The notes under the pieces are model-generated. The model was given only the letters and a program-made list of their open reading frames with translations. It searched no databases and was not told the DNA's origin. 64,000 bases of DNA. Source: Enterococcus mundtii (lineage in GTDB: Bacteria; Bacillota; Bacilli; Lactobacillales; Enterococcaceae). The stretch covers positions 434,001 through 498,000 of the forward strand of contig NZ_AP019810.1 in NCBI RefSeq assembly GCF_013394305.1, written 5' to 3'. The position numbers and the translations under genes are program-made. This document shows, in pieces, positions 1 through 64,000 of the stretch. Numbering within the stretch: the first letter of the stretch is position 1; each line of letters begins with the position of its first letter.

Positions 1-132
1 AAATTTTCCTTGCTGATCAATTAACTCTACCCATTCCGTCGTTTTTTTCATTTGGACTAGATCTTCTTCTTGGATCAATGGATAGCCTTTTAAAAATTTT
101 TTGACTGCTCTTTTTTTTATTGTTAGTTTCAT
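1..132 (-). CDS. RlmI-like class I SAM-dependent rRNA methyltransferase, N-terminal fragment
   Basis: Partial gene: only the first 44 codons lie in the window and the rest continues beyond base 1. Reading leftwards from ATG at 132, the protein begins MKLTIKKRAVKKF followed by LKGYPLIQEEDL. This resembles the N-terminal PUA RNA-binding domain of the RlmI/YwbD family of 23S rRNA cytosine-5 methyltransferases, in which an N-terminal PUA domain precedes a Rossmann methyltransferase domain. The start is supported by an AGGTGAG ribosome-binding site 3-4 bases upstream. The catalytic domain is not visible, so the call rests on the N-terminal pattern alone. Confidence 0.55.
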   Translation of the reverse strand, partial: MKLTIKKRAVKKFLKGYPLIQEEDLVQMKKTTEWVELIDQQGKF

Positions 133-463
133 TGGCTCACCTGCTTTTTCATTCTCCCTTTTAGTATAACAAAAAACACGCTTCTTGTCTTAGAGATTCC
201 TTGTCTTATAGGTAGTTTCCCTTAGAAAAGAGCTAAAATAAAAACTCCTTATCTCCCACTAAAACGAAATGCACAGTGTTCCGAAAGTAGCTCCTTCAGA
301 AAAAAATTTGAAAAACGACAATTTGAAGAATGATTTCCGATTTTCCATGATGATTTCTCAGTGCTGCGCACTTTTGTCCTCCCTATTCATGTGTAGATTT
401 TTGTACAAAACTTAGCGATCTTAAAGAAAATCTTAATCTATCAAGCTTGATTTGTACTTTCAA
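133..463. other. Intergenic region between rlmI-like gene and ltaS
   Basis: No supported gene. It holds the divergent upstream regions of the left gene and ltaS. The segment at about 257-300 weakly resembles the left part of the 140-bp interspersed repeat found at 38232, 56111 (inverted) and 57219, but no conserved hairpin core can be recognised, so it is at best a decayed copy. A short perfect palindrome TCAAGCTTGA lies at 441-450, just upstream of the ltaS promoter. Confidence 0.5.
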
Positions 464-492
464 TTGACACTATTTTGGTCTACTAGTAAAAT
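464..492 (+). promoter_or_regulatory. Sigma-A promoter of ltaS
   Basis: TTGACA at 464-469 and TAAAAT at 487-492 are separated by exactly 17 bases. Initiation near 499 leaves a leader of about 70 bases before the preferred TTG start at 569. Confidence 0.75.
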
Positions 493-568
493 GGTTAGGA
501 GTATGTGAGTCGTGAGTATGTTTCATGTCACTCTTTTTTTATGTAAGAGTGCAGAAAGGAAGATTAAT

Positions 569-2716
569 TTGAAAATAAAAACACCCGCTTTTTTAAATAA
601 AAGGCTCGGATTTTTTTCTTTACTAGCAGTTTTGTTATGGGTCAAAACGATTGCTACTTATCTATTTGATTTCCATTTAGGGATCGATAGTGGCATCCAA
701 TATTTTATCTTGTTCATCAACCCGATCGCAACGACTATCCTTCTTTTAGGGATTGCCTTATATGTTAGACGAACGAAAGCAGCGTATATCACGATGCTAG
801 TCATCTATTTCTTGTTGACCTTGCTCTTATTTTCTAACATCATCTATTATCGTGAGTTCACTGATTTTATTACGATCAACGCGATCCTAGGCGCCGGAAA
901 AGTCGCAAGTGGTTTAGGCGAAAGTGCCTTACGGTTATTCCGTCCTTATGATGTCCTTTATTGGATCGATATCATTTTGATCATTGCACTTTTAGCAACG
1001 AAAAAAATCAAAATGGACCCACGTCCTGTACGCGCTCGAATGGCGTTTGCTTTTACTACATTAGCAGTGATGATCTTCTCTGGAAATCTATTTTTAGCTG
1101 AAGCAGATCGCCCAGAGTTATTGACACGTACATTCTCTCGTGATTATCTAGTTAAATATCTTGGACTGAACGCGTTCATGGTATACGACGGTATCCAAAC
1201 TTACCAAACGAACCAAGTACGAGCTGAAGCAAGTCCAAATGATATGAAAGAAGTAGCAACTTACGTCAAAGAACATTATGCGCAACCAAACCAAGATCTC
1301 TATGGATTAGCTGAGGGTAAGAATGTTATCTATATCCATTTAGAAAGCTTACAACAGTTTGTGATCGATTATAAACTGAAAGACGAAAATGGCGTAGAAC
1401 ATGAAGTAACACCTTTCTTGAATAGTTTATTCCACAGTAATGAAACATTTAGTTTTGACAATTTCTTCCATCAAGTAAAAGCTGGAAAAACAAGTGATGC
1501 AGAGACATTGATGGAAAATTCATTATTCGGTTTGAACCAAGGATCGCTATTCACTCAACTTGGTGGTAAAAATACTTTCCAAGCAGCACCAAATATTTTA
1601 AAACAAACAAAAGGCTATACCAGTGCAGCATTCCATGGGAATGCTGGTACATTCTGGAACCGTAACGAAACTTATAAGAGTTTTGGATATGATTACTTCT
1701 TTGATGCTTCATACTATGACGTGAATGACGATAACTCATTCCAATACGGTTTACATGATAAACCATTCTTTGAACAATCCGTCCAATATTTAGAACGGAT
1801 GCAACAACCCTTCTACTCAAAATTCATTGCTGTATCGAATCACTTCCCTTATTCAAAATTCACGAATGAGGAAGCTGGATTCCCAGTAGCTAATACGAAC
1901 GATGAAACAATCAATGGTTACTTTGCGACAGCTAACTATTTAGACACAGCGGTAGAAGAATTCTTCAACTATTTAAAAGCAAGTGGCTTGTATGAAAACT
2001 CAGTCATCGTCTTATACGGTGACCACTACGGGATCTCTAATACAAGAAACAAATCTTTAGCTGAATTAGTTGGTAAAACAAGTTCGACATGGACAAATTT
2101 TGACAATGCAGCGATGCAACGCGTGCCATATATGATCCATATCCCCGGACAAACAAAAGGTGGAATCAATCATACGTACGGTGGCCAAGTAGATGCTTTA
2201 CCGACATTGCTTCATTTGTTAGGTGTTGATTCAAAAAATTATATCCAATTAGGACAAGATCTTTTCTCACCTGATAATAACCAGTTAGTCGCTTTCCGTG
2301 ATGGTGACTTCGTTTCACCTAAATATACCTATTATGGTGGATCTGTCTACGATACCCAAACAGGTGAAGTCCTATCCGATATGACTGAAGAACAACAAGC
2401 AGAAGTTACTGCCTTACGTGAAGCAGTCAGCAAGCAACTCGCCGTTTCAGACCAGATCAACAATGGCGATCTACTTCGATTTTATACAGAAAGTGGTTTA
2501 GAACCACTTGATACTTCTAAGTTTGATTACAAAAATGGCTTGCAACATCTAAATGATGCCGAGCGTTCACTTGGTGACAAATCAACAAGCGTCTTCAGTG
2601 AGAACAACAATCAAACGACACAAAATCTTTACGAAACAAAAACTTTCCAAGATATCCATGGTATTCCTACCGAGGAACCTACGGATAGTGAAGATGCAGT
2701 AGAAAACAACGAATGA
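569..2716 (+). CDS. ltaS: Lipoteichoic acid synthase LtaS (polyglycerolphosphate type)
   Basis: Membrane enzyme that polymerises glycerol phosphate from phosphatidylglycerol on the outer face of the membrane to build lipoteichoic acid. The N-terminal part has about five hydrophobic membrane segments (residues ~15-195), followed by an extracellular sulfatase-fold domain. The nucleophile motif GKTSDAETLM places the catalytic threonine at about residue 308, and the metal-site motifs YGDHYG and HGNAGTFWNR are present. The frame is open from GTG 512, but TTG 569 is preferred because AGAAAGGAAG lies 6-7 bases upstream; that start gives 715 residues. The acidic tail after the sulfatase domain is typical of enterococcal forms. 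A sigma-A promoter precedes it and a terminator follows. Confidence 0.93.
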   Translation: MKIKTPAFLNKRLGFFSLLAVLLWVKTIATYLFDFHLGIDSGIQYFILFINPIATTILLLGIALYVRRTKAAYITMLVIYFLLTLLLFSNIIYYREFTDFITINAILGAGKVASGLGESALRLFRPYDVLYWIDIILIIALLATKKIKMDPRPVRARMAFAFTTLAVMIFSGNLFLAEADRPELLTRTFSRDYLVKYLGLNAFMVYDGIQTYQTNQVRAEASPNDMKEVATYVKEHYAQPNQDLYGLAEGKNVIYIHLESLQQFVIDYKLKDENGVEHEVTPFLNSLFHSNETFSFDNFFHQVKAGKTSDAETLMENSLFGLNQGSLFTQLGGKNTFQAAPNILKQTKGYTSAAFHGNAGTFWNRNETYKSFGYDYFFDASYYDVNDDNSFQYGLHDKPFFEQSVQYLERMQQPFYSKFIAVSNHFPYSKFTNEEAGFPVANTNDETINGYFATANYLDTAVEEFFNYLKASGLYENSVIVLYGDHYGISNTRNKSLAELVGKTSSTWTNFDNAAMQRVPYMIHIPGQTKGGINHTYGGQVDALPTLLHLLGVDSKNYIQLGQDLFSPDNNQLVAFRDGDFVSPKYTYYGGSVYDTQTGEVLSDMTEEQQAEVTALREAVSKQLAVSDQINNGDLLRFYTESGLEPLDTSKFDYKNGLQHLNDAERSLGDKSTSVFSENNNQTTQNLYETKTFQDIHGIPTEEPTDSEDAVENNE

Positions 2717-2757
2717 ACAACGTGAGAATAAGTAGCGAATGTTATCACTCAACGAAC

Positions 2758-2795
2758 AGCACTCGAGGAAATCCTTTCTTCGGGTGCTTTTTTTG
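2758..2795 (+). terminator. Rho-independent terminator of ltaS
   Basis: The hairpin AGCACTCGAGGAAA / TTTCTTCGGGTGCT is followed by seven T residues, 41 bases after the ltaS stop codon. Confidence 0.85.
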
Positions 2796-3201
2796 ATCTA
2801 ATAACTAGCGATATAAATAGATTTGCTTATTTCTACTCAGTGATTTTTTTTACCCGCACGATTGAAAGTGCAAAGAGATGCTACTAATCATATTCGATGC
2901 ATCTCTGTCCCCTCATACATACTCTAAGTCTGAAACGATTAAGATCCCAGACAAATCATTTGATTCTTGGGGACTCATCGCTCGTTCATAAATCTTGAAA
3001 TTGATACATTTCCCTATTAGTTTTTGCACTGGATCTCATAGTAGGACCAAAAGAATAGCGTCACTAAAGAAGTTTTTTATACGCCTTCAGGTTCCTTTTG
3101 CTTGTCCTACTTGACCAGCCTTCCTTTATTTCGGTTTTTCACTAAATGATTTTCATACTTTATTCATATTCATTTTTTATACTATTCTTGAGGTGAAAAG
3201 T
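2796..3201. other. Intergenic region without a recognisable gene
   Basis: About 400 bases between the ltaS terminator and the permease gene. A hairpin-forming pair AGAGATGC / GCATCTCT (about 2875-2908) is the only structure noticed. No open frame with a convincing ribosome-binding site was seen. Confidence 0.4.
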
Positions 3202-3930
3202 ATGAATATGATCCGTTATTCTACCGCACGATTACTTTATTACAAAAAACAAACATTTCTATATACTTTGTTTTCAAGCTTTTCTGCTTTTCTATTATTG
3301 ATCAGCTTTAACTTATATAATCTACAAACCACTTTACACAAACAAATCCAAGATCGGGTGTTGATATTTGATGCTTCTGATGTCAAAGAAAACTTGCCTT
3401 CATCAGAAACGCTTCAACAAGCCTATCTGGTTGTGATCAGTTGTATACTGGCACTGTTTGCCTTGTGTTTCTTTTTTTTCTTTTTACTCTCACTCTATCG
3501 TCATCGTATGGAAATCATCAATTGGCGATTAGCGGGTCTTTCCAAACCAAAAATGTTCTTCTTTGTTTTTTGGCAATCCTTGATTCCATTAGTTCTGAGT
3601 TGTCTTGGCGTTCTTTTGATCGTTTTTGCTTTCCAAAATGGCTATCAAGCTTTACTCCAAAAAATCAATTTGGCTCTGTTAGATTTCTTCGAACTACCGA
3701 ATTTACCAAGTGTCTTTTCTTCTGGAAATGGTTTATCGATCTCGATTGATCAAAATAGTTTTTTCATGATCGATTTTTTTAGCGATAACTTTTTAGTAGA
3801 TACCTTAAAAGGGATCGGACAGACGATCATTTGTTTAGTTAGTATTAGCACATTACTTAGTACCTGTCTTTTCATGATTTCAAATCGACTTTTAAAAAGA
3901 AAGAAGCTGATCATTGATGAACCAACATGA
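3202..3930 (+). CDS. FtsX-like ABC transporter permease
   Basis: Membrane protein of 242 residues with the FtsX/MacB-permease layout: one membrane helix near residues 15-38, a short extracellular stretch, then three helices (about 75-98, 120-146 and 212-234) with a second extracellular part between the last two. ATG 3202 is preferred over GTG 3193 because GAGGTG at 3190-3195 sits at correct spacing for the ATG and overlaps the GTG. It overlaps the next gene by 14 bases, so the two are translated together. The partner looks like a disabled ATPase, so an ordinary transporter is doubtful; a membrane sensor or regulator role is an inference only. Confidence 0.65.
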   Translation: MNMIRYSTARLLYYKKQTFLYTLFSSFSAFLLLISFNLYNLQTTLHKQIQDRVLIFDASDVKENLPSSETLQQAYLVVISCILALFALCFFFFFLLSLYRHRMEIINWRLAGLSKPKMFFFVFWQSLIPLVLSCLGVLLIVFAFQNGYQALLQKINLALLDFFELPNLPSVFSSGNGLSISIDQNSFFMIDFFSDNFLVDTLKGIGQTIICLVSISTLLSTCLFMISNRLLKRKKLIIDEPT

Positions 3931-4429
3931 TTCAATGATATCATTTAGCGGTTTTACTGTTCTGATCGGTTCGAAAGCCGAACAACAGGTGATTTTCACA
4001 GAGATCAAAGCACAACTCCTTGCTTCAGAACGAACTGATCTGATGATCGTTCAAAAAAATTGGCCGTTCTTCCCTTATCTTAATTTAAAAGAACAAGTAT
4101 TTTTGGACATCCCCGAAAAACAAAAAAAAGCCAAACAGGAACAAGCGCAAGATAAGCTAATGATAGATTCCTCGTTGCTCAAAAAATCAGTAAGTGAATT
4201 GAGCACGTACGAAAGAATCAAATTGCAACTGATGCATGCGATCCTCGCCGATAAAAATAAACTGATCATCGAAGACCCTATCGATGATTTGTCGATTATC
4301 GAGATTCAAGATCTTTTGACAAATCTTTGCGATTTAGTCAACGATCATTCTTTTTCGATCTTATTGTTGACTCATGATCTTTCGATTGCCGAAAGCCCAT
4401 ATGTCACTGATTGTAAAGAAGCGAGTTGA
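3917..4429 (+). CDS. Degenerate ABC-ATPase-like protein lacking Walker A
   Basis: A 170-residue protein that can be aligned from end to end with a small ABC ATPase, but with the catalytic parts lost. The Walker A position reads GSKAEQQV with no GKS/T. A Q-loop remnant reads IVQKNWPFFPYL. The signature is SELSTYERIKLQL instead of LSGGQ. Walker B reads KLIIEDP, with the acidic pair swapped compared with DEP. The H-loop LLTHD is retained. It overlaps the FtsX-like permease gene by 14 bases, which argues that they form one complex. ATP binding or hydrolysis looks unlikely. The start may also be TTG 3914; AAAGAAG upstream is a weak ribosome-binding site. The frame is intact, so it is probably an expressed protein. 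Confidence 0.55.
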   Translation: MNQHDSMISFSGFTVLIGSKAEQQVIFTEIKAQLLASERTDLMIVQKNWPFFPYLNLKEQVFLDIPEKQKKAKQEQAQDKLMIDSSLLKKSVSELSTYERIKLQLMHAILADKNKLIIEDPIDDLSIIEIQDLLTNLCDLVNDHSFSILLLTHDLSIAESPYVTDCKEAS

Positions 4430-4449
4430 CTTGTGCTTGTTGATCTTCA

Positions 4450-4496
4450 TAAAAAAACCGTTAAAACAAGAGAGAAGCCTTGTTTTAACGGTTTTT
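4450..4496. terminator. Bidirectional terminator between convergent genes
   Basis: A strong hairpin with 14-bp arms (AAACCGTTAAAACAAG / CTTGTTTTAACGGTTT) is flanked by A-rich and T-rich runs. It serves the ABC-like pair on the left and the sensor kinase operon on the right. Confidence 0.9.
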
Positions 4497-4506
4497 GATT
4501 TAGTTA

Positions 4507-5949
4507 TCATTCGATTTCAACATCTGGTAATTTTACAGTAAATGTCGTTCCTTTTCCTAACTCACTTGTTACGTCGAGTTTTCCTTTATGCAATCGAACT
4601 AATTGTTGAACGATCGGTAACCCTAAGCCGGATTCGCCATATTTTGTATTTTTTCTAGATGGATCAACTTTGTAATAGCGATCCCATATGCTTTTCATTT
4701 GTTGTTCTGACATACCAATACCAGTATCGGTCACTTTGATGATCGTTTCAAGATAACCTTTTTCTAATGTGACTGTGATCGTTCCATTTTCAGTGAATTG
4801 GATCGCATTTTGAATAATGTTGACCATGATCTGTACAAACCGATCATAATCAGCGTATACGTCTAATTGTTCAGGTGCTTCTAAAATCAATTGATTACCC
4901 GCAGCTTCTGCTTTTGCTTCCAATTGAGCAACAATGTTTTTTAACGTTTCTGTCCCATCAAATTTTTTGATGACCATACTGATTTGATTCGTTCTGATTT
5001 TTTCATAATCTAGATTCTCATTGACTAGACGAATCAAACGTTCAGTTTCATTTTTCATTAATTTAATGGCATTTTCCCGTTGGTTTTCTGGGATGGCATT
5101 ATACTCTAAGCCTTCTAACAAGCCATTGATGGTTGTTAAAGGGGTCCGCATTTCATGGGAAGCATCTGCCATGAATTGTCTGCGCCGATTCTCTTGTTCC
5201 TCGATTTCTGCTCGTGATTCTTTCAGTGAGTTGGTCATCTTATTGAAATCATCTGCTAATTCATCAAATTCATCTTTGTCATTTACAGGTAATTGCACAT
5301 CGAAGTTGCCATTCGTGACTTCTTTTGTAGCATTTCTCAAACGATTGATCCGTTTGACTTGGAAAGCCGCAAAGGCATAGCTTGCGATGATTGCAATAAT
5401 ACTTGAGAAGATGAAGCCTTTGAAGAGATTCAAGGTGACTGATCGCACGCTATTGTCGATGTTTCTGGCTGGTTGGCTTACAACTAATCCCCCATAAAAC
5501 TCATGATTCAAGTTGAAAGGAACCAAAGCATAGGATGTGGCTTGATTCTCTCCTGAGATATTTTTATTTGAAGTAAACTTGACTTGGCGACCGCTTCTCA
5601 AACTTTCCCATTGATCTGCTGTAATCGTAAAATTCAAGTAAACCCCAGCAGTTGGATAAATCACTCGCTCATATTTATCAATAAAGATAAAATTGACATT
5701 TTGTTCAGTTAATACTTGTTCAGTCAGTTCCAACGCATTTTGGAATGCTTGATCTTGATTGAATTGAGGAAACGTATCCGCAAAGGTTTGGGTCGTTTTC
5801 TCCACCGACTCGGCATAACCAAAAAGTTGTTGGTAATTATTTTCTTCGATGGTCTGCTTGGTCAATTGCGTAAAAGAAATACCGACGATCAAGATGATCA
5901 TCGCGATCATCCCACAAAATGCCAGTAATTGTTGGTATAAATAGCGCAT
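4507..5949 (-). CDS. Sensor histidine kinase of a two-component system
   Basis: Membrane sensor of 480 residues. Membrane helix one is at about 10-29, the extracellular sensor region at 30-172, and helix two at about 175-197. A HAMP linker (about 200-250) follows, then a HisKA box ADASHEMRTPL with the phosphorylated histidine at residue 265. The HATPase domain has an N box (NIIQNA), G1 (DTGIG) and G2 (GLGLPIV). Its start overlaps the stop codon of the response regulator gene (ATGA), so the pair is translationally coupled. The sensor region has no recognised ligand fold. The nearby ltaS and surface genes suggest an envelope signal, which is an inference. Confidence 0.9.
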   Translation of the reverse strand: MRYLYQQLLAFCGMIAMIILIVGISFTQLTKQTIEENNYQQLFGYAESVEKTTQTFADTFPQFNQDQAFQNALELTEQVLTEQNVNFIFIDKYERVIYPTAGVYLNFTITADQWESLRSGRQVKFTSNKNISGENQATSYALVPFNLNHEFYGGLVVSQPARNIDNSVRSVTLNLFKGFIFSSIIAIIASYAFAAFQVKRINRLRNATKEVTNGNFDVQLPVNDKDEFDELADDFNKMTNSLKESRAEIEEQENRRRQFMADASHEMRTPLTTINGLLEGLEYNAIPENQRENAIKLMKNETERLIRLVNENLDYEKIRTNQISMVIKKFDGTETLKNIVAQLEAKAEAAGNQLILEAPEQLDVYADYDRFVQIMVNIIQNAIQFTENGTITVTLEKGYLETIIKVTDTGIGMSEQQMKSIWDRYYKVDPSRKNTKYGESGLGLPIVQQLVRLHKGKLDVTSELGKGTTFTVKLPDVEIE

Positions 5950-6665
5950 CAGGCAACACCTGAATCATCAAATTTATAGCCTACTCCCCAAACGGTCTGG
6001 ATCACTTGTGGGCCTACTTTCTCGATTTTTTGACGCAATTTTTTGATATGGGCGTCGACGGTTCGTTCATCACCAAAATATTGATAATCCCAAACGAGTT
6101 CCAATAACTGTTCTCTTGAAAACACTTGTCTTGGTTTTTTTGCTAATGTAAATAAAAGATCAAATTCTTTTGGTGTCAATCCATCGATCGGTTGGTTATT
6201 CAAGTAGGCTTCACGCGTTTTCGTATTCATCTTGAAGTGATCGGTTTGGATGTCAAAATTTTGATCAGATAATGGATTTTCTTCTTTTGTTTCTACCAAT
6301 TCGCTACGACGGTGTAATGCCTTCATACGTGCAATCAATGTCAAGGGACTAAAAGGTTTAGTGACATAGTCATCAGCTCCCATCTCTAAACCGATCACTT
6401 GATCACTTTCAGAATCTCGAGCGGTCAACATGATGATTGGTACTGTACTAGAAACTTTTCGGATTTCTCGTCCAACCATCATGCCATCCATTGTCGGAAG
6501 ATTAAGATCCAACGTGACCATATCCCAATGTTGCGGATTCTCTAAAAACGCATCTAATCCTTCTTTTCCGTCGTATTTGAAGGTTGCTTCCCATCCTTCA
6601 TTCAAAAAAAACATCTGCATCATTTCAGATACGGATTGATTATCTTCAATCATTAAAATGTTCAT
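5949..6665 (-). CDS. OmpR/PhoB-family response regulator
   Basis: DNA-binding partner of the adjacent sensor kinase, 238 residues. The receiver domain (1-~115) has acidic residues near E7/D8, the phosphoacceptor Asp53 in TLDLNLP, and the conserved Lys in TKPF. The C-terminal winged helix contains LTPKEFDLL and RTVDAHIKKLRQKI. The frame is open further upstream, but ATG 6665 has GGAGGAG at ideal spacing and matches the family N-terminus MNILMIEDNQ. It overlaps the 3' end of the SdpI-family gene by 20 bases and the kinase gene by ATGA, giving a tight three-gene operon from the promoter at 7023-7051. Confidence 0.92.
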   Translation of the reverse strand: MNILMIEDNQSVSEMMQMFFLNEGWEATFKYDGKEGLDAFLENPQHWDMVTLDLNLPTMDGMMVGREIRKVSSTVPIIMLTARDSESDQVIGLEMGADDYVTKPFSPLTLIARMKALHRRSELVETKEENPLSDQNFDIQTDHFKMNTKTREAYLNNQPIDGLTPKEFDLLFTLAKKPRQVFSREQLLELVWDYQYFGDERTVDAHIKKLRQKIEKVGPQVIQTVWGVGYKFDDSGVA

Positions 6666-6996
6666 GCTCGTCTCCTCCATTTATCAAATCGTAAGTTTGT
6701 AATTTTTTTTCTGTTAATATAAAAATCGGCATGATCGGAAACACTAAGACCAACATTTCAATAATAAAAAAATTGGTATGTCCTGTGATTTTTAATCCGT
6801 AGCCGATCAAGGTCATCAATAATCCGAAAATCAAGAAATATTTTCCGCTTGTTCGTTGGGCAATCCGCCAATGTTCGTCGGATCTTGTGGCACGTTCTGA
6901 ATGATAACCATAGAAAGGTAAATTACCTTTAGAAGGCAAAATTAAAAATAAGAGCCCTATCAAGGTCAAAAAAAGACCAACTGTTAAAAAAATCAT
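6646..6996 (-). CDS. SdpI-family membrane protein
   Basis: Small protein of 116 residues with three hydrophobic segments (about 2-22, 58-77 and 84-101). Between the first two is the SdpI-type cytoplasmic signature GYHSERATRSDEHWRIA. In Bacillus, SdpI is the immunity and signalling protein for the SdpC toxin; many homologues have unknown roles. ATG 6996 is chosen because TTGGAGAG lies just upstream; the longer TTG start overlaps that site. It is the first gene of an operon with a two-component system, so it may be a sensory accessory or an immunity protein. No toxin gene is visible nearby. Confidence 0.7.
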   Translation of the reverse strand: MIFLTVGLFLTLIGLLFLILPSKGNLPFYGYHSERATRSDEHWRIAQRTSGKYFLIFGLLMTLIGYGLKITGHTNFFIIEMLVLVFPIMPIFILTEKKLQTYDLINGGDEHEHFND

Positions 6997-7022
6997 GATT
7001 TCACTCTCCAATCTCTGTCTAT

Positions 7023-7051
7023 AGTATACTCTAAAATGGTTGCTGAACCAA
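7023..7051 (-). promoter_or_regulatory. Sigma-A promoter for the SdpI-RR-HK operon
   Basis: On the minus strand TTGGTT (7046-7051) and TATACT (7023-7028) are spaced by 17 bases, about 25 bases upstream of the SdpI-family start codon. Confidence 0.65.
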
Positions 7052-7138
7052 TAAGTTCAGTAATTCTTCACGAAACGTTTGTCTTTTGTTCATTCTTTGA
7101 TAAGATAAAGATAGTCAAATGAAAAAGGAGTTTTATTT

Positions 7139-7912
7139 GTGACAAACTATCAAGCAATCACATTTTTCGATCTCGATGGAACTTTATTAGATGGACATTC
7201 TAAAATAACTCCTGAGATCGCCGCAGCAATCCAAGTATTAAAAGAGAATGATATCCTACCTGTTATCGCTACTGGACGGACAGAAATGGAAATCAAACAA
7301 ATCATGCGTGATGCGGGTATTACTTCCGCTGTAACAATGAATGGTTCTTGCATTAGCGTAGAGGGAGAAGAAATTTATTCTGTACGCTTTTCTAAAGAAG
7401 AATGTCAAAAAATGCGTGACCATATCGAAGAGCAAGGTCATGCCCTTTGTTTTTATAATAGAGAGAACATTTGGAGTACTCATCACACAGAGACCATGAG
7501 AAAAGCTTATGGCTTTATCCATTCAGATGTGCCACCAATCGATCCTTCCGCTTTTCAGGATCATCCGATCAATATGTTGCTGATTCTTTCCGAATCAGGT
7601 GATGAATATTATCATGAACGTTTCCCAGACATGACTTTTTACCGCAATAGTCCTTATTCGATTGATACGGTCAGAAAGGGTATTTCAAAAGGTGCAGGCG
7701 TCAAACACTTAAAAGAAACGTTACAATTGGAAAATGTTCCGACTTTTGGTTTTGGTGACGGACCGAACGATTTTGCCTTACTCGAAGCTTGCGATCACAA
7801 AATCGCAATGGGCAATGCCTATGATGAGTTAAAAGAACTTGCAACCTTCATTACGAAGAAAAATACCGAAGGCGGGATCGTTCACGCATTGAAGCATTTT
7901 GAATTGATTTGA
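7139..7912 (+). CDS. HAD-superfamily Cof-type sugar-phosphate phosphatase
   Basis: Cytoplasmic hydrolase of 257 residues. Motif I FFDLDGTLLDG holds the nucleophile aspartate and the acid/base aspartate two residues on. Motif II is VIATGRT. Motif III/IV is a lysine near KGISKGAGV followed by GFGDGPNDFALLE, which binds magnesium. The long C2 cap between motifs II and III is that of the Cof/YidA class, which dephosphorylates sugar phosphates or related small metabolites. The GTG start at 7139 has AAGGAG eight bases upstream. It is monocistronic, with hairpins following it. Substrate unknown. Confidence 0.85.
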   Translation: MTNYQAITFFDLDGTLLDGHSKITPEIAAAIQVLKENDILPVIATGRTEMEIKQIMRDAGITSAVTMNGSCISVEGEEIYSVRFSKEECQKMRDHIEEQGHALCFYNRENIWSTHHTETMRKAYGFIHSDVPPIDPSAFQDHPINMLLILSESGDEYYHERFPDMTFYRNSPYSIDTVRKGISKGAGVKHLKETLQLENVPTFGFGDGPNDFALLEACDHKIAMGNAYDELKELATFITKKNTEGGIVHALKHFELI

Positions 7913-7940
7913 TTGTGGAACTGCTTAAACATGACAAAAC

Positions 7941-8055
7941 AAAATAGCCGTCACTTTAACAGAGGACGACTATTTCTACTATACCGAATGAAATTTTTGG
8001 CGCCTTTTTTAGCGGCGCTTTCCAAAGGGACTGTTCAAGCAGTTCCTTTTTTATT
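7941..8055 (+). terminator. Tandem hairpins downstream of the HAD gene
   Basis: AAATAGCCGTC (7942-7952) pairs with GACGACTATTT (7965-7975). A second hairpin AAAGGGACTG / CAGTTCCTTT (8024-8049) is followed by TTTTT. They terminate the HAD transcript from the left, and they may also help terminate the leftward oad/cit operon, which ends at 8206. An open frame across this region is not believed to be a gene. Confidence 0.6.
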
Positions 8056-8205
8056 GTTAATCTCGCCCAAGACTGAGGATTCAGACATCGCCCCTAAGTC
8101 CATGAGTAGGGAATTTTATCTACTCAACATCTCTAAAATGACATATATCCACCTTTATTTTACTATCTCTCAACTGCGGCTAAAAACCGAATCCTTGTTT
8201 TGACA

Positions 8206-9600
8206 TCAGTCCATGTCGATCATCACTTCAACCGTTTGCAGTGGTACGTCATAGAAGCGGTCTTCGCGACGCCCTAAGAAATCTTTGGCTTGTTGAGGGA
8301 ACAAGGCATAGCTTAAAAGATCTTCTGGTGATTTTGCATACTCACTGATTTCTTTTTTGAGTAGCGACAATTGAGGTGCTAGTAAATCTGCGGGTCGTTC
8401 CTGGATCACTTGTTCATCACCAATGATTGTTTGTTGGATGGCTTCAGCGATTGGTGCTGGAGGACGGCCGTACAACCCTCGAACATATTCTTTGATTTCA
8501 GTTGGGACGAGTTTATATCGCTCACCAGAAAGTACATTCATCAGCGCTTGCGTTCCTACCATTTGGGACAACGGAGTAACGAGTGGCGGAAAGCCAAGAT
8601 CTGCTCGAACTTTTGGCACTTCTGCTAATACTTCTTCATATCTCTCTTGTAATCCTTGTTCCGTCAACTGACTTAATAAATTAGATAACATACCGCCAGG
8701 CACTTGATAAATCAATGTTTTAGGTTCAATGTCCTTGACTTTAGGATTTAACATCCCTTCTTCGCGAAAACGATCTCTGATCGGATTGAAGTATTCTGCT
8801 ATTTTTGTTACTTTTTTCATATCTAGCCCTGTCTCATAGCCCATTTCTTCAAGCACCAAAGCCATTGATTCAGTTGCAGGTTGGCTCGTTCCACCCGCAA
8901 AAGAAGAGATAGCCGTATCGATGATGTCCGCCCCTGCTTCAACTGCTTTTAAATAGGTCATTTCAGCGATCCCACTTGTTGCATGGGTATGGACTTCTAA
9001 TGGTAATGGAACAGCATCTTTGATTCGACTGATCAATTTGTAACCCGTTTGCGGGGTCAATACGCCCGCCATATCTTTGATACATAACGAATCTGCTCCA
9101 GTATCCGCCATTTCTTTTGCTAACCTTACAAAATAATTGATCGTATGGATCTCACTCGTCGTATAAGAAATAGCTGTTTGGCAATGACCACCAGCTTCTT
9201 TAGCTGTCACAATAGCAGTCTGTAAATTTCGGACATCATTCAATGCGTCAAACACACGAATACTATCAATGCCATTCTTGATCGATTTCTCGACAAATTC
9301 TTTGACTACATCATCTGCGTAATTTTTGTACCCAAGGAGGTTTTGTCCTCGAAGCAACATTTGTAGCTTTGTTTGTTTGACTTGTGAACGAATCATACGC
9401 AAACGCTCCCATGGATCTTCATTTAAGAAACGTAAGCACGCATCAAAGGTAGCGCCACCCCACATCTCTAATGAATGGTAGCCTGCTTGATTCATTGTTT
9501 TCAGGATTGGCAACATGTCTGCTGTACTCATTCTTGTGGCAATCAAGCTTTGTTGCCCATCACGCAAAACGGTTTCCATCATTTGGATTTTTTTTGCCAT
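8206..9600 (-). CDS. oadA: Oxaloacetate decarboxylase alpha subunit (carboxyltransferase)
   Basis: Transfers the carboxyl group of oxaloacetate to biotin, giving pyruvate; it is the last gene of the leftward citrate operon. The 464 residues hold the DRE-TIM barrel with ETVLRDGQQS at the start, EMWGGATFDACLRF, the metal-binding HTHATSG and the conserved-carboxylase C-terminal domain. Unlike the ~590-residue one-piece enzymes of enteric bacteria, it has no biotinyl domain; the biotin carrier is the separate OadD encoded upstream. It acts with OadB, OadD and OadH at the membrane. It follows citX without a gap. Confidence 0.95.
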   Translation of the reverse strand: MAKKIQMMETVLRDGQQSLIATRMSTADMLPILKTMNQAGYHSLEMWGGATFDACLRFLNEDPWERLRMIRSQVKQTKLQMLLRGQNLLGYKNYADDVVKEFVEKSIKNGIDSIRVFDALNDVRNLQTAIVTAKEAGGHCQTAISYTTSEIHTINYFVRLAKEMADTGADSLCIKDMAGVLTPQTGYKLISRIKDAVPLPLEVHTHATSGIAEMTYLKAVEAGADIIDTAISSFAGGTSQPATESMALVLEEMGYETGLDMKKVTKIAEYFNPIRDRFREEGMLNPKVKDIEPKTLIYQVPGGMLSNLLSQLTEQGLQERYEEVLAEVPKVRADLGFPPLVTPLSQMVGTQALMNVLSGERYKLVPTEIKEYVRGLYGRPPAPIAEAIQQTIIGDEQVIQERPADLLAPQLSLLKKEISEYAKSPEDLLSYALFPQQAKDFLGRREDRFYDVPLQTVEVMIDMD

Positions 9601-10140
9601 TTACTTCCTTCCTTTCTCAACAAGTTGCTGGATATGTGTGCGTATCATTTGAAGGGAATGTTTCTGTTCGCGACTACAAACTTTGGCTACTTCGTTACAC
9701 ACGTAACATGTCCGTTGGTTATATCCCAGCATCTCGCGACTCAACTGCTGCATCTTTCCTTCTTCCCAAAAAAGTACATCAAGATCAACTAATCGACCAT
9801 AGGGGCATGTTTCTTCGAGTTCGATCATGCGCTTTTTTAGTAGCTCTTTTCTTAAAGGAAGAAGCAAAAAATACTCGTAACCTGTTTTTTTCTTACGGTA
9901 CAACTGGACCAATGGAGTGACTTCTGAAACACATTCTTCTATAGCTTCGACCACTATATGAAAGACTTGTGCGATTTCTTCTGACGTTTTGACAGGACCT
10001 GGTATATTCGTAGTTGCTGAAAGCAACACATGTTGTGGATTTGCTACCAATAATTTTCTTTGTCTTTTAGCACGGGCCTCTCTTGCGATAAGGATCTCTT
10101 CATGCGTCACAATTGGTCCATTGAATAATTTGCTACACAT
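9601..10140 (-). CDS. citX: Apo-citrate lyase phosphoribosyl-dephospho-CoA transferase CitX
   Basis: Attaches the 2'-(5''-triphosphoribosyl)-3'-dephospho-CoA prosthetic group to Ser14 of the acyl carrier subunit CitD. The protein has 179 residues and shows the family pattern: an N-terminal EILIAREARAKRQ segment, GPVKTSEEI, a central YEYFLLLP, and a C-terminal cysteine-containing TCYVCNEVAKVCSREQKH motif. It overlaps the end of citF by eight bases and abuts oadA. Its partner CitG, which makes the prosthetic-group precursor, is encoded across the divergent promoter at 18618-19514. Confidence 0.92.
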   Translation of the reverse strand: MCSKLFNGPIVTHEEILIAREARAKRQRKLLVANPQHVLLSATTNIPGPVKTSEEIAQVFHIVVEAIEECVSEVTPLVQLYRKKKTGYEYFLLLPLRKELLKKRMIELEETCPYGRLVDLDVLFWEEGKMQQLSREMLGYNQRTCYVCNEVAKVCSREQKHSLQMIRTHIQQLVEKGRK

Positions 10141-11665
10141 TTTTGACCACGTCGATCAATGTGCCATCGCGATATTCCACCAAGGCAACGATTTTTTCGC
10201 CATACTGGAGGGCTGAAGGCTCGCCAACGATGGCATATGCTTTTTGTTTAAGCTCGTCAATCGTATATTGCGGTATATCTACACCCTTAAAATACTCGAT
10301 CAGATCTTGACGTTCAGGATTGATGGCGATACCTACTTCCGTAACTAAGACATCAATGCTAGTTCCGGGAGTCACAACCGTATTGACATGATCAACAACA
10401 GTGGGTATCCGTCCACGAACGAGTGGCGTGATCACCAGGCTCATTTTACAACCCATGCTTGTATCTGGATGCCCGCCAACAGCTCCACGAATCACTCCAT
10501 CTGAACCAGTCATGACATTGACATTGTAAGCCGTATCGATTTCTAGCGCAGACACAATGGCTGTATCTAGCTGATTTACCATAGCACCTTTACTTGCTGG
10601 AGAAGCATACATACTTGCATCTATTTCATAATGTTGGTTGTTTTCACCTAAAGAAATCGCAGATAAATGATCGAAATCCTGGACATCAATAATCTTTTCT
10701 ACTAAACCTTCCTCCAGTAATTCCACCATCGCATTTGTAATTCCACCTAAAACAAAACTAGCAGTCATTTGGTCTTTCAACATTGCTTCGCGTAAAAAAC
10801 GGGTAACTGCCAGTGCCGCACCACCTGTGCCAGTTTGAAAGGAGAATCCCTGTTGATAATAAGGCGAATGAGTGATAACTTTTGCTGCATACTCTGCGAT
10901 CAAAAGTTCTTTAGGATTTTTAGTAAAGCGTGTCGCACCTTTGGCAATGCCTTCGGGATCACCTATCGCTTCCACTTCTACAACATAATCGACATCCGTC
11001 TGTGCAATACTGATTGGGATATTAGGAAAAGAAACTAATGTATCTGTGAGGATGACCACTTGATCCGCATATTTTGCATCGACCATGGCATAACCTAGTG
11101 ATCCGCAAATGGCCTTTCCAGTGGTTCCATTGGCATTTCCATATCCATCTGAACTCGTCGCCCCTAAAAAAGCGACATCAATATGCAGATCACCGGATGC
11201 AATTGCTCGCGCTCGTCCACCATGGGAACGAATGATTACTGGTTTTTCCATGATTCCTTGCGAAATCGCTGCACCTACTTTATCCCGCAAACCGCTTGTG
11301 GTAATTCCTGTCACAACGCCATTTTTTATATGATCAATCAAAGGTTCATGGACATTTGCGATTGAACTTGGTGCGATCGTGATATCTTTGATTCCTAACG
11401 AGGCAATCTCTTCCATGACCTTATTAAGTACAAAGTCTCCTTCACGGAAATGATGATGAAAAGAAATCGTCATTCCATCTTTCAGCCCTGTTTTTTCAAT
11501 GGCTTCTTTGAGACTTCCCACTATTTTTTTCTCATTTGATCGGACAGGATGGATGTTTCTACTGGCTTCCTTGTATGGTTCAATATGGTCCAACTCACCT
11601 TCGTACAGACGATGAGCAACTGTTGCTGTTTGTGGAATCTCTTTGCCAACTTTATTTACAACCAT
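10133..11665 (-). CDS. citF: Citrate lyase alpha subunit (citrate CoA-transferase)
   Basis: Swaps the acetyl group on the acyl carrier for citrate, the first half of citrate cleavage. It is 510 residues, the usual length for the family. Recognisable segments include GMTISFHHHFREGDFVL, glycine-rich FQTGTGGAALAVTRF and the C-terminal GIAINPERQDL characteristic of CitF. It lies two bases downstream of citE and overlaps citX, as in all citCDEFX operons. It acts in the cytoplasm as part of the alpha6-beta6-gamma6 complex. Confidence 0.95.
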   Translation of the reverse strand: MVVNKVGKEIPQTATVAHRLYEGELDHIEPYKEASRNIHPVRSNEKKIVGSLKEAIEKTGLKDGMTISFHHHFREGDFVLNKVMEEIASLGIKDITIAPSSIANVHEPLIDHIKNGVVTGITTSGLRDKVGAAISQGIMEKPVIIRSHGGRARAIASGDLHIDVAFLGATSSDGYGNANGTTGKAICGSLGYAMVDAKYADQVVILTDTLVSFPNIPISIAQTDVDYVVEVEAIGDPEGIAKGATRFTKNPKELLIAEYAAKVITHSPYYQQGFSFQTGTGGAALAVTRFLREAMLKDQMTASFVLGGITNAMVELLEEGLVEKIIDVQDFDHLSAISLGENNQHYEIDASMYASPASKGAMVNQLDTAIVSALEIDTAYNVNVMTGSDGVIRGAVGGHPDTSMGCKMSLVITPLVRGRIPTVVDHVNTVVTPGTSIDVLVTEVGIAINPERQDLIEYFKGVDIPQYTIDELKQKAYAIVGEPSALQYGEKIVALVEYRDGTLIDVVKNV

Positions 11666-11667
11666 TT

Positions 11668-12555
11668 CTAGATCTCCTCCTCTCTGATCAACTTCGCTGC
11701 TTTTGCAAGAGCAATCACTCTTTCTGCTCGCTCGACGATTGGTTTGTCCACCATCTTGCCATTCACAGAAATCACGCCTGAACCTTTTGCTTCCGCTTCT
11801 TGGATACCCCAGATCACTTCTTTCGCTGCTTGGATCTCTTTTTCTGTTGGTTCATAAATAGCATGGACTAATGGAATCTGACGTGGGTTGATCACTGATT
11901 TCCCATCAAAGCCTAGTTGCTTGATCAGACGAACTTCTGTTTGAAATCCCTCAAGATTTTCAACATCTGAATAGACAGTATCGATTGCTGCAATACCAGC
12001 AGCTCTGGCTGAATGAAGGATCATATTTCGGGCAAAAGACAATTCTTGCCCATCTGGGTATCGTTGGGTTTTCATATTGGTCACATAATCTTCGGCACCT
12101 AACGCGATGCCAACTAACCGTTTGGAAGCTTTAGCGATTTCTCTTGCATTCAATACCCCTTCTGCAGATTCGATCGCTGCCATCATTTTTGTGGTTCCCA
12201 TTGGGATTTGATAGGTTTCTTCCACTGAAGTGATGACCTGATCAACCTCGATGATGTCTTGTGCGGTTTCTGTTTTTGGCAAGCGAATGACATCGATCCC
12301 TGCTAATACCATTGCCTCAATGTCTTGGTCACCCCCAGCCGTCAATGCGTTGATTCGAACGACCGTTTCTACTTTGCTATAGTCAAATGTTTTTAATGCC
12401 ATATGAACGAGCAAGCGTGCCGAATCTTTTTCTTTTAAGGATACGGCGTCTTCCAAATCAAACATGAGTGAATCTGCACCGTATAATGGCGCATCTCTCA
12501 GCATCGCTGCATTTGCACCAGGGACAAACATCATCGTTCTCCTTAAACATTCCAT
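11668..12555 (-). CDS. citE: Citrate lyase beta subunit (citryl-ACP oxaloacetate-lyase)
   Basis: Cleaves citryl-ACP to acetyl-ACP and oxaloacetate. The 295-residue HpcH/HpaI-type TIM barrel begins [16 protein letters not shown] and contains [10 protein letters not shown] (magnesium-binding), the RINAL loop, [17 protein letters not shown] and ALGAEDY, as expected. The frame is open six codons further upstream, but ATG 12555 has GAAGGAGATC at good spacing. It overlaps the 3' end of citD by 13 bases, which implies translational coupling of the gamma and beta subunits. Confidence 0.95.
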
Positions 12556-12851
12556 GAATTGATCTCCTTCCAATCATAGCGCTCTTGCTTTCCAGCTCGA
12601 TGGACTGCTGTAATCGTCCTTGCCTGGATCGTGCAATCAAGCGCACCTTTATCGACAGCTGTTACTTTGGCGGCTTCAATGCCTAACTGTTGAAGGGTGT
12701 CCATAATGACTTTTCTGATTTGGTGACCAAATTGTTTTTCGACATTGCTTGTCAAGGAAAGTTCAATGCCTTTTTCTATCTTTGGATCGATCGTGATCAT
12801 GATATCACTGGATTCAATTGTTCCAGCCACTGCACTTTGATAAATTTTCAC
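12543..12851 (-). CDS. citD: Citrate lyase acyl carrier protein (gamma subunit)
   Basis: Small 102-residue carrier that holds the acetyl or citryl group on a phosphoribosyl-dephospho-CoA arm. The modified serine is residue 14 in the motif [11 protein letters not shown], as in the family. CitC acetylates the arm, CitX attaches it, and CitF and CitE work on the bound substrate. Its start overlaps the last codons of citC by four bases and its end overlaps citE. Confidence 0.95.
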
Positions 12852-13858
12852 TTCCTGTCACCTCTATTACGTTTATGATTTTTGATATAGTTATAAGTCG
12901 AAGCAGGCAAATACGCTTGTAATGTCTGCAAGTCATCTTCTTGTAAGGCTTTTCGGACTTTTGTTGCACTGATTGCTACTCTTTTGATACGTTTGCGTGG
13001 TAGGACGATCAAAGAAAGCGATTCTCCAAATACCTTTTTCAACGTTTCATTATAGATTTCAGTTATCTTAGAGTAGGGTTCTTCACCGACAAACCGATTT
13101 TCAATTTTAAGTATCGGTGCGATTTTTTCTTTAAAAAGTAGCGCATCCAAAGTACCTTGCGCTTTTGCCGCTTCTTCTGTAGCATGTTCCTTTAAAAAAT
13201 AGGCAGGAAATGTGGCGGAAGAAATCAGATAATCTTCAGTCGGCAAAATCGTGACATTTTTTACATGCGCGACCCCTTGCTTGACCATTTCGAACCGTTC
13301 AGAAAAGGAAAATTCTGAACAATCTTCTGAAAGGATAAAAAGGTAGACTTGGTCTGCTTGTTTGGCTGCGCACTCCACCAAGTACTGATGTCCTTTTGTA
13401 AAAGGATTGGCATTCATCACAATCCCACAGCCTGTACCTTTTTTCTTTTTTGCCTTCAACATGGCAAGATAATCTTGAAAGTCAGGTGTACCTTGTTCCA
13501 TAAACAATATGGTTTCAGTGGCAATGATCTCTTTAAATCCCATAGCATGAAAAATGGAGTGATTACTAGGATCTGTGTAGACAAAGAAATGCCTTTTGTT
13601 TTCTTCGGATAAATGATCAATTAATTGCTGAACGAGCTTCGTCAACAAATTTTCTGATTGGAAATCTTTCGCAACAGCCAAATATTTTAAAATATTACGC
13701 TCATAAGAACCGGTGGCAATCAGCTGCTCTTCTTGATAGATCCCAACGGTATAGTCAACCTTTTCATTCAATGTGAGACCGGATTTTTCGATCAGCTCCA
13801 GCCATTGTTGATAGACTTGAGCGTCCTTTTCCAACCATAATCTTTTGATTGTATACAT
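12848..13858 (-). CDS. citC: [Citrate (pro-3S)-lyase] ligase (acetate:HS-citrate lyase ligase)
   Basis: Activates citrate lyase by acetylating the carrier arm, using ATP and acetate. Of the 336 residues, the N-terminal part (about 1-130) is a GNAT-like domain. The C-terminal part is a nucleotidyltransferase fold starting at [14 protein letters not shown], with [12 protein letters not shown] and the late [10 protein letters not shown] motif. ATG 13858 is preferred over TTG 13864, since AAGAAGG lies eight bases upstream. It is directly preceded by the OadG-like micro-gene (16-base gap). Confidence 0.93.
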
Positions 13859-13874
13859 GTACAAGACCTTCTTT

Positions 13875-14000
13875 TTATTTTCTTACTGGAAACAAGCGAC
13901 TCAATAGCATCGAAGCAAGATAAATGATCAAGATAACAACGAATACGCCACCCCATCCTAAAACTAGTAGTTCAAGAGATTTGATTAACTCTGCTGACAT
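13875..14000 (-). CDS. OadG-like single-helix membrane subunit (41 aa)
   Basis: Short gene between oadB and citC. It starts ATG 14000, preceded by AGAAAGGAG seven bases upstream, and ends TAA 13875. The 41-residue product starts MSAELIKSLELLV, has one strong membrane helix (LGWGGVFVVILIIYLASML, about residues 14-32) and ends in a basic SRLFPVRK tail. The pattern of a short polar N-terminus followed by LGxGxVFxxL inside the helix is that of the gamma subunit (OadG, OAD_gamma family) of sodium-pumping decarboxylases, reduced to its helix. It probably anchors or assembles the OadA-OadB complex. The strong ribosome-binding site, tight spacing and operon position make it a real gene. Confidence 0.75.
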   Translation of the reverse strand: MSAELIKSLELLVLGWGGVFVVILIIYLASMLLSRLFPVRK

Positions 14001-14015
14001 CGTTTTTCTCCTTTC

Positions 14016-15131
14016 TTATACCAATAAGGCGAGCAATAAGCCGCCGGCAATCACTGAAGCAATCTGACCAGATACATTGGCTCCAGCTGCGTGCATCAAA
14101 ATAAAGTTCTGTGGGTCTTCTTCTGTTGCCATTTTCTGAATGACGCGACTAGACATTGGAAAAGCAGAGATTCCTGCTGCTCCGATCATTGGATTGATTT
14201 TCTCTTTTCGGAATAAATTTAACAATTTAGCAAACAATACTCCACCGATCGAGTCCATAATGAAAGCAACCAGCCCTAGACCGATAACCATCAACGTATC
14301 GATCTGTAAAAATTCTTCATACTGCATTTTGACCGAAATGGCGATCCCTAATAATATGCTGATGAGATTGACTAACTCATTCTGAGCAGTGATCGACAAA
14401 CGATCCAATACCCCACATTCTCGTAACAAATTTCCAAACATCAAAAACCCAACAAGTGGCAGAGAGACAGGCGCAATCAAACCAGCGACGACTGAAATAA
14501 CTAAAGGAAAAAGGATTTTTGCTGTTTGCGACACTTCCCCTGCACGATAATTCATTCGAATACGTCGCTCTTTTTTAGTCGTCACAGCTTTGATCGCAAC
14601 TGGCTGAATGATTGGCACGAGGGCCATATACGAATAGGCAGCCACCATGATGGCACCCATATATTTCGAATTCAACGTGTTCGCGACAAAAATGGAAGTT
14701 GGTCCATCCGCTGCTCCGATGATGCCAATAGAAGCTGCATCATTCAAATCAAAACCTAATAGGATCGCTACGATGATCGTAAAGAAAATCCCAAATTGTG
14801 CGGCGGCTCCAAAAAGTAATAAAAATGGATTTTGTAACAAGGGACCGAAATCGATCATTGCACCAATACCAATGAATAATAAGAGCGGAAATAGCTCCGT
14901 CGTAATCCCCATATCAAACAAAATTTGGAACGCGCCGGCCTCACCACCGGCACTCAGCACACCTGAATTAGGGAAATTAACTAAGATCGTACCTAACCCC
15001 ATCGGTACGAGTAACGTTGGTTCATATTCTTTTTTTATCCCAAGGTACATGAGGACTCCGCCAATCACCATCATCACGATGCGTCCCGGCTCTTGCCCCA
15101 TGCCAATAACTCCTTCAATAAGTGTTTCCAC
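14016..15131 (-). CDS. oadB: Oxaloacetate decarboxylase beta subunit (Na+-translocating membrane subunit)
   Basis: Integral membrane protein that decarboxylates carboxybiotin and couples this to Na+ export. The 371 residues form many hydrophobic segments. Hallmarks are FIGIGAMIDFGPLLQNP, the GIIGAADGPTSIF segment with the functional aspartate of the family, and the C-terminal MHAAGANVSGQIASVIAGG. The frame opens at GTG 15140, but GTG 15131 has GGAAG at proper distance, while the first GTG overlaps that site. It lies between oadD and the OadG-like micro-gene. Confidence 0.95.
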   Translation of the reverse strand: METLIEGVIGMGQEPGRIVMMVIGGVLMYLGIKKEYEPTLLVPMGLGTILVNFPNSGVLSAGGEAGAFQILFDMGITTELFPLLLFIGIGAMIDFGPLLQNPFLLLFGAAAQFGIFFTIIVAILLGFDLNDAASIGIIGAADGPTSIFVANTLNSKYMGAIMVAAYSYMALVPIIQPVAIKAVTTKKERRIRMNYRAGEVSQTAKILFPLVISVVAGLIAPVSLPLVGFLMFGNLLRECGVLDRLSITAQNELVNLISILLGIAISVKMQYEEFLQIDTLMVIGLGLVAFIMDSIGGVLFAKLLNLFRKEKINPMIGAAGISAFPMSSRVIQKMATEEDPQNFILMHAAGANVSGQIASVIAGGLLLALLV

Positions 15132-15203
15132 AGATGTCACTTCCTTTTACTTAATACTGAATACCAAGAGTCACCAAAATGACTCTACTCTCAAAGCGAA
15201 CAT

Positions 15204-15599
15204 TTAACTAATCGTGATAAGTGGATCACCAGGATTCACCATTTCTCCTTGACTGATATGGATTCCAGTCACTTGACCAGCTTTTCCAGCAACGATTTCA
15301 TTTTCCATTTTCATCGCTTCTAAAATCATCAAAGGTTGATTGATTTCCACTACCTCCCCAACTGTAACTAATAAACGAGAAATCGTGCCTGGCATCGGCG
15401 AAGTCATCGCATCCGCTCCCGCTCCGACTGAGGATTTCGTTTCTGGTACAGTTGTTGAGACCTCTGATGGTATGACCGCTTCAACTGGTGTAGATCGTTC
15501 TGGTGTTGGAACTGGATTCGTTTGCGGACTTCCACCGATTTCTTCCATTTCCACTAAATATTCTTTTCCATCAATTGAGATTTTGAATTTCCGCAACAT
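15204..15599 (-). CDS. oadD: Biotin carboxyl carrier subunit of oxaloacetate decarboxylase
   Basis: Free-standing biotinyl protein of 131 residues. After a short N-terminal strand domain (KFKISIDGKEYLVEMEE) there is a Pro/Thr/Ser-rich linker (about 25-65), then a biotinyl-lipoyl domain with EAMKMEN, whose lysine 97 is the biotin site. It replaces the C-terminal biotin domain missing from OadA and shuttles the carboxyl group to OadB. It sits 19 bases downstream of oadH; a gap of about 70 bases separates it from oadB. Confidence 0.93.
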   Translation of the reverse strand: MLRKFKISIDGKEYLVEMEEIGGSPQTNPVPTPERSTPVEAVIPSEVSTTVPETKSSVGAGADAMTSPMPGTISRLLVTVGEVVEINQPLMILEAMKMENEIVAGKAGQVTGIHISQGEMVNPGDPLITIS

Positions 15600-15618
15600 T
15601 TTTTCTCCTCCAAAACAT

Positions 15619-15939
15619 TTATTTTTTGGCTATTTTTCGTATAATAAACTGACTATTTGGATTGACTCCCGCTGCTACACCTGTAGCAATCAGTGAAACC
15701 AAAATTGCTTCCGGATTTCTCTGCTTGATTTTTTTGATAATGAATCGACTCTCCGGATCATATTCTGCTGCTAAACTTGCAGCTACCACGCTGACAAGCT
15801 GAATATCAGCTGGCGCAGCATCAATATATGCAGGAACCGGTTTCATTTTTTCTGGCTTTTCATTGTCTCTTTCTACTATTGTGGGATTGGGCTTCACTGC
15901 TGGTTGTTGCTTCTTTCTTCGTTTTGTAAACAGCCACAT
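15619..15939 (-). CDS. oadH: OadH-type accessory subunit of the enterococcal oxaloacetate decarboxylase
   Basis: First gene of the leftward operon, 106 residues from ATG 15939, which has AAAGGAG eight bases upstream (an open frame further upstream has no such signal). The short hydrophobic N-terminus MWLF is followed by a basic stretch KRRKKQQ and a Pro-rich linker. Two similar C-terminal blocks follow: VVAASLAAEYDPESRFIIKK and ATGVAAGVNPNSQFIIRK, a visible internal duplication. In E. faecalis the order oadH-oadD-oadB heads this operon, and OadH is reported as a needed subunit. The assignment rests on gene order and size as remembered, so the name is moderately sure. Confidence 0.7.
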   Translation of the reverse strand: MWLFTKRRKKQQPAVKPNPTIVERDNEKPEKMKPVPAYIDAAPADIQLVSVVAASLAAEYDPESRFIIKKIKQRNPEAILVSLIATGVAAGVNPNSQFIIRKIAKK

Positions 15940-16338
15940 ACTTCTTGCTCCTTTCTTCTTTTCTGTCCTTATTTTTATTATAGGATGATTCAACCAATTA
16001 TGTTTTCCAAACTGATATAAGATTGTTTTTTTGTTGTTTCTTTTTCTTGAATCAGGCAAAAAAAGCAATACAAACATTGATATAAAAGCTTTTTCCAATG
16101 AATTAATGTTCTGTTAAGGTACTATTAAGCATTCGATAAGATTAGGTAGACCAAATTGTTTTTTTCATGTTCTTTTTTCTTACTTCATCTATCTTCCCTT
16201 TAAAATATTGCTTATCCTAGAGTCGTCAAGGAGGCGTCAATTTTAGAAACACACAACTCTTTCTGTCCTAAGAATAATTTTCTACCCATCTAATTTTGAT
16301 ACCGCTTATAAACAATGCAATCAGAAAAGGAGAAGCGT
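15940..16338. promoter_or_regulatory. Divergent regulatory region of the citrate locus
   Basis: About 400 AT-rich bases separate oadH (leftward) and the citrate transporter gene (rightward), the place where CitO is known to act in E. faecalis. I could not define -35/-10 boxes or CitO operators with confidence. TAAAAT at 16201-16206 is a possible rightward -10 box. A weak cre-like sequence (TGATACCGCTTATAAACA, near 16297) has two mismatches to the usual consensus and is not claimed as a site. Confidence 0.5.
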
Positions 16339-17685
16339 ATGTTACTAACCGTTTTATCTTATGCAATGATCATTATCTTCATGTATGTCATCATGAAAAA
16401 GAAAATGTCCCCTTTTACTTCCCTTGTGGTTATTCCACTTTTATTTACCTTAATTGCAATGATTTCTGGTGCTTCAAAGAAAGGAAATATTGGCGATTTT
16501 GTATTAGAAGGCATCAAAACAACTTCAAATACAGGAATCATGCTATTATTTGCCATTTTATATTTTTCAATCATGTTAGACGCTGGTCTATTTGATCCAA
16601 TCACTAAAAAAATGATTTATTTTGCCAAAGGCGATCCGATGAAAGTTTTAATGGCAACTGCGATCGTTGCCGCAACCGTTTCGCTGAATGGCGATGGGAC
16701 AACGACTACGTTGATTTGCTGTTCCGCTTTTATTCCTATCTATAAAAAATTAAACATGAAAATGATGAACTTAGGGGTATTGATCATTCTTCAAAATACC
16801 ATCATGAATCTATTACCTTGGGGTGGACCGACCGCTCGAGCGATGGCAGTATTGGAAGTCGATGCGGATATCTTGTCTTACCTAGCTCCTGGAATGATCT
16901 TGTCTTTGCTTTATGTCATTTTTTTCGTTGCACGCCGGATGGGAAAACAAGAACGTGACCGTTTAGGTATTACCCAATTATCAAATGAGGAAATTGAAGA
17001 AATCACTAAAATCACCGATCCTGAAACAGTCAAAATGCGCTGTCCTAAAAATTTTGTATTCAATGGGATACTCACGATCGTGTTGATTGCCTGGTTGGTT
17101 GCAAGCTCGTTTATCTCTTCGATTGCCTTACCACCTCTTTTATTATTTTTAGTAGGAACATGCATTGCCTTAATGGTCAATTACCCTAATCTAAAAGATC
17201 AATCCGCCCGTATTGGTGCAAATGGTGGCGATGCAGTGCAAGTCGTGATTTTAGTTTTTGCAGCAGGAGTTTTCATGGGGCTTTTCCAAGGTTCCGGTAT
17301 GGCTGAAGCACTCGCGAATAGCTTTACTTATCTCATTCCAAAACAACTAGCAGGATTCTGGGGATTAGTCATTGCGTTGATTTCAGCGCCCGGTACTTTC
17401 TTTATTTCAAATGACGGTTTTTATTTCGGTGTATTACCCGTTTTAGCAGAAGCCGGACATACCTATGGCTTTACGAATATGCAAATGGCTCTCGCCTCTT
17501 TGATGGGTCAAGCCTTCCATTTGCTCAGTCCTTTAGTCGCTTTTATCTATCTTTTGTTACGTTTGACCGGATTGGATATGGGGAAATGGCAACGAGAAGC
17601 TGGAAAATATGCCTTGGGTATTTTTACTATTTTTGTCGTCACAATTATTCTTTTTGGCTATATGCCATTTTATATTTCCCAATAA
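16339..17685 (+). CDS. citH: Citrate transporter, CitMHS family
   Basis: Secondary transporter of metal-citrate complexes, 448 residues with about 11-12 hydrophobic segments. Family-typical parts are SLNGDGTTTTLICCSAFIPI, NLLPWGGPTARA and the C-terminal ISNDGFYFGVLP and GQAFHLLSPL. ATG 16339 is preferred over the upstream in-frame ATG 16315, since AAAAGGAG at 16326-16332 is correctly spaced. It is the first gene of the rightward unit (transporter, citO, citG), which brings citrate to the lyase encoded on the opposite strand. Confidence 0.9.
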   Translation: MLLTVLSYAMIIIFMYVIMKKKMSPFTSLVVIPLLFTLIAMISGASKKGNIGDFVLEGIKTTSNTGIMLLFAILYFSIMLDAGLFDPITKKMIYFAKGDPMKVLMATAIVAATVSLNGDGTTTTLICCSAFIPIYKKLNMKMMNLGVLIILQNTIMNLLPWGGPTARAMAVLEVDADILSYLAPGMILSLLYVIFFVARRMGKQERDRLGITQLSNEEIEEITKITDPETVKMRCPKNFVFNGILTIVLIAWLVASSFISSIALPPLLLFLVGTCIALMVNYPNLKDQSARIGANGGDAVQVVILVFAAGVFMGLFQGSGMAEALANSFTYLIPKQLAGFWGLVIALISAPGTFFISNDGFYFGVLPVLAEAGHTYGFTNMQMALASLMGQAFHLLSPLVAFIYLLLRLTGLDMGKWQREAGKYALGIFTIFVVTIILFGYMPFYISQ

Positions 17686-17691
17686 AAACAA

Positions 17692-17798
17692 CCGTCTAAA
17701 GTAGATGTCCACTCTGAGAAGTGCTCCGTAATAGTAGAAAACAATTGATCCTCTCTTTTTCGATGTTACGGAACAATTTCTCAGAGATTTCCAGACGG
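17692..17798 (+). terminator. Large nested inverted repeat between citH and citO
   Basis: Three nested arms pair: CCGTCT (17692-17697) with AGACGG (17793-17798), CTCTGAGAA (17712-17720) with TTCTCAGAG (17778-17786), and TCCGTAA (17725-17731) with TTACGGA (17766-17772). The central loop is AT-rich. It starts seven bases after the citH stop and lies 130 bases before citO. It may be a partial terminator, an mRNA stabiliser or an attenuator that sets the citH:citO ratio; it lacks a long T run. Confidence 0.6.
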
Positions 17799-17929
17799 AC
17801 ACTTTATTCCGATTTGTAAAATAAAAGTCACTCACATTTTAGTCATTTCTCATGAGGCGAAGGATAAAGCATGATAGACTTATTCATTGACTTAGTTTTT
17901 TATAGCAAAAGTAGAAATGGGGAGAAGAA

Positions 17930-18625
17930 ATGAACAAGGTTGTTGAAGCATTACGTAAAAATTTGGACCTCACACAAAATAAGACATTGAATGTGCTTAT
18001 TTATGAAGCGTTTCGTAAAACGATCATTCTTGGCGATATCCCTGCCAATACGCGGATCAACGAAAAAGTCTTAGCCGAAGAATTGAATATCAGCCGTACA
18101 CCTATTCGCTTAGCAATGAAACAATTAGTCAATGAAAAATTGGTTGAACACGTACCCAAAATCGGCATCGTCGTCAAAGGTATCCGCATAAAAGACGCTT
18201 ACGAAATCTATGATATCCGTAAATCTTTAGATACACTTGCCACGATCAAAGCAATGAATCAGATGACAAAAGAAGATTTCATTGAGCTGAAAGAACTATT
18301 ATTACGAGGCGAAAGCTATAATCAAGCAGATCAAACAGAAAAAGTCTTGCAAAATTTTTCGGACTTCAATACGTTCATCTATGAAAAAAGCCACATGCTC
18401 CGTTTAAAATCCATTGTCTTAGAGTTACAAGCTTACCTCGTTTATTTTCGCGATATCGCCATTCGTTCATCCAGACGCAGGGATAAAGCCCTTGAAGAAC
18501 ATTGGCTGATCTATCGCGGGATGCAAACAAAAAATGCAGAACAAATCACTTTGATCACCCACGAGCATTTAGATCGTTCATTACAATTTATTTTAGCTGA
18601 AATGGAGCGTAGAAAAATTGACTGA
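17930..18625 (+). CDS. citO: CitO-type transcriptional regulator, GntR family (FadR subfamily)
   Basis: DNA-binding activator of 231 residues. The N-terminal winged helix (about 20-90) contains ILGDIPANTRINEKVLAEEL and NISRTPIRLAMKQL, the GntR recognition helix. The C-terminal all-helical FCD domain (about 95-225) is the effector pocket. In E. faecalis CitO binds citrate and activates both divergent units of the citrate locus; the identical placement here supports the same role. The ATG at 17930 has a GGGGAGAAGAA-type ribosome-binding site. It overlaps citG by eight bases. Confidence 0.88.
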   Translation: MNKVVEALRKNLDLTQNKTLNVLIYEAFRKTIILGDIPANTRINEKVLAEELNISRTPIRLAMKQLVNEKLVEHVPKIGIVVKGIRIKDAYEIYDIRKSLDTLATIKAMNQMTKEDFIELKELLLRGESYNQADQTEKVLQNFSDFNTFIYEKSHMLRLKSIVLELQAYLVYFRDIAIRSSRRRDKALEEHWLIYRGMQTKNAEQITLITHEHLDRSLQFILAEMERRKID

Positions 18626-19514
18626 CCACAAACTGATCGGTACGATCGCACAGGCTGCACAGCACGCTTTGTTTTACGAAGTAGCATTAAGTCCAAAACC
18701 AGGATTAGTCGATCCTATTTCAAATGGCGCGCATACAGATATGGATTTTCAGACTTTTCAAATAAGTATCCAAACCTTAACACCTTTTTTTCAAAAATAT
18801 ATCGCATTAGGTCTTACCCATAAAGGAAACACAAAATCATTATTTGAACAGCTAAGGCAGACTGGATATCAAGCAGAGCAAGCAATGCTTGACGCAACAA
18901 ATGACATCAACACACATAAAGGAGCGAATTTTTCGTTTGCAGTCATCTTGGGCGCGATCGGTTGGCACATGCAACAGTGTTTTATCCAAAGACTTCCATT
19001 AAACGCCAAACAGACGGAGCAAATTTTAAAGCTTACCGGAGAACTGACCCATGATTTGATCAAAGAGGATTTTCATGATTTAGCGCGGAAGACACAGCGT
19101 ACACATGGGGAAGAGCTTTTTTTGGTGCATGGTATTTCAGGTATTCGTGGCGAAGCTGCTCAGTGTTATCCCAGTCTTGCTTCCATTCTTCTTCCCTACT
19201 TACGTTCAGCAAACTATCATGCGCCCGATGAAGTCTTTCTACGTGCCTTGGTTTTATTGATGAGCGAAATCGAAGACGGGAATATACTTCACCGAGGCGG
19301 TATTCAGGAGTGGCAAAAAGTACAACAAGAGACAAAAAAAATTCATCAAGCAAAGCTTCCACGGAAGCAGCTACTTGATGAATTAACGATCTATGATCAA
19401 CGATTGACCAAACGCAATCTAAGTCCTGGTGGTGCAGCAGATTTACTTTCATTAGGTATTTTTTTCGCTCAATTAGAAGGATTACTTTCTTTACCAGAGG
19501 GTAAGAAAATATAA
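18618..19514 (+). CDS. citG: Triphosphoribosyl-dephospho-CoA synthase CitG
   Basis: Makes 2'-(5''-triphosphoribosyl)-3'-dephospho-CoA from ATP and dephospho-CoA, the precursor that CitX loads on CitD. The 298 residues contain the family signatures ALSPKPGLVDPISNGAHTDM, NTHKGANFSFA and the C-terminal NLSPGGAADLLSLGIFFA. It starts with TTG at 18618 inside the end of citO, eight bases of overlap, with GGAGCG upstream. Its 3' end overlaps the convergent response regulator gene by 46 bases, so the two transcripts are antisense to each other there. Confidence 0.93.
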   Translation: MTDHKLIGTIAQAAQHALFYEVALSPKPGLVDPISNGAHTDMDFQTFQISIQTLTPFFQKYIALGLTHKGNTKSLFEQLRQTGYQAEQAMLDATNDINTHKGANFSFAVILGAIGWHMQQCFIQRLPLNAKQTEQILKLTGELTHDLIKEDFHDLARKTQRTHGEELFLVHGISGIRGEAAQCYPSLASILLPYLRSANYHAPDEVFLRALVLLMSEIEDGNILHRGGIQEWQKVQQETKKIHQAKLPRKQLLDELTIYDQRLTKRNLSPGGAADLLSLGIFFAQLEGLLSLPEGKKI

Positions 19515-20197
19515 CCAAGTCCTCTAACCGTTCTGAGGTACTGGACATTTTTTGGATCATCTTCGATTTTGTTTCGTAAGTGATTGATAAAAACCATAAT
19601 GGTATTGGCATCCAGCTCACTGTCATTCCAAACACTTTGATAAATTTGTTCCTTTGAAAAAACCTGTTCGGGATTTTCTATAAAGAATTGCATCAGCTTG
19701 ATTTTTTTTGAAGACAACTCAATGGATTTGCCTTTTTTATATAAACGATAAAGCGCTTTGTCAAAGCAAAAATCACCTATACTGATTTTATTTTTTTTGC
19801 ACTTTGTCGTTTGTTCTTTAAGTACGTTGTGTCTGTCCAAAATAGCGAGAACTTGCGCCTTTAGCAGTGTCGGATTGAATGGTTTAGTGATGTAATAATC
19901 TGCTCCCATCTCCAATCCAGTGATAATTTCAATCTCATTTTGTTGTTCGGTAAAAAAAACGATGGGAGAAAGACTGTCTTGCTCTCGGATGAGTTGAACA
20001 ATATGGTAGCCATCTGTTTGATGGGCTAAACGAATATCTAAGAGATATAGATCAAAAGTCACTCTAGACATGATATCCAGTGTTTTTTCGACGCAATCAC
20101 TTTGATAGATCAATACACCAGCTGGTTGTAAGGCCTTCCAAATCATTCTTCTAAATGTTAGATCTTCATCGATCGCCAATATCTTCTCATTTCTCAT
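19469..20197 (-). CDS. Orphan OmpR-family response regulator
   Basis: A 242-residue regulator with a receiver domain (IDEDLTF acidic pocket, Asp54 in YLLDIRL, TKPF lysine) and a C-terminal winged helix (SSKKIKLMQFFIENPEQVFS, then NTIMVFINHLRNKIEDD and VRGLGYIF). No sensor kinase gene is next to it, so it is an orphan or is served by a distant kinase. An extra glutamine/histidine insertion (AHQTDGYH) follows the phosphorylation site. Its 3' end overlaps citG in the antiparallel sense, which could link it to citrate expression through antisense RNA. Confidence 0.85.
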   Translation of the reverse strand: MRNEKILAIDEDLTFRRMIWKALQPAGVLIYQSDCVEKTLDIMSRVTFDLYLLDIRLAHQTDGYHIVQLIREQDSLSPIVFFTEQQNEIEIITGLEMGADYYITKPFNPTLLKAQVLAILDRHNVLKEQTTKCKKNKISIGDFCFDKALYRLYKKGKSIELSSKKIKLMQFFIENPEQVFSKEQIYQSVWNDSELDANTIMVFINHLRNKIEDDPKNVQYLRTVRGLGYIFLPSGKESNPSN

Positions 20198-20441
20198 TTT
20201 CTTTCCTCCTGCCTAGAGCATCCATAGGTTAAAAAATACACTATGACCTGTATTTTACTTATTCAAGTAAAAAAAGTAATTGATCATAATATCACAATTC
20301 ATCCTCCAACTCTATTATACGCAAAGAAACGGTGATTTTCCGACTTCAAAAAAGAAAATACAATATAAAAACATTTTTGACCTGGATTTTGACCTAGATA
20401 AATTTTCATAAAAGCAAGAACAACTGAAAACTGAAAACTAA

Positions 20442-20481
20442 AAACGCTAAAATCCTTCATAAAAAGGATTCTAGCGTTCAG
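20442..20481 (-). terminator. Terminator of ssrA
   Basis: The hairpin AACGCTAAAATCCTT / AAGGATTCTAGCGTT lies just beyond the tmRNA 3' end, followed on the minus strand by TTTTTAGTTTTCAG. Confidence 0.85.
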
Positions 20482-20504
20482 CTAAATCGTGTGATTTCTC
20501 CGAA

Positions 20505-20869
20505 TGGAGACGGCGGGAGTCGAACCCGCGTCCAAACACATCGCCACTTAAAAATCTACGTTCATAGTCAACTCATTTAGAGGTTCGCTTTACAGCTTGC
20601 CGAGTGACAGGCATTCTGTATCGCTAGTCTGATGTTCTCTTTTTCAACTTACAGACGGAAAGTTGAAACGTATCCCACTAAAGTTAGGACCCTTACTCGA
20701 GCACATGGGCGATGCCGAGAGGATCTACGCTAACTGTTTTTAGGCAGCTAAAGCGTAAGAGTTGTTTTCGTTTTTAGCAGTTATATTTAACTGTAACGTT
20801 TTAGCGTAGACGTAACCTACGAAACGCAATTCAAGCTCGAACTGTGCCTGTCGAATCCGTAACGTCCCC
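20505..20869 (-). ncRNA. ssrA: tmRNA (ssrA)
   Basis: Transfer-messenger RNA for rescue of stalled ribosomes. The 5' end GGGGACGTTACGG at 20869 and the 3' end with the T-arm GTCGAACCC complement and encoded CCA at 20505-20507 form the tRNA-like domain. The resume frame encodes the tag AKNENNSYALAA (20743-20778) followed by TAA at 20740-20742. The Tyr-containing tag is that of the E. faecium group, which places the organism. A sigma-A promoter precedes it and a hairpin terminator follows. Confidence 0.97.
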
Positions 20870-20908
20870 TTAATAAAATGGGTTACGGTATTTTCAAGAT
20901 ACTTACAT

Positions 20909-20937
20909 AATATACCATATATGTAGTTTTTTTTCAA
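20909..20937 (-). promoter_or_regulatory. Promoter of ssrA
   Basis: On the minus strand TTGAAA (20932-20937) and TATATT (20909-20914) are spaced by 17 bases. The start point would leave a 5' extension of about 35 bases for processing by RNase P. Confidence 0.7.
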
Positions 20938-20981
20938 TATGGTTGTTTGCTTTTCGAGTAGATGCTTCACTTCTTGAGCGA

Positions 20982-21027
20982 AGCAAGAAAGGTCTTAGGG
21001 ATGAATAGACATCAGACTTTTCTTGCT
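20982..21027. terminator. Hairpin between the monooxygenase gene and ssrA
   Basis: AGCAAGAAAGGTCT (20982-20995) pairs with AGACTTTTCTTGCT (21014-21027), one mismatch. It lies about 70 bases downstream of the leftward nitroreductase/monooxygenase operon. There is no strong T run, so termination efficiency is uncertain. Confidence 0.5.
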
Positions 21028-21096
21028 CCCTCTTAAAGTGAACGTTCTTTCTACTTTAGCTGCTTCGATCGCAAAAGAACGTGTCAGCGAATCCTT

Positions 21097-21384
21097 TTAA
21101 GCAAGTGTTTTCGCGACATTCAATTCTGTTTCTTTTTCTGCATATTCAGGCATATTTTTGAACAATTGTTGCAACAATGGACTTTGGTTATGTCCTTCGA
21201 TTGCTTGTTCGTCACGCCAGTTTTCAACCATCACAAAGACATTTACTTGTTCCGTTGACTCATACAATTGATAACTCAAGCAGCCATCTTCTTTTCTAGT
21301 CGCTTCGATCAATTGTGTCGCTTCTTCTAAAAATTCAGCGCGTTTTGCTTCTTTGATGGTAAATTTTGCATTGATGATGATCAT
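21097..21384 (-). CDS. Antibiotic biosynthesis monooxygenase (ABM/YgiN-like) domain protein
   Basis: Small 95-residue ferredoxin-like alpha/beta protein of the ABM family. It has the pattern IIINAKFTIKEAKRAEFLE at the N-terminus, ATRKEDGCLSYQLYES in the middle and FVMVENWRDEQAIEGHNQSP with the conserved His. Relatives act as quinol monooxygenases or as small stress-related oxidoreductases. AAGGAG lies nine bases before ATG 21384. It is 21 bases downstream of the nitroreductase gene and probably shares its MarR-controlled transcript, suggesting quinone or electrophile defence. Confidence 0.8.
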   Translation of the reverse strand: MIIINAKFTIKEAKRAEFLEEATQLIEATRKEDGCLSYQLYESTEQVNVFVMVENWRDEQAIEGHNQSPLLQQLFKNMPEYAEKETELNVAKTLA

Positions 21385-21405
21385 TCGTCCGTCTCCTTTT
21401 TCTTT

Positions 21406-22044
21406 CTATTTGAAAGAAGTGATTTTTTCTGAAGCTAAACGAACAGATTCGTAGCCTTGATCGACTGCTTTACCAACTGACAAGATCATTACAGGGACAT
21501 AACGTTCTTTGTCCAAATCGAAAGCTTCGGCTAATTGGTCTGCTTCAAATCCGCCGATTGGATTTGTATCATATCCATGGCTACGTGCAGTTAACATAAA
21601 TTGCATAGCTGCTAAGCTTGAATCGATCTTCACTACGTCATTCATTTGTTCACGTGTGAAATTTTTGTAATAAGGAATGATCGCTGCTAGTTGTTCGTCA
21701 CGAACTTCTGCTGGCATTTTGCCTTCTTCCACAGCTTGATCATAGATTTCTTCTCCGTATTCATAGCAATTCATATCACCAAAAATCAAGACCATGGCAG
21801 ATGATGTATCATTTTGTTTTGTGTTGAAACGGATCAATGGTTTCAATTTCGCTTTTGCTTCTTCGCTTTCAACTACTACAAAGCGCCAAGGTTGTAGATT
21901 CACAGAAGATGGTGCTGTTGTTGCTTCTTGGATCATTTCCAACATTTCTTCATGAGGGATTTTCACATTTTCATCGTACACACGGATTGATTTTCTGCCA
22001 AAGACGATATCAGAAAAATCATTGTTTGCTAGAGTTTTATTCAT
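21406..22044 (-). CDS. FMN-dependent NAD(P)H nitroreductase family protein
   Basis: Cytoplasmic flavoprotein of 212 residues. The FMN-binding motif RKSIRVYDENVKI near the N-terminus, ATTAPSSVNLQPWRFVVVE, the central AMQFMLTARSHGYDTNPIGGF and the C-terminal VPVMILSVGKA are typical of the NfsB/YodC-like group that reduces nitroaromatics and quinones. Start ATG 22044 follows a GAAG-type site. It is transcribed after marR with a 31-base gap and before the ABM protein gene, forming a likely three-gene redox-stress unit. Confidence 0.88.
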   Translation of the reverse strand: MNKTLANNDFSDIVFGRKSIRVYDENVKIPHEEMLEMIQEATTAPSSVNLQPWRFVVVESEEAKAKLKPLIRFNTKQNDTSSAMVLIFGDMNCYEYGEEIYDQAVEEGKMPAEVRDEQLAAIIPYYKNFTREQMNDVVKIDSSLAAMQFMLTARSHGYDTNPIGGFEADQLAEAFDLDKERYVPVMILSVGKAVDQGYESVRLASEKITSFK

Positions 22045-22075
22045 TACTTAACCGCTTCTTTCTTCGTTTTGATTT

Positions 22076-22480
22076 TTAGTATAATTTATCTAGTAATTTA
22101 GTCAGTTGATCGATTTCTTCATCTGATAGCGAAACACACAGGGAGTCATCTGATTCTTGATGATTTTTTTCACACTCGGTCAATTCATTCACTGCTTTAT
22201 CGGACAAAGAAACGAATACTTCACGATTATTGTTCTCATTTCTTTTTCTGATCACATATCCTTTTTGTTCTAATATCTTTAGATGACGTGAAATAGCTGC
22301 CAAATCGATTTTTAAATCGCTCTGTAACTTATTTTGCAAACATTCCCCGTTTTCTTGTAAGAACATCAAGATCTCGTACCTCGTTAAACTAAATCCAGTT
22401 TCTTTTTCAAATAAAGCTGTTCCTTCTTGACTGATGATTTTTATCTGATAAAGCAATTGACTTAACTTTCTCAGCTCCAT
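22076..22480 (-). CDS. MarR-family transcriptional regulator
   Basis: Repressor of 134 residues with the MarR winged helix: TRYEILMFLQENGECLQNKL, then the recognition helix DLAAISRHLKILEQKGYV and the wing IRKRNENNNREVFVSLSDKA. A strong AGGAGG lies upstream of ATG 22480. A perfect palindrome overlaps the promoter of its own gene (22513-22530), which suggests autoregulation and control of the nitroreductase and monooxygenase genes downstream. The ligand is unknown. Confidence 0.88.
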   Translation of the reverse strand: MELRKLSQLLYQIKIISQEGTALFEKETGFSLTRYEILMFLQENGECLQNKLQSDLKIDLAAISRHLKILEQKGYVIRKRNENNNREVFVSLSDKAVNELTECEKNHQESDDSLCVSLSDEEIDQLTKLLDKLY

Positions 22481-22512
22481 AATGTTGCCTCCTACTATCT
22501 TTGACTAATCAA

Positions 22513-22557
22513 TTATTGACTTGTCAATAATATAAATCATTTACTTCCTTTTGTAAA
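22513..22557 (-). promoter_or_regulatory. marR promoter with overlapping palindromic operator
   Basis: Minus-strand TTTACA (22552-22557) and TATATT (22529-22534) are 17 bases apart. Directly downstream is the palindrome TTATTGAC-TT-GTCAATAA (22513-22530) with perfect eight-base arms, a typical MarR-dimer site covering the start point. Confidence 0.72.
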
Positions 22558-22572
22558 GTAAAAAGAAAAAGA

Positions 22573-22606
22573 AGCAAGTTAAAAGTTATTTTCCCTTTTA
22601 ACTTGC
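22573..22606 (-). terminator. Terminator upstream of marR
   Basis: A perfect 12-bp stem GCAAGTTAAAAG / CTTTTAACTTGC is followed on the minus strand by TTCTTTTTCTTTT. It insulates marR from leftward transcription of the upstream gene. Confidence 0.85.
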
Positions 22607-22695
22607 CCCTTCTTCAACTGTCTGTATTCGAGTATTCTATTTCTTAACGATTATGTATGAATGTTCAATTGCTTCTATTATGTATGCAAATTAAA

Positions 22696-22738
22696 GGAAG
22701 TCTGATAATTAACAATAGCTTATTCAAATCAGACTTCC
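22696..22738 (-). terminator. Hairpin downstream of the 87-aa hypothetical gene
   Basis: GGAAGTCTGAT pairs with ATCAGACTTCC around an AT-rich loop, about 30 bases after the stop of the 22766-23029 gene. Confidence 0.65.
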
Positions 22739-22765
22739 TGCTAGGCGATAGGCGTATTCATCACT

Positions 22766-23029
22766 TTAAGATACCATTGCTTGTGTGTACAGCTTGGTTG
22801 GTGACTGAAAGACCTGTTCAACGGGACTCAACTCAAAGATATCTGTATATTTTGCGACAACTTTCCCACATTTCTCTAGAATATCTAAGTGATCTGTACG
22901 ATCATATTCCTCTACACTCATAATCACACAGTTTTCTAATTTTCCAATTACTTCTCCGACTACTTTATTTTTGATGCCGATTGGATAACATACATATTTT
23001 TGTCCTAAAACGATTGTTTCGCTTGTCAT
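22766..23029 (-). CDS. Hypothetical protein with a small KOW/DUF2187-like N-terminal part
   Basis: An 87-residue protein preceded by an AAGAGGAGAATGAGTT-type ribosome-binding site before ATG 23029. The segment GEVIGKLENCVIMSVEEYDR looks like the small beta-barrel of DUF2187/KOW-like proteins, in which a short barrel reads GxVxxxxxNSVIV. The C-terminal half (HLDILEKCGKVVAKYTDIFE) is not recognised. It is monocistronic with its own terminator. No function can be assigned; a nucleic-acid-binding role would be speculation from the fold resemblance. Confidence 0.6.
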   Translation of the reverse strand: MTSETIVLGQKYVCYPIGIKNKVVGEVIGKLENCVIMSVEEYDRTDHLDILEKCGKVVAKYTDIFELSPVEQVFQSPTKLYTQAMVS

Positions 23030-23123
23030 AACTCATTCTCCTCTTGGTTCTTTAATATTTTATAAAATGATAATAACATTAAAATTAGATTATGAAAACA
23101 AAAATATTCAATAAATTAAAAAA

Positions 23124-23158
23124 AGTTGAAAAAAAGTGATCAAACACCTTTTTTCAAC
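23124..23158 (-). terminator. Terminator of the free-methionine sulfoxide reductase gene
   Basis: The stem GTTGAAAAAA / TTTTTTCAAC, with a CAC/GTG extension, is followed on the minus strand by TTTTTTTAATTT. Confidence 0.75.
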
Positions 23159-23169
23159 TCTTTTTCACT

Positions 23170-23658
23170 TTATTTCATAACATTTACAGGAAAATCACCT
23201 AACAATAACTCAACATATTGTTCCAAAAATTCTTGATCTAAAGCATCGTAGCCCTCGGTCACACCACAATCGATATCAAGTACTCCGATCAATCGACCTT
23301 CTTTGATCATAGGTACTACGATTTCAGATTGTGCGGCTGAATCACATGAAATATAATTTTCATGGGTTTTCACATTCGCAACGATCAATGTTTTTTGTTT
23401 TTCTGCTGCTTCGCCACAAACACCTTTTCCCATTTTGATACGGGTACATGACACTCTACCTTGGAAAGGGCCTAAAATCAATTCTTGTCCATCATATAAA
23501 TAATAGCCGGCAAAGACTGTTTGAGGTAATGTTTCATTCAATAATGCAGAGGAATTAGCTAAATTGGCCAACCAGTTGTCTTCTGCTTCTAAAAGTCCTT
23601 TTTGTTGGAGTAGCAAAATTTCATAAGCATCTCTTTTTTCTTTTTCTGTCCATAACAT
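23170..23658 (-). CDS. msrC: Free methionine-(R)-sulfoxide reductase (GAF-domain fRMsr)
   Basis: Reduces free methionine-R-sulfoxide, using a GAF fold. The 162 residues hold the three family cysteines at positions 71, 81 and 105 in [16 protein letters not shown] and [17 protein letters not shown]. It also has the GPFQGRVSC lead-in and VLDIDCG at the end of the domain. This pattern fits the E. coli YebR / yeast fRMsr class, not a sensory GAF domain. The start ATG 23658 follows an AAGGAGTG site. It is a single gene, part of oxidative-stress defence. Confidence 0.9.
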
Positions 23659-23743
23659 CCAAAATCACTCCTTCTATGCCCAAAATTATAGCCTAATTCA
23701 AGGAGCAACGCTATGGTTTTATTTTTGTTTCTTAATGACTAGA

Positions 23744-24451
23744 TCATTCTGCTTGCTCGATTTCAGCAGCTAGATCTGCATAGTCGATTTCATTTTGGAT
23801 AAAAGTCGGATCATTCGTCGGAAAATGTTGCACCAAAGATTCCATTTGACTGATTTCTACTGTTCCTTGCGACACAGTAAAATCGAGGATATGCCCTCCA
23901 AATGTTTTCTCATCGTCAATAAAATGCAAATGGAAGCCTGCAGCAGCCACCCCTTGAAATAATTCCGGTGTATAAAACCCAACAATTGTCCCTTGAATAT
24001 CTGATCGATGAAACTCTGGCTGGGATTCTGAGATCTTCGCTAAGCGTCGATATGGTTTTTCTTGTTTTGGCATGATCCGGATATGCATATCTTTAAATAA
24101 ACCGCTGATCTTGACTGCTAAAAAGAGATTTTTCCCTGCTTCGTCCTTCAGGATTTTTTCTTTTAATGCTTCGCTAGATAGATGTTGGACTGTAAATGAA
24201 CGGTCCGCTGAAAATGCAGTGATTGCCGCATAAGGAGTGGACTCTTCTCCGGACAAATGGATCAATGCACCATCTGATCTACCTTGATAGGCTTCACCGT
24301 CTAAAAATATCACTTCGCCGTCTAACCCATGTAATGTTCCAAGACCTAGTGTACCGTACTTCAAGACCCCCGCAATGGAAGTAGTCCCGTCCATCAGTCC
24401 CGCCATTAGCGCACCTAATGTACCATGTTGATATAATACTTTCTCTGTCAT
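23744..24451 (-). CDS. budA: Alpha-acetolactate decarboxylase
   Basis: Converts alpha-acetolactate to acetoin, the overflow route from pyruvate. The 235 residues include YQHGTLGALMAGLMDGTTSI, GLGTLHGLDGEVIFLDG and the zinc-site motif FHLHFIDDEKTFGGHILDF with its three histidines. The start ATG 24451 is preceded by GGGG. Ten bases upstream lies a seven-residue copy of the alsS C-terminal coding sequence ending in a stop, although the intact alsS lies 7.3 kb away. budA was therefore probably next to alsS before the intervening island arrived. Confidence 0.95.
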   Translation of the reverse strand: MTEKVLYQHGTLGALMAGLMDGTTSIAGVLKYGTLGLGTLHGLDGEVIFLDGEAYQGRSDGALIHLSGEESTPYAAITAFSADRSFTVQHLSSEALKEKILKDEAGKNLFLAVKISGLFKDMHIRIMPKQEKPYRRLAKISESQPEFHRSDIQGTIVGFYTPELFQGVAAAGFHLHFIDDEKTFGGHILDFTVSQGTVEISQMESLVQHFPTNDPTFIQNEIDYADLAAEIEQAE

Positions 24452-24463
24452 CTGAACATCCCC

Positions 24464-24716
24464 TTAGTAAAATTGGTCTGGTAATGTTAATTCGTTTCTG
24501 ATTCCGATTAAATCAGCGTTTTTCTGCCATATCTTTGTCTATTTTCGAATATGAGTATGAAATGAGCATGGTTTTTTGACAAGTATGGGCAAGCTAATTT
24601 TGAGGTTTGGTGTAGATATACTCTTCCTATATTTTTGAAAGGTCTGCTAAAAGTTTCTAAAATTAGTTGATCTTCACTAAAATTTTATCGACCAATTGTT
24701 CCAACTTCTTGATATC
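24464..24716 (-). pseudogene. Remnant of an alsS-like 3' end upstream of budA, in a gene-free gap
   Basis: Reading leftward the last codons before TAA (24464-24466) encode LTLPDQFY, matching the AlsS C-terminus ILPDQFY. Seventeen bases (24468-24484) are identical to the alsS 3' end at 31739-31755. The open stretch goes back only 24 codons to a TAG, and residues further upstream do not clearly match AlsS. The rest of the 250-base gap up to the Fic pseudogene shows no gene. Either this is the tail of a former alsS copy or a recombination footprint of island insertion. Confidence 0.6.
24468..24484. repeat. 17-bp direct repeat, left copy (island boundary)
   Basis: The forward-strand sequence TAAAATTGGTCTGGTAA is identical to 31739-31755 and has the same orientation. 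It corresponds to the last codons of alsS. Together the two copies bracket the accessory segment 24485-31738. Confidence 0.75.
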
Positions 24717-25262
24717 TCAATGAACAGTCCCATCCAGAGATAAATTATACATCTCATCATCAAGTTCAACATTAAATTCCGAATCATAACCCTTAGCTAA
24801 GCCTAGGGATCGAATCACTTCACGCTGAGTCCTCCCATTTCCTTCACGAAAAGGGTGCAAATAATTTTCATTAGCTAATATTGACGCTAAATGCCTAATA
24901 ACTTTGTCCCTTGTATTTGCATTCTTATAATAATCTTGAATTAAAGAGTTCATATATGACTCAGCTGTTCCAAACGATTGCATCGCCATAAAAGCATGCT
25001 CTTGTTTTGAAATGTTCCCTTTCCAGTACTACCCTGCCCGCTAGTACAAATCTTGAAAAAGAAACTCATGAATTTTTAGTATATCTTTCATTGAATGAAC
25101 TTCAATCGGTTGAGCAATTAATTTTAAGATTTGAGAAGCAACCATTCTGTATTCTGCTTGTTGCAATTTTTCAAAGTCTTACTCATCAAGTTTATTTATT
25201 GATACTTTTGAATTTGGGGAAGTATAAATATTATCAGGATCTTCATATTGTTTTCTAGCCAT
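24717..25262 (-). pseudogene. Fic-family AMP-transferase toxin, interrupted by three stop codons
   Basis: One continuous frame of 181 codons from ATG 25262 encodes a Fic protein: ARKQYEDPDNIYTSP at the start, then KDILKIHEFLFQDLY, and the active-site motif HPFREGNGRTQR (HxFx[DE]GNGRxxR) close to the end. In-frame stops lie at 25179-25181, 25041-25043 and 25029-25031; there is no frameshift. The intact open part (from 24989) keeps the Fic motif but lacks the N-terminal half of the fold. Fic toxins AMPylate targets such as gyrase and topoisomerase IV; this copy should be inactive. It directly follows its antitoxin gene, with one shared base (TAATG). Confidence 0.85.
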
Positions 25263-25438
25263 TATGAAATACCTAATACAATGGCTTCTTCACGCAATCG
25301 AATAACCTCTTTTACTTTGGGAATACAACCTTCAATCATATTTGTACTGATTGCATACCAAACACTTTTGAATAGTCGAAAACTATCGAATTTCACGCCC
25401 ATAATAGTCAATTCTTCTTTGTTTACATCTAAAGTCAT
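25262..25438 (-). CDS. FicA/VbhA-like antitoxin of the Fic module
   Basis: Intact 58-residue gene, with GGGAGG nine bases before ATG 25438 and a stop that overlaps the fic start. Its sequence includes AISTNMIEGCIPKVKEV, in which TNMIEG fits the inhibitory-helix motif (S/T)xxxE(G/N) that blocks the ATP site in class I Fic toxin-antitoxin pairs. The C-terminal VIRLREEAIVLGIS resembles the VbhA antitoxin tail. The antitoxin has stayed open while the toxin decayed, the usual order of loss in such modules. The call rests on motif, size and overlap. Confidence 0.72.
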   Translation of the reverse strand: MTLDVNKEELTIMGVKFDSFRLFKSVWYAISTNMIEGCIPKVKEVIRLREEAIVLGIS

Positions 25439-25732
25439 TAGCTTATCCTCCCTTATGTTCTTCTTTGATTATAGCATTTTTTAGCTTAAGATTCCCGTCA
25501 TCTATTCGAAAAACACATAACAGTTAAAAGAAATGGTTAGTTTAAATATTCGCGATCATTACAAAATTCAAAAATGAAAACACTGTTCATCATAGGTTCT
25601 AGAATTATACTAAATATTTACTTTTCCTAAATAATATTAAGCTTATTACTTATTTCATTTTTTTCAAATAAGTTCCAATAAAATGATTTACCAATAAATC
25701 ATTTTGTGATAGATATTGGATTTGAGTCAATA
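25439..25732. other. AT-rich gap between Fic module and IS element
   Basis: No gene is supported. A perfect hairpin AAAATGATTTA-CCAA-TAAATCATTTT (25682-25707) lies next to the IS end. It could be the terminator of the secreted-protein gene that the IS now separates from it. The promoter of the antitoxin gene must lie at the left of this stretch, but no clear boxes were found. Confidence 0.45.
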
Positions 25733-25758
25733 TCTTGGACATATTTTAGTAGAGACTG

Positions 25759-26669
25759 CTAAGACATTTTCTCTGTTTCTAAATCTTCAAACTCCTGTGG
25801 AGTTAAGTAATGAATCGAACTATGGATTCGATTACGATTATAAAATCCTTCAATGTAGCTAAATAAAGATCGATTCGCTTCTTCGAAGTCTGAGTAAGTC
25901 GTTGTGTATACTTCTTCTTTTTTCAATGATGCATGGAAGGACTCAATTCCTGCATTATCATATGGTGTTCCTTTGCGACTATAGGAATGCCTTATTTTAT
26001 TGTTTTCAAGCCAATTTTCCACTTCGATTGCTGTATATTGACTACCTAAATCAGTGTGTAGAATCATTCCTTCTGGAATGTAGTACCGTTGCTTTGCTTG
26101 ATTGAATGTTTGTAACACACAATCGACAGTCATTCGTTTAGAAAATGTATAGCTAATAATCTTTTTCATGTGTAAATCCATAATCGAAGATAAGTAACAC
26201 CAACCATTTTTCTTAGTTGGAATGTAGGTGATGTCAGCTACCCATTTTTCACAGATAGTTTTAGTAGAAAAGTCCTGATTTAAGATGTTCTCTTTTAAAA
26301 AAACCGGCTGAACAGGCCGTTGAGGTCTGTATTTCTTAACCACAATTGACCTTAGATTTAATTGTTTCATCAGTTTTTTTACATGATTAAGAGATACTGA
26401 AATTCCTTATTTTAGCAACACTTGATGGATTTTTGTTGCACCATATCTCTGTTTATGATCAAAAAAGATCGTTGAAATCTTCTTTTTCAATTGGTTATTT
26501 CTGACTTCTGTAGCTGTTAACGATTTATTTTTATAAAAATAGTAGACACTTCTAGGAATTTCTAATAACCGACACAACAAAGAAACAGTGTACTCCTTAC
26601 ACCATTTTTCAATGAATCGAACAAGTGACTTTAGGTCTTTCGAGAGAATATGGCTGCGGCTTTTTTTAA
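25759..26669 (-). pseudogene. IS3-family transposase orfB with in-frame stop
   Basis: The orfB frame runs from the slippery A7 after orfA to TGA at 25759. It begins with LKSLVRFIEKWCKEY and has the rve/DDE core: VADITYIPTKKNGWCYL, then MILHTDLGSQYT (second aspartate) and GIESFHASLKKEE (glutamate). A TAA at 26407-26409 interrupts it before KKLMKQLNLRSIVVKKYRPQ, so only the last 203 codons are open. All catalytic residues lie in that open part, but normal translation would stop before it. Confidence 0.82.
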
Positions 26670-26885
26670 TATTTCAAGTTCCTCTTTCAAACGAGCATTT
26701 TCTTTTCTCAAATCAGCCGCTTCTTTTCCGGTCAGTCCTGTGGACTGATTTGGTAAATATAAATTTTTCCATTTGTAAATCGTTGCTTCAGATAAGCCAT
26801 ATTCTTTCGCCAATCCTCGAACAGAACGTCCAGTTTAATTCAGCTCAACAATCATCTGTTTGAAATTTTCTTCGTATCGGGTCAT
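26631..26885 (-). pseudogene. IS3-family transposase orfA with in-frame stop
   Basis: Starts MTRYEENFKQMIVELN, then a TAA at 26835-26837. It resumes TGRSVRGLAKEYGLSEATIY, the helix-turn-helix of IS3 OrfA, followed by a leucine-zipper-like ADLRKENARLKEELEILKKA. Its end overlaps orfB through the A7 run, the usual programmed -1 frameshift site of the family. Confidence 0.8.
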
Positions 26886-26941
26886 AAAATCCATCCTCTC
26901 GTAGATAAGTTTAATTTATTTCTGGCTCTACGAAAAGATGT

Positions 26942-27127
26942 CTAAGATTTGATACTAACACCAGTAATTGAACGCATTGTTGTCTTATCAGCAACTGGAT
27001 TTGCATTTGTATCTGCATGGGCAACTGGAACATTGATTACAGCTTGACCAACAACTGGACCACCCAAAACGAGCAGTGCAGAGCATGCAAGCAAGTGATT
27101 CAAAACTTTTTTCTGTTTTTTCTTCAT
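26942..27127 (-). pseudogene. Secreted small protein, truncated by the IS element
   Basis: Begins with AGGAGAG before ATG 27127 and a clear Sec signal peptide: basic KKKQKKVLNHL, hydrophobic LACSALLVLGGPVVGQAV, cleavage near HADT. Only about 22 mature residues follow before the reading frame runs into the IS terminal repeat; the final Ser and the stop codon come from the IS. The original length is unknown. It lies downstream of an Rgg-type regulator's operator-like block (27279-27319) shared with the repeat-protein operon, so it probably belonged to the same regulon. A signalling-peptide precursor, bacteriocin or adhesin cannot be told apart. Confidence 0.65.
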
Positions 27128-27278
27128 AAAAAACTCTCCTAGTATTTATAATTAAATGTAGTTTGTCTTATTTGTCTATACAGGCCCCACGAACGAAAAA
27201 GACTACACCAGAGAACACAAACAAGACATACTGTTTTTTACAATATTATTTTACAAAAATCTCCCCCCTCTGCGCACA

Positions 27279-27319
27279 ACTTGTTCAAATTGACCAAATA
27301 TTTCTTTTGAGGAATCGCG
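27279..27319 (-). promoter_or_regulatory. Conserved operator-like block, copy 1 (putative Rgg site)
   Basis: The near-palindrome CTTGTTCAAATTGACCAAA (27280-27298) and the conserved downstream GGAATCGCG match the block at 31255-31296, where the palindrome is perfect. It lies about 150 bases upstream of the truncated secreted-protein gene, in the same relative orientation as the other copy. Confidence 0.6.
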
Positions 27320-27370
27320 TATGTATGAAACTGCTATATTTCTCGGTAATGTCTCACTTTGAGGATAAAA

Positions 27371-27400
27371 AAAGCACGGAGGACTTGCCCCTCGTGCTTT
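27371..27400 (-). terminator. Terminator of the rgg-like gene
   Basis: The hairpin AAAGCACGGAGG / CCCCTCGTGCTTT is followed on the minus strand by TTTTTTTATCC, and it overlaps the last codons of the regulator gene. Confidence 0.75.
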
Positions 27401-28313
27401 ACAATTCTTTACTTAGCTTTAGTAAATTGGTAAAAAACTCTGTAATTTTCATATACTCTTCTCGAGTTAATATTATCTCTAAAGCCTCTTTTTGTTTTGA
27501 GAGTTCGATTTTCATTTTCTCTACTTGTCCATAAACAAAACCTTTCTCTAGAGTATCCAGTGTCCTTTTAAATACTGACAAAAACCAATCCGAATAAAAG
27601 AATTCTTTATCGCTAATAATTTTTTTAAAAACGTTAAACTCTTTCATCCTTTTTTGTTCTAATACTGTCAGCGTAAATTGAATAAAAAAATTATCAAGAA
27701 CTAATTTGGTTCTAAAATCAGTCATTTGGATATCTGTTTCTCTGAGTAATCTCAAGAAAAGGTTGGAATCCATCCGTTGTAAATTTAATTGATATTGCAA
27801 GGCCAAAAATTCAATATCAAAAAGCGTAAAAACCTCTGCTTCTTCTAGTCGCTTTAAAATTTCATTTTCAGTTGCTAATGCTTCCTCTTTTGTAACTATA
27901 GTCTGAGGATGATGCAAGAGTAATAAAGCTTGGAACATATACATGACTGATAGTTTTCCTAATGTAAAGGAGGTAGAATCAATATACTCCCTAAATCCTT
28001 TATAAACTCTTTGTGCCTCCTCAAACTCCCCAGTTTCCAGAAATTGTATGAATCGTTTGCGATAACTTACTGTCAACGAGGCATTTTCTGCTTCCATGTT
28101 TACTTCTAATGGCGATAAACAAAGTACCTCTGTTATGATTGCTAAGTCAGATAGCTTTAAATCAGCCTCTTCTTTTACAACCCTTTGGTATGTAGAAACA
28201 GACAAACCATTTTCTTTAAAAACGCGATATGGGATGTGCTTTCCCTTACGTATTTTTTCTAAATAATATCCCAAGCTTTTGTATTCTTCCAATTTTTTTT
28301 GCTCATACATCAT
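27399..28313 (-). CDS. Rgg/GadR/MutR-family transcriptional regulator
   Basis: A 304-residue regulator. The N-terminal XRE-type helix-turn-helix reads GYYLEKIRKGKHIPYRVFKE, then GLSVSTYQRVVKEEADLKLS. The remaining ~230 residues form the all-helical repeat domain that in Rgg and PlcR/PrgX-type proteins binds short exported peptides. The start is ATG 28313 or 28310, with AGGAC upstream. It lies between an IS-truncated secreted-protein gene and the secreted repeat-protein operon. Each of these has a common palindrome upstream, so control of both is likely. No obvious short pheromone gene was found beside it. Confidence 0.78.
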   Translation of the reverse strand: MMYEQKKLEEYKSLGYYLEKIRKGKHIPYRVFKENGLSVSTYQRVVKEEADLKLSDLAIITEVLCLSPLEVNMEAENASLTVSYRKRFIQFLETGEFEEAQRVYKGFREYIDSTSFTLGKLSVMYMFQALLLLHHPQTIVTKEEALATENEILKRLEEAEVFTLFDIEFLALQYQLNLQRMDSNLFLRLLRETDIQMTDFRTKLVLDNFFIQFTLTVLEQKRMKEFNVFKKIISDKEFFYSDWFLSVFKRTLDTLEKGFVYGQVEKMKIELSKQKEALEIILTREEYMKITEFFTNLLKLSKEL

Positions 28314-28797
28314 TTTGTCCTATTCTCTCATTCTTGCACGAATTGTAAATCCTGAAATTGTACCTATGTAAAGGTTATTATATATTATACGATAAAACTA
28401 AAAAAATTCCCTCAGTAATGAAATTAGCTCTGAGGAAAGCTATTCAAACACTATAATCAAACACCCTGGGAATAAGTATTAGAATTAATACAACGAAAAC
28501 TACAATGATATCATCTAAGTGTGCTGACCAAACAACTAATCCCGACAATACATATTAAAATACCAGTAATCCTTCTAGCCATAGGCTTTAAGATTCTTCT
28601 TTTCTTTTTTATTGATATTATCTGAGATTATAATAAAGTCAAAACACCCGTTATACGGGTGGTTTTGACTATTCCTATTGAAACAAGTGGCTGGAAGCCA
28701 TAAACTAAATAGAAGGTAACTCTATCTTTTTTTATCAAAAGTGAGAACTTAACAGTTTCGTATTAAATTCCTTTTGAGTAACCGTTCTTTACTTCAA
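28314..28797. other. Intergenic region with terminator and small broken frames
   Basis: The terminator of the secreted-protein operon is here: GTCAAAACACCCG / CGGGTGGTTTTGAC at 28638-28669. On the minus strand a short frame MARRITGILICIVGISCL (start near 28593), followed after a one-base shift by SAHLDDIIVVFVVLILI, looks like a frameshifted small membrane protein. The evidence is too thin to call a gene. Confidence 0.45.
28638..28669 (-). terminator. Terminator of the secreted Ig-like protein operon
   Basis: A 13-14-bp stem GTCAAAACACCCG / CGGGTGGTTTTGAC with a TTATA loop. On the minus strand it is followed by TTTATTATAATC. Confidence 0.8.
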
Positions 28798-29283
28798 TTA
28801 TTGGAAACTCCAATCTGGTCTTGTCATAGAAGAATGCGGGAAATCAGTTGATCCATCTTCACCAGCATGAGTAAGCTCTTCAACAACATTCACTTTAACA
28901 GTTGTCTCAACAGTCAAATCCTCCGCTACAGCAAAAGTTACTTCATAACTGCCTGTTTTATTCGGATGAATGGTGGTATTTTTTACAACAACTCCCGCAC
29001 TACCTCCAATTAAATTCATAGCCTGCACACTAGCAGCTTCAATTAACTGTTGATCACTTGTTTTGCCTACTAAAATTTGAGCAACATTTTCTGCGTAAAT
29101 AAAATATCTTTGAATATCATTTACTTCATTGCCATCATTCCCATTACTTTCCCCACTACTACCTGGATCTAGAGTCACATTTCCTGTAAGCCCATCAGCA
29201 TTAACTACAGGCATGCTCATGCCACACCCCATGAAGACTACTGTTCCAATTCCTACTACCGCTTTTAAAATATTTTTTTTCAT
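28798..29283 (-). CDS. Secreted protein with a single Ig-like repeat domain
   Basis: From ATG 29283 the product is 161 residues: signal peptide MKKNILKAVVGIGTVVFMGC, cleaved either at the FMGC cysteine as a weak lipobox or after VVNA. A Gly/Ser/Asn-rich linker follows, and then one domain (YFIYAENVAQILVGKTSDQQ to TVKVNVVEEL) that is the same fold unit as the repeats of the upstream 607-residue protein. It ends TRPDWSFQ without a cell-wall anchor. The frame is open further upstream into the previous gene, but the signal peptide decides the start. It is probably co-transcribed with the upstream gene, which ends at 29354. Confidence 0.65.
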   Translation of the reverse strand: MKKNILKAVVGIGTVVFMGCGMSMPVVNADGLTGNVTLDPGSSGESNGNDGNEVNDIQRYFIYAENVAQILVGKTSDQQLIEAASVQAMNLIGGSAGVVVKNTTIHPNKTGSYEVTFAVAEDLTVETTVKVNVVEELTHAGEDGSTDFPHSSMTRPDWSFQ

Positions 29284-29353
29284 ACTTGTAAATACCTCTT
29301 CCTTTTCCTTTTCAAGGCTCTGAAAAAATAACATCATTGTTTTTTCCAAAGTT

Positions 29354-31177
29354 TTAAAAAATTTCATTTGGAAGTTGGTGTGCTCCTCCACTTCCTCCTG
29401 AGTTACCGAGGACTGTTACTTGGATTGTTTTATCTGGAACTGATGAATATCCGCCTTTTGCATCTAATACAACTGTATAGGTTCCTGACTTGTCTTCAAT
29501 TGTACTTGATTTAATATAGGGAGTATCAATTGTCATGCCCGTAACCGCATTAATGACCATAGCATTTGCAGCGGAAAGAATGCTATTATCATCAATTTGA
29601 CCTGTTTCAACTGTAGCATCATACGCACGAATCATCCATGGACTAGGGATTGGTGTATCCGGATTTGTTTCTCCACCTTCAGATGAGTTGCCAAGGACTG
29701 TTACTTGAATTGTTTTATCTGGGACTGATGAATATCCGCCTTTTGCATCTAATACAACTGTATAGGTTCCTGGCTTGTCTTCAATTGTACTTGATTTAAT
29801 ATAGGGAGTATCAATTGTCATGCCCGTAACCGCATTAATGACCACAGCATTTGCAGCGGAAAGAATGCTATTATCATCAATTTGACCTGTTTCAACTGTA
29901 GCATCATACGCACGAATCATCCATGGACTAGGGATTGGTGTATCCGGATTTGTTTCTCCACCTTCAGATGAGTTACCAAGGACTGTTACTTGAATTGTTT
30001 TATCTGGGACTGATGAATATCCGCCTTTTGCATCTAATACAACTGTATAGGTTCCTGGCTTGTCTTCAATTGTACTTGATTTAATATAGGGAGTATCAAT
30101 TGTCATGCCCGTAACCGCATTAATGACCATAGCATTTGCAGCGGAAAGAATGCTATTATCATCAATTTGACCTGTTTCAACTGTAGCATCATACGCACGA
30201 ATCATCCACGGACTAGGGATTGGTGTATCCGGATTTGTTTCTCCACCTCCAGATGAGTTGCCAAGGACTGTTACTTGAATTGTTTTTTCTGGGACTGACG
30301 AATCACCTTTCGCTCCTAATACGACAGAGTAGACTCCTGCTTTATCTTCGACTGTACTTGATTTGATATAAACTGGGGTTTCTATTACTTCCATTCCAGT
30401 AACTGGATTGATAACCGCAGCATTCGCAGATGAAAGAATCAAATTATCGTCGATATGCCCTGCCTCTACCACGGCATCATAAGCACGAATCACCTTTGTG
30501 CTAGGCTTTTCACCTTCTGTTCCAACAATCTTCACGTTAATTGTAATGCTAATAGTTGGATCTTCATTTATACCTAATACAACTTTGTAATCTCCAACCT
30601 CTGAACTCTTAACATCTGATTTTTTAATAATTATTTCTAGAGGAATCCCTGCCGTAGTCTTAGCTTGAGCTCCTGATTGAGCAATAATAGTTTGTTCATT
30701 TGCCTGCCCGATAGAAAAAACTACATCATTCGCAGTTAATGAATAAATACCATTTTGACCAACATCCTTTTTCTCATCTACAACGGTAATTGTCACAGTC
30801 TTTTCTAACTCTGGATCTTCAGCAATGCCTAATGTAACCTTATATTGACCAGGTACATCTTTAACGTTGCTTTGCTTCAGAATAACTTGTATATTCGGTG
30901 ACTGCATCGGAATTTCACTTGCAAGAACATTCGTAGCAATAGCATGTGTAGCAGATAAAATTGAAGTTGCGTTCACAGAACCAACCTCAATCGTTGCATC
31001 TGTCGCACCAAGCGTATAAATACCATGCTGTACCAAATAGTCATCTGAAGACTTATAACCTGTCTTAACACTATCGGCACTAGCAACGGTTCCATTAGCA
31101 CCTGTTAGCACCAAGCCAGACGCAAGTGCTAAACCTACAGCAACCAAATTAAAACATTTCCTCTTTTTAGTTCCCAT
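29354..31177 (-). CDS. Secreted multi-domain surface protein with near-identical Ig-like repeats
   Basis: A 607-residue exported protein from ATG 31177 (AAGGAG seven bases upstream; the longer frame from 31219 lacks this). After the signal peptide (about residues 1-34, cleavage near VASAD) come six or seven beta-rich domains of 80-95 residues. The first two are diverged (start IYTLGATDATIEVG; IYSLTANDVVFSIG); the later ones begin VIRAYDA or MIRAYDATVETGQIDDNS and end KTIQVTVLGNSS. Three are almost identical at the DNA level. It ends GAHQLPNEIF with no complete sorting signal; the adjacent DNA looks like a decayed LPXTG tail. An adhesin or matrix protein controlled through the palindrome at 31256 is likely. 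Confidence 0.75.
   Translation of the reverse strand: MGTKKRKCFNLVAVGLALASGLVLTGANGTVASADSVKTGYKSSDDYLVQHGIYTLGATDATIEVGSVNATSILSATHAIATNVLASEIPMQSPNIQVILKQSNVKDVPGQYKVTLGIAEDPELEKTVTITVVDEKKDVGQNGIYSLTANDVVFSIGQANEQTIIAQSGAQAKTTAGIPLEIIIKKSDVKSSEVGDYKVVLGINEDPTISITINVKIVGTEGEKPSTKVIRAYDAVVEAGHIDDNLILSSANAAVINPVTGMEVIETPVYIKSSTVEDKAGVYSVVLGAKGDSSVPEKTIQVTVLGNSSGGGETNPDTPIPSPWMIRAYDATVETGQIDDNSILSAANAMVINAVTGMTIDTPYIKSSTIEDKPGTYTVVLDAKGGYSSVPDKTIQVTVLGNSSEGGETNPDTPIPSPWMIRAYDATVETGQIDDNSILSAANAVVINAVTGMTIDTPYIKSSTIEDKPGTYTVVLDAKGGYSSVPDKTIQVTVLGNSSEGGETNPDTPIPSPWMIRAYDATVETGQIDDNSILSAANAMVINAVTGMTIDTPYIKSSTIEDKSGTYTVVLDAKGGYSSVPDKTIQVTVLGNSGGSGGAHQLPNEIF
29401..30255 (-). repeat. Three tandem 285-bp repeats inside the surface-protein gene
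   Basis: Units 29401-29685, 29686-29970 and 29971-30255 are 285 bp (95 codons) each and differ at only a few positions. A fourth, clearly diverged unit follows at 30256-30530. The spacing was confirmed from the recurring AGTTGCCAAGGACTGTTAC-type start. Such identity suggests recent expansion or gene-conversion-driven homogenisation. Confidence 0.9.
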
Positions 31178-31254
31178 AATTTTTCTCCTTACTTTTGATT
31201 TTGAAAAAATTTTGTACATCTATTTATACACTAAATTCCACCTAACAAAACCTA

Positions 31255-31296
31255 ACTTGGTCAAATTGACCAAGTACTTCTTTTTTTGGAATCGCG
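31255..31296 (-). promoter_or_regulatory. Perfect 19-bp palindrome, copy 2 (putative Rgg operator)
   Basis: CTTGGTCAA-A-TTGACCAAG (31256-31274) with perfect nine-base arms lies ~30 bases upstream of a TATAAA box (about 31225-31230) that has no good -35 element. This is the layout of an activator-dependent promoter for the repeat-protein gene. The block plus GGAATCGCG is shared with 27279-27319. Confidence 0.65.
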
Positions 31297-31734
31297 CAAA
31301 AAAAGTATTATTCGCCAAATCTCTTTTAACGTAGTAGTTGCAATGCACCTCAAAAAGTTAAATTCTATTTGGCTAGTTACGGGCAGAGAGTATTATAATC
31401 CAGTTTTTTTCCAGCTCAATGTAAACTGTGGTAAACACTTGATGAATTTTTATCTTTTAAACCGCTTGTGTCTTCATCCATACTAGCGTAGATTTTAAAA
31501 AGCAGTAATACGCTCTCTTTCATTATTTTTGTGCATACTCTCACAAGAGCATTTGAATAGTTTCTAGCATCCTCTTGGAGAAAAAAGGGCATTTTATTCG
31601 GCAATTATTGGCAATTTTTCACAAATTCCATTGAGAATTTTTCTTATATGTTTCACAAAAAAAATCCCTGAACTCTTAGAGGTTCAAGGACTTCTTTTTT
31701 ATGATTTTGATATTTCACAAATCACGCTATTTTT
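31297..31734. other. Gene-poor region downstream of alsS
   Basis: No gene is supported. A 62-codon leftward frame at 31416-31604 lacks a ribosome-binding site and a recognisable product. The alsS terminator lies at 31665-31690. The right island boundary repeat is at 31739-31755. Confidence 0.45.
31665..31690 (-). terminator. Terminator of alsS
   Basis: TCCCTGAAC pairs with GTTCAAGGA (one mismatch), followed on the minus strand by TTTTTTTTGTG. Confidence 0.7.
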
Positions 31735-33483
31735 TCAATAAAATTGGTCTGGTAAGATCGTTTCACCTAATTTTTCATTATCTCGATAATCAATTGGGAT
31801 ATCGATGATGACTGGCCCTTCTGTAGCAAATCCTTCTTTTAAGGCAGATGCCAATTCTTCTGCATTGCTTACTCGCAGACCTTTAGCCCCAAAAGCTTGG
31901 GCATATTGAACAAAATCAACTGGACCAAAATCAACCCCTGATGCTCGATCATATTTCATGATTTCTTGAAACTCGACCATATTATAATGACCATCATTCC
32001 AAATCAAATGAATGATATTCAATTTTTTACGTACAGCTGTTTCTAAGTCTTGGGCAGAAAATAAGAAGCCACCGTCTCCTGACACAGAGATTACTTGCGT
32101 ATTTGGACGAACCAGTGCAGCAGAGATCGCCCAAGGAAGTGCGACGCCTAATGTTTGCATGCCATTACTGAATAGCAAATGACGCGCTTCATAACTTCTA
32201 AAGTGGCGGGCCATCCAAATGTAATGACTACCTACATCAACTGTCACAGTCATGTCGTCCGTTACTTTCGATTGCAGTGTATTAATTACTTCTAACGGAT
32301 GTAAGATCCCGTCTTCACTACTGGTTTCACAAATATCTCGTGCCTTCAACTTTTCTTGCAACGTATTTAAATATTCTTGCGCATCTGCCGATACTTGTGT
32401 TTCTTCTAATGACTCTGTCAGTAAATCTAATGTTGCAGAAATGTCCCCGATTAGTTCACGTTCTGGTTGCATGTAACTGTCGATTTCAGCTGGTGTTTCA
32501 TCAATGACGATGATTCTAGCATCTTTTTCAGCATTCCAGTTTCTCGCTTCATATTCGATTGGATCATAGCCAATTGCAATCACTAAATCACTCCGTTTTA
32601 ACAGCATATCTCCTGGTTGATTGCGGAATAGACCTACTCGACCAAAAAAGTGGTCTTCTAATTGACGAGAAATCACACCAGCTGCTTGGAAAGTTTCTAC
32701 CACAGGCAATCCTGTTTTTTCAACAAGTTGGCGAATGGCTGCTGTTTCATCTTTACTTGATCCACGCATTCCAACTAACAATACAGGTAACTTCGCTTCA
32801 CGAATCCGTTCAACCAGATAGTCGATATCTCCTGAAGATGCTGAGCCTAATTTAGGATCTTGTAATGGTTTGATGACCTCACTTTTGACTGGTGCATCCA
32901 CCACATCTTGAGGGATACTGATAAAACTAGCGCCTTTTTTCGAACTCTTTGCCATTCGATAGGCATTAGCGATAATTTCTGAAATTGTTTCAGGATCTTG
33001 GATCTCTGCACTATATTTTGTGATTGGTTCAAACAACGCAGCATTGTTCATGCTTTGATGTGTTAATTTTAATAAATCACTTCGTTTTACTTGCCCTGCG
33101 ATTGCCAACACGGGATCACCTTCTGCTGTTGCTGTGACTAGTCCGGTTGCTAGATTACTCGCACCTGGCCCACTTGTCGCAATCACCACACCTGGTTCTC
33201 CAGTAATACGACCAATTGCTTGCGCCATAAAGGCAGCATTTTGCTCATGACGCGTCACGATCAACTCTGGACCATGATCTTCTAATTCATTGAATACTCC
33301 ATCGATTTTCGCTCCTGGAATACCGAATACGTAATCAACTTGATGATTGATTAAACTTTCTACTACAGTTGTTGAACCTTGTTTTTCTTTAATCATTTCT
33401 TCTGATACAGTTTCGTCACCTTGTTTTTCTTTAATTACTTCTTCTGATACAGTTCCTACGCCTTGTTTTTCCTTAAACAACAT
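31735..33483 (-). CDS. alsS: Acetolactate synthase, catabolic (AlsS)
   Basis: Thiamine-diphosphate enzyme that joins two pyruvates to alpha-acetolactate, the substrate of BudA. The 582 residues show the N-terminal TPP half ([15 protein letters not shown] with the catalytic Glu later in [12 protein letters not shown]), a central domain and the C-terminal half with [15 protein letters not shown] and [12 protein letters not shown]. The catabolic type is indicated by the lack of a regulatory subunit gene. The N-terminus is unusual: three copies of a 14-residue unit (KEKQGxxTVSEExI) precede the domain. GGAAGG before ATG 33483 supports use of the long start. Confidence 0.95.
31739..31755. repeat. 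17-bp direct repeat, right copy (3' end of alsS)
   Basis: Identical to 24468-24484 in the same orientation; it encodes LPDQFY and part of the stop codon at the end of alsS. It marks the right limit of the accessory segment. Confidence 0.75.
33349..33474 (-). repeat. Three 42-bp tandem repeats at the 5' end of alsS
   Basis: Units 33433-33474, 33391-33432 and 33349-33390 each encode 14 residues starting KEKQG. The innermost one is the normal start of the enzyme (STTVVESLI leads into the fold), so the outer two are in-frame duplications of the gene's own beginning. Confidence 0.85.
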
Positions 33484-33660
33484 GAGACACCTTCCTTTTC
33501 AAAGCTATTTACATGATCATTACATTATAAATAAAAATAATATTAATACAGATATTAACACCTGTTTCATCTATTAGTCTAGCACTTAATGAGTCATTTG
33601 TGTAGTAAGAAGCAAAAAAAAACATACATTTTTGTCACATAGACAAAATGTACATCTTTT

Positions 33661-34212
33661 TTATTGATTTTGATATTTTTTCCCTAGAATGATCAGGTCA
33701 TTTTCTTGATTGCCCATATTGGCAACTTTTGGCAAATGTCCCCAAACTGCATATCCATTTTTGAGAAATAACTTTTTACTTGCCTGATTCATATCAAAAA
33801 CAAATGCAAGCACTGTCTGGATTTTTAAACGATGCAGTTGAGTTTCCACAAAGGCAAGCGCGGCCTTACCTAAATGATGACCACGTGTCACTAGGTCTAG
33901 ATAAATACTGATTTCCGCTGTCTGTTGATACGCAGGCCGACCATAAAAATCACTAAGGCTGATCCAACCGACGATATGATCGCCATGACGCATTACCCAA
34001 AGCGGTCTAGAATCAGCATGATGCGCCTCAAACCAAGGGAGCCTCGAGTCAACCGTTATCGGTTCCAGGTCCGCCGTTGCTTGCTTCGATGCGATAGACT
34101 GATTATAAATGTCCACAATTCGCGGTAGATCCTTGATCGTTGCATAGGTATACTTGATATCGATTGATTTCGCCCCCTTTATTTTTGAATAGTATAACAC
34201 GTTTTTTATCAT
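33661..34212 (-). CDS. GNAT-family N-acetyltransferase (phosphinothricin acetyltransferase-like)
   Basis: The acetyltransferase domain covers the protein: YTYATIKDLPRIVDIYNQSI at the start, VGWISLSDFYGRPAYQQTAE, then YLDLVTRGHHLGKAALAF, the acetyl-CoA pyrophosphate-binding loop, and NQASKKLFLKNGYAVWGHLP near the end. This is the Pat/YncA-like group that acetylates small amines such as phosphinothricin or methionine derivatives. The start is problematic: ATG 34212 has no ribosome-binding site and lies upstream of a good extended -10 (TGTTATACT). AGGGGGCG at 34171-34178 is placed ideally for an ATC codon at 34164. The shorter version would have 167 residues. Confidence 0.8.
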   Translation of the reverse strand: MIKNVLYYSKIKGAKSIDIKYTYATIKDLPRIVDIYNQSIASKQATADLEPITVDSRLPWFEAHHADSRPLWVMRHGDHIVGWISLSDFYGRPAYQQTAEISIYLDLVTRGHHLGKAALAFVETQLHRLKIQTVLAFVFDMNQASKKLFLKNGYAVWGHLPKVANMGNQENDLIILGKKYQNQ

Positions 34213-34263
34213 CGTTATACAGCAAAAAAAAGAGTTGTATCGAAACCAATGATATTACTACTA

Positions 34264-34380
34264 TTAGTGTTTATTCTTCAATCTTTTTGATTGTTGAATG
34301 AGTTTGAGCGCACGTTTTCGTGTTTTGATATTCGGGCTGTTCAATCGTCTATATGCGCTTGAAAGGTCTTGCTTCTCCAT
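34264..34380 (-). CDS. 38-aa basic protein co-transcribed with rpmG (putative metal-homeostasis micro-protein)
   Basis: Starts ATG 34380 after a GGGGGGAT ribosome-binding site and ends TAA 34264. The product begins MEKQDLSSAYRRLNSPN, followed by a lysine/arginine-rich helix IKTRKRALKLIQQSKRLK. Short proteins of this look in enterococci and lactobacilli are, as I recall, sometimes labelled putative metal homeostasis proteins. It lies 35 bases downstream of a cysteine-poor L33 gene that carries a Zur-box-like site, so expression under zinc shortage is expected. The basic charge suggests RNA or ribosome contact, which is an inference. Confidence 0.68.
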   Translation of the reverse strand: MEKQDLSSAYRRLNSPNIKTRKRALKLIQQSKRLKNKH

Positions 34381-34415
34381 TTTATCCCCCCATTTTCTAG
34401 AACATTCATTTCACC

Positions 34416-34565
34416 TTATTTTACTTCTGTAAATAGCATTTTCTTTCTTAACTTTGGCGAATATTTCTTTAACGTTAATCGTTCCGGTGTATTTCTTTTG
34501 TTTTTACTCGTCAGATAGATTCGTTCACCCGTTTCTTTGCATTCTAATGTAATGTTTTGGCGCAT
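34416..34565 (-). CDS. rpmG: Ribosomal protein L33, zinc-independent (C-minus) paralogue
   Basis: The 49-residue protein [20 protein letters not shown], then [20 protein letters not shown], is bL33. Only one of the four zinc-binding cysteines remains (Cys9): the first pair reads CKET instead of CxxC and the second reads YSPKL instead of YCPRL. Bacteria use such C-minus paralogues to replace zinc-loaded L33 when zinc is scarce. The promoter and a Zur-like palindrome directly upstream agree with this. It leads a two-gene operon with the 38-aa protein gene. Confidence 0.93.
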
Positions 34566-34642
34566 GTTTTCTCCTTCTCTCACTCTTTTTTAGCAATTCA
34601 ATCGTTGCCCTATTTTCAGCTTCGATCAAACCACTCAAATTT

Positions 34643-34665
34643 TAAATAGTAATGATTACGATTTA
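34643..34665 (-). promoter_or_regulatory. Zur box
   Basis: A 23-bp near-perfect inverted repeat with arms TAAATAGTAAT and ATTACGATTTA around a central G matches the Gram-positive Zur operator pattern (TAAATCGTAAT, N, ATTACGATTTA) with a single base change. It begins nine bases beyond the -10 box and so covers the transcription start of rpmG. Confidence 0.85.
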
Positions 34666-34673
34666 TAAAATAT

Positions 34674-34702
34674 AATATACGCTAGTAGCGAATTACTGTC
34701 AA
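34674..34702 (-). promoter_or_regulatory. Sigma-A promoter of the rpmG operon
   Basis: Minus-strand TTGACA (34697-34702) and TATATT (34674-34679) with a 17-base spacer, immediately upstream of the Zur box. Confidence 0.85.
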
Positions 34703-34826
34703 TAAAAAAACGAATGAAAATAACTTCAAATGAATGGATACTCATTTTAAACAATTAAAAATAACAAAAAACTGATTTTCAACAGGCAACTACGTACGCC
34801 ATCGAATGACAGTTTTTTTGTCTTTA

Positions 34827-35843
34827 CTATTGTTTTACAGTTGTTTCTAGTAGTTCAAACAGATCGGCTAGTACAAACTCTGCTTGTGGCTCATCTGCCC
34901 AAATACCAACCATACTACCCATCACTGGTAATTCGGTATTGCTGACTACAGTGGATGTCGAAATTGTCGCTAGTGCGTTTTTTGCTGTATCAAAGGAGTA
35001 ATGTCCTTGTTCACTTGTTTTTCGACCGATGACCCAATACCAGTGATCGTTCGTATTCACTACTTGATGCCCTTGATCAAGTAAAAATTCGGCAGAACTG
35101 ACGTGATAGTTGTCCCACCCTGCTGTCCAATAGGCAATCACTAAGTCTTGATCGAATCGACCAAATTGTTCTTTTTCCTCGTAGTAGATGCCGTCGTTAA
35201 ATACGATCGGAATCATCCCATAGGTTTTGACCAGTTCAGCCAATTGATTGGTATAAGTGACAAAATCGCGATACTTCCCAGACTGCTGGAGTCCTCGCCA
35301 TCCGCCATCAGTTAAATCATTGGCAAATTCATCGCAACCTATATTGAAGGAATTAGTGATCGTTGAGAAGTAGCTCACATATTTTTCAAGTAGTGCTTTG
35401 GTGAAAGCGACCGCTTCTTGATTATCCAAATCAAGTGTTCGAATCGACGTTTGATAACAAGGGTGTTCGATGCCTAATTGTTGCATTCCTGTTAGAATCG
35501 CGTCCATATGGCCAGGGGTATTGATAAGCGGGATCACTTCCATGTTTTCTGCCTTAGCCACACTAGCTAACTCTGCCATTTCTGTTTCCGTCAAATAAGT
35601 ACCATTAGGATCCTCATAGTACTGTTTTGTTCCTGCAATCAATGCTTCTTTGACTGATTGACTGGAATAAGTTTTCCCTTTGACAGTCAGCGTCATGTCA
35701 TCCAGTAAAAAGCGTAATCCGTTATTTCCCAGCGCAAAAGAAATCCCCGTGTATCGACATTGACTTGCTTTTTTTATGATCTGGATCAATTGTTCTTTCG
35801 AAAAATATTTACGGCCATTATCAATCAATAAAACCTTTTTCAT
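34827..35843 (-). CDS. Glycoside hydrolase family 20 beta-N-acetylhexosaminidase-like enzyme
   Basis: A 338-residue TIM-barrel protein starting KKVLLIDNGRKYFSKEQL. The family hallmarks are VIPLINTPGHMDAIL on one barrel strand and the catalytic Asp-Glu pair in NIGCDEFAND. Also present are VFNDGIYY and the substrate-binding tryptophans of VIAYWTAGWDNY. No signal peptide is seen from ATG 35843, which has GTGGAGG just upstream (the frame is open to 35897 without such a site). It therefore acts in the cytoplasm, probably on imported GlcNAc or GalNAc oligosaccharides. It lies downstream of the DeoR/M24 pair and may share their transcript. Confidence 0.88.
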   Translation of the reverse strand: MKKVLLIDNGRKYFSKEQLIQIIKKASQCRYTGISFALGNNGLRFLLDDMTLTVKGKTYSSQSVKEALIAGTKQYYEDPNGTYLTETEMAELASVAKAENMEVIPLINTPGHMDAILTGMQQLGIEHPCYQTSIRTLDLDNQEAVAFTKALLEKYVSYFSTITNSFNIGCDEFANDLTDGGWRGLQQSGKYRDFVTYTNQLAELVKTYGMIPIVFNDGIYYEEKEQFGRFDQDLVIAYWTAGWDNYHVSSAEFLLDQGHQVVNTNDHWYWVIGRKTSEQGHYSFDTAKNALATISTSTVVSNTELPVMGSMVGIWADEPQAEFVLADLFELLETTVKQ

Positions 35844-35973
35844 CTTTACCTCCACAAAAAGAAATCGTTTACATATTATACAATAAAGGAGGCCCAACGA
35901 AAATACTCTTTTGCACTTAAATAAAAAAATCCCCTCTCAACCAGATTACTCGATCGTTAAGAAGGGAGGTTGC

Positions 35974-37371
35974 TTATTCAACTGAATCTACACAGAATGC
36001 CTTTTCTTTGGCTAAAAAGAACGGACGGAGATAGCCGACAGTGTTTGATAAAGGCAGCAATTCTTCACTTAAATGAATCTTCAAGACATCCGCTAAATAT
36101 TGCTTACGTCTAACGATCCGCTCCCACATGTCTGGATATTGCTCTTTCAGTTCATTTCTCAATCCTTCATCTGCTAGTGCCACACATTCTTCTGCACTTA
36201 CTCCAGTATATCCTGATACAGAAGGAATAATATCTAACTGGAAGATCATACCACTCTTGATGATTTCTTGCGAACCAGAATAAATGGGCGAGGCTAACCA
36301 TTCTTCATCCGCCGTCAAGTGTCCTGGATTCAAATGCCAGTGATAGGTCACTTGTGGCAAGACTGTTTCAATCAATTGATAGAGATCAGCCCCTTTCATT
36401 CCGATATGGATAGCTTCTAGCCAGCTGACGATAGCTGCATAATAAGGTTTTGCTACTCGATCCAGATAATCGGCTTGTTCTACTGGCAGTTGAGCTTCTT
36501 CTTCGATCACAAATCCTGTACGACTGGATAAGCCACCTTTGAAGCCTGTCGTCAATGACAGCGGATCACCGAATTGGATCGTTTTTGCTGTCGGATAAAG
36601 ATTCGCAAATTCAAAACGGCGTCCAGTTGCAGCAATCGTGATCACTGTATTCGCTTGTCCTTGTCCGTGCAACAACTCTCCGATCTCGGATTCTTTCACA
36701 CCAAGCTCAATGGCATCTAATGCACGTAGCATGCAAGACGAAGCAAGATTTGCCCCATATTCGTAGTGTGCGATTTCATTTGCATTGTTCGTGACACGCG
36801 CCCCTTCCTCACCAATCAATAGATGAGTGCCATTGACGATAGCAGTTTCCGCAGTGATTGCTTGTTTTAGCGCATCTACGATAAAGAATGGTACATCGAA
36901 CAATTGGCTATTGTTTTGTGTCATAGACGTAAACAACTTCCAACCGACTAACCCGATTTTCTTTCTATCTGCCACCTTTAATGATGCAAAAATAGCTGAC
37001 AGGTTTTGTTCATGGTCCATTGGTTGATTCGGTAAAGAAAATGCTGGATAATGGATCAAATCCGCAGTGATCCGCGCATGGGCATTCATTTTTAGATTCT
37101 CATTCCCAAGAATCATCGTGAATTTGCCCGATTGATCTAACACCAATAATCCTTCTTCAAATCGCGGAATAAAGCCTGTAAAATATTCAAAATTACCACC
37201 ATGCTCTTTATCTGCATATATCACCAACAGATCTATCGCTTCGTCTTTCATGCGTTCGATCGTTTTGTTGATCCGTTCGGTGATCGTGTCCTCCGTCAAA
37301 AAGACAGGGGGAACATCTGGAAAAATCGCTGGTTTTGGTATAGTTGTTAACTGGATGTTTTCTTTTTTCAT
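35974..37371 (-). CDS. M24 (creatinase/aminopeptidase P) fold protein with degenerate metal site
   Basis: A 465-residue protein with the two-domain creatinase/prolidase build: an N-terminal domain (about 40-200) with YADKEHGGNFEYFTGFIPRF and a C-terminal pita-bread domain. The usual first two metal aspartates (IDxGxxxxGYxxDxxRT) are replaced: the strand reads LSLTTGFKGGLSSRTGF. The later positions read LNPGHLTADEE, GMIFQLDIIPS and VSAEECVAL, so a histidine and one glutamate remain. It is unlikely to be a metallo-peptidase; binding or a metal-free reaction as in creatinase is possible. It starts within the stop codon of the DeoR regulator gene and is next to the aminoethylphosphonate genes. 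Confidence 0.75.
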   Translation of the reverse strand: MKKENIQLTTIPKPAIFPDVPPVFLTEDTITERINKTIERMKDEAIDLLVIYADKEHGGNFEYFTGFIPRFEEGLLVLDQSGKFTMILGNENLKMNAHARITADLIHYPAFSLPNQPMDHEQNLSAIFASLKVADRKKIGLVGWKLFTSMTQNNSQLFDVPFFIVDALKQAITAETAIVNGTHLLIGEEGARVTNNANEIAHYEYGANLASSCMLRALDAIELGVKESEIGELLHGQGQANTVITIAATGRRFEFANLYPTAKTIQFGDPLSLTTGFKGGLSSRTGFVIEEEAQLPVEQADYLDRVAKPYYAAIVSWLEAIHIGMKGADLYQLIETVLPQVTYHWHLNPGHLTADEEWLASPIYSGSQEIIKSGMIFQLDIIPSVSGYTGVSAEECVALADEGLRNELKEQYPDMWERIVRRKQYLADVLKIHLSEELLPLSNTVGYLRPFFLAKEKAFCVDSVE

Positions 37372-38135
37372 TCATTCTTCCTCGCTTCTATGAGTTCTAC
37401 ATGGTTCTGAGTCAGTGCTTTGGCTAATGCTTTTGGAGGCTTTTGATCCGTGATCAAATAATCAATCGCTGATAAGTCGCTGACTTTATAAAAACCAGTT
37501 TTATCTAGTTTGGTATGATCCGCTAGCGCGATCACCCTACGTCCTTGTTGGATCATCTGACGTTTCACTAAGCCTTCTTCCTCTGTATGGATGAACAGTC
37601 CTTCGCTTGTCAACGCAAATACTCCAAGTAGTGTGTAGTCTGCTTGATAATTTTTCAACTGTTCCACTGTTTCCGTTCCAAATAAAAACAACTGTTCTTT
37701 GTGTAATCTACCAGGTAATAAGGAAATAGCTGTTTTCGGATGATGGGCTAGTAATAAAGCGTGAGATAAAGAATTGGTGACCGCATGGATTTTTTTGTCC
37801 GGCAGTTCTCTAATCACTGCTTCCACTGTAGTCGAAGAATCAAAGATGATCGAGGAAGGATCTGCCATTATTTCAAGCGCCTGCTCAGCCATTTGTTTTT
37901 TCACATCATTTAGGATCGTTGACCGTTGCTCATAATCAAAGATCGTTGCTTCTTTTTGAATCGCTAAAGCACCGCCATGGGTCCGTTTGATTTGGCGCTG
38001 TTTTGCTAACTGGATCAAGTCCCGACGAATCGTATCTTTAGACACATCTAAGCGATCTGCTAAATCTTCGATCGAAGCACTTTTTTCTTGATCAATCATT
38101 GTTTTAATACGTTGGATGCGTTCTTCCTTCAACAT
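37368..38135 (-). CDS. DeoR-family transcriptional regulator
   Basis: A 255-residue repressor. The N-terminal winged helix contains RIQRIKTMIDQEKSASIEDL, ADRLDVSKDTIRRDLIQL and KRTHGGAL, the classic DeoR start. The C-terminal DeoRC sensor domain has the IFDSSTTVEAVIREL phosphate-binding loop and AVTNSLSHALLLA, and senses a phosphorylated metabolite. It overlaps the M24 gene by four bases. The phn operon lies just upstream, separated by a hairpin-containing repeat. Control of the M24 and GH20 genes, or of the phn operon, is possible. Confidence 0.88.
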   Translation of the reverse strand: MLKEERIQRIKTMIDQEKSASIEDLADRLDVSKDTIRRDLIQLAKQRQIKRTHGGALAIQKEATIFDYEQRSTILNDVKKQMAEQALEIMADPSSIIFDSSTTVEAVIRELPDKKIHAVTNSLSHALLLAHHPKTAISLLPGRLHKEQLFLFGTETVEQLKNYQADYTLLGVFALTSEGLFIHTEEEGLVKRQMIQQGRRVIALADHTKLDKTGFYKVSDLSAIDYLITDQKPPKALAKALTQNHVELIEARKNE

Positions 38136-38231
38136 GACCGCTCACTCCTTTCATCTAAGATACGCTATTTTGCATTATTTTGCAATATTCTGCTGTTTTT
38201 TTCGTAAAATAAGTGGGCCACTAATTCTTTA

Positions 38232-38371
38232 CCACCTAAAACCGAATAAATGGCAGGAACAGAAGTAACCTCTTCGAAAAAAATAAGGCGCCAGCCACAA
38301 AAATTGGAAGAACAATTTTCGCGGCTAGCGCCTTATTTTTCAAGGCTAAACATTTCGGTCTCGACCTCTTG
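38232..38371 (+). repeat. 140-bp interspersed repeat with hairpin core, copy A
   Basis: Starts CCACCTAAAACCGAATAAAT, continues to CAGAAGTAACCTCTTCG, then the hairpin AAATAAGGCGCCAGCCAC / GCGGCTAGCGCCTTATTT (38282-38339), and ends with GGTCTCGACCTCTTG. Closely similar sequence is found at 55972-56111 (inverted) and 57219-57354. In this position the hairpin also serves as terminator of the phn operon on the left-going strand. Confidence 0.8.
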
Positions 38372-38384
38372 ATGGTTGATTGAT

Positions 38385-39179
38385 TCAATTCATAACAGCT
38401 TGCTTCTCTTCAATTGTTTCAATGAGTCTTGGCAAATCAGAAAACCGATCGATCACATAATCTGCGCCAGCTTCTAAAAATTCTTGCCGCACCCGCTCAA
38501 AAAGTTTCTCTTTTTCAGTAGACGATAATTGCTGATACGTGTCAAAGGAATAACCAGCTTGTGAACTTCCTTCAATTACGCCCACAGAAAGAACTCCTGC
38601 ATTCTTTCCTTCGAGTATATCAGAGATCGTATCTCCTAGTTTTAACACTTCTTGTCTATTTTCCTGTTTAAAATAATTCAAGTTCGTTAATAACATCTCT
38701 GGAGAGGGACGCCCTTTGCCGTCTACTTCATCTGGTGTGACGATGTGATCTGGCTGATACCCTTGTTCTTTCGCCTTCGCAACAACGATTGCCATCATTT
38801 CACTCGTATAACCAGTCGTACTGCCGATTTTGGTTCCTCGCTTACGTAAAGTTGCGACGGTGTCAAGTACACCCGGTTTCACTTCTGCATGATTTGCCAA
38901 TTGCTGGAATAATACTTCTTCAAATGTTTCATAGATTGCCTCGATATCAGTAGTTTCAGGCTGACGTCCGTGAGTTTCTAACCAACTTTCAGCAATACGA
39001 GGCATTTCTAGCATCATTTGGATATGCTCGATTTTTTTCATTCCCATCGGCTCTCTGATTTCTCGTTCAGTCACAGTGATCCCTTGATGTTTGAATGCTT
39101 CGCGAAACGCCGACACCGGTGCCATACAACCAAAATCGACTGCTGTTCCTGCCCAATCTAAGATGACCACATTAATCAT
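38385..39179 (-). CDS. phnX: Phosphonoacetaldehyde hydrolase (phosphonatase)
   Basis: HAD-fold enzyme that cleaves the C-P bond of phosphonoacetaldehyde to acetaldehyde and phosphate. Of the 264 residues, the nucleophile Asp8 lies in VVILDWAGTAVDFG; the cap domain has EPMGMKKIEHI with the Schiff-base lysine typical of PhnX; later motifs are GSTTGYTSEMM and KLGDTISDILEGKNAG. AGGAG precedes ATG 39179, and the gene overlaps phnW by eight bases. It is the last gene of the aminoethylphosphonate operon. Confidence 0.95.
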   Translation of the reverse strand: MINVVILDWAGTAVDFGCMAPVSAFREAFKHQGITVTEREIREPMGMKKIEHIQMMLEMPRIAESWLETHGRQPETTDIEAIYETFEEVLFQQLANHAEVKPGVLDTVATLRKRGTKIGSTTGYTSEMMAIVVAKAKEQGYQPDHIVTPDEVDGKGRPSPEMLLTNLNYFKQENRQEVLKLGDTISDILEGKNAGVLSVGVIEGSSQAGYSFDTYQQLSSTEKEKLFERVRQEFLEAGADYVIDRFSDLPRLIETIEEKQAVMN

Positions 39180-40323
39180 TTTTTCGCTCCTCCATATATT
39201 GCTGGATCAACCCAGCTACTTTTTCGATATCTTCCAGATAGATTTCACCAATATTCCCAATCCGGAAGCAATCAGTATCACTGATTTTCCCAGGATAGAT
39301 CGCGTAGCCATGTGCTTTTAAATAGTCATAAAATGCTTGGAATTCGAATTGGATGTTCTCAGGATATTTGAATGACGTGATGAAAGGTCCCTGATTCTCA
39401 CTAACATAGGCTTCAAACCCAATTTCTGCCATTCGTTCACGCAAACGCTCATTGTTCATCTGATACCTGTCATAGCGAGCATCGATACCACCTTCTTCCG
39501 CCAACTCTTCTAGCGCTTGCCAAAATGCGAGAACAGTATGGGTTGGTGAAGTGAAACGCCATTTCCCGTCTACATCCATCACACGAAATTGATCATACAG
39601 ATCCATACTCAACGTGCGTGCTTGTCCGGCACTTTTTTTTAATAGCTCTTTTTGACAAATCACAAAACCAAATCCAGGTACTCCTTGGATACATTTATTT
39701 GCACTTGAAACTAGAAAATCGATTCCTAACGCGCCAACAGGGATCGGAATGCCGCCAAAGCTTGACATCGCATCGACGATAAAACATAATTTGTGTTTCT
39801 TTGTCACTGCTGAAATCTCTTCTAAAGGATTCAAAATACCAGAAGTCGTTTCACTGTGGATCATTGCAAGTGCAGTAATACCAGGATGCAACGCTAATAG
39901 TTCCTCGATTTTTTCAGCTTGTGGTGTTTCATTTTCAGCCACTTGATAAATCACATGATCAATGCCATGGTATTGAGCCATTTGCACCATCCGTTCGCCA
40001 TAAGCACCATTTGTACAGATCAGTAAACGATCGGTCGCGCCAACAACTGAACTTAACACAGATTCAACTGCAAAGCTGCCACTTCCTTGCATCAAAACAG
40101 CTGTATAAGCCTCATTGGAGACACCAGCAAGATCAAGCAATCGTTGTCGAATCGCCTGAGTGATGACTTTAAAATCATCATCCCATGTACAATGATCGAC
40201 AAGCATTGCTTCTTTCACTGTACGACTCGTGGTCAGAGGACCTGGTGTCAGTAATTTATAATTGATTTTACTGTGATTGATTTCTTTTTCATAATGTTCG
40301 ATCACCTTTGTTTTTCCACTCAT
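39172..40323 (-). CDS. phnW: 2-Aminoethylphosphonate:pyruvate aminotransferase
   Basis: PLP enzyme turning 2-aminoethylphosphonate and pyruvate into phosphonoacetaldehyde and alanine, the substrate step for PhnX. The 383 residues start with NYKLLTPGPLTTSRTVKEAM and contain GSGSFAVESVLSSVV, FIVDAMSSFGGIPI and the PLP lysine in SSANKCIQGVPGFGFV. ATG 40323 (MSGKTK) is chosen over 40341 because TAGGAG lies seven bases before it. It follows the binding-protein gene by ten bases. Confidence 0.95.
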   Translation of the reverse strand: MSGKTKVIEHYEKEINHSKINYKLLTPGPLTTSRTVKEAMLVDHCTWDDDFKVITQAIRQRLLDLAGVSNEAYTAVLMQGSGSFAVESVLSSVVGATDRLLICTNGAYGERMVQMAQYHGIDHVIYQVAENETPQAEKIEELLALHPGITALAMIHSETTSGILNPLEEISAVTKKHKLCFIVDAMSSFGGIPIPVGALGIDFLVSSANKCIQGVPGFGFVICQKELLKKSAGQARTLSMDLYDQFRVMDVDGKWRFTSPTHTVLAFWQALEELAEEGGIDARYDRYQMNNERLRERMAEIGFEAYVSENQGPFITSFKYPENIQFEFQAFYDYLKAHGYAIYPGKISDTDCFRIGNIGEIYLEDIEKVAGLIQQYMEERKND

Positions 40324-40333
40324 TTTCTTTCTC

Positions 40334-41332
40334 CTATTCAACTAGACTGGCATGTTTTTTTAGCAGATCTGGGGTTAATGCTTCCGGGAAAACTTTTTGA
40401 TTTTTGGCGGTTTCAACCCCCGCTAGATCATCTGTTTCATAAAGTTTACTTGGGTAGAATTGTAATAAATCTGCCCGACCTTCTTTAAGGATCACATTCA
40501 ACATTTCTTCGGCTAAAGGATTCGTCGCTTCTCCTTTATCGATCACCGCGAGTGATTCTGTTAAAGCATATGTTCCTTCACTTGGTTCCACAAAATCGAT
40601 CAGCAATCCTTCTTTTTTATCTTTGATTGCTTGATGACGTAACCCAAAACCCAACGCCAATTCACCGACGCGGACTTTTTTCAACGGACCCGAACCAGAC
40701 GCTTCAATATGGTCGCCTTCATTGTCATAAATATCGGCTAAAATCGCTTGTGCTTTTGTCTCTCCATATTGATCAATCAATCCTTGGAACAATAACCAAG
40801 CTGTTGAGGAATGGTTGATATCAGAAATCGCTAGTTGCCCTTCATAGATCGGATCAGCTAAATCAGCTAAACTTGTCGGTACAGGCAAGTCTGCTTCTTC
40901 CATTGCTTGAGTATTGTAGAAAATGACCCCTTCTTGTGTCGTCATCGGTGCTTGGTAATTTGGCAGATCATCGATTGGTTGGACTTCTAATGCCAATTCT
41001 TTGAATATCGGTTCATTTTCTTGGACACCATCCAAATAGAACGTGCTCATTGTCACTAGATCCGCTTCAATATCTGTGCCTTCTGCCCAGAGTTTACCGC
41101 TCAATTCCGAAGTACCGAAGGATTGTAGCAAGTATTGGTTTTCAAATCCATTCGAATCAAGAACATCTTTGATGATTTGAACCGGCTCTTCATCTGCATT
41201 CGTGTATATTATGACTTTTTCTTCGTTACCGTTGGCATTCTCACTTGCGTTTGACGTACTACACGCCCCTAAAATTCCTAAAGCGCTGGCGAAAGACAGA
41301 TAAATGAACCCTTTTTTGACTAATTTTTTCAT
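40334..41332 (-). CDS. phnS: 2-Aminoethylphosphonate ABC transporter, substrate-binding lipoprotein
   Basis: Extracellular lipoprotein of 332 residues. The signal peptide KKLVKKGFIYLSFASALGIL ends at the lipobox LGAC with Cys24. The mature part is a family-1-type periplasmic-binding protein (KVIIYTNADEEPVQIIKD, LQSFGTSELSGKLWAEG, AISDINHSSTAWLLFQGL) as in the putative AEP and iron(III)-type binding proteins. The GAGGAG site for ATG 41332 lies within the coding frame of the upstream permease, which overlaps this gene by 74 bases. The partners are the split permease and the ATPase at 42940. Confidence 0.88.
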   Translation of the reverse strand: MKKLVKKGFIYLSFASALGILGACSTSNASENANGNEEKVIIYTNADEEPVQIIKDVLDSNGFENQYLLQSFGTSELSGKLWAEGTDIEADLVTMSTFYLDGVQENEPIFKELALEVQPIDDLPNYQAPMTTQEGVIFYNTQAMEEADLPVPTSLADLADPIYEGQLAISDINHSSTAWLLFQGLIDQYGETKAQAILADIYDNEGDHIEASGSGPLKKVRVGELALGFGLRHQAIKDKKEGLLIDFVEPSEGTYALTESLAVIDKGEATNPLAEEMLNVILKEGRADLLQFYPSKLYETDDLAGVETAKNQKVFPEALTPDLLKKHASLVE

Positions 41333-42943
41333 TTGCTTCAAATCTCCTCATGATAGATTGCGCAAGTATTCTTGCGGTTAGATTGATCAACAATAATAAG
41401 ATGGATAGGATAAAGATCTCAGTGAATCTGCCGAAATGTTGTAATTCTTTGATTTTGGTCGTGATCACCATCGTTCGGGCACTTGTCAAAAACACCACTG
41501 CACTGATCGTAACCATCGAATTTGTAAAATAGTAACAAGCCATTTCCACGATCGTCCGCTTTGAATTTGGAAGAATGATCCGAACCACTGTATCAAGCCA
41601 ACTATCCCCCATCATCTTCGCTGTGTTTTCCCAGTTGGGATTCATTTTTAATAAGGCACTTTTCGCTAACTGATAAGGGGTTGCAAAATAATGCACCATG
41701 TTGGCAATCACCAAAATACTGATCGTACTTTGAAGAGTTGTTCCGCTAAACACCAGCAAATAGGCAATCCCTAAAACCATTCCTGGAATCGAATTCGTGA
41801 TAGAAGCAAGACTATCGATCATTTTCAGGATCACGTTTTGTTTTGCGGATCTAGCGGTAAAAATGGCTGCCAAATAAGCAATAACTGTTCCAAACAACGC
41901 TGTCCATAAGGCAACGAATATCCCTGTATTCAACGTTCTTCTTAAATCAGACGTTTGTAGGAACGCTTCGATATGACGTGTAGTAAAAGTCATATCAAAG
42001 GGCCACCCTTCTACAAAAGGAAGAAGAAACATCACGAGGAAGACTCCTAAAATAAATAAACCACCAACTGTCAGTCCTACGCCAAAGAATAAATCTCTGA
42101 CAGGGTTGCTTTTTACTGACGTATTTGTCCCGGGGGTTGCATGATCATTTTTTTGGATCTTACGCAAAAACAGAATGCTAACGATCGAAGGAACTAACAT
42201 GATCAATGCAATGACGGCTCCTCGATTAAAGTCTGGGATCGAACCCATAAAGTACTCATACAATAAAGTCGTGATAAACGGTTCTCGCCCCCCACCGCTA
42301 CAGGTATACCAAAATCCGTAAAACTCATGAAAAAGGCTTGGACGAAAGCAACACCAAATGTTTTGCCCAAAGGTTGCAGGATTGTGATTTTCAATCCTCT
42401 AAAAAATCCGTCTCCCATCAATCTCGACACCGTCAAATAGCGTTTATCCAAATAATTCATGGCGTCATTCATCAATAAGAAAGTCACTGGGATCGTATAG
42501 ATCAGTAATCCTAAGATCACACCTGATTTTCCATAGATCGAAAACAATTCTTGACCGACTAGACGTGTCCACAATCCTTGACGGCCAAAAGAATAGATCA
42601 ACACAAACCCGTATGTGATGGTCGGTAATAACATTGGCAACATAAAGCATTTCTCAATCATCCACTTGAACCCCTTAGGTAGATTCGTAAAATGCATCCC
42701 GTAAGCAAACCAGAAGCCAAGAAAGGTGGCAAAAAGTGCTGTGAGCCCAGCAATGAGCAAACTATTACTTAACGCATTTAGCCAATCGAAGTTCCTTGCT
42801 AGTTCCCTGAACAACTCAAAGGAAAATCCGCCTTCAACAGTCAACGCTTCTTTCAAAACATTCGCTAAGGGATAAAACAATACGAGGACAAAACCAAACA
42901 AGATGAACGCTGGCAGTAGTGCTTCTATTTTCATCTTTCTCAT
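41259..42943 (-). pseudogene. 2-Aminoethylphosphonate ABC transporter permease, split by a frameshift in a G6 tract
   Basis: Two overlapping frames together encode one two-module permease of about 560 residues. The first half (42943 to 42203) starts RKMKIEALLPAFILFGFVL and is in frame through MSFTDFGIPVAVGG. The second half (open from 42263; homology resumes near 42285 with EPFITTLLYEYFMGS) continues to TARILAQSIMRRFE. The shift falls in a run of six G on the coding strand (42288-42293); seven G would restore one frame. It may be a true mutation, a contingency switch or a sequencing error. Both halves keep their EAA-type loops and membrane segments, so the damage is recent or the gene can be rescued by slippage. 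Confidence 0.82.
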
Positions 42944-43722
42944 GAGAAGCGAACCACTTTTTCATGAACTACGCCGGTTGCTTGAGTAAAGATCCGTTCA
43001 ATATTACGTCGTTTGATTTTTAGCTGATCGACAATAAATGCCTGTACAAAGGGTTCCATCGTATTCGTCACGATTTCTTTTGGTGTACTGTATTGTGCGA
43101 TTCGACCATCTTTCAAAACCATGATTTTATCAGAAAGGGTCAATGCCTCTTCTGGATCATGCGTAACGATGATCGTCGTTAAGTTCAGTTTTTTAGCAAT
43201 CAATTGGATACGTTCTTTGATCGATTCTTTGATGACACCGTCCAATGCACTTAAGGGCTCATCAAGTAACAATACTTGGGGTTTCATCACCAGAGTCCGA
43301 CCTAATGCCACCCGTTGTTTTTGCCCGCCAGATAGTTGGTGGATGCGTTTATCCAAATGATCATTCAAATCCAATAGATCGATCAATTCTTGCAATTCTT
43401 CTTTGGAAGTGATATTTTTTTGTTTTCGCAACCCGTACACCAAGTTTTCATAGGCACTTAGGTTAGGGAATAAAGCATAGTCCTGAAAGACAATATTAAA
43501 TGGTCGTTTTTCCATGACCTGTTTTGTGATATCTTCGCCATCATAAAGTAGTTGACCATTTGTTGGTTGCTCCAATCCAAGGATGATATTCAATAAAGTT
43601 GTTTTTCCTGAACCCGAAGCACCGAGTATCGAAACGATCTCACCTTTAGCGATCGATACATTGATTTCTTTTAAAACTTCATGATGATTAAACGTCTTAC
43701 TAATACCATCTAGCTTTAACAT
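42940..43722 (-). CDS. phnT: 2-Aminoethylphosphonate ABC transporter, ATP-binding protein
   Basis: ATPase of 260 residues with all motifs: Walker A GASGSGKTTLL, Q-loop FQDYALFPNL, signature LSGGQKQRVALGR, Walker B VLLLDEPLSALD and H-loop IIVTHD. It is the first gene of the phn operon, overlapping the permease start by four bases. The C-terminal 30 residues beyond the nucleotide domain lack a TOBE domain. AGGAG precedes ATG 43722. It energises uptake of 2-aminoethylphosphonate as a phosphorus and nitrogen source, judged from the enzymes downstream. Confidence 0.9.
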   Translation of the reverse strand: MLKLDGISKTFNHHEVLKEINVSIAKGEIVSILGASGSGKTTLLNIILGLEQPTNGQLLYDGEDITKQVMEKRPFNIVFQDYALFPNLSAYENLVYGLRKQKNITSKEELQELIDLLDLNDHLDKRIHQLSGGQKQRVALGRTLVMKPQVLLLDEPLSALDGVIKESIKERIQLIAKKLNLTTIIVTHDPEEALTLSDKIMVLKDGRIAQYSTPKEIVTNTMEPFVQAFIVDQLKIKRRNIERIFTQATGVVHEKVVRFS

Positions 43723-43866
43723 GCGTTCACTCCTTTGTTCTTTCTATACTGCTAATTGTAGAAAATCACTTTTTACTTCTGATTAACTTTAAGTAAATTA
43801 TTTGTAGGAATATATATTTTTTGTGTAAATTTTCTAATCATTTTCAGATAAGTATTTCTATAAAAA

Positions 43867-43921
43867 AACAGTGGCTTGCTTCAATGCGCTATCCTCAGCA
43901 TTGAAAGCAGACCACTGTTTC
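43867..43921. terminator. Terminator of the DXS-like gene
   Basis: A long stem AACAGTGGCTTGCTTCAATGC / GCATTGAAAGCAGACCACTGTT (a few mismatches) between the DXS-like gene and the phn promoter region, with A/T runs on both sides. It also marks the left end of the ~310-base gap, in which no promoter boxes could be fixed. Confidence 0.8.
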
Positions 43922-44032
43922 AGTGATTACTTATTAGATCATTTTATTTATCTATTTGATGTAAATTTGGTTCAAGTGTAAGCTCGCTTCGTTCCAAATC
44001 GTTCTCCGGAAATAAGCACTTCTTCGACTTGA

Positions 44033-45796
44033 TTATCGTTGCTCGGCAAGTGTTTCTTTAATATTTTTCACGATATTCTCTACTGTCAGCCCATTTTCCG
44101 CTAATAGTTCTGATGCTTCATAGCGATCATGAAAAGCTTTATCTAAGCCGTAAGTTTGTACACGAATCGTTGCATCTCCTAAATAGCCAGCGACCATTTG
44201 ACCGTAGCCACCTTCCAAGAGACCATCTTCAAGTGTTACTACTATATCGTGCGTATCTTTAAGTTCATCCAGTAATTCAGTATCTAAACCAGAGATGAAC
44301 GCTGGATTGATCACCGTAGCAGTTAGTTGGAGATGTTTCTTCAATTCAACAGCGACTTCTTCTGCCAAACCATAAAAATTACCTACACCAATGATTGCTA
44401 CTTTTTCGCCTTTTTGGATGACTTTGTTCTTATATAACTGACTGTAATCTGTTCGATCTACTTTACCATAAGAAGTGATTGGGCCGACTGGTACGCGGAT
44501 TGCCACTAATCGATCCGTTTGATCGATCGTCCATTCAAGCATCGCTAAGTATTCTTCTTTAGTTGTCGGTGCTAAGTAGACTAGATTTGGGATATGACTC
44601 AAAAATGGAATATCAAAGATCCCTAAATGACTTTCATCATTCATTCCGTTTACAGAAGCAAGTGTCACGAGGATCGTACCTGATAAACGATTCAACGCTA
44701 AGTCATGAGAAATTTGATCGTAACTTCTTTGTAAAAATGGTGAATGGACTGCCCATACAGGTTTTACCCCGCCTTTAGCTAAACCAGCAGTCATCGTCGC
44801 CGCATGTTCTTCGGCAATCCCTACATCAACAAATTGTGCGCCAACTTGTTGACGTTGTTCCGGTGTAAATAAAATCATCGGTGTGCCTGCATTTACTGCC
44901 ACAACTGTTGGATCATCCGCCATTTTGCGCAATAAGAAGTCTGTTGTTAGACCGCTATAGGTTTCTGCTCCTTTCGATCGCAGATACTCACCTGTTTCGA
45001 GACTAAACGGTCCACCCGCATGGAACTTTTCGCGATTTTCTTCTGCAAAGGAGAAACCTTTTCCTTTGACGGTATGGATATGCAACACAACTGGCTCTTT
45101 TTGATCTTTTACTTCTTCGAATAACTCGATCAAAGCAGCTAAATGATTACCTGCGTCAAGATAGCGATAATCAAGTCCTAATGCTTTAAAGAAATTGTTC
45201 GTGGCCTGACCATTCGTTTCCCTTAGCTCTTTGAGATTTTTGTAAAGTCCTCCATGATTTTCTGCGATCGACTGGTCATTATCATTGACGATAATGATCG
45301 TATTGGTGCCTAGTTCAGAAATATTATTCAAACCTTCATAGGCTAAACCTCCCGATAAAGACCCATCGCCAATCACTACAACGACATTATTTTTTTCGTT
45401 TTTTAAATCTCTCGCCTTAGCTAAACCATTTGCTAAAGACAATGAAGTCGATGTATGTCCGATCGTAAAGAGATCATGTTCACTCTCTAATGGGTTCGTG
45501 TAACCTGAGACTTCCTGATAATGTGCTTGGTCCAAAAACGCTTGCGCTCTTCCTGTCAACATTTTATGCACATAGGTTTGGTGTGAGACATCAAAAACAA
45601 ATTGATCTTTTGGTGAATCGAACACATAATGTAGCGCTACCGTCATTTCAACAACGCCTAGATTGGGGCCATTATGTCCACCATATTGGCTGATTTTTTG
45701 CAATAACGCGGCACGTGCTTCCTCTACCACTTGTTGAAGCTCTTCTTGCTTCAATTTCTTTAGATCTTGAGGACCTTTTATTTGTTTTAATAACAT
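44033..45796 (-). CDS. dxs: 1-Deoxy-D-xylulose-5-phosphate synthase-like TPP enzyme
   Basis: A 587-residue transketolase-type enzyme. The N-terminal TPP half has GGHNGPNLGVVEMTVALHYV, DVSHQTYVHKMLTGR (DVGHQ in canonical DXS), GHTSTSLSLANGLA and VVIGDGSLSGGLAYEGLNN. The pyrimidine half contains DVGIAEEHAATMTAGLA and the C-terminal domain is transketolase-like. It is shorter than typical DXS (about 620-640). Enterococci make isoprenoids by the mevalonate route, and no other MEP-pathway gene is in view, so supply of deoxyxylulose phosphate for thiamine or pyridoxal, or another acyloin reaction, is possible. It stands alone between two terminators. Confidence 0.85.
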   Translation of the reverse strand: MLLKQIKGPQDLKKLKQEELQQVVEEARAALLQKISQYGGHNGPNLGVVEMTVALHYVFDSPKDQFVFDVSHQTYVHKMLTGRAQAFLDQAHYQEVSGYTNPLESEHDLFTIGHTSTSLSLANGLAKARDLKNEKNNVVVVIGDGSLSGGLAYEGLNNISELGTNTIIIVNDNDQSIAENHGGLYKNLKELRETNGQATNNFFKALGLDYRYLDAGNHLAALIELFEEVKDQKEPVVLHIHTVKGKGFSFAEENREKFHAGGPFSLETGEYLRSKGAETYSGLTTDFLLRKMADDPTVVAVNAGTPMILFTPEQRQQVGAQFVDVGIAEEHAATMTAGLAKGGVKPVWAVHSPFLQRSYDQISHDLALNRLSGTILVTLASVNGMNDESHLGIFDIPFLSHIPNLVYLAPTTKEEYLAMLEWTIDQTDRLVAIRVPVGPITSYGKVDRTDYSQLYKNKVIQKGEKVAIIGVGNFYGLAEEVAVELKKHLQLTATVINPAFISGLDTELLDELKDTHDIVVTLEDGLLEGGYGQMVAGYLGDATIRVQTYGLDKAFHDRYEASELLAENGLTVENIVKNIKETLAEQR

Positions 45797-45930
45797 GAAT
45801 TTCCCTCCTTTATTTCTGCTTAATCATACACCTTGAACCGAACTCTAAGTCAAGTGATTTTTTTAACAAATAATTCTGATTTGCGAAAATGTTGAACCTG
45901 CTGTTATAAAGCTATTTTTTATAAAAAAAA

Positions 45931-45962
45931 AAAAACGTAGATCCTTCAATCTACGGTTTTTA
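45931..45962. terminator. Terminator downstream of the first WxL-associated operon
   Basis: AAAACGTAGAT pairs with ATCTACGGTTTT, flanked by an A12 run on one side and T5 on the other. Confidence 0.85.
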
Positions 45963-45994
45963 TTTATTTCTTCGATGAATAGTTCACAATGATT

Positions 45995-46342
45995 TTACCC
46001 ATTTTTTTTTGGATTTCGTCGCTTGTCACGAATAATTTGATAACTAACAAGAACGATCAAAATCAAAATCACACCTGTCAAAACGTACAATACTTGTATT
46101 TGTTCTCCCAATGGTGGTAAAACGTTCTTTTTAGGCGGTGCGCTTGGTGTCACTGATTCTTTCGGATCATCGGTGTTCGGCTTTGTGGGGCTTGTTTCTT
46201 GTATCGCATTTGAATCAAACTCTAGTTCTCCAGTGACTTCAATGGTATTAGAACTAGCTTCTATGTGCGTTTGTGGCAATCCAACGATCAATAGACTTAA
46301 AGCCATGAACAAACAAAGAATTGTTTGTTTTTTTTGTTTCAT
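45995..46342 (-). CDS. Small cell-surface protein with non-canonical LPxxG sorting-like tail
   Basis: A 115-residue exported protein. The signal peptide QTILCLFMALSLLIVGLPQT is followed by a short mature region with a Thr/Pro/Ser-rich linker (SPTKPNTDDPKESVTPSAPP). The C-terminus has LPPLGEQ, a membrane helix VLYVLTGVILILIVLVSY and a basic tail RDKRRNPKKNG. This is the build of sortase substrates, but the threonine of LPXTG is leucine. WxL operons usually carry one such small LPXTG protein; here it is the last gene of the operon headed by the 2006-residue protein. It may simply be membrane-anchored. Confidence 0.72.
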   Translation of the reverse strand: MKQKKQTILCLFMALSLLIVGLPQTHIEASSNTIEVTGELEFDSNAIQETSPTKPNTDDPKESVTPSAPPKKNVLPPLGEQIQVLYVLTGVILILIVLVSYQIIRDKRRNPKKNG

Positions 46343-46363
46343 CCAATCACCTCACGATTTGAA

Positions 46364-47020
46364 CTATGGATAAGGATCTCCAGCTTCATCTAGCGCTTCA
46401 ATATTCAATGTCAACGTACTTGCAATTGAGATTGATCCTTTATCCGTTGGAAAATCAAGAACATCAGTATCAACATCCCCTTCAAAAGTAAACGTCGCTG
46501 TGCTTGCTCCTGTTAAATCACCAGGACGTGCATTCGGTGAAGCTAAAGTCATAAAGTCTTGTGATAAGGTTGAATTCACCGAACCATTTTCAATCAAAAG
46601 ATTGCTGTCTCCTAAACTACCAACCAATGTTAACCGATCGATTGCTGAGATATCACCAGATGAAACTGCGTAATTTCCTAGAGTGATTTTTACTGGACGA
46701 CCTGAATGATTGGTGATCGTATGCTCTCCACCTAGAATTGTCTTATAGTCTTCTGGTTCAGTGAAGAAGACCGCTTTTAAAGGTAACGTCACATTCAACC
46801 ATTTATCTGGATTTCCTGGTTCTGGCGCTTCCGGATCTGTGTTATCAAAACCTATAGTTCCATCGATCGCCACATCTGCAGTCTTATCGATCGATCCACC
46901 TAATGAATTATCGATCGTTTGATCATCTCCGTTGATGACAATATCAGCTTGAACACTTGCCCCTGCTGCTAAAATCGTGCCGAACATCAAACCTGTTGCT
47001 AGAATATTTTTTGCTTTCAT
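46364..47020 (-). CDS. WxL-operon small secreted protein (SwpA-like)
   Basis: A 218-residue secreted protein with signal peptide KNILATGLMFGTILAAGASV, cleaved near VQAD. The mature part is beta-rich with the block KWLNVTLPLKAVFFTEPEDY and HTITNHSGRPVKITLGNYA. A similar block (VTLPVRMAFDVL, then YEVVNHSTTTELTVSF) forms the C-terminus of the 2006-residue protein encoded upstream, so both share one domain. The paired tryptophan motifs of true WxL domains are not evident. It is located 59 bases downstream of the membrane-protein gene. Confidence 0.68.
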   Translation of the reverse strand: MKAKNILATGLMFGTILAAGASVQADIVINGDDQTIDNSLGGSIDKTADVAIDGTIGFDNTDPEAPEPGNPDKWLNVTLPLKAVFFTEPEDYKTILGGEHTITNHSGRPVKITLGNYAVSSGDISAIDRLTLVGSLGDSNLLIENGSVNSTLSQDFMTLASPNARPGDLTGASTATFTFEGDVDTDVLDFPTDKGSISIASTLTLNIEALDEAGDPYP

Positions 47021-47079
47021 TTTGTTTTCTCCTTTATTTATGTCTTTATATCCTAAAGCATGATTGCTTTATTCCCTCT

Positions 47080-47619
47080 TTATTGATTGACATTGATGGT
47101 CACGTCAACCGTCGTTTTACCCATAAGCTTTTTATTTTCTAAATCATAAAACTCTAGTTCCACTACTCCTGGATGCGTGCCTGTCGTTAACTCTTTTGCT
47201 AATGTCAATTCGGTTACTTCATATCCAGGCTCCAATAAGCCTGTTTCATATAATGTTTCTTTAGAATCCTTCATAGACAATATGGCTTGTTGCCCATAAC
47301 GATTGGTCGGCAAGTTTTGGATCCAGATATTGCCCGTTTTCCCATCCGCATTGACACTGACTTCTGGATACACATTGATAGTTACATTACTATCGTCTAC
47401 CGCTTGATTGGCATATTTTTTCAGTTGATCGCCTGTCATTTTTTCCGCATGTTTGATTTCCGGAAAATCGTCCGACAAAATCTGCGTTGGTTGGATATTG
47501 ACATACCAATACCAACCAATCGCAACAAACGCAAGCAATAATAAAAGAAGCGCCAGTAATCTTTTTTTCTTTTGTTGTTCATTTTTTTCAGTTATTTTCT
47601 GTGTTTCCTGTGTGATCAT
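47080..47619 (-). CDS. Membrane-anchored hypothetical protein of the first WxL-associated operon
   Basis: A 179-residue protein from ATG 47619 (AGAAGGTGAAC upstream; the longer frame from 47643 lacks this). A basic/charged cytoplasmic start (QKITEKNEQQKKKR) precedes one membrane helix LLALLLLLLAFVAIGWYWYV (about 22-41). The extracellular domain of ~135 residues contains NVTINVYPEVSVNADGKTGN, NLPTNRYGQQAILSMKD and ends VDVTINVNQ. No known family was recognised. Its place between the giant surface protein and the SwpA-like protein suggests a role in display or anchoring of these proteins. Confidence 0.7.
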   Translation of the reverse strand: MITQETQKITEKNEQQKKKRLLALLLLLLAFVAIGWYWYVNIQPTQILSDDFPEIKHAEKMTGDQLKKYANQAVDDSNVTINVYPEVSVNADGKTGNIWIQNLPTNRYGQQAILSMKDSKETLYETGLLEPGYEVTELTLAKELTTGTHPGVVELEFYDLENKKLMGKTTVDVTINVNQ

Positions 47620-47639
47620 GTTCACCTTCTTGTGTGTGT

Positions 47640-50600
47640 TCAATTTATCTTCGCAGCAAGGTGTAAATTTAACTTGCCTGTTACTTTATTATTTTGTGTG
47701 GTATCCCCAAAATATTTTCCTGTAAAACCAAGCGACATTCGGGAATCTGACGGCACTGATTCCGCCCATTGAGTACCAGCAAAAGTACTTGCTTGTCCAA
47801 CTAACGGCTTTTCAGATGGTGCCGCACCGATTCGTTGTAAATATAAAAACATCGATTCGCTCGTCGTCTCTTGTTCTGATGAATCTAAAAAGACAATATT
47901 TGAAGTACTTGCTAATTCCACATCGTTTTTGGTATGGAAGGAAACTGTCAGTTCTGTCGTTGTCGAATGATTGACCACCTCGTAATCATCACTAGTCACT
48001 TGATCGTCTAAGACATCAAAAGCCATCCGAACCGGTAACGTTACATGGATCGCTGGATCACTTTCCACCACAAAAGGAACGGTATATTCCCATGTGGCTG
48101 TTTCACCATTAACCAATGACTCGCTGACAACGATCTTACCAATCGTCGCTCCTTCTTTTGACGTATCAGGATATTGAGTGAAACCTTCAATTTTCAAGGT
48201 TGGATATTGACTGATATCTAAATATCGCCCAACTTGACGATCCATATCTTCACGAGACATTCCTAACACTGTTTTTTGTTCCCTTGGATTTAAACGATCG
48301 ATGTTTATTCGTTCAAACCCCTTCGCAGTGATTTGATAACGACTTCGATTATCCGATATCCTTGACTGCACCACATTATCTTGGAAGTTGTCCAGTCTGC
48401 CATTGGCTTCTGCATGGAAAATTTCCACGATATCGCCTTTCGTAACTGATAGTCTTCGATTTGTTCCAAAACCATTCAATGTGTCTAACCTTTGATTGCC
48501 ATTTACAGAAAAATCGAAATCTGGCGTTTGTGCATTCATTGGACCACTAGAAACAGTTGCTTGGTTATAGTGCCTGATTTGATAATACATATCATCTCCA
48601 AAATAGGGATGAACCGAAGTTCCAGCTAATGCACTATTATAGGTCGCAACAATTTGTGTTTGATCACTGTTCAAGCTTAAAGTTGCTGCTCGTAGGTCTG
48701 TTCCTTGAAAACTAATGCCTCTTACATTTAGCGAATGACCAAACTGATAAGTGACAGGAACATCGATCGTAGCTAATACTGTGCCATTTTTTGAAACCTC
48801 TACACGTGCAGCTTGACCATTCAGTGAATCAGGGAAACTTACAAAACGTGCATCATAATCCTCTGTTTCAGTTTGATCTTTGAAGACTGTGACAAAGTCT
48901 TTTGCCTGATAATCCGTTTCTCCATATCCATAGTTCAAAACTTGGTTCTTTGGCTGGATATCTGTATAATTTCCGATACCAGTAAAACCAATGATGCCTT
49001 GTTCATTGATGACCCCGATTGAAAAGCGTTCGGCATTATTCCGATTGATCTGGAATGTACCTGATGTGATCTCTCCTGCCAAGTCCGCTTGATATGGATT
49101 GAATAAGCGAACAGGTTGTCCTGCAAGATCTAAAGTTACTGTTACTTGGTTGGTTGAGACAGCTGTATCTACTTCTGGTTGGATCGAGTGGAAGAACTCG
49201 GCTGTTTGCGCTCCATTCGTCTGCCACCTCAAGTACGGATAAGTTCGATTGGCATTGCTCCCCAAAGCAAAACCTGTGAACCACTTTTCACCAAACCCAA
49301 GTTCAGTTATAGCTGTATCAATCAGCCCTATGGTGCTACTTGCTTCCCCCGCACCATTTGTCGTCGTTTTTCTTGTAGTGGTTGCATCAAAATATACATT
49401 GCTTGCTGTAATTCCTGTGGTAGTATTCGAAATTGGTTCTCCAGCAGTAAATCCTGCGACGAATAAATTCGTAAGCTTTGCGGTAGCAGTTGCACTTATC
49501 GCTCCGATCACCCCTTGTGCATTTGATGAACCAACACTATAATTGTCGGTCATCACTAACTGAGCATTGCCTTCGATCTTTCCGACAAAACCACCAGATC
49601 CACTAGTAACATTCCCAAGGATATAGCCATTGTGATAACTCTCATTGATCGTTACATTTCCTGCTAAACGACCAACAAATCCGCCAGCATAACTATTTCC
49701 ACTTCGTAAATCACTCGAATTGATACTTCGCTCAATCTGCACTTGACCATTTTCTGTCACATAGCCAATCAATCCTCCACGATAGCTAGCAGTTAAAGAA
49801 TTAACTGTCGAGCGAGTTTCACTATGTGTATCGATGATCGTAACTGTACCAGATACTTCACCGACCAGCCCGCCTAGATTCAAGGTATAATTATTACCAC
49901 CAGTAAAATTCACTTTTGAACTAGCGTGATTTATGGTAAGCACGCCCGTCGTGCGACCGACGAGACCACCTAATAGACCGTTCGAAGTATTCGAGTGAAG
50001 ATTACTTGATGCTTGGCTATTCGTAATCGTTAGTTGTCCATTGTTTTCTCCAATAAAAGCTCCACTTCCATTTGACTGGTTTGAAACAATGCTACTGTTA
50101 CTGTCCATCCTGATATTCTCAAGTTCAACAATATTTCCTGTACCGATTTGAGCAATCACCCCGGCTGTATAGTTGGTATATGACTGTTCTCTAGTATTCG
50201 TCACTCTCAAGTTTTCAAATGTCAGATTCTCAATTCGTAAAGAATCATTCCCGACTGAGCGAATAAAGGCTAAGTCTATTTCTCCACTAGTCAAAGTCAA
50301 ATTCTTGATGACCGCATGATTACCGATCAATTTCCCTCCGTATCCTTGTCTGCCAGAAAAAGTACCTGCATTTGCCATATCGATTGCTATCCCATCTTCT
50401 GGTTCAATCGAATAGTTTTCATCGTCTGGATCAAAAGGTGCTTGACTATTCAAAAAGCGACTTAGATCTTCTGATGTACGAATGACCGTTTGCACATAAT
50501 TTGCTGTCACTGTTGCATCTTCTGTCCCCATCGTGAAAGTAGCCGTTCGATTTTTTTGATCAACATTTGTCACTGTACTTCCTGTGCCTGTCACGCTAAA

Positions 50601-53600
50601 TCCAACAAAACGATACCCTGTATTTGCTTCAGCTGCCTGAATCATTGTTGTTTCCCCTTCGATAAAATTCGTTTGGTCAGCGTTTGGATCAGCTGCACTC
50701 CCTGCCAAGGGATCACGGGCCAGTGTCAAACTCATTCGCCGTGCGGTAAAGCCCACGACTCCTTGCTGATTGATGACACCAATCGACACTCTTGCAATAG
50801 ATCCACGATTGAAAGTGAAGGTTCCTGCTGTCGCTTCACCAGCTAAGCCAGAACTATATGGATTGAATAGTTTCAATGGCTCGTTTTGTAGATCTAACGT
50901 TACCGACACTTGATTACCCGTTACTTGACGATCGACCATTGGATCGATGCTGTCAAAAAACATAGATGGTTGCGTATTTTGGGTCTGCCAACTCAAGTAT
51001 GGATAAGTTTTATTCGTGCGTTGAGCCACTGAAAAGTCGGTTCGCCAACGACTCCCGAAACCTAGCGCAATAGTTGTTGACTCAATCAACTCTAGCGTAG
51101 TTTTCGCTTCACCTACTCCAGTCGTAGTTGATTTGTTCGTTGTACTGGAATCATAATACACATTGGTCGTAGTGATACCCATCGTATCTGAGGTAATGGG
51201 TTGTCCCCCTGTAAACCCTGCAACAAATAGTTGGCTGAGTGTCACTCGATCCGTTAATTGATTGATCCCGATCACACCATTGCTATTGGAGGAGCCGATG
51301 CTATAACTATCCACGATACCAAGTGCGCCATTGCCTTCGGTCATACCAATGAACCCAGCAGTTCCTAGACTTGTACTTCCTTGAACATGTCCATTGTGAT
51401 AGCTTTCCTCGATTTTAGCAGTTCCTGACATCCTTCCGATAAATCCGCCCACATAACTGCTACTTCCTCGCATATCACTGGCATTGATACTTCGTTGGAT
51501 CGTGACATCTCCTGAGAAGGTCACTCGACCAATCATTCCACCTCGATATGTCCCGCTCAATGAATTGATTGCTGTTTGGCTTTCACTCACAGAATCAGTG
51601 ATTGTTACCTCACTGCTGGTTTCGCCCACTAGTCCACCGATATTTAATGTATATGAACCACCACCAGTAAAAGTAACTCGAGAAAGACTACTCTCAATGG
51701 TCAATGAACCGTCATTTTTACCAACGAGTCCACCCATTAGTCCATTAGCTGTGTTGGAATGTAACGTTCCTGAAACCTCACTGTTTTTGATCAATGCTGA
51801 ACCTTGGTTGTTCCCGATCAATCCTGCACTTCCATCGGGTTGACTAGCAGTAATTTGACTGTTTTCATCGAGCGTGATATTTTCAAGCTCAACTGACTTA
51901 CTGCTTACTACTTGACCGATGATTCCAGCCACGTTAGACCGCGTCCTCGTATCATTGACGAGTACTCCTTCTAACTTCAAGTTCTCGATTCGTGAAAGGT
52001 TGCCACCGTTTAACGTTTGGATCAATCCAAGAGAAACGCCGGAATCTACTAATGAGAGATTTTTAATGATCGTGCCATTTCCGATCAGATGACCAGAAAA
52101 TTGACTACGTCCTGAAAAATCACCTTCTCCTGACATGTCGATCGTTTGATTTGATTCTGGTTCGATCGTGTAAGTCTGGTCGTTTGCATCATAAGGAGAC
52201 TCACTTCGTAAAAATTTTCCGAGATCATCGGCATTACGGATAATCGTTGAGGCGTATTCTGCTGTGACTGTCGCATTTTCAGTTCCCATGGTAAAGGTTG
52301 CTGTTCGATTTGCTAAATCAACATTTGTGATCGTACCATTACCTGTCACATTGAAACCAGCAAAACGATAGCCAGGAGAAGGTACGCCTGCTGTGACTGT
52401 CGTCGTTGCACCTACTACTAGAGTAGTCGTTGGTGCATCTGAATTACTTGCACTTCCGGCCTGTGGCGAATGTGCCAGAGTCAAGTTTCGATTACTCAAC
52501 TCATAACATGCGGTAACGGTCGCATTTTGTGATCCCATAGTAAATGTGCCTGTGCGATTAACTATATTCACATTCGTGATCGAACTTCCTGTACCACTCA
52601 CATCAAACCCTGCAAATTGATATCCCGTCGCTGGAGCCGCTGCAGTCACTGTTGTTGTTTGGCCCATTTGAAGAGTTGTCTCTCCCGCTGTTGGGTTTCC
52701 TGCACTTTCTGCTTCCGGAGAACGTCCTAAGGTCAATGTTTGAAGTGTAATTGGTAGTTCAGTAAAGCTCCCTCGAATTGCCTGACGAACTGTCGCTGTG
52801 TAGTTCGGATAATATGCATGTGCAGGAAGGGTTCTCATATAGAAGTACGTATTAAAAATCCAATCTAGATCTATCGTAAATGAATTGGTTCGTGCACTAG
52901 TAATTGACGCAGCTCTAATTCGTTCCACAACAATGCTAAACTCATGAAAGTCTGCCAATACACCCTCTCTAACATCTGTAGGTGGTGATACAACTGCCGA
53001 CTTTATATTGTACGGCGAGCTTTCTCGAACTGTAATTAAAAAGTCCCCTTGGTTATGTTCAATAACTGCATTTCCAAATTGATAGTCATTTCGAATAGGC
53101 ATCGAATAGAAAGAAACCCCCGCTTGTAACAACGAGCCTATACTATCATTTGCGCTATCCCTATACAAATACTGCCTCGGCAAATTAACCGTGCCTTCAA
53201 TCTTGTCCCCTATCCTATTCCCTAATTGATCGCTACCATTCCACGATACCCTTGCACGGCTATCATTGGCAAAGAAATTAGCATATGTCGTTGGGAATTG
53301 CGTACGGCCGGGTGCATTCGCATTGCCTTGTAAAAATCTAGTAATAAAATGATGATCTAGACTCGTGAGTAAATTAGGTACATTCCGCAGACCGGGATCT
53401 AATTTTATTACCCCCTTATCCCCCTGGGTCTTTTCTTCCGAAGCATAGGTCTTTTGGGCGTCCCCGCTCTCTACAGGTACTTCTCTTGAAAGTTCATCGT
53501 TCTCTGTTGGGGAATCATCATCTGTTGATTCACTTATTTGTCCAGCAGTGCTCTCTTTTGTTGTTTCTGCTATAACACTGATACTATTTCCTAATGACGA

Positions 53601-53660
53601 GAAAAGCAGCAAGATAATTACAATAATATGTAAACTTTGTTTCTTATAAAAATGAGTCAT
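47640..53660 (-). CDS. Giant surface protein (2006 aa) with InlB-type and GLUG-type repeats
   Basis: First gene of the operon. The signal peptide (LHIIVIILLLFSSLGNSISV, cleaved near VIAET) is followed by an acidic Ser/Thr linker and a lectin-like or beta-sandwich N-domain (about 90-300). Three InlB/Listeria-Bacteroides-type units follow (GYQFAGFDVSGTGSSITNV, TATFTMGTENATVTAEY). Two long blocks of ~480 residues each contain GLUG-like turns (GGLVGKNDGSLTIESS, GGFIGRMSGTAKI) and are homologous to each other: VIRTSEDLSRFLNSQAPFD matches IIRNADDLGKFLRSESPYD. The C-terminus shares a domain with the SwpA-like protein and lacks an LPXTG anchor. It is probably an adhesin held non-covalently on the wall. 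Confidence 0.85.
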   Translation of the reverse strand: MTHFYKKQSLHIIVIILLLFSSLGNSISVIAETTKESTAGQISESTDDDSPTENDELSREVPVESGDAQKTYASEEKTQGDKGVIKLDPGLRNVPNLLTSLDHHFITRFLQGNANAPGRTQFPTTYANFFANDSRARVSWNGSDQLGNRIGDKIEGTVNLPRQYLYRDSANDSIGSLLQAGVSFYSMPIRNDYQFGNAVIEHNQGDFLITVRESSPYNIKSAVVSPPTDVREGVLADFHEFSIVVERIRAASITSARTNSFTIDLDWIFNTYFYMRTLPAHAYYPNYTATVRQAIRGSFTELPITLQTLTLGRSPEAESAGNPTAGETTLQMGQTTTVTAAAPATGYQFAGFDVSGTGSSITNVNIVNRTGTFTMGSQNATVTACYELSNRNLTLAHSPQAGSASNSDAPTTTLVVGATTTVTAGVPSPGYRFAGFNVTGNGTITNVDLANRTATFTMGTENATVTAEYASTIIRNADDLGKFLRSESPYDANDQTYTIEPESNQTIDMSGEGDFSGRSQFSGHLIGNGTIIKNLSLVDSGVSLGLIQTLNGGNLSRIENLKLEGVLVNDTRTRSNVAGIIGQVVSSKSVELENITLDENSQITASQPDGSAGLIGNNQGSALIKNSEVSGTLHSNTANGLMGGLVGKNDGSLTIESSLSRVTFTGGGSYTLNIGGLVGETSSEVTITDSVSESQTAINSLSGTYRGGMIGRVTFSGDVTIQRSINASDMRGSSSYVGGFIGRMSGTAKIEESYHNGHVQGSTSLGTAGFIGMTEGNGALGIVDSYSIGSSNSNGVIGINQLTDRVTLSQLFVAGFTGGQPITSDTMGITTTNVYYDSSTTNKSTTTGVGEAKTTLELIESTTIALGFGSRWRTDFSVAQRTNKTYPYLSWQTQNTQPSMFFDSIDPMVDRQVTGNQVSVTLDLQNEPLKLFNPYSSGLAGEATAGTFTFNRGSIARVSIGVINQQGVVGFTARRMSLTLARDPLAGSAADPNADQTNFIEGETTMIQAAEANTGYRFVGFSVTGTGSTVTNVDQKNRTATFTMGTEDATVTANYVQTVIRTSEDLSRFLNSQAPFDPDDENYSIEPEDGIAIDMANAGTFSGRQGYGGKLIGNHAVIKNLTLTSGEIDLAFIRSVGNDSLRIENLTFENLRVTNTREQSYTNYTAGVIAQIGTGNIVELENIRMDSNSSIVSNQSNGSGAFIGENNGQLTITNSQASSNLHSNTSNGLLGGLVGRTTGVLTINHASSKVNFTGGNNYTLNLGGLVGEVSGTVTIIDTHSETRSTVNSLTASYRGGLIGYVTENGQVQIERSINSSDLRSGNSYAGGFVGRLAGNVTINESYHNGYILGNVTSGSGGFVGKIEGNAQLVMTDNYSVGSSNAQGVIGAISATATAKLTNLFVAGFTAGEPISNTTTGITASNVYFDATTTRKTTTNGAGEASSTIGLIDTAITELGFGEKWFTGFALGSNANRTYPYLRWQTNGAQTAEFFHSIQPEVDTAVSTNQVTVTLDLAGQPVRLFNPYQADLAGEITSGTFQINRNNAERFSIGVINEQGIIGFTGIGNYTDIQPKNQVLNYGYGETDYQAKDFVTVFKDQTETEDYDARFVSFPDSLNGQAARVEVSKNGTVLATIDVPVTYQFGHSLNVRGISFQGTDLRAATLSLNSDQTQIVATYNSALAGTSVHPYFGDDMYYQIRHYNQATVSSGPMNAQTPDFDFSVNGNQRLDTLNGFGTNRRLSVTKGDIVEIFHAEANGRLDNFQDNVVQSRISDNRSRYQITAKGFERINIDRLNPREQKTVLGMSREDMDRQVGRYLDISQYPTLKIEGFTQYPDTSKEGATIGKIVVSESLVNGETATWEYTVPFVVESDPAIHVTLPVRMAFDVLDDQVTSDDYEVVNHSTTTELTVSFHTKNDVELASTSNIVFLDSSEQETTSESMFLYLQRIGAAPSEKPLVGQASTFAGTQWAESVPSDSRMSLGFTGKYFGDTTQNNKVTGKLNLHLAAKIN

Positions 53661-54434
53661 TTCCTCCTCCTACTCTACACGTATTATTTGACGTGACGTA
53701 ATCTGCTGATTTTTGGCAAAAAGTTATACTCAATGTATGGAATCTACTAATTTATAGTGATTCATTTTCTACTTAGTGTCTTCTATTGCACGATTGATTT
53801 CCTAAACAACTGTTCTTTACATTAGAACATGCCTACTTTTTTAGATATCGCTAGTTATATGTTCGACTAATTAAATAGCTGCACCCCTTTCTTAACCCAG
53901 ATGAAACTACGATATTAAATAACGACGTAACAAAGCTGTTATTTTTTCATCTTTTGATTATAATAACACTAATCTACCCTTTGTTTATTTTTATTTTTTT
54001 TTCGAACAAAAAAAATAAAGCACTGCCTTATTTCTATAAGTTCTGTAATTCTAGTAATAGTCATTGGTTGCAATACATATATCTATAGCCAAAACTATTT
54101 TTTTATTATTCAGAAAAAAATATCACACTATACACCTAAGAAATTTTTGTATACTTTTTATTGAAAAAACAAAATATCTTCACTTATAAAAAATAACAAA
54201 ATTATTTAAAAAACAATTATTCGATAAAAAACACGGCAATTCCAACTATTTCCCCTTAATTTAAAACAGATTATTTTTAAATTATAATGATTTTTTATTT
54301 CAAACGTTTGTTTTTTTTGTATACTTATAATATGCACATCTTTCCCTGAGCCTATCTAACTATGTGTTTTAACTTTAAAGAGAGACTATATTTCTTACAT
54401 ATTTATAGAAAAATAAAGATTGGAAGCCAGAATA
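53661..54434. other. AT-rich divergent region between the giant surface-protein gene and the mga-like gene
   Basis: About 770 bases, no gene seen. It contains the promoters of the leftward WxL-associated operon and of the regulator. TTTGTATACTTATAATATGC near 54315-54340 includes a good rightward -10 (TATAAT). The size and A/T runs are typical of targets of Mga-type regulators, but no repeated site could be defined. Confidence 0.5.
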
Positions 54435-55937
54435 ATGGAAAATTTACCCATCACCTTACAACTTGATAATCAGTTTAAACGACAATATCAAATTTTAAAT
54501 TTAGTACATAAAAATAAAACCAACCAGTTAACGCTCAATGATCTTTCTCTTAACTTAGAGAAGTCAAAACCAACACTAAAAAAAGACATCGAGGAAATCA
54601 ACCATGCGCTGAATGAGCAGTGCGTTTCACTAAAGATTGATCACAAAGGACTACTATCGTTTCACTACAAAAAGGTAATGACGATCGATTCAATGATCAC
54701 CTTATTAGCTAAAAGGACCATCACCTACCAGATCATGGATCTATTGCTTCATAATGTAACTTACTCAACCGATGAATTAGCCGATGCCTTGATGGTCTCT
54801 AGAAGTACAATTTTTAAAACGATCCGTCATATGAATAATATCTTGAAGGAATTCAGTGTGACGATCACCACTGGACCATTGAGTTTATCAGGTAGAGAAG
54901 AAGATATTCGTTTTTGTTTTTTTGCCTTTTACTCAAGTTTTGGCGATAGTACGATCATTGATTCAGATAGTGAAATCGATGCACAGTATTTAGTCGACGA
55001 AGGCCATAAAAGAGATCATGCCTTTTTACATTTTAGCCATTTTCGTGCCGCTTTATGGCTGTCGATTGCAAAAGCACGTTGGAAGTGTAAAAAACTTTGC
55101 AACTTAAATCGAAGTATCAAAGTGTTGATCAAAAGCAGCAAAGGCTTCTCTTCACTTGAGCCATTATTACAGGATTACTATCTTTCACGCTCCAATGAAA
55201 CACTCTCATTAAATGAAACGATGTGGTTATACTTGGTCTCACTTCATTGTATTTCCTACACACGACAAAGTAATTTGGACGATGGTCGCTCCTATGCATT
55301 TTATCGAGAAGAAAGCCCGGGTGTCATCGAAGCGATCCAACGTTTTCTAGCGACTGTTTTCCCGGAACACATGATCAAAGACGGGACACTAGAAAAAATG
55401 GAAGCTTACTTGGTCAATGCGCGTTTACTTTCTAAAATGAGCCATACTTATGAATTACATTCACCCACGATGGTGACACAAATGAAGGTACGTTATTCTG
55501 AGCTCTACCAAGTATGGCTTGAAAAACTGACGATTCTAAAAAATAACCCATTATTTGGTTTTGTTCATATCGACTATCTTGCAGCTGCGTTGACAACGTT
55601 TCATGCTTCGCTGTTGATGAAGCAGTCGTATCGCCCTTTACGCATTTTGTTTACGATCCAAGGACCGCCATCTTTAGATGATTATATCCTGAATGAGATC
55701 GAGACACTTTTTATGCAACGGTCAACGGTCGAATTTCAAATTGAACATGCTGTCACAAAAGAATCGATCGAAACCTACCAAGCTGATCTCGTAGTTTGTA
55801 ATTACGATCTTCATTTGATTGATGAACAGGTTTGTCGCATCCATCGAATCTCCAATGTACCGACGATAGCGGATTGGCGTCTTTTAATGGAGACGATCAC
55901 TTATTTGTCTTTGCCTGCGTATTCAGAAACTAACTAA
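54435..55937 (+). CDS. Mga-family (AtxA/Mga) transcriptional regulator
   Basis: A 500-residue regulator. Two N-terminal helix-turn-helix units are seen: LSLNLEKSKPTLKKDIEEIN and ELADALMVSRSTIFKTIRHM. A PRD-like helical middle (about 170-400) and a C-terminal EIIB-like alpha/beta domain (LRILFTIQGPPSLDDYILNE, then YQADLVVCNYDL) follow, as in Mga and AtxA. PRD histidines may be phosphorylated by the PTS, linking surface-protein expression to sugar supply. ATG 54435 is preferred because TTGGAAG lies eight bases upstream; the frame is open from TTG 54420. It is divergent from the giant surface-protein operon, its most likely target. Confidence 0.85.
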   Translation: MENLPITLQLDNQFKRQYQILNLVHKNKTNQLTLNDLSLNLEKSKPTLKKDIEEINHALNEQCVSLKIDHKGLLSFHYKKVMTIDSMITLLAKRTITYQIMDLLLHNVTYSTDELADALMVSRSTIFKTIRHMNNILKEFSVTITTGPLSLSGREEDIRFCFFAFYSSFGDSTIIDSDSEIDAQYLVDEGHKRDHAFLHFSHFRAALWLSIAKARWKCKKLCNLNRSIKVLIKSSKGFSSLEPLLQDYYLSRSNETLSLNETMWLYLVSLHCISYTRQSNLDDGRSYAFYREESPGVIEAIQRFLATVFPEHMIKDGTLEKMEAYLVNARLLSKMSHTYELHSPTMVTQMKVRYSELYQVWLEKLTILKNNPLFGFVHIDYLAAALTTFHASLLMKQSYRPLRILFTIQGPPSLDDYILNEIETLFMQRSTVEFQIEHAVTKESIETYQADLVVCNYDLHLIDEQVCRIHRISNVPTIADWRLLMETITYLSLPAYSETN

Positions 55938-55962
55938 AGGAAAAACACTCCCTATCCTTTAG
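55934..55962 (+). terminator. Terminator of the mga-like gene
   Basis: CTAAAGGA pairs perfectly with TCCTTTAG over a 13-base loop; it overlaps the stop codon. The hairpin of repeat copy B follows closely and may be the stronger stop. Confidence 0.55.
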
Positions 55963-55971
55963 CCGTGATCT

Positions 55972-56111
55972 CAAAAAGACGTCGAAACAGACATGTTTAA
56001 CCTCGAGAAATAAGGCGCCACCCACGAAATTTGTTCTCCAAGTTTTCGTGGGTGGCGCCTTATTTTGCGAAGAGGTTTCTTCTATTCTTGCCGTTCATTC
56101 GGTTTTAAGTG
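55972..56111 (-). repeat. 140-bp interspersed repeat with hairpin core, copy B (inverted)
   Basis: On the minus strand it reads CCACTTAAAACCGAATGAAC, then AAACCTCTTCG, then a perfect hairpin AATAAGGCGCCACCCACGAAA (56009-56029) / TTTCGTGGGTGGCGCCTTATT (56044-56064), then a tail ending with GTCTGTTTCGACGTCTTTTTG. It is the best preserved hairpin of the three copies and lies between the convergent mga-like and oxidoreductase genes. Confidence 0.82.
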
Positions 56112-56149
56112 GTACGAGAGGACGAATATCACACTCTCTTTTGATTGTC

Positions 56150-57142
56150 TCAGCCCTCTAATGGAACATTGAAATTTAAAAATATTTTCCTTTTTTTCTT
56201 TTCTGCTTCTACTAAAGCCTGGCGATACTCAGAAATTGGATATACGGGAGCGGTAGTTAGTAGATTCAATTGTCCCTCTTCAACCAAACGGAATAGTTGT
56301 TGAAATTGTTTTTGCCATTCTTCATTGGAAACCGAATCCGCCCAATGCCTTAGATGATAGACTTTAGCTTGGATCGGCAATGTTTGGATAAACGCCCAAT
56401 CAACTTGTTGACCAGAGAGTAACCCGATCGCAACGAACTTCCCATACGGTTGAATCGCTCGCGCCATGGTTTCACCGCTTTTCCCACCTACTTGATCAAT
56501 CGCCGCCCTTACGCCTTTCCCCTTTGTATATGCTAAAATTTGCGGCAACGTTGTTTCTTCATCCCAAAGAACGACCAAATCTGCTCCTAGTTCAGTTAAC
56601 TCTTCTTTATATTTTTCGTGGCGAACGATTACAATGACTTTAAATGATAAAATTTTACTCAATTGGATAAAAATTCTACTAATGGAAGAATTTCCTGCGT
56701 TGAGCAAAATATGATCTCCTTTATTCAGGTTCAATTCTTTTGTACAGATCAACCAGGCGGTTACAGGATTGATGTACATCTGGGCAGCTGTCAAAAGATC
56801 GACCGAAGAGGGAACAATAACTAATTCACTCTTGGGTACTGTGTGATAGGTTTGCCAAGTTCCTTCCCCTCGTAGAGGTAAAACGTATTGTCCTATCATT
56901 TGTTCATCCTGAGGATCAGTGACTTGGATCACTTTCCCGACACCTTCATACCCAGCAATTTGTGGCAAGTTGATGCGATGTGCATAGGAGCCGTGGATTG
57001 GAATCAAATCAGAAGGATTGATTGGAGCCACTAACATTTTGACCAAGACTTCTCCTTGTCTTAAAGAGAGTGGTTGCTCTGCTAGTTGCACAACCTCTTG
57101 TGGCAAGCCAAACGCTCGGTAAATCAGACAGTGATTTTTCAT
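56150..57142 (-). CDS. Medium-chain zinc-type dehydrogenase/quinone oxidoreductase-like protein
   Basis: A 330-residue MDR enzyme. The N-terminal GroES-like domain has EVLVKMLVAPINPSDLIPIH and GYEGVGKVIQV. The Rossmann domain has LLNAGNSSISRIFIQLSKIL, a variant of the usual glycine-rich NADPH loop, and AAIDQVGGKSGETMARAIQ. Structural zinc cysteines are absent, as in the quinone oxidoreductase / 2-enoyl reductase-like (MECR) branch. ATG 57142 has AAAGGAG upstream. It is monocistronic, flanked on both sides by copies of the 140-bp repeat. The substrate is unknown. Confidence 0.83.
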   Translation of the reverse strand: MKNHCLIYRAFGLPQEVVQLAEQPLSLRQGEVLVKMLVAPINPSDLIPIHGSYAHRINLPQIAGYEGVGKVIQVTDPQDEQMIGQYVLPLRGEGTWQTYHTVPKSELVIVPSSVDLLTAAQMYINPVTAWLICTKELNLNKGDHILLNAGNSSISRIFIQLSKILSFKVIVIVRHEKYKEELTELGADLVVLWDEETTLPQILAYTKGKGVRAAIDQVGGKSGETMARAIQPYGKFVAIGLLSGQQVDWAFIQTLPIQAKVYHLRHWADSVSNEEWQKQFQQLFRLVEEGQLNLLTTAPVYPISEYRQALVEAEKKKRKIFLNFNVPLEG

Positions 57143-57218
57143 TTTTTTCTCCTTTGATGATCGTTGGATTCTTTTCACAAGTGTAACATTTACCTAAAAT
57201 AAAAAGAAGACTATGCGC

Positions 57219-57354
57219 GCCTTAGAAACGAATAAACGGCGGAAACAGAAGTACGATCTTCAAAAAAAGACGACGACCACAAAAATTTTAAGAAGCGATT
57301 TTCATGGTTGTCGCCTTATTTATTGAGCTTGAATACTTTTATTCCCACCTCTTG
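57219..57354 (+). repeat. 140-bp interspersed repeat with decayed hairpin, copy C
   Basis: Reads CGCCTTAGAAACGAATAAAC, then GGAAACAGAAGTACGATCTTC, then a partly decayed hairpin around GACGACGACCACAAAAATT / GATTTTCATGGTTGTCGCC (57268-57315), then a tail ending CCCACCTCTTG. It has the same order and spacing as copies A and B. It abuts the 3' end of the pseudogene at 57355. Confidence 0.72.
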
Positions 57355-58136
57355 TGGTATCCGTGAGATATCATAGTAACCGACTTCGTCTTTGACTGTC
57401 GATGCTTTGATCACTGGTCGTGCGTCGACTGGTTGACTAGATAAATCTGTCACAGTGGCCCGACTGCCGTTAAGATTGATTGATCATCCGTCTGTCCGAC
57501 AGTCACAGCAGCATCCGCTACATTTAAAATGTACTCTTGTTGTGGAACTTGCTCCCCAACAACTGTGATTTTCACTGTTGTTTCCACACATTCATCTTGT
57601 TCAAGACCAATCGTCACTTCATATTCTCCTGGAGTATTTGTCCTACTAGTACAGTCACGTCTTTTGCTAAAATCGTATATTTTGTTTCTTCTTATTTCTC
57701 ATTTAAAACTGTTACTTTTACTACTTTTTCCACACTGACACCTTCTTTTAAGCCAATGGTTATCTGGTATTCTCCTGGATTTGATTCAACGGTTGTTGCT
57801 TTGATATAAGGCGTGAAATCACTTAGAGGTTCCCTTCTCCATCAACAACTTTCGCATCTGCAGCCACTAAGAGTGACTTAGGATCAATTTTTTCAGGCAA
57901 GACAGTTGCATCATAAGCGACTAACTCATACTTTTGTTCTAAACGATTGATTTGTTCTCGGTTAGAAGTGATCGATCCTAGTCAAGACTGATTGCGTTGA
58001 CTCGTCTGTATCGAATCATTCCCCTTCCTCTTTTCTACTGATTGAATTGTTGCTGACACATGGGAAACTGTCACCATTGTTGTCGACACAGAGAGAGCGA
58101 GCAACATCAACGGACACATTGTTTTCTTTTTTTCAT
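57355..58136 (-). pseudogene. Broken secreted Ig-like repeat protein
   Basis: AGGAGGATGATTTACATT precedes ATG 58136. After a frameshift the signal peptide reads CPLMLLALSVSTTMVTVSHV with cleavage near VSAT. Following further shifts, domain pieces appear: YELVAYDATVLPEKIDPKSL, PYIKATTVESNPGEYQITIG, YTILAKDVTVLVGQ, then YILNVADAAVTVGQTDDQSI. These are the same Ig-like units as in the 607-residue protein at 29354-31177. At least four frameshifts and stop codons are present, so the gene is dead. It ends where repeat copy C begins. Confidence 0.78.
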
Positions 58137-59062
58137 AATGTAAATCATCCTCCTAAGGAAATTTTACCCACCAATTATCTACGGATAGATTCTTCACCCA
58201 TTCATAGTCCCTTTTTATTAGCGGTTTTTTGCAAATAAATAACAATCTACATCCTTTAACCAAGAATAATAACACCATTCATCAGCGTTATCGTGCTTAT
58301 TATTTCCTATTATATAAATAAACACCAATAACTTAGAAATATTCGTCATTGATTATTTCTATTAAAAGAACATTCAATTATTAGAAATCTCCCAGTATCA
58401 TAATTTTTTCAGAAATAAAAAAGAAAAATCGAAATATCCCAGCTAAGATTCGATGGCTGCTCCATCATGGAACAGCCATTTAATGTTATACTGGATTTGT
58501 GAAACCCTTACCAAATACTTACAATAAGCAATTGAAGAAATCATACTTTTATGGATACAGCTTATTGATTAAAAATGAAAATAGATCAAAATGAACCGAT
58601 TGAAGATTCCATGCTCTATCTTGAGCAAACACTGATCGTCAAATAATATGTACAACAAGAGAAACTATCCGCGTTAGGGAAAATTTTTGCTTTGGTTGGT
58701 TTAGCCGAAATCACCTATACCAGTCAATTACCGGTTACCCAGTCATTCAGTATGCGTCGCCAAGACTGTCCTTGAATCACTGAAATAATTTTACATTCCA
58801 TCTGTACAAACTCGTTAAAATCATTTAAAAAAAATAATCAATATAACAAAGAAACCTAATTCGTTTTTTTGAAAATGTTATTAAAAAATGAACATTCTGC
58901 ATAATTACGTTATCACAATCCTATATATATCAATCTTTCATATTTAAAAACCACATATTTTCATTTTAAAATCAAAAAAAATATTTTGTTATGATACTAT
59001 TAATAGTTTTAAAAATAACACAAAAATGGTATTATTTGATTACGAAGATTATAGAGGAGTGA
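58137..59062. other. Gene-free region with a short decayed open frame
   Basis: Over 900 AT-rich bases. On the plus strand at about 58575-58770 a frame MKIDQNEPIEDSMLYLEQTL is stopped by TAA and resumes YVQQEKLSALGKIFALVGLA before another stop. It looks like a remnant of an unidentified gene. No functional gene is supported. The last 100 bases hold the promoter area of the 86-aa membrane protein gene. Confidence 0.45.
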
Positions 59063-59323
59063 ATGATGTTGGTTCAGTTAAGCAAGTTTTTATTTTGGTT
59101 TCCTTTAAGTATTGCCGTGCTAGCATTTTTTTATTTCTTTAAATTAACTAAGCGCACTTTCCTGGTGTTCCTAGCTGCATGTCCAGTGATTTATTTTATC
59201 ACTAAAATCATGGCGTATTACTTTTACGATTCTCTGAGGGTGTTTGTATATTACGAAATCGGCCTTCTAATATCTGTGATTTTTTTCATCAGTGTGCTTT
59301 ATTATTTCTATAAAAAACGCTAA
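59063..59323 (+). CDS. Small hypothetical membrane protein
   Basis: An 86-residue, very hydrophobic protein with three membrane segments (about 6-26, 32-52 and 60-81) and a short basic end YKKR. GAGGAG lies 3-6 bases before two adjacent start codons (ATG 59063 or 59066). No family was recognised. It stands alone, convergent with the second WxL operon, and a bidirectional hairpin follows. Immunity proteins and small transporter accessory proteins have this look, but nothing in the neighbourhood identifies a partner. Confidence 0.6.
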   Translation: MMLVQLSKFLFWFPLSIAVLAFFYFFKLTKRTFLVFLAACPVIYFITKIMAYYFYDSLRVFVYYEIGLLISVIFFISVLYYFYKKR

Positions 59324-59337
59324 CTGACAGAAAGAGA

Positions 59338-59385
59338 TTGTGATCCCTATGCTAAGACTCGTGTTAACATAAGGATCACAACCCC
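59338..59385. terminator. Bidirectional terminator at the end of the second WxL operon
   Basis: GTGATCCCTATGCTAAGACT pairs with its imperfect complement around CGTG; the outer arms GTGATCC / GGATCAC are perfect. ACCCCTTTTGGTT follows on the plus strand. Confidence 0.7.
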
Positions 59386-59391
59386 TTTTGG

Positions 59392-60399
59392 TTACTCTTC
59401 TTTTTTCTTCTTACGTATGAATAGAAAATAAATGATCAATAGAAGGATGATCCCAAGTAAGACACCCACAACTACATAGACCCAAGTTGGGATTGACTGC
59501 TGATTCACTTTAGAGATTGCTACCTTATTCACTTCTTTCGCATCACTCTCACTGATTGAAAAATCGCGATCGAATACCCATTCGTTGTCTTTTGCATCTG
59601 AGATTGTCAAATGTAAGGAATAATCTCCCGCTTCCAGTCGTTCATTGTCCCAATCGATTGCAAATCGATACGTTGACAAGGGCGCCATTTGCATCTCTTT
59701 ATCATAAGATACTTCTTTTATGACTTCCCCTGTGGCATCTTTCACCTCAGCTGCATATTTCAAATGACCGATCGCATCCATCGTTGGATTCTTCAAAGTT
59801 GCTACCACACTTGTTTTCCCAAATGAAATGGCTGGTTCGACGCCTTCTAATTCCACCTTTCTTTGCACTTCATTCGTATTATTCGTTAATTTCAATCCTA
59901 AGACATAGCCATAATTGTTAACGATTTGGCCCTCTTGTTCCGCTTGACCTATTTTCATGACATGGATGGCTGCCAAGATTTGTCCATCAAATTCTTTTTC
60001 CGGCATTGTGAGGTCAACGCTAACTTCTTGTGACTTCCCACCAGCTAAAGTGATGCTTTCTGGGACTTTCGCAATGTTGTTGATTTGAAATTCCTCCGGT
60101 ATATCTGATTCATCAGTTGGTTGCGTGTAATCAATAAATCCTTGATCATTCGTATAGGCTTGGTTTACTGCAACCTGATAAGTTGACTCTTCATTCGATG
60201 TATTTTCTATCAGGAACTTGATCGTTTGTTTTTGACCAGGTTCTAGTTGTAAATCAAAATAAGTTAATTTTTTATCGGCTTGATTTTCTGGAATAATTGC
60301 TTTGATATGAAAGCCCACTTCACTCTCAGTCTCTGCCTCGGTGACTAAGGGGAAGCAAAAAGCAAACATGAAACAAATGATTAAAATTATTTTCCGCAT
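59392..60399 (-). CDS. DUF916/DUF3324 WxL-binding membrane protein
   Basis: A 335-residue protein that holds WxL proteins on the cell surface (peptidoglycan- and WxL-binding Ig-like domains). After the signal peptide (IILIICFMFAFCFPLVTEAE), DUF916 begins with VGFHIKAIIPENQADKKLTY and DLQLEPGQKQTIKFLIENTS. DUF3324 follows from about residue 155 (NNYGYVLGLKLTNNTNEV and ISFGKTSVVATLKNPTMDAI). A C-terminal membrane helix PTWVYVVVGVLLGIILLLII and a lysine-rich tail anchor it. GAGG lies seven bases before ATG 60399. It is the last gene of the second WxL operon. Confidence 0.93.
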   Translation of the reverse strand: MRKIILIICFMFAFCFPLVTEAETESEVGFHIKAIIPENQADKKLTYFDLQLEPGQKQTIKFLIENTSNEESTYQVAVNQAYTNDQGFIDYTQPTDESDIPEEFQINNIAKVPESITLAGGKSQEVSVDLTMPEKEFDGQILAAIHVMKIGQAEQEGQIVNNYGYVLGLKLTNNTNEVQRKVELEGVEPAISFGKTSVVATLKNPTMDAIGHLKYAAEVKDATGEVIKEVSYDKEMQMAPLSTYRFAIDWDNERLEAGDYSLHLTISDAKDNEWVFDRDFSISESDAKEVNKVAISKVNQQSIPTWVYVVVGVLLGIILLLIIYFLFIRKKKKEE

Positions 60400-60526
60400 C
60401 ACTACACCTCATTTATCGATTCATTTGGTTTTTCCCAGAGATTTGATCATGAACAAAAACCTATAGAAAGAATTGAAGCAATCGCTGAATGCGATTGCTC
60501 CAATCTTCTCAATTTGGACACAGCCA

Positions 60527-61102
60527 TTAAGAAGCATCTGCCGTATTGTACAATTGATAATTGATCGTACCGTTCAAGACATTATTTACTTGTAAGACAT
60601 TGCTCGGATCGGTAAAACCAATTGCGATCGATGTTACCGGAGTGGTGATTTGACCGGTATTATTTCCGGCATCTGGTGTAGTCGCTGATCGAGCGACAAT
60701 CCCAGTTGCGCCTGTACCAACTAATTGTGCGCCATTGATTTGGAATGAATTCACATCAAATGTGGCTGGTGCAGCTGCTCGTGTCAATTGATTATTCGCA
60801 ACAGTTGCTCTCACAGACCATGCTTGAGCGATACTATCATTTGAAACAACGATATTTCCTGGTGTACCGATCGTTCCAGTACTAAGTGAATACGTGCCAT
60901 TTTCGATTTCCGTCTCAAACGCATAAGTCGCTGGAACGGCATCGAGTCTTAAATCTCCTGAAGTAGCATCGGTGATCGTTACAGTCGTTGGTGTACTTCC
61001 AGTTTGTCCTGGTACCTCTGCTGCGAATGCTGCTACTCCACCTATATTTACTAAAATCAACCCTGCGAATACTGCACTTAATGTTTTTGTTTTGTGGTTC
61101 AT
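60527..61102 (-). CDS. WxL-domain-type surface protein with degenerate WxL motifs
   Basis: A 191-residue secreted protein with signal peptide TLSAVFAGLILVNIGGVAAF, cleaved near AFAAE. The mature part has the WxL-domain order: SGDLRLDAVPATYAFETEI, then IAQAWSVRATVANNQL and the C-terminal LNGTINYQLYNTADAS. The first motif is WSV and the last tryptophan is replaced by tyrosine (YQL), so both WxL positions are altered. WxL domains bind peptidoglycan and DUF916 proteins. It lies between a second WxL-like gene and the DUF916 gene in one operon. Confidence 0.83.
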   Translation of the reverse strand: MNHKTKTLSAVFAGLILVNIGGVAAFAAEVPGQTGSTPTTVTITDATSGDLRLDAVPATYAFETEIENGTYSLSTGTIGTPGNIVVSNDSIAQAWSVRATVANNQLTRAAAPATFDVNSFQINGAQLVGTGATGIVARSATTPDAGNNTGQITTPVTSIAIGFTDPSNVLQVNNVLNGTINYQLYNTADAS

Positions 61103-61125
61103 TTTTATTCCTCCTTGATTTTCAA

Positions 61126-61686
61126 TTAATCTACATCGGCAACCACATTTACGAGGTTGACCGTCTGTATCGCTTTATAGGTACCACTTGGACTATTAGC
61201 AGGAACACTCAACTTAATACTTTCTTTCGGGATGATCAATCGAAAGTTTTGTTTCGTTCCTTGACTGACTTTGACGAGTTCTTGCGTTTCACCATGACTG
61301 ATATTTTCTATATCATTGACTTGATAGACACTGTTTTTTTCTGTCGTCAACTGTCCATCTTTCATAGAAAGTTTTGCTGTATATTCCTGCTGATTTTTAA
61401 AAGCAGATAATGAATAATCGAGTTTCCACCCGTTTGTTCCAGAACGATTGTCAACCACTTCGATCACTAGATCTTGCTTTGCTGGTACTTCAATGTCCGT
61501 CTCAGGGACTGGGTAGCGATCAAAAGTTGGGGGTATTACTTTCTTTAAATAAATAGCAGGTTCGATGATTTGGACATTCACTGCTGATTTTTTCTCTTCA
61601 CCAACAGAAGACGCTCGAATCTTTGAAGGAGAAACAAACATCAGGGGCAAGATAAATAGTAGCAACCATTTGATTTTAGGCTTCAT
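61126..61686 (-). CDS. WxL-like secreted protein
   Basis: A 186-residue secreted protein with signal peptide IKWLLLFILPLMFVSPSKIR, cleaved near RASS. The mature part has a WKL motif in NRSGTNGWKLDYSLSAFKNQ and a C-terminal SPSGTYKAIQTVNLVNVVAD, in which the second tryptophan is missing. Its layout is that of the small WxL partner in these operons. Its start overlaps the stop of the LPQTG protein gene by four bases (ATGA), so the two are translationally coupled. Confidence 0.8.
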   Translation of the reverse strand: MKPKIKWLLLFILPLMFVSPSKIRASSVGEEKKSAVNVQIIEPAIYLKKVIPPTFDRYPVPETDIEVPAKQDLVIEVVDNRSGTNGWKLDYSLSAFKNQQEYTAKLSMKDGQLTTEKNSVYQVNDIENISHGETQELVKVSQGTKQNFRLIIPKESIKLSVPANSPSGTYKAIQTVNLVNVVADVD

Positions 61687-61988
61687 CGCTTCTGCCTCCT
61701 TGATCGATACATCAGTCCGACAAATCCAATCAGCAATGTACCGAGAAATGCAGACGTTCCATACAACAAACTACCTGTTTGCGGAAGCATCCCTTCCGCT
61801 TGCGGTTTGGTCGTTCCACTTTCACCCTTATCTATGGGACTCACTTCGTCTTTTTCATATAATTCAAACTGGATTTCTTGCTGATCGGAAGCAATCACCT
61901 CGTCGGCAAACGTAGGAGCGACTCGCACAAAGCCAGTGAACAAAACAACACTAAGCAGGAACAAAAGATTCATAGTTATTCTCTTCAT
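61683..61988 (-). CDS. Small LPXTG-anchored protein of the WxL operon
   Basis: A 101-residue protein with signal peptide MNLLFLLSVVLFTGFVRVAP, a short mature region (EIQFELYEKDEVSPIDKGES), then LPQTG, a membrane helix AFLGTLLIGFVGLMY and the basic end RSRRQKR. It is a sortase A substrate that becomes covalently attached to peptidoglycan. GGAGG lies seven bases before ATG 61988. Such a protein is a constant member of WxL clusters; it probably fixes the complex on the wall. Confidence 0.92.
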   Translation of the reverse strand: MKRITMNLLFLLSVVLFTGFVRVAPTFADEVIASDQQEIQFELYEKDEVSPIDKGESGTTKPQAEGMLPQTGSLLYGTSAFLGTLLIGFVGLMYRSRRQKR

Positions 61989-62000
61989 CTCATCGCCTCC

Positions 62001-64000
62001 TTATTCGATCGTAGCCGTGTTATATAGCTTCCAATTGGCTGTTGCTCGTCCACTATAATCACCTACAGGCAACAGTTTTGAGCTATTTAACAATACACCC
62101 GCATTTTCACTCATATTCAGCGTATAAACATAACCAGTCGGGGTCACACTCGCAGAATCAAACACTTTGATTGGTGAATTACCCAGATTTTGAACCGCAC
62201 TCGTAGGACTTGTTTTCCAGACGAAAGAAAAAGGTGCGTTCGTTCCACTCGTGATCGAAAGTCCAACTGACCAATTTCTTGTTGTTCGTGGATCTCTCGA
62301 ATCCCATACCTTTAATTCTAAGCTATTGCCCGCATCACGATCCAAGATCCCTTTACTTTGACGAACCTTTCGATTCGTCCATTTGAATGTACTTGGTGCC
62401 TGCTCAAGTCTTAATTCTCCAGTGTAGTTTACCGTCAGATTCAATGACGCTGCCGGTTCTTCAGGTTTCGTCATTTTTCCGGAGGAGTAGACTTCAATGA
62501 CAAATTTATTCTCACCATAATCAAAATATTTTGTTGGGATCACTAACTGTGTATTTGCGTTAAAATTTGTCGCCCCTGTTGTCGTGACATCAGAGAATGG
62601 AACATCAGTGAGATAATTCGTTCCTTTTCTCACTTTGAAACTCAATCGATCGCCGATATCTAAATCTTTCCAATAAAATGTTCTTTTGTACCCAGGATCG
62701 CGATTCGCAGAGATATCCAACGTCTCACTAAAATTGGTCACCGTATTGACATTTTCCCATGACAAAGCAGTAAATTGATCCGTTTTTCGAACCCAATAAT
62801 ACACGGTATCGCCATAGTAGATGATGTTTGTTGTATCATTTGGTGTCGTTCCCACTGGATTTGCCAAGACTGAACTTCCGTAACTAGTTAGTGCATCCGC
62901 TGACAATGTTCTTGTTGGTGCTGAATAACTCAGTGTCGCTGAATCTCCTGGATTGAGATTGATCGCGTTATTGGCTATTGTCGTGACCACTGTGATCACG
63001 CCAGTCGTTGTATTATTTGTCACGACTGTTGCTAAATTTGCTGGGGCAATCGTTGACGTCACCCCTGCAGCAGTCGTTTTCGTGATCGTCGGTGTGACTG
63101 TCGCATTTGTTGCCAAATTGACTGCTTTCGCATCAAGTACCGTCGTCCACCTCGTAGTATTCAAGGCTGCTTCACCTGTATTTACCTTGATCGTTGATTG
63201 GATCTTAGCTGGCTGCTCACTCATCAAATATTTACTTTTACTTGTATCTGTACTTGGAACAGTCACAGATGTATTGGCGTTGTCCAATACATTACTCGTC
63301 ACTGTCGCGCCTATCGGTATCGGCGGCTGAGTAAAAGCAAAACGAACTTGTCCTGATACGCTACCGTTGGCCGCTGTAAATCCCCAGTAGGCTCGATTGT
63401 TGTTGGTCGCTAATTGTAATTCCGAGTTCAAATCCCCCCAAGGTATCGTTGTGTCAGCAGTTTTTGCTCCATTGACAGGATTTCTAAATGAATACGTAAA
63501 GTTCCGTGTGTTGCTATTAAAGCTATAATTGAACTCGTACCATGTTCCATCTTGGACATTGGTACTGACAGCTCCATTAAGTGGGATCAAGCTGTTGTGT
63601 TTGATCCGTCCGGGATTGGCGAGGGTCAAAGTGAACCACTCATTTGCTCCTAAATCACCATTCACTGCATTGATTGGTTGATACGTTCGGCTTAGGTTAC
63701 CCGGAAAGGTATACGCCATATGTGGCGTACTTCCAGCAGGAATCTGTGCGTCATAGCGTGCTCTACCAGTTACTGCTTCATTGGCAAATAAATCAAATTC
63801 AACCGCAAATGAATTACGAATAGCTGTCGTTTCTGGCGTTCTCTGAGCCAATAACTCATAGTAGCCGCCAGTCGCTCCGTAGACACCCAAGTTTTGACCG
63901 TCGACACCTACCGCTCGTGAGTTCGTAATGGCCGTTGTTTTTCTTGCATCGTTATGCATGACAAACGCCACGCCATCTGCTTGTTGTGTGCCAAAATTGA
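62001..64000 (-). CDS. Large WxL-domain surface protein with lectin-like N-domain, 5' end outside the window
   Basis: Partial: the reading frame is open through base 64000, so the start lies beyond the window (ATG at 63971 is internal). The visible N-part QQADGVAFVMHNDARKT followed by NSFAVEFDLFAN is an L-type (legume-like) lectin domain. The middle (about 250-500 of the visible part) has several beta domains. The end is a canonical WxL domain: RNWSVGLSITSGTNAPFSF and, at the very C-terminus, ATANWKLYNTATIE. It is the first visible gene of the second WxL operon, 12 bases upstream of the LPQTG gene. An adhesin role on glycans is probable. Confidence 0.9.
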   Translation of the reverse strand, partial: NFGTQQADGVAFVMHNDARKTTAITNSRAVGVDGQNLGVYGATGGYYELLAQRTPETTAIRNSFAVEFDLFANEAVTGRARYDAQIPAGSTPHMAYTFPGNLSRTYQPINAVNGDLGANEWFTLTLANPGRIKHNSLIPLNGAVSTNVQDGTWYEFNYSFNSNTRNFTYSFRNPVNGAKTADTTIPWGDLNSELQLATNNNRAYWGFTAANGSVSGQVRFAFTQPPIPIGATVTSNVLDNANTSVTVPSTDTSKSKYLMSEQPAKIQSTIKVNTGEAALNTTRWTTVLDAKAVNLATNATVTPTITKTTAAGVTSTIAPANLATVVTNNTTTGVITVVTTIANNAINLNPGDSATLSYSAPTRTLSADALTSYGSSVLANPVGTTPNDTTNIIYYGDTVYYWVRKTDQFTALSWENVNTVTNFSETLDISANRDPGYKRTFYWKDLDIGDRLSFKVRKGTNYLTDVPFSDVTTTGATNFNANTQLVIPTKYFDYGENKFVIEVYSSGKMTKPEEPAASLNLTVNYTGELRLEQAPSTFKWTNRKVRQSKGILDRDAGNSLELKVWDSRDPRTTRNWSVGLSITSGTNAPFSFVWKTSPTSAVQNLGNSPIKVFDSASVTPTGYVYTLNMSENAGVLLNSSKLLPVGDYSGRATANWKLYNTATIE

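What the first reader, a model, noticed from the sequence alone, without database searches (positions are those of the whole stretch)
34264..34702. Zur-controlled operon of a zinc-free L33 paralogue and a 38-aa protein
A sigma-A promoter with exact 17-bp spacing, a Zur box with one mismatch at 34643-34665, an L33 that has lost three of four zinc cysteines, and a tightly linked basic micro-protein all lie within 440 bases. The micro-protein is not characterised; its co-regulation suggests a role on ribosomes or in zinc-saving under zinc limitation.
Basis: partly seen in the sequence, partly recalled or inferred. Interest (0 to 1): 0.7.

Follow-up and report, generated by a model that had tools for sequence, protein, structure and literature searches.

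The report
Zinc-shortage operon with conserved basic microprotein
An enterococcal operon predicted to switch on when zinc is scarce encodes a zinc-free version of a ribosomal protein together with a tiny, highly conserved basic protein that belongs to a family already named but still without a known job, and genome comparisons suggest that job is at the ribosome.

Summary
In detail: on the minus strand at 34264-34702 lie a sigma-A-type promoter, a one-mismatch Zur box, an L33 paralogue with one of four zinc cysteines, and, 35 nt later, a 38-aa basic ORF. The Zur box is the best of three in the genome; the other two precede zinc-free S14-L32 and adcA. The microprotein is not new: it is NCBIfam NF038026 (RsaX20_sORF, "putative metal homeostasis protein"). 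Published work reports a gene of that name under AdcR in Streptococcus agalactiae, a Zur motif before RsaX20 in Staphylococcus aureus, and a member upstream of adcAII in Enterococcus faecalis. I found no described function. New here: codon statistics show selection on the peptide. In 58 of 80 named loci the adjacent upstream gene is a zinc-response gene, most often zinc-free S14 (24). The gene tracks zinc-free S14 even where unlinked (30 of 31 carriers against 4 of 20 listed non-carriers; 4 of 4 against 1 of 17 inside Streptococcus). I think it most likely acts on the zinc-free ribosome, probably the S14-bearing small subunit. That step is inferred, not shown.

The parts
34697..34702 (-). -35 hexamer TTGACA
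   Evidence: identical in two E. mundtii records
34674..34679 (-). -10 hexamer TATATT, 17-nt spacer
34643..34665 (-). Zur box (one mismatch), separated by 8 nt from the -10, so over or next to the likely transcription start
34571..34576 (-). Shine-Dalgarno AAGGAG of rpmG
34416..34565 (-). rpmG paralogue, zinc-free type L33, 49 aa, Cys9 only
   Evidence: paralogue comparison
34386..34391 (-). Shine-Dalgarno-like GGGGGG of the microprotein gene
34264..34380 (-). 38-aa basic microprotein, NCBIfam NF038026 (RsaX20_sORF)
   Evidence: purifying selection; two-helix model
33661..34212 (-). GNAT acetyltransferase gene downstream; operon membership uncertain (no convincing terminator found before it; own promoter possible)

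Best explanation
This is a zinc-sparing operon. Zinc-loaded Zur sits on the box at the transcription start and blocks the promoter; when zinc falls Zur leaves and rpmG plus the microprotein are made (inferred from sequence and from relatives). The zinc-free L33 then replaces zinc-binding L33 in new ribosomes (established for this kind of paralogue elsewhere, recalled). The 38-aa product is a translated, basic two-helix protein with no conserved metal-ligand set that binds the zinc-free ribosome, most likely the small subunit carrying zinc-free S14, as an accessory subunit or assembly or stability factor (inferred). It is probably not a metal binder despite its database name.
For: Regulation: one of three Zur boxes in the genome at up to 3 mismatches, the other two before zinc-free S14-L32 and before adcA; three Fur-family genes, one of which scores far lower with the Fur and PerR models than the other two do and is so the Zur candidate. 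Translation: over 28 codons in 80 distinct DNA sequences, median pS 0.85 against pN 0.12 and entropy 0.49, 0.19 and 1.42 bits at codon positions 1, 2 and 3. Ribosome link: in 58 of 80 named loci the adjacent upstream gene is a zinc-response gene (S14b 24, COG0523 GTPase 14, L33b 10, AdcA-like 7, L32b 2, IIYPPLVE protein 1); 54 of 80 have a zinc-free S14, L33 or L32 within 1.5 kb on the same strand, while 0 of 16 zinc-type L33 control loci have any of these marker genes beside them (one has a second zinc-type L33 match). Zinc-free S14 is present in 30 of 31 carriers against 4 of 20 listed non-carriers, and in 4 of 4 against 1 of 17 in Streptococcus, where the two genes lie on different contigs. 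The two plasmid loci inspected have the same kind of operon, with Cys-free S14 in both and Cys-free L33 and L32 in one. Protein: pI 11.5, no Cys in 80 of 80 named loci, two-helix model at pLDDT 89.
Against: No direct evidence of ribosome binding. Two of three genomes of the window's genus that lack the microprotein still have zinc-free S14, so S14b can exist without it. Seven loci have it directly behind an AdcA-like gene with no other marker gene within 1.5 kb, and 14 have it directly behind a COG0523 GTPase, which would equally fit a zinc-uptake or metallochaperone role. Genome samples are not phylogenetically independent, and the 20 non-carriers were those listed, mostly streptococci. The carrier with the weakest over-cut-off score (G285) lacks S14b. 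No structural match.
Confidence: 0.55

Rival explanations
1. The microprotein serves zinc uptake or trafficking: it works with AdcA/AdcAII or with the COG0523 GTPase (a zinc metallochaperone type) rather than on the ribosome.
For: Directly behind COG0523 in 14 and directly behind an AdcA-like gene in 7 of 80 loci; an AdcA-like gene starts within 200 nt downstream in 17. In E. faecalis it lies 21 bp upstream of adcAII, and the authors suggest exploring a role in zinc acquisition (PMC8966984, passages). The product name says metal homeostasis.
Against: No Cys in 80 of 80 named loci and no His in 37 of 80; no signal or membrane segment by eye. Of 17 listed streptococci without it, 16 lack zinc-free S14, although AdcR and AdcABC were present in every oral species screened in PMC12707111 (passages); whether those are the same species was not checked.
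Confidence: 0.25
2. It is a ribosome hibernation or translation-slowing factor of zinc-free ribosomes, like the mycobacterial Mrf-Mpy pair (recalled), rather than a stable subunit or assembly factor.
For: Same regulon logic; NCBIfam holds a hibernation-factor-recruiting GTPase MRF that matches the COG0523 neighbour weakly, and COG0523 genes are frequent neighbours.
Against: The neighbouring COG0523 protein scores 22.8 bits against a cut-off of 375 for MRF. The neighbours were not searched for hibernation factors, and there is no evidence on translation rate.
Confidence: 0.12
3. The conserved element is a regulatory sRNA (RsaX20) and the ORF is incidental.
For: The S. aureus locus was described and kept as an sRNA with uncertain translation (PMC5826253, passages).
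Against: Selection acts on amino acids: pN 0.12 against pS 0.85. No Rfam match in 33500-35000 up to E 1. Purine-rich, Shine-Dalgarno-like stretches precede most of the ORFs printed, and the window ORF.
Confidence: 0.03
4. The microprotein gene is a passenger of the zinc regulon with an unrelated role under zinc limitation.
For: In 15 of 16 Streptococcus-labelled loci and in the 16 genomes of genus g19 it has its own AdcR-type or Zur box directly upstream, and in those 15 streptococcal loci no marker gene beside it, so no partner is fixed by linkage there.
Against: Recurrent operon membership with zinc-free ribosomal proteins in several gene orders and several genera and co-occurrence with S14b when unlinked.
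Confidence: 0.05

Closest known systems
NCBIfam NF038026 RsaX20_sORF (putative metal homeostasis protein)
   Same: Near full-length match over the cut-off; the family core is YRRLKSPNIKTRKRALKII.
   Different: Nothing that would exclude it; the window gene is a member. Here it is second in an operon with zinc-free L33 and has N instead of the usual K before SPN.
Zur-controlled zinc-free ribosomal protein operons (rpmG2, rpsN2, rpmF2) of Firmicutes, including Enterococcus faecalis
   Same: Zur box, Cys-poor L33; E. faecalis Zur regulon listed with rpmG2 x2, rpsN2 x2, rpmF2 x2, adc genes and yciC (review PMC6103462, passages).
   Different: The passages of the review that I saw do not list the microprotein.
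S. agalactiae SAK_RS00910 under AdcR
   Same: Same annotation name; up under zinc restriction, AdcR-dependent (PMC11580457, passages). The S. agalactiae member of the family found here (L167) has an AdcR-type box with one mismatch at -70.
   Different: Other regulator family, and L167 has no marker gene beside it. That L167 is the orthologue of SAK_RS00910 was not checked by locus tag.
Mycobacterial AltRP operon with Mrf (recalled)
   Same: Zur-controlled zinc-free ribosomal proteins with a non-ribosomal helper.
   Different: NCBIfam describes MRF as a GTPase with a 402-position model, not a 38-aa peptide.

Membership tests
NCBIfam NF038026 RsaX20_sORF | Profile score above the curated cut-off of 30 bits over most of the 32 positions | tested here: met
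   69.3 bits, positions 1-31 of 32
Zur regulon operon | Zur box at a sigma-A promoter | tested here: met
Zur regulon operon | Zur protein encoded in the genome | tested here: inconclusive
   Three Fur-family genes over the Pfam cut-off; C1:591338 is the candidate by elimination; none reached an NCBIfam cut-off with the stretch given
Zur regulon operon | Derepression on zinc depletion or in a zur mutant | not testable with these tools
   No expression data for this organism
Zinc-free (C-minus) L33 | L33 family with the CxxC...CxxC zinc site broken | tested here: met
   PF00471 E 1.8e-18; one of four Cys kept
Ribosome-associated protein | Binds ribosomal particles | not testable with these tools
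   Only indirect: basic, linked to and co-occurring with zinc-free ribosomal proteins
Metal-binding protein | Conserved Cys, His or acidic metal ligands | tested here: not met
   No Cys in 80 of 80 named loci, no His in 37 of 80; the only invariant acidic residue is D5. Two further relatives have one Cys each (L048; L200).

The most novel reading that the evidence does not exclude
The NF038026 microprotein is a dedicated extra component of the zinc-free ribosome of Bacilli: a ribosomal protein made only under zinc starvation that has no zinc-binding counterpart and sits on or matures the small subunit that carries zinc-free S14.
Probability: 0.35. Interest if true: 0.75.

Novelty: new member of a known kind. 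Interest (0 to 1): 0.45.

Why it matters
Zinc-free ribosomal paralogues are usually thought of as one-for-one replacements of zinc-binding subunits. A conserved peptide that travels with them and has no zinc counterpart would mean that the zinc-free ribosome needs something extra. Relatives were found here in enterococci, vagococci, streptococci, lactobacilli and, by inference, staphylococci, including species that meet zinc starvation in their hosts, and the job can be tested directly by one deletion and one ribosome pull-down.

Tried and rejected
Pfam and PHROGs gave no family for the 38-aa protein. The PDB sequence search gave only chance-level hits (best E 0.32), and Foldseek's best E was 2.9 (among the 50 of 153 matches listed, the highest query TM-score, 0.78, is a designed armadillo-repeat protein, which says little for a 38-aa hairpin). 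Rfam: no match in 33500-35000 up to E 1.

Phage hits (5 records) were not taken as phage genes: the one record inspected is an unverified, unannotated contig in which COG0523, microprotein and AdcA lie side by side, the microprotein-AdcA spacing being close to that reported for E. faecalis; the other four were not inspected. An intrinsic terminator after the microprotein gene was sought and not found convincingly (z -0.91). The leader before rpmG folds better than shuffles (z -3.1), but its stem was not tested for conservation and I draw nothing from it. L33 as the key partner was considered and set aside: 9 of 9 genomes of the genus with zinc-free L33 have the microprotein, but four of the 13 carriers have it without that L33 (Fisher p 0.06).

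Rows dropped: could not read L037 and L048 with my motif filter, so they are missing from its context table. One search found 271 relatives and kept the best 80, which favours relatives close to the query; all 80 were used. Alignment A1 used 30 of the 34 distinct sequences printed; alignment A2 for the fold used the window protein plus 52 of the 60 distinct relatives printed. The 20 non-carriers are those that one search listed out of 365 without a match. The marker AdcA is a BLAST match at E 1e-6 to one AdcA protein and may include other metal-binding lipoproteins. Shuffles were mononucleotide shuffles, a weaker control than the dinucleotide shuffles. AdcR-type boxes were counted at up to one mismatch in 250 nt without a shuffle control; their constant place at -58 to -75 in streptococci is the argument, and five further boxes outside Streptococcus are not used.

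Full report
WHAT IS THERE. The window is G000:C1:434001-498000 of a 3.3-Mb genome. It lies in the genus that holds Enterococcus mundtii: a contig of genus-mate G012 has exactly the length of the E. mundtii Pe161 chromosome. On the minus strand, a promoter TTGACA-17-TATATT (34702-34674) is followed after 8 nt by a Zur box at 34665-34643, an ATG-started 49-aa L33 (34565-34416) with AAGGAG ahead of it, a 35-nt gap and a 38-aa ORF (34380-34264) with a GGGGGG run ahead of it. The box has one mismatch in 22 fixed positions, is the only site at up to three mismatches in the window (0 in 100 shuffles) and one of three in the genome. The other two lie before zinc-free S14 and L32 genes (C1:125671) and before an AdcA gene (C1:2095286; 51% identical to an enterococcal AdcA). 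The promoter hexamers are unchanged in two E. mundtii records, where the box differs only in its last base.

L33. The genome has three L33 genes over Pfam's cut-off. The copy at C1:1157008 has four zinc cysteines, the copy at C1:409803 three, and the window copy only Cys9. In the review passages I saw, the E. faecalis Zur regulon already includes rpmG2, rpsN2, rpmF2, adc genes and yciC (PMC6103462), so the operon type is known.

THE MICROPROTEIN IS A NAMED FAMILY. It matches NCBIfam NF038026, RsaX20_sORF, "putative metal homeostasis protein", at 69.3 bits against a cut-off of 30; one copy in the genome. In print, from passages I read: S. agalactiae SAK_RS00910, same product name, up under zinc restriction and AdcR-dependent, function unknown (PMC11580457); S. 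aureus RsaX20 has a Zur motif, is co-expressed with the Zur regulon, and was kept as an sRNA because translation was uncertain (PMC5826253; the paper it cites for this, PMC4818034, shows no occurrence of Zur or zinc in its main text); a Staphylococcus epidermidis gene of that name rose together with rpsN and a zinc-transport protein in a step-down condition (PMC11298487); in Lactobacillus rhamnosus GG a gene of that name and an S14 gene appear in the same list of changed genes (PMC8973438); transposon mutants of an S. agalactiae gene of that name were under-represented in one of five sample types (PMC9239048); in E. faecalis a 40-aa ORF, OG1RF_RS12620, lies 21 bp before adcAII and was left for future study (PMC8966984). 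The primer named adcA-II_F in that paper encodes TDLSSAYR and is found inside the 40-aa family member of a record with E. faecalis as host, so I take that ORF to be this family. Searches that could have shown a functional study gave none that I recognised in the open-licence library; subscription papers are not covered, and I read passages, not whole papers.

IT IS A PROTEIN. Over 28 aligned codons in 81 sequences (80 distinct), entropy is 0.49, 0.19 and 1.42 bits at codon positions 1, 2 and 3, and median pairwise pS is 0.85 against pN 0.12. That is selection on the peptide. Ten columns are invariant among the 53 sequences of A2. It is basic (12 K/R against 2 D/E, pI 11.5), and none of the 80 named relatives has a Cys; two further relatives have one each (L048; L200). 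The AlphaFold2 model is a short helix 6-12, a turn and a long helix 18-37 at mean pLDDT 89, without a significant structural match. The name "metal homeostasis protein" therefore seems to rest on regulation, not on metal-binding features.

WHERE IT OCCURS. 13 of 16 genomes in the window's genus; 31 of 398 sampled genomes of the class over the cut-off; 3 of 398 sampled from the phylum, all three in the same class. A scan of named genomes gave 271 relatives, of which the 80 kept are from Enterococcus, Vagococcus, Tetragenococcus, Lentilactobacillus, Secundilactobacillus, Lactococcus and Streptococcus. In the plasmid collection 55 records match, from Ligilactobacillus, Lactiplantibacillus, Pediococcus and Levilactobacillus; of the two inspected, an L. 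plantarum plasmid reads rpmF, unknown, rpmG, rpsN, microprotein, amidase, zinc-binding protein, and an L. salivarius plasmid reads rpsN, microprotein; the rpmF, rpmG and rpsN products there have no Cys.

WHAT IT TRAVELS WITH. In the 80 named loci the adjacent upstream gene (gap up to 150 nt, same strand) is zinc-free S14 in 24, a COG0523 GTPase in 14, zinc-free L33 in 10, AdcA-like in 7, L32 in 2, a 125-aa unknown in 1, and none of these in 22. Counting 1.5 kb to either side on the same strand, 54 of 80 have a zinc-free ribosomal gene and 63 of 80 any of these genes; 49 of 80 have a Zur box with up to 4 mismatches within 2.5 kb upstream, against 1 of 1600 shuffles; of 16 zinc-type L33 control loci none has a marker gene beside it, though one has a second zinc-type L33 match. 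Of 16 loci labelled Streptococcus, 15 have no marker gene beside the microprotein gene but an AdcR-type box with one mismatch at -58 to -75. In the 16 genomes of genus g19 (staphylococci by inference; unnamed) it stands behind a Zur box at -69 to -78 with 1 to 5 mismatches in 16 of 16.

IT TRACKS ZINC-FREE S14. Zinc-free S14 (89 aa) is present in 30 of 31 carrier genomes and in 4 of 20 listed non-carriers; within Streptococcus (g7, named through contig lengths), 4 of 4 carriers against 1 of 17 listed non-carriers, although the two genes lie on different contigs there (Fisher p 1e-8 and 8e-4, without correction for shared ancestry). In the window's genus 13 of 13 carriers have S14b, but so do 2 of 3 non-carriers. 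Because AdcR and AdcABC were reported in every oral streptococcus screened while rpsN.2 is patchy (PMC12707111, passages), the microprotein seems to follow the ribosomal branch of the response better than zinc uptake.

HOW IT MOST LIKELY WORKS. Shown by sequence: promoter, Zur box, zinc-free L33, coding microprotein. Supported by relatives: zinc-regulator control and membership in zinc-sparing operons. Inferred: the microprotein binds the zinc-free ribosome, most likely with zinc-free S14 on the small subunit, as an extra subunit or assembly factor. Against this, seven loci pair it with an AdcA-like gene only and 14 put it behind a COG0523 GTPase, so a role in zinc uptake or delivery remains the main rival.

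VERDICT. A new member of a known regulon and of a named family of unknown function. The window itself is ordinary for an Enterococcus; the cross-genome association with zinc-free S14 is the part worth following.

Noticed in passing
L144, L146, L174, L175 (with L159): A stretch of 4.3-5.0 kb holding the zinc-sparing operon (IIYPPLVE protein, L33, COG0523, microprotein, AdcA) is 97-99.8% identical in E. cecorum, E. gallinarum, E. raffinosus and E. canintestini records, and 84% in E. avium: it looks recently transferred between species. One E. faecalis plasmid record (747 kb, typed conjugative) matches 47% of it at 95%.
   Followed up: partly
L005:603-980 minus strand (G000:C1, Zur-box-2 operon, outside the window): A 125-aa protein beginning MEIIYPPLVE follows zinc-free S14 and L32 and has relatives in 27 of 80 microprotein loci; no Pfam or NCBIfam match, no PDB match of note, only phrog_25006 of unknown function. 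A second uncharacterised member of the zinc-sparing operons; AlphaFold2 pLDDT 86.6.
   Followed up: partly
33661-34212 minus strand: The GNAT gene after the microprotein has an unclear start: GGGGGCG is followed by ATC rather than ATG, while a relative has an ATG near the corresponding place; the block before it is nearly identical among three strains and holds the inverted repeat GTATAAC/GTTATAC.
   Followed up: partly
L193: A record labelled Streptococcus carries S14b and the microprotein behind a two-mismatch Zur box, unlike the other 15 streptococcal loci; mislabelled sequence or transfer.
   Followed up: no
L202 (OR846602.1): An unverified phage record holds COG0523, microprotein and AdcA side by side, with spacing close to that reported for E. 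faecalis, suggesting host DNA in the phage collection.
   Followed up: partly
L146/L165, L159/L182, L175/L195: E. gallinarum, E. avium and E. canintestini have two microprotein loci each, in different zinc-response gene settings.
   Followed up: no
window 34566-34668 minus strand: The 103-nt stretch before rpmG folds more stably than shuffles (z -3.1, 2 of 200 shuffles as good); no Rfam match, conservation of the stem not tested.
   Followed up: no
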